IMG/VR virus record: IMGVR_UViG_3300042541_000726
Coordinates: 1 to 32,173 of that record
Strand: one strand, 5' to 3'
DNA length: 32,173 nucleotides
From: a virus
Numbering within the stretch: position 1 is the stretch's first letter; each line of letters starts with the position of its first letter. The notes under the pieces are model-generated. The model saw only the letters and a program-made list of their open reading frames with translations, had not been told where the DNA came from and did no database searches. Positions 1 through 32,173 of the stretch are shown here, piece after piece. The position numbers were made by a program, and so were the translations under genes.

Positions 1-535
1 TAAAATCAGTTCCATAAACCGTAATATTTTGAGTTTGCCCCTGATAAATCGAAGTTGGTGAAATTGAACTAATAACAGGATTTGAAAAATAAAACGGCGT
101 TTGTGGGCAAATACCGTCTTCGCCTTTTAATTTAACTTGAAATTGCAAAACAACGCCCGTTAAATTTTGATCTAAAAAATTAAAAACATCGTTCAACGCA
201 ACTTCGCCCACTTCGAAAACTTCGGGATGGGAAATTAAGTTAGTTACGAATTGATTCGCAACGTATCTTTTTGATTCGATTATTTCGTTATGCTGGTCCT
301 GTGTAAATTCGGGCTGCGACTTATCGCAAAATAAAATAATAGGCGAATACTGTTCTTTAATTTGGGCAAACTTTGAATCCCGAATAAATTTAAAATCGAT
401 AGGTTGGTCCATAAAAACGCAAGGCAAAACAACTTTGTCGGCTTGAACGTTTTGAAGCCACTTCGGACCCGAATAAAACAAGCCCGCGCCCATAATCGGG
501 TTAGAACAACTTTTTAAAATCTCAACTATTCTCAT
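1..535 (-). CDS. Virion/tail protein with C-terminal IPT/TIG domain, N-terminal part
   Basis: An open reading frame starts at the ATG at 535-533 and runs off the left edge. It starts 4 bases after the stop of the frameshifted tail chaperone frame, so it belongs to the late operon. The first ~130 residues (starting MRIVEILKSCSNP) are a compact domain I cannot name. Its position between chaperone and tape-measure genes suggests a tail or neck component. Residues from about 140 begin an IPT/TIG fold (SSISPTSIYQGQT). Across the circular joint the gene continues in frame at 32046 down to 31821, giving 242 residues. The last ten codons in this copy encode a different TIG variant (QNITVYGTDF) from the right-end copy (LSFTIYGSGF). 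Confidence 0.75.
   Translation of the reverse strand, partial: MRIVEILKSCSNPIMGAGLFYSGPKWLQNVQADKVVLPCVFMDQPIDFKFIRDSKFAQIKEQYSPIILFCDKSQPEFTQDQHNEIIESKRYVANQFVTNLISHPEVFEVGEVALNDVFNFLDQNLTGVVLQFQVKLKGEDGICPQTPFYFSNPVISSISPTSIYQGQTQNITVYGTDF
33..159. repeat. 127-bp exact direct repeat, left copy
   Basis: This stretch is identical base for base to 32047-32173, and identity stops abruptly at 32/33. It lies in the coding sequence of the TIG-domain protein gene, in the same frame in both copies. The length of exactly 127 bases equals a common maximum k-mer of short-read assemblers. It therefore most likely marks the overlap of a circular contig rather than a biological terminal repeat (inference). 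Bases 1-32 and 32015-32046 align without gaps but differ at 11 of 32 positions. Confidence 0.95.
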
Positions 536-539
536 TTCT

Positions 540-1345
540 TTATTTTTTATGTTTTCTTTCGTGTTCTTGCATTATTAACTTTTCGTACCGCTGGTTAAAT
601 TTCCGAAGCTCTGAGCGCATTTTAAAAGTTAAATTGACCTCATACATTGTCAAGTCTAAAACCGCGCTAAACTTCAACGGGTCGCCCTCGCATAAAGAAT
701 AGATCGTGCCGAACTTACCAAACTTTTCCAGCTCTTTAATTCCAGCGCGGGTTTCGAGTTCGGAATATCCTTCATTGCTTCCCGCTGTTTTTGAACTGAA
801 ATTTGCAATTTGTTCAAAAAAAAAGCGGAAACGGGATAAGCAATATAAACAGGCATATTCATTACCTCGTTGTTTGCAATGTTTTCAATATCCTTTCGGG
901 CTTCTATTTCACGGTCCCGAAACTTTCCTTTGTAAATCATTGAAGCAAGCATCAAAGGTATTTTTTCACAAAAGTTGGTTGATTCGTTTGAAATTGTTTT
1001 TTCGAATATCTCCATACAACCGTAGTTCATTAAACCCGGATCGATGGAAGTTTTATAAACGTTTTCGCCGCACTTAAATTCTTTCGGGGTTAACCATTCA
1101 TCTTTTTCGAGTTTAGTTTCCATTATGAAGTTATAAGCGGGTGCGGCAATTTTTGTAATTATCTCATAGGGTAAATCCAAAAGTTCGGATTTGTCCAGCG
1201 TTGAAACAATCGCTGCAAGTGTTACCAAATCTTTTTCGTCCCCGTTTGCCCATTCGAGCAAATCGATTGTTTGCCCTACGGTTAAATCTTCCCAGCTTCC
1301 AGCAATTAAAATCGTTTTGCCGTTAATTTCAAAAGGTAAATTCAT
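540..1345 (-). CDS. Tail assembly chaperone with probable programmed -1 frameshift (G/GT type)
   Basis: The zero frame starts at 1345 and ends at 674 (223 residues). At a run of nine T (minus strand, 824-816) the -1 frame opens and stays open to a stop at 542-540. A -1 slip after Phe176 would give a 268-residue product. The -1 extension looks genuine: it holds a charged segment, then FGKFGTIYSLCEGDPLKFSA and a basic tail, ending 4 bases before the next start. This matches the lambda gpG/gpGT logic, in which two chaperone forms bind the tape measure during tail assembly. The N-terminal SWEDLTVGQTIDLLEWA pattern is typical of chaperone-like proteins in Bacteroidetes phages. An error in the homopolymer is the alternative. 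The zero frame runs 47 codons past the slip site, which is longer than usual. Confidence 0.7.
816..826 (-). promoter_or_regulatory. Candidate -1 frameshift slippery site (GCTTTTTTTTT)
   Basis: Minus-strand bases 826-816 read GC followed by nine T. In the zero frame they are GCT TTT TTT TTG. Slipping back one base on T TTT TTT keeps perfect pairing and yields TTT TTT TTT GAA in the new frame. No downstream stimulatory structure was worked out. Confidence 0.6.
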
Positions 1346-1354
1346 AAATTTTTA

Positions 1355-2581
1355 TTATCGTTTTCCGGGTGTTGTAATAAATGATTCTTTTGTTTTTCTT
1401 CCCACTAAACCAACCACCCCGTATCGAATCGCGTCTAAAGCGTGGTTAAATCGGTCTACGGGTTTATTGATTGTCTTTCCCTGTTTATCTATTTGCCAAA
1501 TGTAATTCTTTATTTCTTTTTGAATGTTTGGACTTCGAACTAAAAAAACGGGGTATTGTTTTATTTTTTGTATTCCCTGAATAATTGAATCGGGACCTTT
1601 TACAGTCGATTGAATATTAAACCCGCTGGTTAAAATTTCCCGAATTGATTTCGGTTCGGCGGAATCTGCAAAGATTGTATCGTTTCTTTTTATCCCCGCT
1701 TCGCTCATTCGCTTGCAAATTTCGGGGTTCGTTAATCCGTAATCGTAAATAAGCTCCTGAATATAAATTGCGCCCTCTGAAAGTCGAATGTGAACAAGCG
1801 CGCTCGGATCGTTCGTAAACCCGAAGTCAAGCCCGTAACATTCCATTTTAAAGTTTTCGGGCATAACGTCTACTGATTGCCAGTTTTCGTAAACCTTGCC
1901 CCGTTTACCTCCGCCCCAAAATCCGAAAACATCGGAACGCGCCGCTTCGGGATCGTCTTTTATCATTCGCTCCAGAACTCGAATGTAATCGGGGTGTAAA
2001 TTTTTATAATTGTCTTTATAAGTCGCGTGAATTAGCAAAGTATCTTCGGGTCTTACTTTATCGTGAAATTCCGATTTTAAAAAACAATCTTCGTTATCGG
2101 TGTTGTAAGTAAATATTATTTCGAGTTCCGCGCCTTTCATCGAGCGCAAAGATTTATCCAGCTTGTCGAAATCGTCCTTTGAAACTTCGTCCGCTTCTTC
2201 AATCCAAACAAACGTTGCCTCGGTTATCGATTTCATTTTTGCGGTTGAATTACCCGAAGCCGCCCGAAAACCTTTTGCAAATATTCGATTCCCTGTTTTT
2301 AGATGGGTAATTTGCATTGTGTTTTCCAAAATATGAAAATCGCTTTGCAATTCTTTTTCTTCGATAATGTCAATTATCTGTTGAAAGCTGGAACCTCGAA
2401 TGTCTGCAAAATGTTGACGGGCTAAAATCCCTCTGAAATATTCAGGGGAATAAAGTTTAGTTATAGCGTATTGTGCGACCTCGAACGACCTTCCAGCCCC
2501 GCGACCACCAAATAAGTGTTTATATCGTTTCTTTTGGCGGTATAAATCGACGTAAGCGGAATTAACGTTCAGGGCTTTCAT
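1355..2581 (-). CDS. terL: Terminase large subunit (packaging ATPase/nuclease)
   Basis: This 408-residue protein powers DNA packaging into the prohead and cuts the concatemer. The ATPase half shows Walker A GGRGAGRS (25-32), Walker B FVWIEEADE (124-132) and a coupling motif TYNT (157-160). The RNase H-like nuclease half shows the expected acidic residues in GLDFGF (D251), FADSAEP (D305) and HALDAIRY (D382). Length and motif order fit Terminase_3/PBSX-type large subunits. The start overlaps the small-subunit stop by 20 bases, implying translational coupling. The tail chaperone gene follows after 9 bases, rather than a portal gene, because the portal lies elsewhere in this genome. Confidence 0.95.
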   Translation of the reverse strand: MKALNVNSAYVDLYRQKKRYKHLFGGRGAGRSFEVAQYAITKLYSPEYFRGILARQHFADIRGSSFQQIIDIIEEKELQSDFHILENTMQITHLKTGNRIFAKGFRAASGNSTAKMKSITEATFVWIEEADEVSKDDFDKLDKSLRSMKGAELEIIFTYNTDNEDCFLKSEFHDKVRPEDTLLIHATYKDNYKNLHPDYIRVLERMIKDDPEAARSDVFGFWGGGKRGKVYENWQSVDVMPENFKMECYGLDFGFTNDPSALVHIRLSEGAIYIQELIYDYGLTNPEICKRMSEAGIKRNDTIFADSAEPKSIREILTSGFNIQSTVKGPDSIIQGIQKIKQYPVFLVRSPNIQKEIKNYIWQIDKQGKTINKPVDRFNHALDAIRYGVVGLVGRKTKESFITTPGKR

Positions 2582-2903
2582 TCATATTTTGAAATATAAC
2601 GCGCAACGGTTCGCCGTCTTTCCCGGTATGCTCAACTTTATCGTTCAATTTTCCGTGCAAAGAATCGATACAAACGTTAAAAGCGGCGGTATCTCCTTCT
2701 AATGCTTTTTCAATTTGACGAATAACCATTTCTTCCTGTATCTCCATTTCTTCGCTTTCGCCTGTTAGTGAATTATAACTTTTGCGTACAAGCTCCATTT
2801 TTTCGCGAAATAAAGTTAATCGGTTTCGGCTCCCTTTTGTTCTCCCTTTTGGGTTTCCGCTTTTACCTTTTTCAAACGGAATTAAATTTTGCTCATTTGC
2901 CAT
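2562..2903 (-). CDS. terS: Terminase small subunit candidate
   Basis: This 113-residue basic protein lies directly upstream of and overlaps terL, the canonical place for the DNA-recognition subunit. The N-terminus FEKGKSGNPKGRTKGSRNR matches the glycine/lysine-rich motif of DUF5681-like phage proteins often annotated as small terminases. The rest is predicted helical and charged. No classical HTH is obvious. It is the first gene after the terminator/promoter punctuation at 2957-2997 and so probably opens the late transcript. Function is inferred from position and the N-terminal motif. Confidence 0.7.
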   Translation of the reverse strand: MANEQNLIPFEKGKSGNPKGRTKGSRNRLTLFREKMELVRKSYNSLTGESEEMEIQEEMVIRQIEKALEGDTAAFNVCIDSLHGKLNDKVEHTGKDGEPLRVIFQNMNESPER

Positions 2904-2956
2904 TTTCTCATTGCTTTTTCTCTGTAAACGAAAAAAAATAATATTGGTTCTTTAAA

Positions 2957-2964
2957 CAAAGTTA
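2957..2964 (-). promoter_or_regulatory. Candidate late promoter -7 box (TAACTTTG)
   Basis: Minus strand 2964-2957 reads TAACTTTG, matching the Bacteroidetes TAnnTTTG box. It lies immediately after an intrinsic terminator and about 54 bases before the terS start. No good TTTG is seen at the expected -33 position, so a phage activator may be needed. Confidence 0.4.
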
Positions 2965-2967
2965 AAT

Positions 2968-2997
2968 AAAAAAAGCCGAACGAATTAACGCTCGACT
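2968..2997 (-). terminator. Intrinsic terminator at the end of the replication operon
   Basis: On the minus strand AGTCGAGCG (2997-2989), a 6-base loop and CGTTCGGCT (2982-2974) form a 9-bp stem with two wobble pairs. The T-run continues to 2968. It separates the early/replication genes from the terminase genes. Confidence 0.75.
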
Positions 2998-3041
2998 TTC
3001 GAAACTAAGTGAAACCCCTTCCACCAATTACTCAAAACCTC
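2968..3041 (-). ncRNA. Candidate short structured transcript or attenuator
   Basis: The gap 2904-3054 has no gene. A TATATTTG box (3053-3046, minus) precedes about 74 bases that end in the terminator at 2968-2997. Within it GTGGAA-GGGG-TTTCAC forms a 6-bp hairpin, and TTTCGA can pair with a later TCGAAA. The -33 element is poor. It could equally be the structured 3' end of the upstream operon. Confidence 0.3.
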
Positions 3042-3054
3042 GAAACAAATATAA

Positions 3055-3387
3055 TTAATTTTCTATTGCGGCGCGGTTTAAATAATTTTCTTCGGGAAAT
3101 ATTTCTATTTCGACTTCGCAATAATCGAAGTTAATTAATTCGCTTTCAGGGTTTCCGTTGCAAAAAAAGTAATTTATTTCAATGTGCAAACGATCTTTTA
3201 TTTTTTCGAATTCCTGATCTGAATTAAATAAAAAATCGATTCCGAGTTTATTAAATGCAAGGGCTTTAATTCCAATGTCGATTTTATCTTCATCGAATAA
3301 ATCGGTTAGGTTACAGTTCCATTTTTCGAGCTGCTGGATAAGTTCAACTTTTGTGAACGTTAACTTTTGGCGGGAATAACCTTTCAT
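3055..3387 (-). CDS. Hypothetical protein, last gene of the replication operon
   Basis: This 110-residue acidic protein has no recognised domain. It has a basic N-terminus (KGYSRQKLTFTKVELIQQLEK) that could be a short helix-turn-helix-like start, then an acidic C-terminal half rich in Glu, Asp and Phe. Its start overlaps the stop of the upstream gene in an ATGA arrangement, so it is translationally coupled. It ends 58 bases before the terminator. No function can be assigned. Confidence 0.6.
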   Translation of the reverse strand: MKGYSRQKLTFTKVELIQQLEKWNCNLTDLFDEDKIDIGIKALAFNKLGIDFLFNSDQEFEKIKDRLHIEINYFFCNGNPESELINFDYCEVEIEIFPEENYLNRAAIEN

Positions 3388-3644
3388 AATTCGAATGTTT
3401 CGTTATAAAAACCTAATGCGCTTCGATTGTACCATTTTTTAATTCCGCTTTGCTGGTCCGTTCGTCCTTCGCGGTAAGAATAAATAATTTGTTCTTTTTC
3501 AATTAAAAGCGATTTTTCAATTAATTCATAGAATGAATCTAAATCTATTGTAATTGTTTTGTGAGCTTGAGCAAATGAATAATCATTTTCAGAATTATTA
3601 ATTAATTCTTTTGTTAAAAAATTAATTGCGGTTTGTTTTTTCAT
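3384..3644 (-). CDS. Small KKQTA-family hypothetical protein
   Basis: This 86-residue protein begins MKKQTAINFLTKEL and contains EKEQIIYSYREGR and a C-terminal FYNETFEL. The same pattern (KKQTA near the start, then EKEQII..Y..G) occurs in the 91-residue protein at 7518-7793, so the two are paralogues. Proteins of this shape are common in Flavobacteriia phages and prophages, but their role is unknown to me. It is linked to its neighbours on both sides by ATGA overlaps. Confidence 0.65.
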   Translation of the reverse strand: MKKQTAINFLTKELINNSENDYSFAQAHKTITIDLDSFYELIEKSLLIEKEQIIYSYREGRTDQQSGIKKWYNRSALGFYNETFEL

Positions 3645-4063
3645 AGTTCGAACGATTCGGATTTTGGCTGCATTCCTAAATTATCAATCGTTTCGGGCGA
3701 ATCATTCCAGCTACAAATTAAAGTTTCGTTTGCAGTTCTGAAATCTGAATAAAGCACGTTAAGCGGATTCGTGTTCCCGTGTTTAGAAATTACGGTTTCG
3801 TCCCTTCGGATTTCGCAGCGGGTTGTTAAAAATTCAATCATTGAATCGTGATCTAAAAAATCAAATCCGTTTTTTTTAAGGGCTTCTCGAATTCCGTTTT
3901 CTACAAAGCGGGTGTATTGTTCGTGGGTTGAATTTAATATTTCGATTGCGTCGGGATTATCTTTCAATTTTGTTTTTAAAAGGTCGTTCCCGTAGATTTC
4001 GGCGGTAAAATCTAATGCGGCTTTTATTTGCGCGCGTTTGTTAAATTTTGGTTTTGCTTTCAT
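3641..4063 (-). CDS. Hypothetical protein
   Basis: This 140-residue protein has a lysine-rich N-terminus (MKAKPKFNKRAQIKAAL) followed by a mixed charged sequence. No domain was recognised. The C-terminal ESFEL echoes the ETFEL end of the next gene's product, which may be coincidence. Its stop overlaps the next start (ATGA), and it lies 19 bases after the PP-loop gene. It is probably a replication-operon accessory gene. Function unknown. Confidence 0.6.
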   Translation of the reverse strand: MKAKPKFNKRAQIKAALDFTAEIYGNDLLKTKLKDNPDAIEILNSTHEQYTRFVENGIREALKKNGFDFLDHDSMIEFLTTRCEIRRDETVISKHGNTNPLNVLYSDFRTANETLICSWNDSPETIDNLGMQPKSESFEL

Positions 4064-4082
4064 AATTATTTTTTTTAATTGT

Positions 4083-4826
4083 TTATTCTATACACTCGCA
4101 CGCTGGAGAATGCCAATCTTCAATTTCCCAATCAATTTTTAATTGCGCTCGGTCCGAGTTTATTAATTCTGTCCAACTTTTATTTCTCCCTAATCCTTTA
4201 ATTTCAGAAAGTTTTGTTGCGTTTTTTTCCATATTAATAATACGCTCTTTTAATTTATCGGATAATTTTAAAATCTCATTTTTTTTCATATTTGGACAAA
4301 AGAAACACGAACTTTTACCCGGCAAAGTTAAACCGACATTTTCAATAGCTTCAATACATTTTTCTCTATTCCAACCCCATTCGATTAAAGGATAATAATT
4401 TTCAAAATTCTCATTTGGATTTTCCTTTATTCGTCTTTCTTCGCCAGCATCAAAACCAACCCACATTTGTATTTTTTCATCAGGGTAATTTGATTTAATA
4501 TATTTCTCAATTGGTGTTATTTTAAATTTTTGGCTGCAAGTTTTCCAACCGAAAGCAATTGGGGGAATAGTATTATTATTTAAACAATCTTGCTCTAATG
4601 TTAATTCGTCCCCGTGTTTTGTCTTATACCTCAATGTTTTTATTTGCGGGAAATTTTTATTTATTAGCCAAGCGTTTAATTCGTCAATAAATTGATATGT
4701 ATGCGGGTGTTCGCCGCCTGTATCAGCAAATAGTATTTCATCGGGGATTAAACCATATTTAACCATATTAACTAAAATTGCGGTTGAGTTTGTACCACCG
4801 CCAAAAGAAACAATTATTTTTTTCAT
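4083..4826 (-). CDS. PP-loop ATPase of the PAPS reductase/adenine nucleotide hydrolase superfamily
   Basis: This 247-residue protein has an N-terminal pyrophosphate-binding loop, SFGGGTNSTA (7-16), a divergent form of the usual SGGKDST. LFADTGGEH (32-40) follows, where the family has its second nucleotide-contact segment. Cys97 (KTCSQK), Cys174 and Cys177 (SCFFCP) and a C-terminal CEC (243-245) could bind a metal or Fe-S cluster, as in sulfur-transfer members. Relatives in phages are often labelled phosphoadenosine phosphosulfate reductase. Roles in base or tRNA thiolation, or in DNA modification, are possible but unproven. It lies between the DnaB helicase gene and small hypotheticals. Confidence 0.75.
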   Translation of the reverse strand: MKKIIVSFGGGTNSTAILVNMVKYGLIPDEILFADTGGEHPHTYQFIDELNAWLINKNFPQIKTLRYKTKHGDELTLEQDCLNNNTIPPIAFGWKTCSQKFKITPIEKYIKSNYPDEKIQMWVGFDAGEERRIKENPNENFENYYPLIEWGWNREKCIEAIENVGLTLPGKSSCFFCPNMKKNEILKLSDKLKERIINMEKNATKLSEIKGLGRNKSWTELINSDRAQLKIDWEIEDWHSPACECIE

Positions 4827-4835
4827 AGCTTTTTT

Positions 4836-6233
4836 TTAAAATGGTAATTCTCGATCGACTTCGTAAAATGATTTATTCGGCTGCAAATTAGTTTTTAATT
4901 CTTGAAATTGGTTTGGGCTTTCATTCATTCCGTGAAAACTGCTCATTGTCGAATTATGCCGAAAACCAACAGAACCCGTTGCCCCTTGCCTATGCTTTTC
5001 GAATAATAAAAATATTTCGTTTGTGTAGGGTGCGTTCGTGTCTTCGTTTTTTAATTCGTAATATTCAGGTCGCCAAATAAACGCGACTGTGTCCGCGTCC
5101 TGTTCGATGGAACCCGATTCGCGTAAATGTGAAAGGGAAGGTTTTTTGTCGGTTGTTTCTTCGCATTTTCGATTTAACTGAGCTAAAACAATAAAGGGAA
5201 TGTTCAATTCCTTTTGTGCGGCTTTCAAAGTTCGGGATATTTGCGAAACTTCCGCTTCTCTGTTACCACCTTTAAAGCCCTCTAATGTCATCAATTGCAA
5301 ATAGTCGATAATTACCCATTGACACTCATTTAAACGGGCGTGCCGCTTTATTATGCGAATTGCTTCGTTTACCCCGCAGCCCGCTTTATCATAAATTTTA
5401 AAAGGTTTGTTTTCGACTATTCCGATTGTCTTTTCAAAATAGGTTAATTCATCAGGGCTTAACGTCCCGTCCCGAAGTGCCGAAGATCGGATTCGTTCGT
5501 TTGCGTTTTGCAAAATTAAACGCTGGGTTAATTGCGATTGCGACATTTCTAAATTAAAATATATTCCGGGCTTTTGGGTTTGCATCCCGAAAAATAAAGC
5601 TAAAGCGGTTTTTCCCATTGATGGACGCGCCCCGATAATAATTAACTCGTTTTGCCAGCCGCCCGTAAATTTATTTACTGATTCAATCCCTGTTTCCAAT
5701 CCGCTCGTTTGCCCTGACTTCGCTAATTCAGCGCGGCGGTAATATGCCTCACGTTCGTTTGTGGTTAGTTCGGGCATTTCAACGATTTTTTGCAGCTCCG
5801 AACCTTCTTCGGTAAGTTTGGTTAGGCGTTTAATCATTTCTTCGGCTATATCCCGACCGGGTTTCTTTTCGTGTAAACCTATTCCGACTTCATAATAGAT
5901 TTTCGTAATATTTCGCGTTATTAAGGCGTTATGAAGCGTTTCTATTATTTCGGGGATGTTCTCGTTATACGTTACGTTTTGAGAAGTTTTAAGAGCTTCG
6001 GCGTATTCATCCATTGAAAAGGATTCCGAAGATTTCCACGCGTTTAAAAGTGAAACAGGATCAGGGCGTTTATTTTCGTCATTTATTTTTTTTATAAAAT
6101 GAAATGTCTTTCGGCAAAGGTCGTTTTCGAAGTGGTGCGGTCCGATTTGCGAAATGATTTCTTTGTAAATTTCGTTTGGAGAAAGTAAAATTCCGATTAA
6201 GGTTTTTTCGATTTGATCGTTTGGGTTATTCAT
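4836..6233 (-). CDS. dnaB: Replicative DNA helicase, DnaB type
   Basis: This is a hexameric 5'-3' helicase for phage replication. I place the start at 6233, giving 465 residues beginning MNNPNDQIEKTLIGILL. That ATG overlaps the stop of the initiator gene by 8 bases, and DnaB proteins normally start close to this motif. A longer frame to 6326 would overlap the initiator by 101 bases. In the 465-residue numbering, Walker A GARPSMGKT is at 201-209 and Walker B WVIIDYLQLM at 306-315. A C-terminal DnaB-type core follows, with LAQLNRKCEETTDKKP and LRESGSIEQDAD. The N-terminal all-helical DnaB domain is present. It probably works with the initiator encoded just upstream. Confidence 0.93.
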   Translation of the reverse strand: MNNPNDQIEKTLIGILLSPNEIYKEIISQIGPHHFENDLCRKTFHFIKKINDENKRPDPVSLLNAWKSSESFSMDEYAEALKTSQNVTYNENIPEIIETLHNALITRNITKIYYEVGIGLHEKKPGRDIAEEMIKRLTKLTEEGSELQKIVEMPELTTNEREAYYRRAELAKSGQTSGLETGIESVNKFTGGWQNELIIIGARPSMGKTALALFFGMQTQKPGIYFNLEMSQSQLTQRLILQNANERIRSSALRDGTLSPDELTYFEKTIGIVENKPFKIYDKAGCGVNEAIRIIKRHARLNECQWVIIDYLQLMTLEGFKGGNREAEVSQISRTLKAAQKELNIPFIVLAQLNRKCEETTDKKPSLSHLRESGSIEQDADTVAFIWRPEYYELKNEDTNAPYTNEIFLLFEKHRQGATGSVGFRHNSTMSSFHGMNESPNQFQELKTNLQPNKSFYEVDRELPF

Positions 6234-6951
6234 AATAGATTTTAGATTTTGAAGGGGTTTTAATTTCGTATTTGCCAGCGTTTTGAGTGTTTCGAATCCA
6301 TTGCTGCAATTTATTTTGAATTCCAAAATTCCTTTGATGGTTTAATTCTATTCCGCCGTCCTTGTGCGGGGTTGAATAATAGTTAATGAAGTCTTTATAA
6401 AGAATTTCAGGATAACCGCTATTTGGGTGTTCTTCCTTAAATTTATTTATTCGCTCTGTAAATTCTTCGGGGCTTGCTTTCACAAACCAATTATGCAAAC
6501 CTAAATTAGAACTTTTTGAAACTTGATTTTCATTTTCTGCAAAAAAGTCTTTATTGTTTATATTGTCTATATCCTCTTTAATAGTCTTATGATTATGGGC
6601 GTTGCTTTCGCTTTGCTTTTTCTTTGCTTCGGGCTTGCTTTGGTTTTGCTTTGGACTTGCTTCGGTAAATTTTACCAAACCAAAAATGTTACATTGATAT
6701 TGATTTTTGCTTTGAACTACAATTTTAATTAAACCGTTTTCAACTAAAATATCGAGATTCTTTTTATAAGTTTTATAATTACAAACACCGACCGCGCTAA
6801 TTATCTGAGTTGAACTAAGCCCGAAGGATTCCTTCCAGCGCAATTCATTTGCAACGTTCAAAATATAAAAATAGATTGCCGTTACCGTTGGGTTATTTTT
6901 CTCAGGATTATTTAAAGCCCAATTCCAAAAGCCGTTGAAATATTCAAACAT
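6226..6951 (-). CDS. Replication initiator with N-terminal winged helix (lambda O/DnaD-like role)
   Basis: This 241-residue protein lies directly upstream of dnaB. Residues 1-95 look like a winged-helix replisome-organizer domain: a helical start, LSSTQIISAVGVCNYKTYKK as recognition region, then LVENGLIKI. A low-complexity hydrophilic linker rich in Lys, Gln, Ser and Asn follows at ~100-150. The C-terminal domain (LHNWFVKASPEEFTERINKF to the end) probably contacts helicase. The linker DNA holds six 11-bp iterons at 6602-6665, so the gene likely contains its own origin. Overlap with the upstream 67-residue gene is 8 bases. Assignment is by architecture and neighbourhood. Confidence 0.75.
   Translation of the reverse strand: MFEYFNGFWNWALNNPEKNNPTVTAIYFYILNVANELRWKESFGLSSTQIISAVGVCNYKTYKKNLDILVENGLIKIVVQSKNQYQCNIFGLVKFTEASPKQNQSKPEAKKKQSESNAHNHKTIKEDIDNINNKDFFAENENQVSKSSNLGLHNWFVKASPEEFTERINKFKEEHPNSGYPEILYKDFINYYSTPHKDGGIELNHQRNFGIQNKLQQWIRNTQNAGKYEIKTPSKSKIYYE
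6602..6667 (-). repeat. Six tandem 11-bp iterons, candidate replication origin
   Basis: On the plus strand TTGCTT starts at 6602, 6613, 6624, 6635, 6646 and 6657, an exact 11-base period. The last four copies fit TTGCTTYGG (minus CCRAAGCAA). Eleven is not a multiple of three, so the repeat is not produced by repeated amino acids. An inverted repeat GGTAAA-T-TTTACC (6664-6676) and AT-rich DNA follow. Position inside the initiator gene resembles the lambda ori in O. Confidence 0.75.
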
Positions 6952-7147
6952 CGTAACCGAAATAACTTAAAATAATAATATCTAAATCAATTGCAGCATC
7001 TAAAATTAAAAGCTCCATTAATTCAAATTTCTTGAAATCATTATTCGCGAAATCATTATTAATTTGATTTATCCTTTTTTCTATAAATAGCTTTTTAACA
7101 ATTTCAATCAATTCCTTTTTCTTCAGTTCTTCGAGTTTTGTTGTCAT
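6944..7147 (-). CDS. Small hypothetical protein, first gene of the replication operon
   Basis: This 67-residue protein has a lysine/glutamate-rich helical N-terminal half (LEELKKKELIEIVKKLFIEK) and a more hydrophobic C-terminus (LLILDAAIDLDIIILSYFGY). A short coiled coil is likely. The start lies 13 bases after the U-tract of the structured leader RNA at 7160-7265, so its expression should depend on read-through. Its stop overlaps the initiator start by 8 bases. Function unknown. Confidence 0.55.
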   Translation of the reverse strand: MTTKLEELKKKELIEIVKKLFIEKRINQINNDFANNDFKKFELMELLILDAAIDLDIIILSYFGYDV

Positions 7148-7159
7148 AATTTTTCAAAT

Positions 7160-7227
7160 AAAAAAGCCCGTTAAAAGCTGCGGTAGTAGCGAAACAGTTT
7201 TCCCGTTTCTCGCAGCCCTCAACGGGC
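7160..7227 (-). terminator. Long-stem intrinsic terminator/attenuator before the replication genes
   Basis: A 17-bp stem (7211-7227 with 7166-7182) is followed directly by six T on the minus strand. The loop is unusually long (28 bases) and contains a segment complementary to upstream RNA. The next start codon is 13 bases further on, so this fits regulated termination better than an operon end. Confidence 0.6.
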
Positions 7228-7265
7228 AAAATGTTTTTAGATCATTCGAGCTACTACCTTCGAAC
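7160..7265 (-). ncRNA. Structured leader RNA or small RNA with possible pseudoknot and terminator
   Basis: This non-coding stretch follows a promoter at 7272-7303. On the minus strand GCCCGTTGAGGGCTGCG (7227-7211) pairs with CGCAGCTTTTAACGGGC (7182-7166), a 17-bp stem including three G-U pairs, then six T (7165-7160). GGTAGTAGC (7258-7250), upstream of the stem, is complementary to GCTACTACC (7190-7182) in its loop, giving an a-b-a'-b' pseudoknot order. GAAAC/GTTTC (7209-7205 with 7195-7191) adds a small inner hairpin. It may be an attenuator for the replication operon or a stand-alone small RNA. Confidence 0.6.
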
Positions 7266-7271
7266 GTTTTA

Positions 7272-7303
7272 CAAATATAGTTTTTTTTCAATAACAAATC
7301 AAA
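7272..7303 (-). promoter_or_regulatory. Promoter for the leader RNA and replication operon
   Basis: Minus strand 7279-7272 reads TATATTTG, a perfect TAnnTTTG box. TTTG at 7303-7300 lies 20 bases upstream, as in Bacteroidetes sigma-ABfr-type promoters. It overlaps the 3' end of the gene ending at 7299. Confidence 0.6.
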
Positions 7304-7514
7304 TTCGCAATTTTAGTAATTCCTTTAATTGAGTTAAAGTAAGTTCAGGAGCGTAATATTTATTATCCCAGCTTGTATCCATTTTTTTTACTCTGAATTT
7401 AATACTTATCCCAATACTATCATACGTTTCATCAATGTTTGGATTATGATGTCTATTGTGTTCTACAATTCGTATAATTAATTTTTTCCATTTTTTTTTA
7501 TAATTGCATTTCAT
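7299..7514 (-). CDS. Small basic hypothetical protein
   Basis: This 71-residue protein has a very lysine-rich start (KCNYKKKWKKLIIRIVEH) and ends in a leucine-rich helix (LTLTQLKELLKLRI). The basic start suggests nucleic-acid contact, but no fold is recognised. It begins 3 bases after the preceding gene's stop and is the last gene of early region 2. The replication promoter overlaps its 3' end. Function unknown. Confidence 0.5.
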   Translation of the reverse strand: MKCNYKKKWKKLIIRIVEHNRHHNPNIDETYDSIGISIKFRVKKMDTSWDNKYYAPELTLTQLKELLKLRI

Positions 7515-7517
7515 ATT

Positions 7518-7793
7518 TTAACATTTTAATTCACAAATTATTTTCCCGTGAACTATTTTCGCGTGCTGGCATTTACCCGCCCGAATTTCATAATAGTTGA
7601 AATCGCATTCGCCTACATTTTTAAAGGTGTTTTCAAAATAATCTTCGCCCTCTAAAAAAAAGGTTCCCGCATCGTAAGCGTTTATAATTTGTTCCTTTTC
7701 CATTGACAAAGCTAAATTTATTGCTGCGGGAAAAGATTCTAAGTTAAATTCTTTAACAAGCCATTCAACCGCCGTTTGTTTTTTATTTCTCAT
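7518..7793 (-). CDS. Small KKQTA-family hypothetical protein
   Basis: This 91-residue protein starts MRNKKQTAVEWLVKEF and contains MEKEQIINAYDAGT, the same layout as the 86-residue protein at 3384-3644. Its C-terminal third is different and has three cysteines (GECDF, KCQHAK, ELKC) with a histidine, so a small metal site is conceivable. It overlaps the nuclease gene upstream by 11 bases. The family is frequent in Flavobacteriia phages; its function is unknown. Confidence 0.65.
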   Translation of the reverse strand: MRNKKQTAVEWLVKEFNLESFPAAINLALSMEKEQIINAYDAGTFFLEGEDYFENTFKNVGECDFNYYEIRAGKCQHAKIVHGKIICELKC

Positions 7794-8106
7794 TTAATAG
7801 TGTTTTTAAATCATTTAATAAATCCTTTGAATTTTTCGCCGTGTACCTGAGTAGTTTAAAACCCATTAAACAAGCTCGATTATATTTTTCACAATTTGCC
7901 GTGTAACCCGTTAATGTTTGATGCCCGCCCATTCCGCTATAATGGTTCCCGCCCATTCCCTCGAATTCGATTAAACAATTGAATTCTAAAATATAATAAT
8001 CGGATTTCCAGCGGCGCGAAGTATCAAAACGAAATTCCTGTGCAAGGGTCAAATTATAGGCGCGGCAAAATAAATTAATATCGATTTCAAAAACCTTTTT
8101 ACTCAT
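7783..8106 (-). CDS. VSR-like/PD-(D/E)XK-fold nuclease candidate
   Basis: This 107-residue protein has the layout of small endonucleases of the VSR/DUF559-type fold. RFDTSRRWKSDYYI (27-39) is followed by an acidic strand LIEFEGMGG (45-53, Glu48 and Glu50), a histidine (H62, GHQTLTGYT), a KYN motif (74-76) and a final strand GFKLLRYTA. It lies in a RecT-exonuclease block, so junction resolution or end processing is plausible. The start overlaps the exonuclease stop by 8 bases. The fold is inferred from motif spacing only. Confidence 0.55.
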   Translation of the reverse strand: MSKKVFEIDINLFCRAYNLTLAQEFRFDTSRRWKSDYYILEFNCLIEFEGMGGNHYSGMGGHQTLTGYTANCEKYNRACLMGFKLLRYTAKNSKDLLNDLKTLLNEK

Positions 8107-8797
8107 TGCCGTAAAGGTTTAAATTCATCCATTCACGGCACTCTAAGACGCGTTTTTCAATTGCTTCGATAGTTTCTTCATTCCGTTCTATTTCGATTTC
8201 AAAAACGCGCTCATTTACTGGAATATCTTCATAAATTGAAAGCCGTTCGATTTCTTCGCAGCCCGCCAAATATTCAATAGCTTCGTGATCGGGGCAATTC
8301 ATTTTAAACCAAAGCGATTTTTTTTCCTGTTCAATTAAATTTAAAGGCGTATTGACTAAGCAATAAGCCAGCGTTGAAGATTTCGCACCCGTTAAACTCA
8401 TATAGCCGTGAAGCTGGAAATAGTAATCTTTGTTTAGCGGTTCGTTTTTCGCTTTAAAAAAACTGAATATATCCCAACTTGTTTTTATATCGGTAACAAT
8501 TTCGTTTTTAAAAATATCCCATTCGCCCGTTATAAATTTGTTCGTCATTCGGGTTTTGTTGTTTACGAAATAGTTTTTTTTGAACTTCGAATAAAGCGTA
8601 ATTGATTCTTCTTCCTGAGTTATTCCCTTTTCTAAATACTTGTTTTGAATCGATTTTGAACGTCCGTATTTTTCGTTAATGAAAATCTTTATTAGTTCAG
8701 ATTTACAAGTTTCTGAAAGTTGCCCGGATTTGCCCCGGGCTTCAGTCATAATTGCACCAAGTGAGCTGCAACGGAATTTTATATTGTCTGCGTTCAT
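8099..8797 (-). CDS. YqaJ/RecB-family exonuclease, RecT partner
   Basis: This 232-residue protein is the likely 5'-3' exonuclease of a two-component recombination system, making single strands for RecT. PD-(D/E)XK elements are visible: KGITQEEESITLYSK (57-71, supporting glutamate), GEWD (91-94, Asp94), VTDIKTS (101-107, Asp103 and Lys105) and FQLHGYM further on, with a motif-3-like glutamine. The N-terminus RCSSLGAIMTEARG fits YqaJ-type proteins, which start with a substrate-site sequence. Its ATG overlaps the recT stop (ATGA), a common exonuclease/annealase coupling. Confidence 0.8.
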   Translation of the reverse strand: MNADNIKFRCSSLGAIMTEARGKSGQLSETCKSELIKIFINEKYGRSKSIQNKYLEKGITQEEESITLYSKFKKNYFVNNKTRMTNKFITGEWDIFKNEIVTDIKTSWDIFSFFKAKNEPLNKDYYFQLHGYMSLTGAKSSTLAYCLVNTPLNLIEQEKKSLWFKMNCPDHEAIEYLAGCEEIERLSIYEDIPVNERVFEIEIERNEETIEAIEKRVLECREWMNLNLYGNE

Positions 8798-9654
8798 TTT
8801 TCGGACGGGGTTAAATCCATATATTTTTCTTGAAATAGCTGGTTAAGTTCTTCGGGAATTGAACTCGCGTAAACTTCCAGTTCTTCGATTGTTTCCGAAC
8901 TTTCAATTAAAGATTTTAAACGCTCGATTTCGGGATTAACTACTATTTCTTCGTGGTCAACATAGGTTACATTCTCGCCCGTTTCGTCATTAATAACCGA
9001 CTGATCTATTTTAACGGCGGTTTGCATTTCAATTGAAAGAATACCCCACTTGCTCAAAGTTGATTTTAGCACGGTCTTTTTTGCCATTGCGTCAAAGTCA
9101 GTTTTCCACGGTCCATTGTTAAACGATTTTGAATATTTTTTGCCGTGCTGAATAACTTTTTCAGTTGTCCAAAAGCAAGTTTTTTCGAATCCGTTTATTA
9201 ATTTGAAGTAAGCCGCGTAACCGATAATTTTTCCTTCGCCCGGTAAATCGAATTTTGCGTTTAGGTTTTCCGTTAACGTGTTGAATGATTCAAATTGATT
9301 TTCGTAAACTTCGATTACGTTTATATTCAGGTATTGACCCGAACGCTGGGCAAGTTGAACTAAACCTTTCACGCCTATTTGAAATTGCGCCGCTTTTCCG
9401 TATGGAACAATCCACGCGAAGCCCAAATTTTGATTAATTGGAAGGTCTAACGTTGCAGCCATTAACGCGGCGTTATAAACCGAAATCGGATCTGCGTTTT
9501 TCAACATTGAATTGTTAGCGGTAATTTGCAAAATCGAGCTTATAAACTGTGTTGAACGTTTACCGATTACCTCTTGAAATTTATTCTTTACGGCGGGCTT
9601 TTCGAAAAAGGTTTTAATAGTATTTTCGATTTTTGCTGGGGTTTTGTTTTCCAT
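8794..9654 (-). CDS. recT: RecT-family single-strand annealing protein
   Basis: This 286-residue protein anneals complementary single strands during phage recombination and replication. Family signatures include SILQITANNSMLKNADPISV, the AALMAATLDLPINQNLGFAW segment and QIGVKGLVQLAQRSGQY. All three match RecT core positions, and the length is typical (about 270-290). The C-terminus is acidic. The gene begins with an AAAACCCC box 7 bases before its ATG. It is coupled to the exonuclease gene and, with the OB-fold protein at 11235-11504, makes up a recombination toolkit. Confidence 0.92.
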   Translation of the reverse strand: MENKTPAKIENTIKTFFEKPAVKNKFQEVIGKRSTQFISSILQITANNSMLKNADPISVYNAALMAATLDLPINQNLGFAWIVPYGKAAQFQIGVKGLVQLAQRSGQYLNINVIEVYENQFESFNTLTENLNAKFDLPGEGKIIGYAAYFKLINGFEKTCFWTTEKVIQHGKKYSKSFNNGPWKTDFDAMAKKTVLKSTLSKWGILSIEMQTAVKIDQSVINDETGENVTYVDHEEIVVNPEIERLKSLIESSETIEELEVYASSIPEELNQLFQEKYMDLTPSEK

Positions 9655-9661
9655 TTTTTAT

Positions 9662-9669
9662 GGGGTTTT
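9662..9669 (-). promoter_or_regulatory. AAAACCCC box before recT start
   Basis: Minus strand 9669-9662 reads AAAACCCC and ends 7 bases before the ATG at 9654. It is one of six such boxes at Shine-Dalgarno distance in the early region. Confidence 0.55.
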
Positions 9670-9675
9670 TAGTTG

Positions 9676-10038
9676 TTAAAAGTTGAACTTAAAGTTAATG
9701 ATTTTGCTTGAATTATCGTTTAAATCGTTGGCTTTTTTGATAGTTAATAAGCCGCTTTTTTCGTGAAATTGCAAAGTCTTTGAAAGGTTTGAAACCTGAT
9801 ATTTAAAACGTAAATCGTTTACCTTTTTATCGCTTCGTTTTATTTCGGTTCCGATTCCGTAATGATCCCGAAGCTCCTTTAAAAAATCTCGCGTTTTATA
9901 TTGGACTTTGTGCAAACAGTCTTCGAAGCGTTTAACGGGTTCGATTTCATCCAGCGGTAAGGCGGTTTGAAAGTTTGCGATTTCATCAGGGCGAAAAGTA
10001 ATTTGTATTTCGCCGTTTGCAAGTTTTTGAATTTTCAT
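9676..10038 (-). CDS. Hypothetical early protein
   Basis: This 120-residue basic protein has no recognised domain. It starts MKIQKLANGEIQITFRPDEI, a beta-rich opening, then a charged helical middle (KRFEDCLHKVQYKTRDFLKE) and a C-terminus with further strands. Its position directly upstream of recT suggests a DNA-metabolism accessory or host-takeover protein. It is preceded by an AAAACCCC box 6 bases before the ATG. The gap to recT is 21 bases. Function unknown. Confidence 0.6.
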   Translation of the reverse strand: MKIQKLANGEIQITFRPDEIANFQTALPLDEIEPVKRFEDCLHKVQYKTRDFLKELRDHYGIGTEIKRSDKKVNDLRFKYQVSNLSKTLQFHEKSGLLTIKKANDLNDNSSKIINFKFNF

Positions 10039-10044
10039 TTGTTT

Positions 10045-10052
10045 GGGGTTTT
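10045..10052 (-). promoter_or_regulatory. AAAACCCC box before the 10038 start
   Basis: Minus strand 10052-10045 reads AAAACCCC, 6 bases before the ATG at 10038. It is one of six copies with 6-7 base spacing. Confidence 0.55.
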
Positions 10053-10467
10053 AGTTGAAGTGTTTATTTAAAATTGGTTCGAATGATTTTGTTATTTCAA
10101 TATTTACTGAGTTAAACGCGTGAACAAAATTCGCTTCGGTTGTTTTTTCGTAGTTCCTGAATAACTCTAAACGGCATTCGTGGAAATAGTCTTTTATGAT
10201 TCTTTCGGCGTTCATTGCGCTACTATTTCGAACGTTTATCCCGTAACGGTCCATTATATTAATAACCTCAATAAACTGTTTTAAAATAGGGTTGTAAGCG
10301 TAGTAATTTAATTCGCTGGAATTCGATTTAAAAAATATCCATTCCTTAAACTTGTTTGCTTTGTCGCAAATGGTTTCGGGTTTCGGCTTTCTGTTTTTAG
10401 ATCGAGCCGTTAAAATACCGCCGAAAATTAAAAGCGCGGCGCCTGTTAAGACAAATAAAGATTTCAT
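10051..10467 (-). CDS. Membrane-anchored early hypothetical protein
   Basis: This 138-residue protein has one N-terminal membrane segment (SLFVLTGAALLIFGGILTA, about residues 3-21) followed by a basic stop-transfer stretch (RSKNRKPKP). That leaves a soluble, mainly helical domain of about 110 residues, probably on the cytoplasmic side. No lipobox is present. An AAAACCCC box and a GGGCGG hairpin precede the start. Early membrane proteins of phages often act against the host envelope or superinfection, but no motif here says which. Confidence 0.6.
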   Translation of the reverse strand: MKSLFVLTGAALLIFGGILTARSKNRKPKPETICDKANKFKEWIFFKSNSSELNYYAYNPILKQFIEVINIMDRYGINVRNSSAMNAERIIKDYFHECRLELFRNYEKTTEANFVHAFNSVNIEITKSFEPILNKHFN

Positions 10468-10473
10468 TTTGTA

Positions 10474-10481
10474 GGGGTTTT
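10474..10481 (-). promoter_or_regulatory. AAAACCCC box before the 10467 start
   Basis: Minus strand 10481-10474 reads AAAACCCC, 6 bases before the ATG at 10467. It is followed by TACAAAATG, almost as at 10667. Confidence 0.55.
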
Positions 10482-10495
10482 AAGGTTTTAAATAT

Positions 10496-10513
10496 GGGCG
10501 GTTTTACCCGCCC
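10496..10513 (-). other. GGGCGG/CCGCCC intergenic hairpin (copy 2)
   Basis: Minus strand GGGCGG (10513-10508), a 6-base loop and CCGCCC (10501-10496) form a 6-bp GC stem between two early genes. There is no T-run, so it is not an ordinary terminator. The same stem sequence occurs at 12721-12739 in the same context. Confidence 0.7.
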
Positions 10514-10520
10514 GTTTGAA

Positions 10521-10667
10521 TTACATTAATCCTTGTTCTTTTAATGCTTGCTTAACAAGTTTTTTGCTTTCTTCGAATGATTTTCCGCTTAAAAACATTT
10601 CTAATTTAATCATTTTGATAAATCCTTTTTCAATTTCTGTTGTCATGTATTGTTCAAAAGTTGTCAT
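10521..10667 (-). CDS. 48-residue small early protein
   Basis: I set the start at 10667 (MTTFEQYMTTEIEKGF) because an AAAACCCC box lies 6 bases upstream, as in five other early genes. The longer frame to 10739 would start upstream of the promoter boxes at 10701-10729. The product is a short charged helix pair with KSFEESKKLVKQALKEQGLM at the end. Its first codons (ATGACAACTTT) match those of the small gene at 12747-12905, which sits in an identical regulatory setting. Function unknown. Confidence 0.65.
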   Translation of the reverse strand: MTTFEQYMTTEIEKGFIKMIKLEMFLSGKSFEESKKLVKQALKEQGLM

Positions 10668-10673
10668 AATGTA

Positions 10674-10681
10674 GGGGTTTT
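10674..10681 (-). promoter_or_regulatory. AAAACCCC box before the 10667 start
   Basis: Minus strand 10681-10674 reads AAAACCCC, 6 bases before the ATG at 10667 and about 20 bases downstream of the promoter -7 box. Confidence 0.55.
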
Positions 10682-10700
10682 GTTTCCGTTTTGGTATATT

Positions 10701-10729
10701 CAAAGATAGATTAATTCTATCATATACAA
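10701..10729 (-). promoter_or_regulatory. Early promoter 2 with embedded palindrome
   Basis: Minus strand 10708-10701 reads TATCTTTG (TAnnTTTG), and TTG lies at 10729-10727, 18 bases upstream. Between and partly over them, GATAG-N7-CTATC (10721-10705) forms a palindrome, so a bound protein would occlude the polymerase site. The same elements occur at 12933-12960. It drives the small gene at 10667 and probably the recT region. Confidence 0.75.
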
Positions 10730-10806
10730 CACATCGCAAAAAATAATTTAAAAATAGTTGTAACGTGTTGAAAATGAATAGGTTTAGTTTCGTTTTGACT
10801 TGATAA

Positions 10807-10837
10807 AAGCCCTAAAAAGGTTAGGTTTTCAGGGCTT
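10807..10837 (-). terminator. Strong hairpin terminator of early region 1
   Basis: On the minus strand AAGCCCTGAAAA (10837-10826) pairs with TTTTTAGGGCTT (10818-10807), a 12-bp stem with a CCTAACC loop, followed by TTTATC. It lies in the 197-base gene-free stretch 10668-10864, between the end of early region 1 and promoter 2. Nothing else is evident in 10741-10800. Confidence 0.7.
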
Positions 10838-10864
10838 CAAGGCGTTAAAATCGGCGTGTTTTGC

Positions 10865-10951
10865 TCATTCCGAATCAAAATCCGTTAAATGGATCGTTAA
10901 AAATAACATCGAAACCGCCGCCGCAAATGTAAAGATTATAAATCCTAACAT
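10865..10951 (-). CDS. 28-residue single-pass membrane peptide
   Basis: A short frame starts at ATG 10951-10949, overlapping the stop of the upstream gene by 7 bases, and ends with TGA at 10867-10865. The product starts MLGFIIFTFAAAVSMLFLTI and ends HLTDFDSE. This is about 20 hydrophobic residues with a short acidic tail, one membrane helix. The overlap suggests coupled translation. It could be an early envelope-acting peptide or a small-protein regulator. It is short enough that chance cannot be excluded. Confidence 0.45.
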   Translation of the reverse strand: MLGFIIFTFAAAVSMLFLTIHLTDFDSE

Positions 10952-11256
10952 ATAACCTCAAATAAATGATGAATTATATTTCCTTCGTGCTGGGATAAGG
11001 TCGCAACGTGCTTTAAAAAATAATCGGGATCGGAATTATTAAAAGGTCGACCCGTTCCAATATCCTGAAATATTCTAACCTCTGTTTCTTTTTCTTCCTG
11101 ATTGCATAAAAAATAAACAGAAATCGTTTGGTCTTTTTCATTTATAATTGACGAAAGGAAAACCGCCCCGCGAAGTACATTCAACGTCCAGCGTTGATCG
11201 TTTTGGGGTAAACTGTGTTTAATAATAACCTTATTCATAGTTTTGATATTTTCCAC
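10945..11256 (-). CDS. Small phage protein with GTGxP and C-terminal HLFEV motif
   Basis: This 103-residue beta-rich protein contains RWTLNVLRGAVFLSSIINE, then IGTGRPF and a C-terminal EGNIIHHLFEV. The order (aromatic start, GA.flS turn, GTG.P, h.FEv end) resembles a small family widespread in phages and often listed as DUF7352, with no established function. I recall that family by pattern only. The start overlaps the OB-fold gene by 22 bases, so both are translated from one message. Confidence 0.6.
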   Translation of the reverse strand: MENIKTMNKVIIKHSLPQNDQRWTLNVLRGAVFLSSIINEKDQTISVYFLCNQEEKETEVRIFQDIGTGRPFNNSDPDYFLKHVATLSQHEGNIIHHLFEVIC

Positions 11257-11504
11257 GCGTTAACCTTCGTAAAATATTTGTCGTTATACTCGCGGCTTTC
11301 CAAATTAATCGAAACGCTCAATTTGTCATTTAGCTGGATTCCGTTTAAGAGATTAATTTTATCCCCGAACAAAGTTACTGCAACGGGTTTTGGATATTGT
11401 CCCTCTTGCTCAACTATTATATTTTGGCTGGACCATTCGCCGCCGTCTTTTTTCGATCCCGATTCAATCGGTAAAATTTTAATTAGAGTTCCCTGAATTT
11501 CCAT
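11235..11504 (-). CDS. DUF3127-like OB-fold protein, probable ssDNA-binding role
   Basis: This 89-residue protein matches the DUF3127 pattern of Bacteroidetes: MEIQGTLIKILPIESG, then GGEWSSQNIIVEQ, PKPVAVTLFGDK, LNDKLSVSINLESREYNDKY and an AWKISKL end. These form a five-stranded OB fold. The family is thought to bind single-stranded DNA or act like SSB, which suits a genome that also encodes RecT, an exonuclease and DnaB. No acidic SSB-type tail is present. Domain assignment is fairly firm; function is inferred. Confidence 0.75.
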   Translation of the reverse strand: MEIQGTLIKILPIESGSKKDGGEWSSQNIIVEQEGQYPKPVAVTLFGDKINLLNGIQLNDKLSVSINLESREYNDKYFTKVNAWKISKL

Positions 11505-11505
11505 T

Positions 11506-11907
11506 TTAGTTGGTTTTAGTTTTGAATTCGTAAATCGGTTTATCTGTTTTGGTTTGAGTTACTTTTTTTTGTTTGCCGTTATAAATTCGTTTGTCAACAA
11601 GCGTATCGATTTTGTCTAATAGTTCGTTATTTAAACGCTGGTACTTCGATAAAATCGTTTTCAAGTAATCCACGTTTATAAATTGGTTTTCCATCTGAGA
11701 ACGTAGATCGGAAATTGTTTCGGCTTGCTCGCTTATTACGAAATTTAAGTGCGCCCGGTGTTTCTTTAGTTCGGCGTTTTCTAAAAACAAATCGTTTTCC
11801 ATTTTTGAGAGTTTTAAGTTTTTCTTTTTTAGATAGGTGTTTTGAATTGATTGAACTGAAATCGCAATTGCAGCCCCTGAATAGATTAAAAAATTGATTG
11901 CGTCCAT
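11506..11907 (-). CDS. Membrane-anchored coiled-coil early protein
   Basis: This 133-residue protein has a weak N-terminal membrane segment (INFLIYSGAAIAISVQSI, about residues 4-21), followed by about 80 residues of heptad-like helix. Examples are KMENDLFLENAELKKHRAHL and ISEQAETISDLRSQMENQF, with a basic C-terminus. This layout suggests a membrane-tethered cytoplasmic rod. It could be a superinfection-exclusion or envelope-associated factor, but there is no specific motif. The start overlaps the last base of the Cro-like gene. Function unknown. Confidence 0.55.
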   Translation of the reverse strand: MDAINFLIYSGAAIAISVQSIQNTYLKKKNLKLSKMENDLFLENAELKKHRAHLNFVISEQAETISDLRSQMENQFINVDYLKTILSKYQRLNNELLDKIDTLVDKRIYNGKQKKVTQTKTDKPIYEFKTKTN

Positions 11908-12107
11908 TACTTCGATTTTTTAGTTTTGAGTTTATTTAAAGCGTTAATTATTATTTCAGCGTAATCGTTTGAACAGTTACGAAAGCCGCTTTCAATATGT
12001 GAAATGTATTTCCCGTTTTGAAGCCCGATTTCTTTTCCTAATTCGTTTTGCGTAATATCTAATTCACGCCTTAACTTTCTTATTCGCATTCCGTTTTCCG
12101 TTTTCAT
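11907..12107 (-). CDS. XRE/Cro-family HTH transcriptional regulator
   Basis: This 66-residue single-domain protein has a clear HTH_3: MRIRKLRRELDITQNELGKE (7-26), then IGLQNGKYISHIESGFRN as turn and recognition helix. It has no effector domain, so a Cro-like role is likely. It is encoded in the first early transcript, and the palindrome GATAG-N7-CTATC in both early promoters is a natural candidate target. That link is inference. It is coupled to the upstream gene by an ATGA overlap. Confidence 0.85.
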   Translation of the reverse strand: MKTENGMRIRKLRRELDITQNELGKEIGLQNGKYISHIESGFRNCSNDYAEIIINALNKLKTKKSK

Positions 12108-12553
12108 ATATCGTTATTTCTTCGCATATCGTAAAGTTCATCGGGGTCGGGTCCATCGTTGGACGGGTCGAAATCTTCCAGCTCTAAAATCATTTTCTCA
12201 ATTTCGTTTAAGCTATCGATTGAAAGAATGTAAAGTACGTTTCGACCCTTATAAATTATCGAATGAAATTCAAATTCGATTGAATCAGGGTGCGACATTA
12301 AGCCGGGAAAGAATTCGTAGTGATAATGTACGGTAATCATTCGCCCTTGAAAAATTATGCTTCTATTATTCATTTTTAAAAGTTGTTTGCGTTTTAATTC
12401 TCTTGTTATATTTACGTTTAAGGTTCCAACGGGAACGCTGAATTTTTTTGAAATTGAATCGACTGTTTCGCTACCTTGCTTTCTGAAATAGTATTTAACG
12501 GCTTCAGGAAGGTTTTTAAGGTTGTATCTAATTGGCTGCATAAAATCGCTCAT
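12104..12553 (-). CDS. Winged-HTH-like early protein
   Basis: In this 149-residue protein, residues 10-62 look like a winged helix for DNA binding: LPEAVKYYFRKQGSETVDSI, then FSVPVGTLNVNITRELKRKQ and LLKMNNRSIIF as the wing. The rest is a beta-rich region with several histidines and a very acidic tail (ELEDFDPSNDGPDPDELYD), possibly a DNA mimic or interaction tail. An internal ATG at codon 5 is an alternative start. It overlaps the Cro-like gene (ATGA). It may be a transcriptional regulator; not identified further. Confidence 0.55.
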   Translation of the reverse strand: MSDFMQPIRYNLKNLPEAVKYYFRKQGSETVDSISKKFSVPVGTLNVNITRELKRKQLLKMNNRSIIFQGRMITVHYHYEFFPGLMSHPDSIEFEFHSIIYKGRNVLYILSIDSLNEIEKMILELEDFDPSNDGPDPDELYDMRRNNDI

Positions 12554-12704
12554 AAATAACCCGCGCGTTCACTAAATCCGTTAGGGCTTCGATTAAATTA
12601 TTGACTTCGGTTTTTTGATCGCTGGTTAAATAATCGAGCCGCGTTAAATAGAAAAGTTGCGTTTTGTAATTTTCAATTATTAAATCGAGTGTTTTGTTTT
12701 TCAT
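12528..12704 (-). CDS. 58-residue helical early protein
   Basis: A frame from ATG 12704-12702 to TAG 12530-12528 encodes 58 residues starting MKNKTLDLIIENYKTQLFYL and ending ERFYAAN. It is amphipathic and probably all helix. The start is supported by an AAAACCCC box 6 bases upstream, as in five other early genes. It overlaps the next gene's start by 26 bases. It fills an otherwise gene-free gap of about 190 bases. Function unknown. Confidence 0.65.
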   Translation of the reverse strand: MKNKTLDLIIENYKTQLFYLTRLDYLTSDQKTEVNNLIEALTDLVNARVIYERFYAAN

Positions 12705-12710
12705 TTGATC

Positions 12711-12718
12711 GGGGTTTT
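12711..12718 (-). promoter_or_regulatory. AAAACCCC box before the 12704 start
   Basis: Minus strand 12718-12711 reads AAAACCCC, 6 bases before the ATG at 12704. Confidence 0.55.
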
Positions 12719-12720
12719 GT

Positions 12721-12739
12721 GGGCGGTTGTTAGCCGCCC
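12721..12739 (-). other. GGGCGG/CCGCCC intergenic hairpin (copy 1)
   Basis: Minus strand GGGCGG (12739-12734), a 7-base loop and CCGCCC (12726-12721) form a 6-bp GC stem after the first small early gene, with no T-run. It has the same stem sequence and same placement as 10496-10513. Confidence 0.7.
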
Positions 12740-12746
12740 GATTTAA

Positions 12747-12905
12747 TTAAATTACTTTCCAAAGATTTGAGTTAAAAATATTTTCAATTGTGCATTCAGA
12801 AACCGCGTCAATAACTGCATCAAAATTATTTATTGAAAACTGAATTGTAAATACGGCTAATTGTCCTGATTTTTTTGTTGGTAGTGTTACTTTTAAAGTT
12901 GTCAT
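12747..12905 (-). CDS. 52-residue small early protein, first gene of early region 1
   Basis: The start at 12905 (MTTLKVTLPTKKSGQLAVFT) is chosen because the GAAACCCC box lies 7 bases upstream. The longer frame to 12959 would begin inside the promoter. The product is a short beta-rich protein ending IFNSNLWKVI. It shares its first codons and whole regulatory setting with the small gene at 10521-10667, but not its protein sequence. As the most promoter-proximal early product it may be a host-takeover factor. Function unknown. Confidence 0.65.
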   Translation of the reverse strand: MTTLKVTLPTKKSGQLAVFTIQFSINNFDAVIDAVSECTIENIFNSNLWKVI

Positions 12906-12912
12906 TTGTTTA

Positions 12913-12919
12913 GGGGTTT
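12913..12919 (-). promoter_or_regulatory. AAACCCC box before the 12905 start
   Basis: Minus strand 12919-12913 reads AAACCCC, 7 bases before the ATG at 12905. It is the sixth copy of the box. Confidence 0.55.
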
Positions 12920-12932
12920 CGTTTTGTTTCAA

Positions 12933-12960
12933 CAAAGATAGTATTATTCTATCATACAAA
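12933..12960 (-). promoter_or_regulatory. Early promoter 1 with embedded palindrome
   Basis: Minus strand 12940-12933 reads TATCTTTG and TTTG lies at 12960-12957, 16 bases upstream. GATAG-N7-CTATC (12953-12937) overlaps the -7 box, exactly as in promoter 2. No terminator separates it from the late gene ending at 13021, so late read-through is possible. Confidence 0.75.
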
Positions 12961-13020
12961 CCAAATTTATTTTATAAAATATTGCATTTTGTTCTATAAC
13001 CCCCGTAAATATTGAGAAAA

Positions 13021-13692
13021 TTATTTTGCCGAAGCAAGCCCGAAACCTAATAAAGCCCCGAAACCGATTTTAAAAGCCGTTGTTTCGAACCATTTTTTGC
13101 GGTCTTTAATATATATATTACTCATTCCTTGCAGTTGAATGTTCGGATTGTCAATATGTAATCGAACCACCTGATCGGATTTTTTGAACAAATGATTAAA
13201 TAAGCCGTTTCGCAGCGTATCCCCTACTGAATAGGTAAATTGTGCGGGCGCAATAAGCGAATCGATTACAAGCGTTCCATTGGACAAAATTTGTCCATTT
13301 ATAGAAAACCACCTTTCACCCTTTGAAAAGGAAACAGGGACCCGCAAATAATTAACCGAATCAATTTTTTCAGTTTCCGCGATCGGGATTTCCGTTTTAA
13401 TAACGTACCGCGTTTTGAATTGAATTATCTCTTTCGGGTTTTTTATTTTCATTACCCGGAGCGCAAATATTTCTTGTTCGTTTTTTTGGATTTCCGCGCT
13501 TTTAATTTTAATCACTAAATTTTGACTATAAATAAAGCTGGAATCCTGAAGCCGTGTTTTTTTAAAATCGTTTATTTCGGAATCTTGTTTTTTTAGTTCG
13601 GAAATGTATTCGCGGTTTAAACTGCAACTGCGAAATAATAACACAATTAAAATAAAACAAGCGATCAAAACGAAATTTATTCCCTTATACAT
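13021..13692 (-). CDS. Membrane-anchored spanin-like/structural accessory protein
   Basis: This 223-residue protein has an N-terminal membrane segment (INFVLIACFILIVLLF, residues 5-20) with Cys23 just after it (not a clean lipobox). A charged coiled-coil stretch follows (LKKQDSEINDFKKTRLQDSS and on), then a beta-rich domain (RWFSINGQILSNGTLVIDS). The C-terminus is hydrophobic and glycine-rich (IGFGALLGFGLASAK). An anchored coiled coil with a periplasmic domain at the end of a lysis cluster fits an inner-membrane spanin analogue, but this is inference. It is the last gene of the late operon and overlaps its neighbour by 8 bases. Confidence 0.5.
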   Translation of the reverse strand: MYKGINFVLIACFILIVLLFRSCSLNREYISELKKQDSEINDFKKTRLQDSSFIYSQNLVIKIKSAEIQKNEQEIFALRVMKIKNPKEIIQFKTRYVIKTEIPIAETEKIDSVNYLRVPVSFSKGERWFSINGQILSNGTLVIDSLIAPAQFTYSVGDTLRNGLFNHLFKKSDQVVRLHIDNPNIQLQGMSNIYIKDRKKWFETTAFKIGFGALLGFGLASAK

Positions 13693-13882
13693 TAACCTGA
13701 GTTATTAATAATAGTTGAATCCAAAATTTAGAAAATTCAGCTTTGTTTCTGAGATTGTTTTCTAAAACCTTTTTAGCAAAACTTAAAGGCATTTCCTTTT
13801 CCATTACGTAGTTAGAAACAACCATTATTAATCGTTCGTCCGCTTCTAAATCGGTTTTCGGTAAATATGTTTCAAGCTCCAT
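13685..13882 (-). CDS. 65-residue hypothetical protein
   Basis: This small acidic-to-neutral helical protein (METYLPKTDLEADERLIM-like start after MEL) ends with a hydrophobic stretch FWIQLLLITQVNV. The last ~13 residues might associate with membrane but are too short for a firm transmembrane call. It starts 4 bases after the PAS-HisKA gene and overlaps the spanin-like gene by 8 bases. It therefore belongs to the same message. Function unknown. Confidence 0.5.
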   Translation of the reverse strand: MELETYLPKTDLEADERLIMVVSNYVMEKEMPLSFAKKVLENNLRNKAEFSKFWIQLLLITQVNV

Positions 13883-13886
13883 TATT

Positions 13887-14456
13887 TTAAATTTGCCGCG
13901 TGGCTTTTTTAACTAAGTTATGAATTGATTTATCGAGCTGCTCAACTGATAAGTTAACCATTTCAAGCAATTTAATATTTTCTTCGGTTGTTTCGGAAAA
14001 ATCTTTTTCAATTAACATTTTAACAAGCCCCGCAATGCTGGTCAAAGGTTGGCGTAATTCGTGCGAAAGCATAAATCTAAAATCCTCTAAAAGTTGCTTT
14101 TGCTTTTCGTATTCGTGGGATGTTATCGAAGTAACATCGGTAATAGGTAACCCGACAAAATGCAAGGAATTTAAAATAAAATAAATGTTCCAAAGGTTCC
14201 AGCGCATCGACCCGTTTTTTTGTTTTGTCTTAGCATAAAATCGAATTGGTAACGGCGCGCGTTCCTTCGCTCTTTTCACCGAATCGGAAAACTCGCCAAA
14301 ATCGGAATTATCCGAAATCATTTCGGAAACATTTTTCGGTTTTATGTGGCTGGAATATTCTTTAAACAAATCATTACTTCCCACAATAACCCCGCTTTCA
14401 TCGGTTACCACGTAAAATAAATCGATTGAATTTGTTAGAATATATCTCGCGCTCAT
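13887..14456 (-). CDS. PAS-HisKA protein lacking the kinase ATPase domain
   Basis: This 189-residue soluble protein has a PAS-like sensor domain at about 8-112 (LFYVVTDESGVIVGSND, then KNGSMRWNLWNIYFI and HFVGLPITDVT). The dimerisation/phosphoacceptor helix of a histidine kinase follows, with H-box FMLSHELRQPLTSIAGL and phosphoacceptor His132. The second DHp helix is present (ENIKLLEMVNLSVEQLDKSI). The protein then stops: no N, G1 or G2 boxes of the ATPase domain exist, and the following gene does not supply them. It could be phosphorylated by, dimerise with, or titrate a host kinase. It sits in the late lysis cluster. Confidence 0.85.
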   Translation of the reverse strand: MSARYILTNSIDLFYVVTDESGVIVGSNDLFKEYSSHIKPKNVSEMISDNSDFGEFSDSVKRAKERAPLPIRFYAKTKQKNGSMRWNLWNIYFILNSLHFVGLPITDVTSITSHEYEKQKQLLEDFRFMLSHELRQPLTSIAGLVKMLIEKDFSETTEENIKLLEMVNLSVEQLDKSIHNLVKKATRQI

Positions 14457-14502
14457 TTATTTAAAATAAAAGCGCAAATTAATTTAATTAAATTTTAATT
14501 GT

Positions 14503-14979
14503 TTATGATTTCAATGCAAAGTTAATTTTTGAAAACATTGTAAACCACGAAGTAAAAGAGTTTAACAAATAAACCATAGTGCAAACAAGCATGAAACCGA
14601 ATTCAATACCCATACAAACCCCGTTTAAGTCGTTTTTAACGCTTATCGTTTTGTTTTGGGGATGTAATACTATTAATTCATTTGCGCTTCGTGTATCGCC
14701 TTGTTTTAAGTGTTTCAAATCATTCAGTTTTAATGTATCGGAATATCGAATAATTACTTTCGGGATTTCGAAATTATAATTAATAGCGGTTGTTTCTTTT
14801 TCAGTAAAAAATATTTGCCCTGATTCCGCAACAAAATAATTTTTATCTAAATCAAATGTTTGATTCGAATAAACATTTTGTAAATCGGAAATATAACCGT
14901 GCGAAATATCCGAAAAATGAAAAGATAAAAGCGTATCGTTAGAAATTTGAACGATTGAATCGCGTGTTTCCTCAATCAT
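14503..14979 (-). CDS. C-tail-anchored membrane protein of the lysis cluster
   Basis: This 158-residue protein has no signal peptide and a mostly beta-type hydrophilic domain at 1-120. A single strongly hydrophobic segment lies near the C-terminus (IEFGFMLVCTMVYLLNSF onward, about residues 124-148), followed by a short basic tail. Its start overlaps the holin candidate's stop by 8 bases. Placement suggests a lysis regulator (for example antiholin) or spanin-type partner, but no family is recognised. Confidence 0.5.
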   Translation of the reverse strand: MIEETRDSIVQISNDTLLSFHFSDISHGYISDLQNVYSNQTFDLDKNYFVAESGQIFFTEKETTAINYNFEIPKVIIRYSDTLKLNDLKHLKQGDTRSANELIVLHPQNKTISVKNDLNGVCMGIEFGFMLVCTMVYLLNSFTSWFTMFSKINFALKS

Positions 14980-15178
14980 TTTGTACCCCCTTTTCTTTTG
15001 GCTTCCAAACCCATTTCAACGTTATAACCGCACCAATAATATAAGCAAATGTTTCTTTGTCGATTTGCTTTAAAAAGAATAACCAAAAGCCCGTTATAAT
15101 TGCCATCGACCCGATACAATAGTTCCAATATTCAAAAATAATATTTAAAACTGTTCTGAGTTTGCGCGGTTCAATCAT
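14972..15178 (-). CDS. Holin candidate, two membrane segments
   Basis: This 68-residue protein has two hydrophobic helices (WNYCIGSMAIITGFWLFFL, about 18-36, and TFAYIIGAVITLKWVW, about 43-58) and a charged C-terminal tail (KPKEKGVQND). Size, two-helix topology and a basic tail fit a class II/III-type holin that would release the lysozyme encoded at 16001-16450. Its start overlaps the secreted-protein gene by 8 bases. No sequence family was recognised, so the call rests on topology and context. Confidence 0.6.
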   Translation of the reverse strand: MIEPRKLRTVLNIIFEYWNYCIGSMAIITGFWLFFLKQIDKETFAYIIGAVITLKWVWKPKEKGVQND

Positions 15179-15947
15179 TTCGAACTATTTTAAAAGGTGA
15201 ATCGCTCCCAACATTGCGCCCCAAAAGATCAAAATATGTTTCAATGCTTTTTTTTTTATTTCTGCATTCAAAATATGCAATTTCTGAAAGCGTTTCGTTT
15301 CCGTTTAAATCAATTTCGCGAATAGCCAAATAATTAATTCCGTTTTCGAAATTATCAGTTTGAATTTGATAAACGCTTTGATTCGAATTGTTTTCAATTT
15401 GCGGCTGGATTGTTTCCGCTATATCCCATCGAATTAAATCTTTCGAAATTATAAGTTCGAAACGATCCGTATTCGTATTTGAACACGTTTTAAATTGCAC
15501 GTTCAGGAATTCCGCACCCATTACCGCACTAAGCCCGCAAAATTCAACCGCTAAAGGAGAAATGATTAACGAGTAAGGGCAAAAGTTATCGATTAATTCG
15601 GACGAAATATCAAAACAAATTACAACCGTGTCAATTCCCGCATCGATTAAATTCCCGTATCCCGTGAAAATACAATCCGAATTATATTGTCGAATCTCAT
15701 TGACTAATAACGGACTTCCAAACGGGCTTGAATAACTAAAACGCGCCTGTTGAGTAGCTAAAATCTGTTTAACTTTTACGCAAATTGTCGTGTCGGTAAT
15801 ATTTGCCGAAATACATTGACCCGTGTTGTTTAAAGAGTTAAAGGAAGGGAAACCCCAAAAAGATTTTACAACTTTTGCCGAATCGCATTGAGCGTTTCCG
15901 TAGTTTACAAAAGTTAATAAGGCGAATAAAGTAATTAGGTTTTTCAT
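15171..15947 (-). CDS. Secreted protein resembling type IX secretion cargo of Flavobacteriia
   Basis: This 258-residue protein has a Sec signal peptide (MKNLITLFALLTFVNYGNAQ, cleavage near residue 19-20). A cysteine-rich region (about 21-155) follows. A fibronectin-III-like module comes next, with the order FELIISKDLIRWD, then YQIQTDNFENGINYLAIRE and IDLNGNETLS. That is the layout typical of Flavobacteriia extracellular proteins just before their C-terminal sorting domain. The end, KSIETYFDLLGRNVGSDSPF, resembles the first strand of a type A T9SS sorting domain but is cut short. It lies between the lysozyme and holin genes. It may act at the cell surface. Confidence 0.65.
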   Translation of the reverse strand: MKNLITLFALLTFVNYGNAQCDSAKVVKSFWGFPSFNSLNNTGQCISANITDTTICVKVKQILATQQARFSYSSPFGSPLLVNEIRQYNSDCIFTGYGNLIDAGIDTVVICFDISSELIDNFCPYSLIISPLAVEFCGLSAVMGAEFLNVQFKTCSNTNTDRFELIISKDLIRWDIAETIQPQIENNSNQSVYQIQTDNFENGINYLAIREIDLNGNETLSEIAYFECRNKKKSIETYFDLLGRNVGSDSPFKIVRND

Positions 15948-16000
15948 ACCCCGTTTACGAACCTAATCGCATTTGGGTTTATTACTTTTTCAATTTAAAA

Positions 16001-16450
16001 TTACATAAAATAAAGTTTTGCTTCGGCTTTTCTTCGGCGTACTAATCCGGGTAATTTTTTACCGCCCGCGTTCACCCATTTATTGAATTCTAATTCAATT
16101 GTCGGATCGTTCGGGTTTAATTTAACTTTTTTAAATAATGTTGATTTTGCCAGCGCACCCATTCCCAAATTAAAAGCAAATGAAACAAGCGCATCAAATT
16201 GATTTTGCGTTAATGTAACATTGAAAAATAAAGCCGAAACATTTTTTTCAAAATCTTCAAGCGTTACTAAAAGTAAATCTTCGGCATCCTGAATACTTTT
16301 CAATTTATCGGTAATTTTAATCGGGCTTTTATTCGGGTAATAAGTCGAGCCGTAACCAATTGTAACAATACCCGCTGGACATTTATACGCGGTTAATTCT
16401 AAACCCTCAAAACTTTTTATTAAGTCAATTCCCGTTTGGCTCGTTTTCAT
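16001..16450 (-). CDS. T4-type lysozyme (GH24 endolysin)
   Basis: This 149-residue muramidase cleaves peptidoglycan at host lysis. The GH24 active-site region is clear: KSFEG (catalytic Glu15), then AYKCPAGIVTIGYGST with Thr30. The position of the T4 lysozyme aspartate is occupied by Cys24, as in the CPAG subgroup of phage lysozymes. The C-terminal FNKWVNAGGKKLPGLVRRRK is also family-typical. There is no signal peptide, so a holin is needed; one candidate lies two genes downstream. The start overlaps the small upstream gene by 26 bases. Confidence 0.93.
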   Translation of the reverse strand: MKTSQTGIDLIKSFEGLELTAYKCPAGIVTIGYGSTYYPNKSPIKITDKLKSIQDAEDLLLVTLEDFEKNVSALFFNVTLTQNQFDALVSFAFNLGMGALAKSTLFKKVKLNPNDPTIELEFNKWVNAGGKKLPGLVRRRKAEAKLYFM

Positions 16451-16646
16451 CTGTTAAATTAATTAAAGGTAAATAATCAATCAATTCTAAATTTTTAACC
16501 CATTCAATAGAAGTTTGTTCAACTTCTTCAATGCTAATAATATAATTATTATTCGCGTCTTTAATTGGATTAAAATAATTATCGGGCATAAATTCAACAC
16601 CAAATAATAATTGCGCTTGTTCTTCGGTTAATAAATAAACTTTCAT
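16425..16646 (-). CDS. 73-residue protein between tail and lysis genes
   Basis: This small acidic protein starts MKVYLLTEEQAQLLFGVEFM and has NYFNPIKDANNNYIISIEEV in the middle. The fold resembles short tail-fibre-assembly or tail-associated accessory proteins only in size and place. It overlaps the upstream gene by 1 base (TAATG) and the lysozyme gene by 26 bases, showing tight coupling. Function unknown. Confidence 0.55.
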   Translation of the reverse strand: MKVYLLTEEQAQLLFGVEFMPDNYFNPIKDANNNYIISIEEVEQTSIEWVKNLELIDYLPLINLTDENEPNGN

Positions 16647-17437
16647 TACACGTTACGTCCTAAAGTTGTTTGAAATGCTTGAATAATTGTGTAAAGATTT
16701 ACCGATTCCGTATCATTTAAACCGCTTCCGATAGTTGCAAAAGCACATTGTTTAGTTGAATATCCTGTGGTCCAATTATTAAACTGACCTATATAAATGG
16801 GAATTGTTGGAATACCCGTTGAAAGAGTTGTTGAATTTTGTAAAACAATTCCGTTTTTATATCCTTTTTTTAAATTTGATGCCGTTCTACTTGATAAATA
16901 AAATCCCGCTGAACCCGTAGTGGCTACTTGATTATAAGCCCCATCATTTACGGCAGAATAGAAAAAATTATTGAAATTAATTAACATTCCTAAAGTAGTC
17001 CCACCGGGTGAATTATAAGCACCCATATCATATCTATCGGGGATTATTAGTGCGGTTGTTCTTGAATAATAACCAATTGAAGTTGAATTTCTTGCTAAAG
17101 TAATTGAAGGCGTTAAAAAAGTATTTGCAAAAGTATTTAATCCATTACCCAAAGCCCCGCCGCTGGAATGTACCCAACCGCCTGTAAATGCAAGTCGAAA
17201 AGCGGCGTTTGTATCTAAAGGGCTTTTTAAATTAAATTTGTGAGAAAATGCGGTTCCCCCTACCATTGGATAAATTGCGCTTAGTTTTGTCCACAATCCG
17301 TTATTTTTTAATGAAGTAACCAAAACACAAAGAGCGGAAATAATTGTATTATCTGTTATTCCCGTTGCGTTTATGAATGCGATTACGTCAACATCCGAAC
17401 ATCTATTTTTAAACCAAAAAGAATTTACAAAAATCAT
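16646..17437 (-). CDS. Tail-associated protein with LamG/concanavalin-like fold
   Basis: This 263-residue protein has a beta-rich sequence with SLKNNGLWTKLSAIYPMVGG near the start. NSTSIGYYSRT and the C-terminal DTESVNLYTIIQAFQTTLGR follow. This combination is common in phage surface proteins downstream of tail fibres and is usually assigned a jelly-roll/LamG-like fold. It likely binds cell-surface glycans or decorates the fibre. It follows the tail-fibre gene by 1 base. Receptor binding is inferred. Confidence 0.6.
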   Translation of the reverse strand: MIFVNSFWFKNRCSDVDVIAFINATGITDNTIISALCVLVTSLKNNGLWTKLSAIYPMVGGTAFSHKFNLKSPLDTNAAFRLAFTGGWVHSSGGALGNGLNTFANTFLTPSITLARNSTSIGYYSRTTALIIPDRYDMGAYNSPGGTTLGMLINFNNFFYSAVNDGAYNQVATTGSAGFYLSSRTASNLKKGYKNGIVLQNSTTLSTGIPTIPIYIGQFNNWTTGYSTKQCAFATIGSGLNDTESVNLYTIIQAFQTTLGRNV

Positions 17438-17438
17438 T

Positions 17439-19091
17439 TTAATAAGTTCCGATTAAATAAACTTTTAAACCCGTTGCCGTTCCGTTTCCAATTTGATCGA
17501 TATCAATTGAAATTTCGGAATCGTCCGCTAAACTTGAATCGGAAATAACGGGCAAAATTGCCGCCGTTGTGCTTGTTTTTTCCGTGTTATCTATTGTAAT
17601 TTTTGTGCTTAAAATCGAAGTTCCGTTTTCGTTAATATCTACGGTAAAAATCGTTCCGCTGGCTTGCGCCGTTGTTAATGAAGCACGGACCGAAGTTAAA
17701 GTAATTGCGCGCGGCATTCTAAAAATTACTTTATTCGTTCCCGTTGTTAACGCGGTTGTTTCGTCCGAAGCCGCTACAATTAACTCGAAGTTTTGAGTAA
17801 ATGTTCTATTCGCGCTTAAATCCTGAGTAACGCCGTTTATTGTAATCGTTCGTAAATCTGTTACGGGCGTATATCCTAAAGCCGTCGCAATTGTTTTATT
17901 TTTCCAAAGCTGCGTTGAACTTTCATAAAATAAACCGTCATTATCAGTAACCGAAGTTATTAAAACATCGTGCAAACTTTCAATTTCTAAAACTTCAGCA
18001 ATTTTAAAAATTATTCGCCCAAAATTTGGATGCGATCGGGCGCAAACACCTATAAAAATTTCATAGTTTGGATGAGCTGGAATAGTTGCAGTAATTCCAC
18101 CCGCAACCGTAGCGGATAAATAAAGCAAATCGCCCGCAGAAAAAGACGAAGTATTTAAATCGTGCGCGCTTCCTGAAATCGCAACAAATCCGTCTGAATT
18201 ATTTGCAATATTAGCCGTTACCCATCCAATAGTTTTTTTACTATTTACATTATTTGCCTGAGCAAGTACCGCATTCGGGCGGTTTCCCGTTGCGCCCGAT
18301 AAATAAACTATTTGCCCCTTTGTTAATGTTACGCCCGTTGAATTTCGAACGATAATTTGCACCGTTTCCGCTTTGTCTACATTGCCGTCATTGTCAGTAT
18401 CGTAAACGGATTTAAACATATCTCCGCCCCCGATCGTTTGTAAAGCCCAAACCGCGTTATCTAAGGTATTGTCTGAACAGATGTAAACATTTCCATTATC
18501 CAACACCCAGCGCGACCCTACAACATAACCCTTTGTTATATCGTCAAACTCATTAGGAATTGATGTAAAAGTATATCGAACCTCACGAATTGTAAAGCCG
18601 TTTTGCTCCATTACGTAAAGCCGCCCCGCTTCCCATTTTAACTCGTAATCGATTGAGCAAATTTGCGCCACGCCCTTTGCACCACCTAAACCGCCGTCCG
18701 TAGTTCCCTTTTTAAACTTTGCGCCGTTATCGAATGTTAATCCAGCGTTTGTAAATGCAATATCGTTATCGGTTGTATTTCCTTCGTCCGTTACTTCCTG
18801 TAATGTTGGAACATCGCCCGGACCACCGCCGCCGAAATCCCCTAATAAAACATTTAATTCATTCAGGAAGTCAACACCCGAAACAGGAATAATAGAAGTT
18901 GCGCCGTTTATTAGTTCGACTTCGGTATAATCTATTTCAATATTTCTTCGATTTACGAAAGTTATTCGAACTATATCGCCCAAATTAAACAAACGCAAAC
19001 CGTCTTTTAAAACATCGTAACTATTAGTAAATCCGTTTCTTAAATCGACTATTTCAATTCGCCCGCCCGCGTTCGTTATTGTAACGTCCAT
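17439..19091 (-). CDS. Tail fibre/virion protein
   Basis: In this 550-residue protein, the N-terminal ~90 residues form a small beta domain (MDVTITNAGGRIEIVDLRNG). A glycine-rich joint (GDFGGGGPGD, about 88-97) follows, then TLQEVTDEGNTTDNDIAF, a motif found at shaft starts of many phage fibres. In the middle, RNSTGVTLTKGQIVYLSGAT to VAISGSAHDL is a fold shared by many phage structural proteins. Next comes TALGYTPV, another fibre motif, and a beta-rich C-terminal domain. Together with the LamG-like protein it is the prime candidate for host recognition. Confidence 0.7.
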   Translation of the reverse strand: MDVTITNAGGRIEIVDLRNGFTNSYDVLKDGLRLFNLGDIVRITFVNRRNIEIDYTEVELINGATSIIPVSGVDFLNELNVLLGDFGGGGPGDVPTLQEVTDEGNTTDNDIAFTNAGLTFDNGAKFKKGTTDGGLGGAKGVAQICSIDYELKWEAGRLYVMEQNGFTIREVRYTFTSIPNEFDDITKGYVVGSRWVLDNGNVYICSDNTLDNAVWALQTIGGGDMFKSVYDTDNDGNVDKAETVQIIVRNSTGVTLTKGQIVYLSGATGNRPNAVLAQANNVNSKKTIGWVTANIANNSDGFVAISGSAHDLNTSSFSAGDLLYLSATVAGGITATIPAHPNYEIFIGVCARSHPNFGRIIFKIAEVLEIESLHDVLITSVTDNDGLFYESSTQLWKNKTIATALGYTPVTDLRTITINGVTQDLSANRTFTQNFELIVAASDETTALTTGTNKVIFRMPRAITLTSVRASLTTAQASGTIFTVDINENGTSILSTKITIDNTEKTSTTAAILPVISDSSLADDSEISIDIDQIGNGTATGLKVYLIGTY

Positions 19092-19631
19092 TTAAAATCT
19101 ATTTCTATTGAAAATACTTCTATTACCACGAACCGAACCTAAATAAGCCGTTCCCGTTTTATTTATTCGTCCCCTAAAATTGCAGCTTGTTTCCCATTCA
19201 GGGTAACTTTCAACATTATCGTTTAAGAAATCAATTAATCTTTTTGCGTATTCTTGAGCCGCACCCCGCGCCGCTTGAATGGTACGTTGCAAAGTTGGTT
19301 CGGGGACCATATCGGAAAAATCCGTTTTCTTTGAAACAACCCCGTAAGCGGTAACGGTTGTTTGATTTTGCGAAAGTAATCGAGCGTAAGCCGAATAACA
19401 AAGAAAACCCGCGTATTGTGCTTTTAATTCGGGGTAAAAATACGTTGCTGGAAATGTAGGCGGGTCAACTTCGGTAAAAAGTTTTAAATATAAATCCTTT
19501 CCCAAAAGTTCGTATAAATCCAATTCTTGAGCTTCGATAATATACGGGTCCAAACGCGCTTCGGGTACATTATCAGAAATTGCCCGAAACAATTGAATAT
19601 CTGAAACCGAAATTAATTTAATTGTTTGCAT
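19092..19631 (-). CDS. Head-tail connector protein (DUF6712/gp6-like)
   Basis: This 179-residue mostly helical protein follows the portal gene with a 14-base overlap. The start ISVSDIQLFRAISDNVPEAR and IIEAQELDLYELLGKDLYLK are typical of the Bacteroidetes connector family (DUF6712-like). The arginine-rich C-terminus (RNRSIFNRNRF) may contact DNA or the portal ring. It probably forms the first ring below the portal. Identification is from pattern memory and position. Confidence 0.65.
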   Translation of the reverse strand: MQTIKLISVSDIQLFRAISDNVPEARLDPYIIEAQELDLYELLGKDLYLKLFTEVDPPTFPATYFYPELKAQYAGFLCYSAYARLLSQNQTTVTAYGVVSKKTDFSDMVPEPTLQRTIQAARGAAQEYAKRLIDFLNDNVESYPEWETSCNFRGRINKTGTAYLGSVRGNRSIFNRNRF

Positions 19632-20967
19632 TTTGTCTGAATGGATTTAAAATTTGTTCGATTTGCTCATTTGCTAAAATTGGAAACGAAGCCGCGATAA
19701 TTGCCTTTGCAGTTTCAAAAGGGTAAACCCCGTTTGCAACGTTCGTCAATATATCAGTCAATAAATTGATTTGAACGCGATTTAATGCGTTTTGCGGCGT
19801 TTTAACTTCCGTTTCAATATTCCGTATTGAATTATTATTTTGAGCCGTTAAAATCGTTGTTTCAACATTCGCACCCGTGCTTAATTGCAGCGGTAAAATA
19901 GAAACGGGTTTTCCAATTAAACGCGAAAACTGTTCTTCGAAAACAATTCGATCGGGTTCGGTTTCCGAATTATATATTATATACGCCTCTATTAACTCGC
20001 TGGACGTTGCCAAACTTCCCGGCTGCAATACGCCCGCCAAAATGTTAGGAATCGCAAAACATTTAACTATCGCCTGTTCAACGCTTTTTTCGTGGTATTC
20101 GAAACGATTGTCAACGCCCGAACCAGCGTTAAAAGGTGTAAACGTTGGGGCTTGTTGACCCGGTTCGACCTCAACGTACATAATATTCCCCGCGCCGTCC
20201 GCGCCTTGAAATTCGGTTAAAACTTGTTGTTTTTCAAAGCGTATTTTTTCAGATTCCGAAACGCCAAAATCGATATACATTCCCGAAGAAGTAAACGAAG
20301 TTCGAATGTTTTTATTTTTATAAAGTTTAGCTTGATAATCTGTTTCAATGTCTTCGGCTACGGGATCTGCTAAACCTACGGGGTAAGCGTTAAAACCCGC
20401 CTGAGAATACCAAAGAACTTGACCCGGATATTTTGCGGCTTTTTCTGCATAATTCAAACCTTCCATTTCGTTTATTTCTTCGATTACTTTCGAAGGATCG
20501 AAACGATTTAAATAAACAATATCAGCGCGGTTAAATTTAGTTATTTGGCTGGACCCGTCCCAATTATTATAATACGCAATTTGACCATTTAAAGCCAAAC
20601 GCGTGTCCTGAAAAGGCATATAATTTCTTTCGATAATTTGCCCCAATCCGTTGTATTTTACGTGGACCGCAAAACCATATAACGCGGCGTAATCATTCGC
20701 GCAAAGGTTTAATAATTTATCCATTGTAACGCCGTTACGATTCGTTACAGATTTATAAATTAAAGGATCGGAAAAACCGCGCCCAACTATAAACCTTCTA
20801 AAACGATTTACGCAACGTGTCGCAACACCTGAACACGCGATTAAGTCAACCATTCTTTGCGGGTAACTATTATCGGAATCCCAACCTAATATTTTTTCCT
20901 GTTTTAACGAAGTAATAATTAGCCGCTTATTGCTGCGCGGGATTGTTATTCGGCTTCCGTGTTCCAT
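19618..20967 (-). CDS. Portal protein
   Basis: This 449-residue protein forms the dodecameric DNA gateway of the capsid vertex. Features are an N-terminal clip/wing region with ILGWDSDNSYPQRMVDLIAC and CVNRFRRFIVGRGF. Then come NGLGQIIERNYMPFQDTRLA, PLADPVAED-type middle sequence, and FAIPNILAGVLQPGSLATSS, which matches the portal core signature in HK97/SPP1-like portals. The tail of the protein is helical. It lies between a small structural gene and the connector gene, far from terL in this unusual gene order. Confidence 0.85.
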   Translation of the reverse strand: MEHGSRITIPRSNKRLIITSLKQEKILGWDSDNSYPQRMVDLIACSGVATRCVNRFRRFIVGRGFSDPLIYKSVTNRNGVTMDKLLNLCANDYAALYGFAVHVKYNGLGQIIERNYMPFQDTRLALNGQIAYYNNWDGSSQITKFNRADIVYLNRFDPSKVIEEINEMEGLNYAEKAAKYPGQVLWYSQAGFNAYPVGLADPVAEDIETDYQAKLYKNKNIRTSFTSSGMYIDFGVSESEKIRFEKQQVLTEFQGADGAGNIMYVEVEPGQQAPTFTPFNAGSGVDNRFEYHEKSVEQAIVKCFAIPNILAGVLQPGSLATSSELIEAYIIYNSETEPDRIVFEEQFSRLIGKPVSILPLQLSTGANVETTILTAQNNNSIRNIETEVKTPQNALNRVQINLLTDILTNVANGVYPFETAKAIIAASFPILANEQIEQILNPFRQNANN

Positions 20968-20986
20968 TTCGAAAAGAATGATTTAA

Positions 20987-21550
20987 TTAAATTGTTTTTT
21001 TTGGCAATCTCCCGCCCTTTTTTTTTGTAATCTTTGAAAGTTTCGGTGCTTCAAATTTACTTGAATCAATGTGAGTTTCTTCGATTACTTCGGGCGTTAT
21101 TTCTTCGGACAAAGTTTCCGTTTGAATTTCTTTTTTTGCTGGCTTTTCAATCAATTGAAAAAACTTTGAAAATTGTGGATTGTGTTTTAAAATCTCATCA
21201 ATTTTCTCATCTGTTGCATTATGAATTGTAAGCGTGTCGGGGCTTCCAAACATTCTAAAAGAATTTGTAAGCATTTTATATTTCTTCAAAGTTCCCATTT
21301 CTTTTTTATTAGATTTATTTAATTCTAAGTTCAAATTTACGGAATTATCCCAACCCTCGCCCGAAGTCGAAATTTTCTTTAATTCAAAGTAAGCATCAAT
21401 CGCACATTGAAAACAACGTGCGCCCCTCGGTTCTCGCCCTGTAACCTCTTTGTAAATTACAAAAACCCTTTGCATTGCATCCCCTTTTCGAGATTGCAGC
21501 AAAGGGCTTTTCAATTCGTCCAGCTCGCGTTTTAGCTGGTCTAAAATCAT
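20987..21550 (-). CDS. Structural-region hypothetical protein with CFQC motif
   Basis: This 187-residue protein's N-terminal half is helical (DQLKRELDELKSPLLQSRKG) with REPRGARCFQCAIDAYFELK, a Cys-X2-Cys pair. Then come YKMLTNSFRMFGSPDTLTIH and DEILKHNPQFSKFFQLI, a short module seen in other Flavobacteriia phage proteins. The C-terminus is acidic, then strongly basic (KITKKKGGRLPKKTI). It overlaps the tail-tube candidate by 4 bases (ATGA) and precedes the portal. It may be a head or DNA-binding accessory. Function unknown. Confidence 0.55.
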   Translation of the reverse strand: MILDQLKRELDELKSPLLQSRKGDAMQRVFVIYKEVTGREPRGARCFQCAIDAYFELKKISTSGEGWDNSVNLNLELNKSNKKEMGTLKKYKMLTNSFRMFGSPDTLTIHNATDEKIDEILKHNPQFSKFFQLIEKPAKKEIQTETLSEEITPEVIEETHIDSSKFEAPKLSKITKKKGGRLPKKTI

Positions 21551-22131
21551 ACTGTGAACAAATCTTCTAAGAACGCTTTTGTTACCGCGTAACTTGTATC
21601 GAACAAAGTTGCTGGAAGATATGGTTCTTTAATTTGATCCGAAGAACTCAAAGTAATAGTATAAGCCCCTTGAGTTTCAGCATCGTTTACAACACGTGTT
21701 AAAACGTTAATCGTTAAACCTGAACGCAAACCATAGATTTCGAATGGAACTTCACCCGAAGAACCTTTAAAATTGTTTTCAACGATTGCAACCATTTTAA
21801 CGTTAGTCATATATTCCAACTGTTGTTTAATGTCGCTTGCATTATCGAAAACGCGGAAAATACATTCGTGATTAAACGTGTTTGAATAACGCGCTTTTAC
21901 TAAAGAACTCGTTGGATCGATTGAATTGTTTTTTCCTTCAACGCGATACAAAAAAGCACCCGGAGCAAGTGTAAAACTTTCAATTAAATTTGGGTTCGCT
22001 ATATCTTCAACAATCGAAGCTATATCAGCGAAATTCACCAAGTACAACATATCTTTAACACCCGCCGAAATCGGTTTGGTGCAATCTAAAAAAATATCGG
22101 AATTAATTCCGGGACAAGTTACCGTAGGCAT
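21547..22131 (-). CDS. Probable major tail (tube) protein
   Basis: This 194-residue beta-rich protein is encoded just after the capsid gene and its terminator. The start TCPGINSDIFLDCTKPISAG, the long beta meander and the end ITLSSSDQIKEPYLPATLF are patterns I associate with tail-tube proteins of Bacteroidetes phages. Size is right for a tube subunit. A head decoration protein is the alternative, given its place next to the capsid gene. The assignment is moderate. Confidence 0.5.
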   Translation of the reverse strand: MPTVTCPGINSDIFLDCTKPISAGVKDMLYLVNFADIASIVEDIANPNLIESFTLAPGAFLYRVEGKNNSIDPTSSLVKARYSNTFNHECIFRVFDNASDIKQQLEYMTNVKMVAIVENNFKGSSGEVPFEIYGLRSGLTINVLTRVVNDAETQGAYTITLSSSDQIKEPYLPATLFDTSYAVTKAFLEDLFTV

Positions 22132-22155
22132 ATTTTTATTTTTTTATTAGTGAAT

Positions 22156-22184
22156 AAAAAGCGGGGAAAAGTTAATTCCCCCGC
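22156..22184 (-). terminator. Terminator/attenuator after the capsid gene
   Basis: On the minus strand GCGGGGGAA (22184-22176) pairs with TTTCCCCGC (22169-22161), with one G-U, then five T (22160-22156). It directly follows the capsid gene stop, so it probably sets capsid mRNA excess over downstream genes. Confidence 0.75.
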
Positions 22185-22193
22185 AATTAAATT

Positions 22194-23246
22194 TTAGTAA
22201 GCCGCTTGGATTAAATAATCTTGCAAAAGTTTTGCATCTACGCGATACTTTCCTTTAAAATTATTTAGTTCGGTATCCTCTGAATAATAAACTTTAAACG
22301 ATTCAGCATCCGCCAAACGATCGCTTCCAACTGCCAAATTCATTTTCGTAGTTAATAACGCGCGGTGTGGCAAATCGTAAGTTGTACCATTGTCAAAATC
22401 CGCCTGAATTGTACGATCCCAAAAATCAATTCCGTAAATCGTAATGTTTCTGTAACGAAGTGTAGAATATCCGTTTTCGATACGTAAAAACGAAGCATCA
22501 TTATTTTTTGATTCAAGGTAAGCCGCGTAATTTTCCAGCAAAGTAGTTGTAGTTAACAAAATTTTATCGGGCGCACTTTTTAAACGTGAATCCGCTTTTG
22601 TTATTAACGATTGAAAAATTGTAAGTCCTGTGTCATTCGCTAAAGTTAATTGAAGAACTTTTGAAACCGCTGCATTTTGTGAAATGGTAACTCTACGCGC
22701 TGCATTTCCAGCAACCACCGCGAAAATTTGTTTCCATAAACCGTCGATAATATTGTAATCAGTCAAAGAAACGCCGTTCTTAATTACACCGCCGCCGCTT
22801 ACATTATCCGCGTCTTTATCGTTAAACCAAATAATACGAAGTAAATCTTCCTGAGCCGCCGCCGTCATGCGTTCAACCACAAACGAAGCGATTGTAGTTC
22901 CTGTAACGTCTGAACGATCCATTCCTAAACGTTGAGCGTAAACCCAAAATGAGTTAATCAAATCTTCGGCGCAAAGTTGTAACCAAATTTTTAGGTTTTC
23001 AGGTTCCCAAAACTTTTCAGTCATTGGAATATTATTCGAGCTTACACCCGAACCGCAACCCGCGTCTTTTTTAGTAATTTTTGATAAAGTACCTAAAAAC
23101 GGAATTTGTTTTTTAGTTACGATTCCATCATATACCGTCATTAAATCTGCGATTGCTGGATTTTCGAAAATGCTTTCAATTACCGCTTCGCCAATGTCTC
23201 TTGCTTCTTGTCCGTTGAAGGTCAAATCTGCTGGATCTAAAATCAT
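22194..23246 (-). CDS. Major capsid protein (HK97 fold)
   Basis: This 350-residue protein follows the protease/scaffold gene, the canonical capsid place. It contains GEAVIESIFENPAIADLMTV, KKQIPFLGTLSKITKKDAGC, and a central FWEPENLKIWLQLCAEDLIN. These patterns are typical of Bacteroidetes phage capsid proteins with the HK97 fold. Length 350 is normal for a subunit without a long delta domain, consistent with a separate scaffold. A terminator sits just after the gene. No lysine/asparagine cross-link pair can be assigned by eye. Confidence 0.85.
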   Translation of the reverse strand: MILDPADLTFNGQEARDIGEAVIESIFENPAIADLMTVYDGIVTKKQIPFLGTLSKITKKDAGCGSGVSSNNIPMTEKFWEPENLKIWLQLCAEDLINSFWVYAQRLGMDRSDVTGTTIASFVVERMTAAAQEDLLRIIWFNDKDADNVSGGGVIKNGVSLTDYNIIDGLWKQIFAVVAGNAARRVTISQNAAVSKVLQLTLANDTGLTIFQSLITKADSRLKSAPDKILLTTTTLLENYAAYLESKNNDASFLRIENGYSTLRYRNITIYGIDFWDRTIQADFDNGTTYDLPHRALLTTKMNLAVGSDRLADAESFKVYYSEDTELNNFKGKYRVDAKLLQDYLIQAAY

Positions 23247-23280
23247 TTTTTTATGTATTTAAAAGTTAATTAAAATTGAA

Positions 23281-23787
23281 TTAGTTTTTTGCTCTTTGAT
23301 TTGGTTTGATTTGGCTTTTGTCGAAAGAAGAAACCGCCTTTGTTTTTGAAACACCTTCAGCGCGACCCGGACCCGTTTGAACGGTTCTTTGTGCTTTTGC
23401 GCTCGGTGTAAATTCGCCCGTAATGTTTGACAAATTCGCGATAATCGGTTGAACTTCAGCTAAAGCCGTTTCAAGTTCTGTAATTCTTGCTTGCATTTCT
23501 TCAACAGATTGCGCCGCAACAGGGTTAATTTCCGTAATAATTCCCGCAACCGTTACGATTACCATTCCACTATCTAAAGTGTGAGCCGCATCGGGTGCTA
23601 ATTCGCCTGTTTCAGCAATGTAAACCGTCATTCCTACGGCTGGTTCGCTTTCTTCGGTGTCAATAAATAATGCGGTCCCGTCTTCTAAAAAAGCATCGAG
23701 ATTTTTTACCGCTTCGCCTGAAAGGGCTTTTAAAGCGCGTTTTGCAATCGCCTTAAAGTTTTGTAAATTAAAGTTTGGCTTGTTCAT
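23281..23787 (-). CDS. Possible internally started scaffold protein
   Basis: The in-frame ATG at 23787-23785 (Met188 of the protease) falls exactly after the Asn-rich linker and starts MNKPNFNLQNFKAIAKRALK. A separate product of 168 residues would contain the coiled coil and basic C-terminus. Nested scaffold starts of this kind are established for lambda Nu3 inside gpC. An A-rich stretch precedes this ATG, as is usual for Bacteroidetes starts. The internal start is inferred, not shown. Confidence 0.4.
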   Translation of the reverse strand: MNKPNFNLQNFKAIAKRALKALSGEAVKNLDAFLEDGTALFIDTEESEPAVGMTVYIAETGELAPDAAHTLDSGMVIVTVAGIITEINPVAAQSVEEMQARITELETALAEVQPIIANLSNITGEFTPSAKAQRTVQTGPGRAEGVSKTKAVSSFDKSQIKPNQRAKN

Positions 23788-24348
23788 TTTTGAGTTTGTT
23801 AAATTATTGTTTGAATTGTTTTCGTTATAAAGTGCAACCGCTTTCATTGTATCAATTACCTCAGTTGCAAAACCCATTTTAACCGCTTCGCTCGCGGAAT
23901 AATAAGTTTCTATTTTCATCCATTGTAAAATTTCAGCTATATCAATTCCAATTTTTTTGGAATAAAATTTCGCTAACATTTTTTCTTCTTCCTTCAACAT
24001 CGAAGCGTATTTTTGCATAGAAGCCGCATCCCCTTCATTTGCGCCCCACGGATTATGGATCATAAATTCGGAATTGCTGGTAATCTTTCGAACGGGTGCC
24101 GCTAAAAAAATAACCGTTGCAATTGATTTACATTCACCTTCTGCAATTGTTTCGAGATTAAAACCTAATTGTTTTGCTTGACTTACTAAGTAATCATAAA
24201 TCGCGTAACCTTCCGAAACAAAACCGCCCGGAGAATGAATGTGAGCCGTTACCGTTTCCCCTGAATGTACCTCGCCTAATTGTTCAATAACGTTCTTTAA
24301 AAAAACGTCTTGCCCGATTACGCCGTATAAATAAATGTGGTGGTTCAT
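23281..24348 (-). CDS. ClpP-like (S14) prohead protease fused to scaffold-like C-terminus
   Basis: In this 355-residue protein, residues 1-170 form a ClpP/S14 fold with VTAHIHSPGGFVSEGYAIYD (33-52). The nucleophile is Ser75 (ECKSIATVIFLAA) and the catalytic histidine is His98 (FMIHNPWG). The triad aspartate is not obvious near 147 (IETYYSASEA). After an Asn-rich linker (175-185), a different domain begins at Met188. It ends with a coiled coil (VEEMQARITELETALAEVQP) and a basic tail, as expected of a scaffold. It processes or supports the capsid encoded next. Tail genes lie upstream. Confidence 0.85.
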   Translation of the reverse strand: MNHHIYLYGVIGQDVFLKNVIEQLGEVHSGETVTAHIHSPGGFVSEGYAIYDYLVSQAKQLGFNLETIAEGECKSIATVIFLAAPVRKITSNSEFMIHNPWGANEGDAASMQKYASMLKEEEKMLAKFYSKKIGIDIAEILQWMKIETYYSASEAVKMGFATEVIDTMKAVALYNENNSNNNLTNSKMNKPNFNLQNFKAIAKRALKALSGEAVKNLDAFLEDGTALFIDTEESEPAVGMTVYIAETGELAPDAAHTLDSGMVIVTVAGIITEINPVAAQSVEEMQARITELETALAEVQPIIANLSNITGEFTPSAKAQRTVQTGPGRAEGVSKTKAVSSFDKSQIKPNQRAKN

Positions 24349-24401
24349 TTGTCAAAAGTATTTTATTAAGTAAATCAAAAGTTTATCATTAAGATTGTAA
24401 A

Positions 24402-24653
24402 TCATTTTTCGGAAATCCATTTTAACGCCCGATAAATAGTTTGTATTCCGCATTGATATTTTTGCGCCGCGTTATAAATCGCATCCATTCGCGTTTGACC
24501 TATTTTTTGGTACGTGTCAACATCGAAATAAATGTTTCGATATTTAATCGCAAACGGTTCGATTAATCCAGCTTTATACAAAGAAATTATTTCGCCCGAA
24601 TCGCTCAGTCTTTTAATAATCTCTAATCGAGTTTCCTGTTTAGATTGTTCCAT
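24402..24653 (-). CDS. 83-residue HTH-like hypothetical protein
   Basis: This small protein starts MEQSKQETRLEIIKRLSDSG. Its C-terminal half, MDAIYNAAQKYQCGIQTIYR followed by ALKWISEK, resembles a helix-turn-helix for DNA binding. It overlaps the tape-measure stop by 14 bases and lies between tail and head genes. That makes it a candidate late regulator or assembly factor. No family was recognised. Confidence that it is a gene is good; its role is open. Confidence 0.55.
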   Translation of the reverse strand: MEQSKQETRLEIIKRLSDSGEIISLYKAGLIEPFAIKYRNIYFDVDTYQKIGQTRMDAIYNAAQKYQCGIQTIYRALKWISEK

Positions 24654-27561
24654 TTACGCGGACTTCTGAATAATCAGATTGTTTTTTGTTTATATCTGTA
24701 ACCCTAACAACGGGAGAAATGCCCGCAATTGCCGAAATAAGGCGTTCTGTTGATTCATTAACCGCCGTTGGTACATTTGCCCCGCCAAAGTTAATAACGC
24801 CCGTTGCGAATCGATTTCGAATATTTAAAAATTCTAATAAGCCCGGATAATTACTTTGCGCGAAATTTGTTCCGCTGGCAGTTATAACCGATTCACCTTT
24901 TGAAAGTCGGGCAGGTATTGAATCGCTCGTTTCCGTGCCGGGTCCATTTAACCCGATTACACCACCCGCAAAGCCCGGAGCCGCTGGGGGTTTCTGTGAA
25001 CGAATAACCCCGATTTGCGCCGCCGTTGTGGCTCCGACTACGATTGCAGCGATAGCACCCGCAATTGGTCCAAGTTGGAACGCCTGAATAATACCCTGAG
25101 CCGCCCCGATTAATGCCTGTGTAATTTGAAACGCCTTTTGTGTTTCGAATTCTTTTTTAGCAATTTCGAAACGTTCTTGCGCCGCCTTTCTGTTTATATC
25201 GCTAATTGCGTTTTTCTTTTGTTCTTCGTTTAATTTTGATTTGTTAACGGCTTCGATTTCGGCTTGTTCGTTTTTATCAATTTCGTTTTTTTGCGCTTCA
25301 AATCGCATTGCGTTCAATTCCTGAATTTTTGCAATTCCATCTGAAACGGCTTGAATTCCTTTTTCGGCTTCGTCAATTCTTTTTGGATCTAATCCTAACG
25401 CTTCGCCGAATGTAGGTTCATCGGGTTTTACTTCGCCTAATCCTTTTCTTGCGGCTGCTAAAGCGTTTTTAATAGTTTCAATTCCTTGTAATTCGGCTTT
25501 TGTTATTAACCCATCCGCTCCCGCAAACTGTTCTGTTAATTCCAATTGCTTTTCTAATGCTTTTATTTGAATGTCCAGCTTTGCCGTTTGCTTTTCCGCT
25601 TCGGTTGCCGTGCTTAAATCAACCGCATCCTGATCTAATTTTAATTGCGCGTTGATTGCTGCAACCTGATTGTTAAAATCTTCAGTAGCAAAACCATCTT
25701 TAATTTTTTGAATTTCCGCTAATTTAATTCGTTCTATTTCGGCTTCCGTTGCCCCCGCTTTAATTAGTGCCGCTTCCCGCGCTGCAAATGAATTTTCGAA
25801 TACCGCTAAACGATTTGATAAACTATCCTGTTGAATCGCTAAAAGTTGAGCTTCTACGGTTAATGCGTTATCAATTATCGTTTGTGCTTTGTCCGCTTCG
25901 GCTTTTGCAAAGTTTTCATCGAATTTGGCTAAAGCGGTTTGTTTTTGCGTTTCTATTGCTTGCCTTAATTTAACTTCCTTTGCTCCGTTTCCTATTAATA
26001 CCGCGGCTTTATCGTCGAAACTTTTGGCTAACTTTTGGCGTTCGTTTAGATTAAATTCGTTTTCCAGCGAAGCCAAAGTTTCAGCGTATTTTTTACGTTC
26101 GGCTTTTGCATCTTCAGCGGCTTTTTTATTATCTTCTTTTATTTTATCGTTTTTTTCCGTTTCTGTTGCGATTTCTTTCGCGGCGGTTTCCGCTTTTGAA
26201 TCTAAAACTTCCTGTTGTAAACCTTGAATCTGACGGCTTAAATTTATTTGTTCTTTTGCGCTAACGTTAGCCGCTTTTGCTAAGTTTAATTGCGCTTGTA
26301 ATTGTAAAATAAGTTTGTTTGTTGAATCTTCGAAACTTTTTGCTTTTTGTTTTTCTAAATCAATAGTTGTTTTTCCAGCCGCTGAAGCTAATTTAATTTG
26401 TCGATCAAAAGTTGCCCCAACTATCGAATTATAACGGTCGTATGAATCGGATGCGCTTTCGATTGCGACGGCTTGTTTACTAAATTGTTGAGCGGCGGAA
26501 TTTGCTGCCCGTTCCTGTTCTGTTGTTAATCCCAAAAAATCAGTTACCGAATTTTTAATATCGTCAAAATAAATAATTAATGCGGCAATTCCACCAATTA
26601 AAGCCGCAACACCTAAAGTTGCAATTGCCCAAGCCGCTCCGGAAGCAACCCCGAACGCTTTTGTTATAACAGTTAAAACAGTTGTGCCACCTGATAAAAT
26701 CGCATTTCCGGCAATTAATGTTTTTTGCCCGGCTGCTGCAAAAGTATCTATAATCGCGCCCCTTTCTTTTACGATATTGGAAATATTTTGCCCGATTGCT
26801 AATGCTTTTGTACTTGCTGCAAGTGCATCCGTAACGTTTTTATTTTCGCCAAAAGCTAATTTAACCAATTCCGAAGCCGAAGCCGCCGCCGCGCTTGTTG
26901 CTACAAAATCCTTTAAACCTTTATTTGCTGCTATGGGTTTATCTTCAGCTCCTAATTTTTTTATTTTATCCTCAACATCATTAATTGCTAATCCTAATTT
27001 TTCCGCTTCTTGTTGAGATTCGGTAAATTGAATTGAACTTGGATCCGTTGCCTCAATTGTTTTTCGCAATTCGTCCAACTTTGCCCGCATTAATTCCAAA
27101 GTATTTTGGTAATTACCTACGTTTTGATTTCCTTGCTTAATCCCAGCATTAAAAAGCAAAAGTCCTTCGCGTGCATTATCTACTTGCTCTTTTGCTTTAA
27201 AATAAGCATCCGTAAAAGTTACGGTCCCGTCTGCATTTGTTTTTAAAGTTCCTGTTAAGTTTTTTAATTCAATTTCCGCTAAAGTCGAATTTCTTAATAG
27301 TTCCTCATAGCTTCCAGCATTCGCGGTTAACGCTTGAGCTTGAATTAATAATTGTCTTTCGTTATTGGAAATTTCTTTATTTAAAATTTTAATTTCCGTT
27401 GCCGTTTTTACATAAGCATCTGTAATTTCCCCTTCGCTTTTTAAAAGTTCTGCATTTGCGGTTTTTAATCCCGCAACTTGGTTTTTTAATTCAGCCGTTT
27501 TTTTAATTACGTCCTCGCTTTTAAATTGGATGTCTAATATTAAAGTTTGCGTTTCTGCCAT
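24640..27561 (-). CDS. Tape measure protein
   Basis: This 973-residue protein sets tail length and is ejected with the DNA. Long helical, heptad-rich segments fill residues 20-260 and about 400-800. Hydrophobic membrane-active stretches occur at about 303-331 (GAAWAIATLGVAALIGGIAA) and near 820-855 (IAGAIAAIVVGATTAAQIGV). The C-terminus has a glycine-rich region. At roughly 0.15 nm per residue the length suggests a tail of about 145 nm, which is an estimate from the general relation. It follows two large tail-tip proteins. Confidence 0.9.
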   Translation of the reverse strand: MAETQTLILDIQFKSEDVIKKTAELKNQVAGLKTANAELLKSEGEITDAYVKTATEIKILNKEISNNERQLLIQAQALTANAGSYEELLRNSTLAEIELKNLTGTLKTNADGTVTFTDAYFKAKEQVDNAREGLLLFNAGIKQGNQNVGNYQNTLELMRAKLDELRKTIEATDPSSIQFTESQQEAEKLGLAINDVEDKIKKLGAEDKPIAANKGLKDFVATSAAAASASELVKLAFGENKNVTDALAASTKALAIGQNISNIVKERGAIIDTFAAAGQKTLIAGNAILSGGTTVLTVITKAFGVASGAAWAIATLGVAALIGGIAALIIYFDDIKNSVTDFLGLTTEQERAANSAAQQFSKQAVAIESASDSYDRYNSIVGATFDRQIKLASAAGKTTIDLEKQKAKSFEDSTNKLILQLQAQLNLAKAANVSAKEQINLSRQIQGLQQEVLDSKAETAAKEIATETEKNDKIKEDNKKAAEDAKAERKKYAETLASLENEFNLNERQKLAKSFDDKAAVLIGNGAKEVKLRQAIETQKQTALAKFDENFAKAEADKAQTIIDNALTVEAQLLAIQQDSLSNRLAVFENSFAAREAALIKAGATEAEIERIKLAEIQKIKDGFATEDFNNQVAAINAQLKLDQDAVDLSTATEAEKQTAKLDIQIKALEKQLELTEQFAGADGLITKAELQGIETIKNALAAARKGLGEVKPDEPTFGEALGLDPKRIDEAEKGIQAVSDGIAKIQELNAMRFEAQKNEIDKNEQAEIEAVNKSKLNEEQKKNAISDINRKAAQERFEIAKKEFETQKAFQITQALIGAAQGIIQAFQLGPIAGAIAAIVVGATTAAQIGVIRSQKPPAAPGFAGGVIGLNGPGTETSDSIPARLSKGESVITASGTNFAQSNYPGLLEFLNIRNRFATGVINFGGANVPTAVNESTERLISAIAGISPVVRVTDINKKQSDYSEVRVNGTI

Positions 27562-27583
27562 TGTAAAAAGTTTTTAAAATTAA

Positions 27584-29593
27584 TTATCCAATTCGTAATA
27601 GTTCAACCGAAGTTGATTCGCGTGAGCTTGTAAAATCTTTTATTTCCTGAACGTAATAATAACCCGAAGGATTTTGTAAATAAATTGGAATCGAAAAGTC
27701 GAAATCCTGTATATCAAATTCAGTTAAACGAAAATCTAATTCAATTTTTAAAATGTTATCCGTAATTCCGTTAAATAAACTTTCGTAAAATCTTTTGTAT
27801 AAATATTCCCACTCTAAATTGAAATCTAAGAAACTTTGCGATTCAAAACCTAAAAATGGAATATCTAAAGTTCTAATAACATTTGATTCCCCAAAACTTG
27901 AATAAATCAATTGTGTATCCTGTCTAAATAAAAAACAAATGCGCGGGTTTCCATTAAATAAAAGCATATTCGAATAAGTGTAATCCGAATTTAAATCCGT
28001 TTCAACATTGTAATTATCTAAAAAAACCGTGTTAAATGTTTTTCTTAAAATCCGTGAATAAATTGAGTAAGTAAATTCGGATTTTATATAATCGACTTCT
28101 TTCGGCAAACTTTCGTTAACTATATCGATTTCATAATTGAACTGTTCCCCATCGGGTAAATATTCAAATTTATTTTTTTGCCCGTACCCCTCAATTTTAA
28201 AAGTATAAACAGGATCGTTTGTTAAATCAATTTTACTTTGCCACTCTTTCGCAATAGGTTTATTTTCGTTCAATTCATTCAATAACATTAATCTAATTTC
28301 CCTTGTATATTCGTTTACAATTGGAATTATTCCGAATAAATTTGAAACTTCGCGAATAAACTTTCCGCAGCTCCAATTGGGTAAATTTGCTTGAATATTA
28401 TATAAACGATTGTAATGAGAAACGGGCGCGTTTTGTATTTCTTTAATATTAAAGCTCAATTCGTTAACTTGTAAATTTGTGCGCGTAAGCCCTGAAAAAA
28501 TACTTTCGTATTCTAAATAGATTGTTATTAAAGTATTTTCCGATCCTGTTACATTTGGGTTTAATGTTGTTTCAACAAAAGCATCAAACGCAACATTTAA
28601 AACTAATTCGCCTTCAAATGGACCACTAAACGCCGTTGAAATTGTTTGTTCACCTAATATTGTCGTTTCGTTATTTAATGTTTGTACGGCTTTTATTTTA
28701 AATGCAGCCGAAACCAAATTTCCCACGCTAATAGGTGAAACAACCGCTTTATAATTTAAAACGACATTGTAAGTACCGGGAATTTGAATGTAATAAATAT
28801 TTCCAATTGGATTTACATTCCATTTATCAATAAAAGCCCCGCCCGTTGGATTTTCTACGACATCAAAAAAATCATAAGTATCAAATGTGCTTGCAGTATT
28901 TGGCAATAAAACCGAAGTGTTTGTAATAAAATTACATTTCAATTCCTCAATATTTCGCGCACCAACAAAACAATTAACCGCTGGAATTAATAAATTTTCG
29001 AAATAACTTTCATTCCAAATGTTACCCGTAAAAGTGTACCCGAAAGTTTCGCCTATTTTTTGAAATAAATATTTAACGAAAATAGAAGGAACGATTCCAT
29101 AACAATTTAATGAGCCATTAAACTGAGATTGCCAGCCCGAATCGTGCAGCGCGTAAATATAACCGTCTTCGTAAGTATTATTAATTGAGTTTATTACTTC
29201 GGCTTTTGTCCACAAATGATCTAATTCGCTTAAATCAATTTCACGTAATAATGTTTTTTTAATTGCATCAAAAAAAACCGCGTTATCGGAATTAATTAAA
29301 ACCTCTAAACGATCGCTTAAACTTTCAAAACTAAATTGCGCGCCGTTCATTATTTCGATTCCGTTAGTTGAAACCGAACCAATTTGTTTAATATATTTTT
29401 TTGTCGAATTATCACTTCCCTGAACCATTCCGATTGCGGCTAAATTATTCGCCGTTGCTGGTAAGTTAAGTTTGTTTGTAAAGCTCGATTGACGTTCCAG
29501 CGTTCCAATATTTGCCACGCGTTTTGTTGTGGAAATAACCGTTCCCGAATCTAAATCTAAAGGCGTTTCACCGATTTTAATTATTTGATTCAT
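27584..29593 (-). CDS. Tail tip/baseplate hub-like protein
   Basis: This 669-residue protein starts MNQIIKIGETPLDLDSGTVI, then TLERQSSFTNKLNLPATANN and KYIKQIGSVSTNGIEIMNGA. This opening is characteristic of large tail proteins encoded beside the tape measure in Bacteroidetes phages and prophages. A later part, IPIVNEYTREIRLMLLNEL, resembles the hub-like region that transitions to the fibre. It overlaps the preceding gene by 1 base (TAATG). It likely forms part of the tail tip with the 582-residue protein. Confidence 0.65.
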   Translation of the reverse strand: MNQIIKIGETPLDLDSGTVISTTKRVANIGTLERQSSFTNKLNLPATANNLAAIGMVQGSDNSTKKYIKQIGSVSTNGIEIMNGAQFSFESLSDRLEVLINSDNAVFFDAIKKTLLREIDLSELDHLWTKAEVINSINNTYEDGYIYALHDSGWQSQFNGSLNCYGIVPSIFVKYLFQKIGETFGYTFTGNIWNESYFENLLIPAVNCFVGARNIEELKCNFITNTSVLLPNTASTFDTYDFFDVVENPTGGAFIDKWNVNPIGNIYYIQIPGTYNVVLNYKAVVSPISVGNLVSAAFKIKAVQTLNNETTILGEQTISTAFSGPFEGELVLNVAFDAFVETTLNPNVTGSENTLITIYLEYESIFSGLTRTNLQVNELSFNIKEIQNAPVSHYNRLYNIQANLPNWSCGKFIREVSNLFGIIPIVNEYTREIRLMLLNELNENKPIAKEWQSKIDLTNDPVYTFKIEGYGQKNKFEYLPDGEQFNYEIDIVNESLPKEVDYIKSEFTYSIYSRILRKTFNTVFLDNYNVETDLNSDYTYSNMLLFNGNPRICFLFRQDTQLIYSSFGESNVIRTLDIPFLGFESQSFLDFNLEWEYLYKRFYESLFNGITDNILKIELDFRLTEFDIQDFDFSIPIYLQNPSGYYYVQEIKDFTSSRESTSVELLRIG

Positions 29594-31341
29594 TAAGCGA
29601 ATTGATTAAAGTATTGCGGTTTTACAAAAGTTAATTCGACATTGAAATAATTATCCTTAGTTGAACGAATGTTAAATGTTCCGGGTTGAACTATTACCCC
29701 GATCCATTTCGAAAATTCTTCGTTATACCAATAAACTTTCGGGGATGTTGTTAAAACTTTTAACCCTTCGGCTTCATTGCTTGTTAACGTGTCCGAACCA
29801 ACTTGTACCGCTGGAGAAACATTTTTAAAAGTTACATTTTCAAAATCTGAAATATCTGAAATGTTATCGAAATAACTTTGATAATTATTCCCGTTGTCAA
29901 CTTTTAATGCTTCGTAAATTTTGTGTTCAAATAACCAATAATCCCAACCGCCTAAACTATTTAACCACCGCACATAAAAAGTATTGCAGCTTTGCTCTAA
30001 AGGGCGTTTAACGTTCAATGTGATCGGAGCCAAACAATCTAATAATTCGCCTAAATATAAATGCCCGAATCGAATTGTAACTTTTTTCCCGTTGTTTGAA
30101 ATATCTGTTAAATGGGTTGTTAACGCTTGGGGAATATTTATTCGAGCTAAAGAAATAAATTCAGTAAAAATAATCGGGTCCGTATCGAAAGTGTTTAAAC
30201 TTCCGTCCGTTTCTTGTATCGTGTAACGAATTATAAATTCATCGAAATCAGTTAATGTCGAATTCCCTAAAAATGAAAGCGACATAGGAAAGCCCACAAA
30301 AAAAACAGGGTTTTTAAATTGCGTTATCCATTGCGGCATATAATCGGGATGATAAAACGAGCCGACTGTATTTGCAAAGTATTTATTATAATATCCGTTG
30401 TTCGGGTCCCCGATTTGAAACGCGCCCGCTATGCAGTATTTAACATCTTCGGGATCAAAATAATTAATCCAGCTTTCAGAACTTCCGATCCAATTATCTT
30501 TTGTTGCAAAATAAAATGGGGAATATAAATTTAAATCTTCGGTTCTTACTTCATCAATTGTTGTTTGATATTCCGTGAAATTTAAATTAATTAAACTGCG
30601 TAACGCCCCCGAAATTTCGGCGCGCATCATTCCCCGCGCATCAGGTGTAAACCTTAATTCACGTGTTTGTGGATTAAAAGCATTATCGGTAATTTTTAGA
30701 GTTACGTAAAAGTTTAATCGAGATAAAATATTTACAATCGCTAAAAAGAAAGGATTAAAAACGCTCCAAGTTTTATTAAATGTTGCATAAGCAAAACCGC
30801 CTAAAGTTGAAATATCTAAAATTGTAAAGTTTGCCGCAACGCCTGTTTCCGTAATTACCTGAACAACCGCGCCCACTTCATAGCCCGGAAAAAGAAACGT
30901 TTCGCCCATAAAATTAGTTCCGCACTTTATTTGGTAATAAGTCCCGTTCCAATCGCTTTGCGTTGCCATATCTTTATAATCTTGGCGTTGCATTTCAATT
31001 ACAACGGGATTAAAAGCCGCAACAACATTTACATCGATTTCCGTACTTCCAGCATTGGGCGGTAAAATAACATCGCTTTCGAAAATAGGCGGGTAAAGTA
31101 TCGTGTAAGATGGATTATTGACGGTAACATTTAGCCCCGTAATATTTAAAACTGTGGTGTCGATTGTAATGATTGATGTGTAAAGAATTATTATTCTATC
31201 CCCTACGTTTAAATTTGCCGCGCCTGAATAACTAAATTGATATTTAGTAGGGTTAAAACTCGATTGCGAAAATGAAGTATTAATTCGAATTCCCCTTTGT
31301 TGAAGTACCGAATTAATATTATTGATTATTTCCGTTGCCAT
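29593..31341 (-). CDS. Large tail protein
   Basis: This 582-residue beta-rich protein begins MATEIINNINSVLQQRGIRI. It has repeated strand-rich modules (NITGLNVTVNNPSYTILYPP; LKITDNAFNPQTRELRFTPD) and no catalytic motif. Genes of this size and composition are regularly found between the neck/tail-completion gene and the hub in Bacteroidetes phages, so a distal tail or tail-tip role is likely. Its start overlaps the upstream gene by 23 bases. Function beyond tail is not resolved. Confidence 0.6.
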   Translation of the reverse strand: MATEIINNINSVLQQRGIRINTSFSQSSFNPTKYQFSYSGAANLNVGDRIIILYTSIITIDTTVLNITGLNVTVNNPSYTILYPPIFESDVILPPNAGSTEIDVNVVAAFNPVVIEMQRQDYKDMATQSDWNGTYYQIKCGTNFMGETFLFPGYEVGAVVQVITETGVAANFTILDISTLGGFAYATFNKTWSVFNPFFLAIVNILSRLNFYVTLKITDNAFNPQTRELRFTPDARGMMRAEISGALRSLINLNFTEYQTTIDEVRTEDLNLYSPFYFATKDNWIGSSESWINYFDPEDVKYCIAGAFQIGDPNNGYYNKYFANTVGSFYHPDYMPQWITQFKNPVFFVGFPMSLSFLGNSTLTDFDEFIIRYTIQETDGSLNTFDTDPIIFTEFISLARINIPQALTTHLTDISNNGKKVTIRFGHLYLGELLDCLAPITLNVKRPLEQSCNTFYVRWLNSLGGWDYWLFEHKIYEALKVDNGNNYQSYFDNISDISDFENVTFKNVSPAVQVGSDTLTSNEAEGLKVLTTSPKVYWYNEEFSKWIGVIVQPGTFNIRSTKDNYFNVELTFVKPQYFNQFA

Positions 31342-31819
31342 AGATTTCCGTTTTTGCGCTCTTTACAAAATCCAAAATTAACCTTTTACTTAATTCTTTT
31401 ATTCTCCCGTCATTGATAACATCGTTTATTATCCCTGTGGGCTTATCCATTCCCCGAAAGTTCTTTCCTGTTCTATGCAATAAATCGCCCTGTCTATGGA
31501 TTTTTCGAGCAATTAAAAACGCTAAAGTTTCTTTTTTAATGTTATCGCGTGGAATTATTCCTTTGTCATTTATCCATTTTAAAATAATTCCCTTTAAACT
31601 TCCATTACCGCCGCCCGTGGTTTTCTTTCGCCCGTATTCAAGCCCGTAAATAAAGGCACGCCCGAAAAGTTTATAAGAACCTAAACTAATAACCGAATTT
31701 AAACTTTCTTTTGTTTTACCGCTGGCAGTTGTTCCCGCTGCGTCTAAACTTTTACGCAAATCGGAAATTAACTTTTTATCGAATTCCTCAATTGTTTTTT
31801 TGTCCAGTGATAAACTCAT
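31319..31819 (-). CDS. Neck/tail-completion-like protein
   Basis: This 166-residue basic protein contains TKESLNSVISLGSYKLFGRA, then YGLEYGRKKTTGGGNGSLKG, ILKWINDKGI and FLIARKIHRQGDLLHRTGKN. The GR..T..GG.GSLK..I..W...KGI pattern, followed by IARKIHR.G, recurs next to tape-measure genes in Bacteroidetes prophages. It is comparable in size to HK97 gp10-type tail-completion proteins. It starts 2 bases before the end of the TIG-domain gene, on the same message. The role is inferred from context. Confidence 0.55.
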   Translation of the reverse strand: MSLSLDKKTIEEFDKKLISDLRKSLDAAGTTASGKTKESLNSVISLGSYKLFGRAFIYGLEYGRKKTTGGGNGSLKGIILKWINDKGIIPRDNIKKETLAFLIARKIHRQGDLLHRTGKNFRGMDKPTGIINDVINDGRIKELSKRLILDFVKSAKTEIYGNGNNQ

Positions 31820-31820
31820 T

Positions 31821-32173
31821 TTAATCGAGTAAAATAGTTAAACAATTTTCAAAAGTGTATTGCATTGAATCGGGATTTGTAACAGTTATTGAACGCGTCC
31901 CTATTAAAGCCGCAATATTTACCGAAATGTTTATTTGAATTTCAGTATCGGAAATAAAATCGGTTGAATTAATTGTAATTAAAGTTCCGTTTATTTCAAT
32001 CGTTGCGCCGTCAACAAAACCGCTTCCATAAATTGTAAAACTTAATGTTTGCCCCTGATAAATCGAAGTTGGTGAAATTGAACTAATAACAGGATTTGAA
32101 AAATAAAACGGCGTTTGTGGGCAAATACCGTCTTCGCCTTTTAATTTAACTTGAAATTGCAAAACAACGCCCG
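31821..32173 (-). CDS. Virion/tail protein with IPT/TIG domain, C-terminal part
   Basis: This is the continuation of the gene that starts at 535 on the left end. The frame is open to the right edge and matches the left copy through 32047-32173. The C-terminal domain runs SSISPTSIYQGQTLSFTIYG, SGFVDGATIEINGTLITI and SITVTNPDSMQYTF, a complete IPT/TIG immunoglobulin-like fold. Such domains decorate phage tails and capsids and often bind carbohydrates. An ATG at 32162 is internal (codon 130), not the true start. The domain is cut in the left copy at the edge. Confidence 0.75.
   Translation of the reverse strand, partial: GVVLQFQVKLKGEDGICPQTPFYFSNPVISSISPTSIYQGQTLSFTIYGSGFVDGATIEINGTLITINSTDFISDTEIQINISVNIAALIGTRSITVTNPDSMQYTFENCLTILLD
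32047..32173. repeat. 127-bp exact direct repeat, right copy
   Basis: This is identical to 33-159. Deleting one copy and joining gives a 32,014-bp circle in which the TIG-domain gene is continuous. The sequence just left of this copy (32015-32046) is related to, but different from, 1-32. Confidence 0.95.

Follow-up and report, generated by a model that had tools for sequence, protein, structure and literature searches.

We describe a protein that consists of a PAS domain and a DHp (HisKA) phosphoacceptor hairpin, without the ATPase (CA) domain of a histidine kinase, and that is a fixed member of a lysis cassette in uncultured phages. Its parts are known, their place is unexpected. We tentatively view the protein, at slightly less than even confidence, as a phage pseudokinase: a phosphate-accepting PAS-DHp that engages host two-component proteins during lysis. 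Here, we lay out the domain content, conservation and gene neighborhood of this protein, and weigh the other roles that it might play. The analysis started from the window (i.e. the whole 32,173-nt stretch of DNA), a 32-kb virus record with 36% GC and its main genes on the minus strand (Table 1).

The PAS-DHp reading frame of the window starts with ATG and ends with TAA, approximately where the linker to a CA domain would begin. The neighboring ORF lies 4 bases away; here, our ORF calls agree with a previous interpretation made without database searches (the sequence-only reading). Residues 129–181 score 37.5 bits with the HisKA profile (PF00512; cut-off 26.9). The N-terminal part has diverged too far for the Pfam PAS models, none of which passes on the window protein; TIGR00229 (PAS) scores 14.8 bits on residues 9–111, below its cut-off of 22.9, and the PAS_9 profile matches one of 16 relatives (E 0.009). 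A PhoR-type profile (phoR_proteo) covers both domains (residues 15–182, E 2e-9). The AlphaFold2 (AF2) model, built from a 17-sequence alignment, displays a PAS fold and a two-helix hairpin (pTM 0.75). Foldseek searches with this model return LOV-FixL type kinases as top PDB matches (4gcz, E 4.5e-7), together with many PAS/LOV domains (E range 4.5e-7 to 1e-4). By its predicted fold and the PhoR-type profile, the N-terminal part is a PAS domain, in line with the sequence-only reading.

Related genes are widespread among viral sequences. Pattern scans of IMG/VR resulted in 160, 304 or 379 matching stretches, depending on the pattern used. The fetched loci contain 193 distinct complete genes with a lowest pairwise identity of 49%, which form eight clusters at 75% identity; these loci are often near-duplicates, and counts therefore weigh clades unevenly. 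Hundreds of contigs thus carry PAS-DHp as a conserved part of the cassette; it is not the lone unusual gene of one 32-kb phage that it was initially taken for. Residues H132, E133, R135, Q136, P137, L138 and T139 are unchanged in all 193 genes, and the motif SHE[LI]RQPLT is present in every member. A search for relatives with a mutated phosphoacceptor histidine returned none (His132 in 193/193), and the proposed intact phosphoacceptor helix is borne out by the HisKA match and by strong selection. At R127, L130, R135 and L138 all six codons are used while the residue stays constant. In the window clade (13 sequences), the median dN/dS is 0.05 at a dS of ~1.2, where synonymous change is near saturation. 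Together, 193 distinct homologous genes and a dN/dS of ~0.05 in the window clade place the PAS-DHp gene beyond chance. Outside these contigs, two pattern scans of 84,980 bacterial and archaeal genomes gave no relatives (and rule out close ones only), tblastn found none among 50,697 phage records, and BLAST at E 10 returned noise and cellular TorS-like kinases only. A literature search for phage-encoded or truncated histidine kinases gave nothing relevant among the papers searched.

HATPase_c is absent (E<=1, six frames) from the window and 38 related long contigs, and Response_reg is likewise found in none of these 39, each of which has one HisKA match above cut-off. The gene indeed ends before any kinase ATPase motif, and neither the protein nor any other part of these phages provides the HATPase_c/CA domain of a functional sensor histidine kinase. 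As the phages encode neither an HATPase nor a response regulator, the host must supply any phosphate donor and acceptor. Two candidate arrangements are ruled out for these 39 contigs by the same searches: a split kinase with its ATPase domain on another phage gene, and a phage-encoded response regulator as the target. That the gene is a sequencing frameshift or the decaying remnant of a full kinase can practically be dismissed. No frameshift restoring a full kinase was found; every complete member shares one C-terminal end ([KRN]KA[AT]R[EQ][IL]), the low dN/dS and the lack of HATPase in all six frames of the 39 contigs speak against decay, and nothing was found in its favor.

Table 1. Features of the PAS-DHp gene and its lysis cassette in the window
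Feature	Position	Strand	Basis
PAS-DHp protein without ATPase domain, 189 aa	13887..14456	-	ORF, HisKA profile, AF2, Foldseek, family conservation
PAS domain (predicted), ~residues 12–110	14127..14423	-	AF2 secondary structure, Foldseek; sub-threshold TIGR00229
DHp/HisKA helical hairpin, ~residues 113–188	13893..14120	-	PF00512 on residues 129–181; helices 113–150 and 158–188 (AF2)
Phosphoacceptor His132 codon (CAC)	14061..14063	-	Read from ORF; invariant in 193 genes
Phage lysozyme (endolysin)	16001..16450	-	PF00959 135 bits; PHROG endolysin E 2e-51; 153/153 loci
Secreted-type protein, cassette insertion in a minority	15171..15947	-	18/153 loci
Holin-like small protein, two hydrophobic stretches	14972..15178	-	153/153 loci; holin by size and topology only
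Fast-evolving protein, one C-terminal TM-like stretch	14503..14979	-	148/153 loci at this place
65-aa helical partner (60-aa family)	13685..13882	-	Conserved in cassette; 4-nt gap to PAS-DHp here
Spanin-like protein: N-terminal TM, long middle, hydrophobic C-terminus	13021..13692	-	Conserved in cassette

The placement among lysis genes, already noted in the sequence-only reading, turns out to be a constant of the family. The order lysozyme, holin-like, single-TM protein, PAS-DHp, 60-aa protein and spanin-like is complete in 137 of 153 distinct loci; the remaining 16 are without one or two downstream genes or the TM protein (any contig ends counted in). The lysozyme assignment is firm, whereas holin and spanin are named from their size, their topology and weak profile matches, such as an Rz-like PHROG match of the spanin-like protein in one relative (E 0.014). 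With the latter two recognized by topology, linkage of PAS-DHp to endolysin, holin and spanin genes is conserved. A 4-nt overlap of the PAS-DHp stop with the start of the 60-aa gene, present in 128 of 148 relatives, suggests translational coupling. Loci found via the spanin-like gene, with enough upstream sequence, carry PAS-DHp in 57 of 57 cases, a supportive though not unbiased count, as the search patterns came from a four-member alignment whose members all have PAS-DHp. No cultured-phage relatives of the spanin-like gene were found by tblastn. Conservation within the cassette, measured between distant pairs, is highest for PAS-DHp (56% identity), followed by the lysozyme (53%), the 60-aa protein (40%), the spanin-like protein (38%), the holin-like protein (31%) and the TM protein (21%), for which profile searches gave no family match in the window. 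Expression of PAS-DHp would be late, judged from gene position.

Several smaller features of the cassette were observed. Positions D-x-R-L, Y, E, M-P and A are invariant in the 60-aa family, for which a three-helix structure is predicted with confidence (pLDDT 88); this fold has no PDB match, leaving an Sda-like role without support. The secreted-type protein has a C-terminus (YFDLLGRNVGSDSPFKIVRND) that by eye resembles the sorting tails of Bacteroidota type IX secretion, and no NCBIfam match. Downstream of the spanin-like gene, a 9-bp GC-rich stem-loop (12720–12740) is possibly the terminator of a late/lysis operon; a promoter/terminator scan of the DNA stayed at chance level.

By sequence comparison, one lysis cassette occurs in two phage lineages whose capsid, portal and terminase genes are unrelated. 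Five long contigs of other clades have no detectable relatives of the window's terminase large subunit, portal, capsid or protease, whereas their PAS-DHp is 54–67% and their lysozyme 53–66% identical to that of the window. DnaB (found in four of these contigs out of five) and some portions of the fiber are also common to both sides, and the five contigs have most large proteins in common with one another. A midpoint-rooted PAS-DHp tree places the window clade as sister to five sequences from the other lineage (support 0.93), by which at least one transfer of the cassette between lineages is probable. Distant relatives of the window-lineage capsid protein come almost exclusively from phages of Bacteroides and Parabacteroides, and those of the other lineage's portal-like protein from phages of Polaribacter, Bacteroides and Parabacteroides. 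On these weak similarities, the host is likely a member of the Bacteroidota, an assignment at the level of phylum only. A phage integrase was not found in 25 contigs. As to the record itself, positions 10–159 and 32024–32173, at the two ends of the window and both within one tail-type gene, have 150 bp in common (95% identity); this may reflect a complete, circularly permuted genome with strain-variant overlap, or a gene with a repeated IPT/TIG-like domain. A PAPS-reductase-like protein (4083–4826, minus strand) lies among the replication genes; its cysH-type matches are sub-threshold, and it is absent from six related contigs compared.

Cells of the likely host phylum contain proteins of similar design. 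Among plasmid records, the best match is WP_015031188 of Emticicia (Bacteroidota), a protein with PAS domains and HisKA but no CA domain, in which the match reaches the C-terminus; identity of the top plasmid match is 35% over only 94 residues. A second CA-less protein, from Bernardetia (WP_338815577), has GAF and PAS domains. Like the phage protein, these cellular proteins have one or more PAS domains and a DHp, and stop a few residues past helix 2. They differ in length (445–480 aa), in having two or more PAS/GAF domains, in their H-box (SHLLRAPL or SHEVRRPV), in sequence (~35% identity to the phage protein) and in not being linked to lysis genes. Such Bacteroidota plasmid proteins with PAS/GAF domains and a terminal DHp (L350:1448–2785 and L351:1322–2764) appear to be an uncharacterized cellular class. 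Because the nearest cellular matches found also lack the ATPase domain, the CA-less architecture is not a phage invention, and recent loss of the kinase half of a host kinase, as the sequence-only reading implied, no longer holds as its sole origin. By sequence, the phage form appears to be a short, single-PAS version of this existing architecture. Full HisKA kinases of the PAS-DHp-CA type (PhoR/PnpS-like, ThkA and the LOV-FixL chimera YF1) have the same domain order and an H-box, and resemble the phage protein in the profile match over both domains and the fold match to 4gcz; the phage protein, however, has no CA/HATPase domain, no membrane part, and Gln instead of Thr/Asn at H+4. Known phage lysis cassettes (endolysin, holin, spanin) have neighbors and an order of the same kind, and are set apart from the present one, of which a sensor protein of two-component type is a constant part.

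How could a sensor without an ATPase domain contribute to lysis? As a phage pseudokinase, the PAS-DHp dimer, itself unable to make phosphohistidine, would plug into the host two-component network late in infection. His132 could be loaded by the ATPase domain of a host kinase (in trans or in a mixed dimer) or by a phosphorylated host regulator. In this way, a host pathway would be drained, rerouted or blocked during the action of the lysis proteins; a response to envelope or energy stress is the probable target. Dimerization with proteins of the host, phosphorylation in trans, the affected pathway and the timing are what we infer; the domain content, the absence of ATPase and receiver domains, the selection on phosphotransfer residues and the fixed cassette membership are observed. 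In HisKA proteins, the acid next to the histidine is required for the kinase reaction and dispensable for phosphatase activity (PMC3510030). The invariant E133 therefore points to phosphorylation of the histidine rather than to dimerization or phosphatase activity alone. The residue for phosphatase activity is normally Thr/Asn at H+4 (PMC3510030). This position is Gln136 in all 193 genes, which makes the usual HisKA-type phosphatase activity on regulators doubtful. The invariant acid and the Gln at H+4 together favor phosphorylation of His132 by a foreign ATPase domain or by back-transfer from a regulator. Kinase-family proteins that modulate the pathway of another kinase do exist: RetS, described as a hybrid kinase, acts on GacS and illustrates that such proteins can down-regulate another kinase (PMC12189002), and a ChrS frameshift variant without an active ATPase domain alters ChrA/HrrS signaling (PMC9491836). 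Both are cellular proteins without a phage or lysis link, unlike the phage PAS-DHp. In two-hybrid assays, the heterodimer signal of truncated ChrS did not reach significance, and its histidine was dispensable (PMC9491836), a result that, by analogy, is a caution against the pseudokinase reading. The interception of a host pathway suggested by the sequence-only reading thus fits in so far as a partner kinase and a response regulator are both missing from the phages, and stays tentative in the rest.

The main rival to a host-directed pseudokinase is a role in lysis timing through partners in the cassette, which we consider rather unlikely, though it stays alive owing to the constant lysis-gene linkage and the coupled small gene. 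Here, the PAS domain or His132 phosphorylation would read the state of the host, and the DHp hairpin would relay it to a phage partner that gates the holin or spanin, most likely the coupled 60-aa helical protein or the adjoining membrane protein. The six-gene order, the 4-nt overlap, the superior conservation of PAS-DHp, its presence in all 57 spanin-found loci and the spread of the cassette over phages with unrelated virion genes are consistent with such a switch; indeed, linkage in all loci would also fit a partner inside the cassette, and in this respect counts against the host-pathway reading. However, the 60-aa protein lacks a PDB fold match, and a literature search gave no known lysis regulator of this kind among the papers searched. 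It is unlikely that the two readings combine, with a host kinase phosphorylating PAS-DHp, which then controls holin or spanin through the coupled partner, so that Bacteroidota phages time lysis via the host two-component state.

Two further roles concern host regulators or the complex itself. The DHp hairpin might bind host response regulators and dephosphorylate or sequester them, with Gln136 positioning the water. Gln136 is invariant, and amide residues act in the phosphatases CheZ, NarX and RapH (PMC3510030), but HisKA phosphatases use Thr/Asn and not Gln at this place, and the invariance of Glu133, unneeded for phosphatase activity, is left unexplained; a phosphatase or sponge is therefore quite improbable. 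We find it highly doubtful that the PAS-DHp dimer is a structural scaffold that holds a complex together while its histidine is chemically unused. Cells do have CA-less PAS-DHp proteins, and in the one from Emticicia the residue that follows the histidine is Leu and not an acid; yet in the phages the entire H-box is invariant at 49% identity with synonymous sites saturated, which is more than helix packing would be expected to require.

In summary, the best conserved gene of a cassette that spans unrelated virions encodes a sensor unable to act as a kinase. This suggests that a large number of uncultured phages, with Bacteroidota as their probable hosts, connect to host signaling or disturb it at lysis, and it makes a question concrete: does host two-component signaling set phage lysis, or is it shut down for it? 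The finding also points to the uncharacterized ATPase-less PAS-DHp proteins of the Bacteroidota. If lysis were indeed timed by phosphorylation, the lysis clock of these phages would be tied to a signal of stress or energy state in the host.
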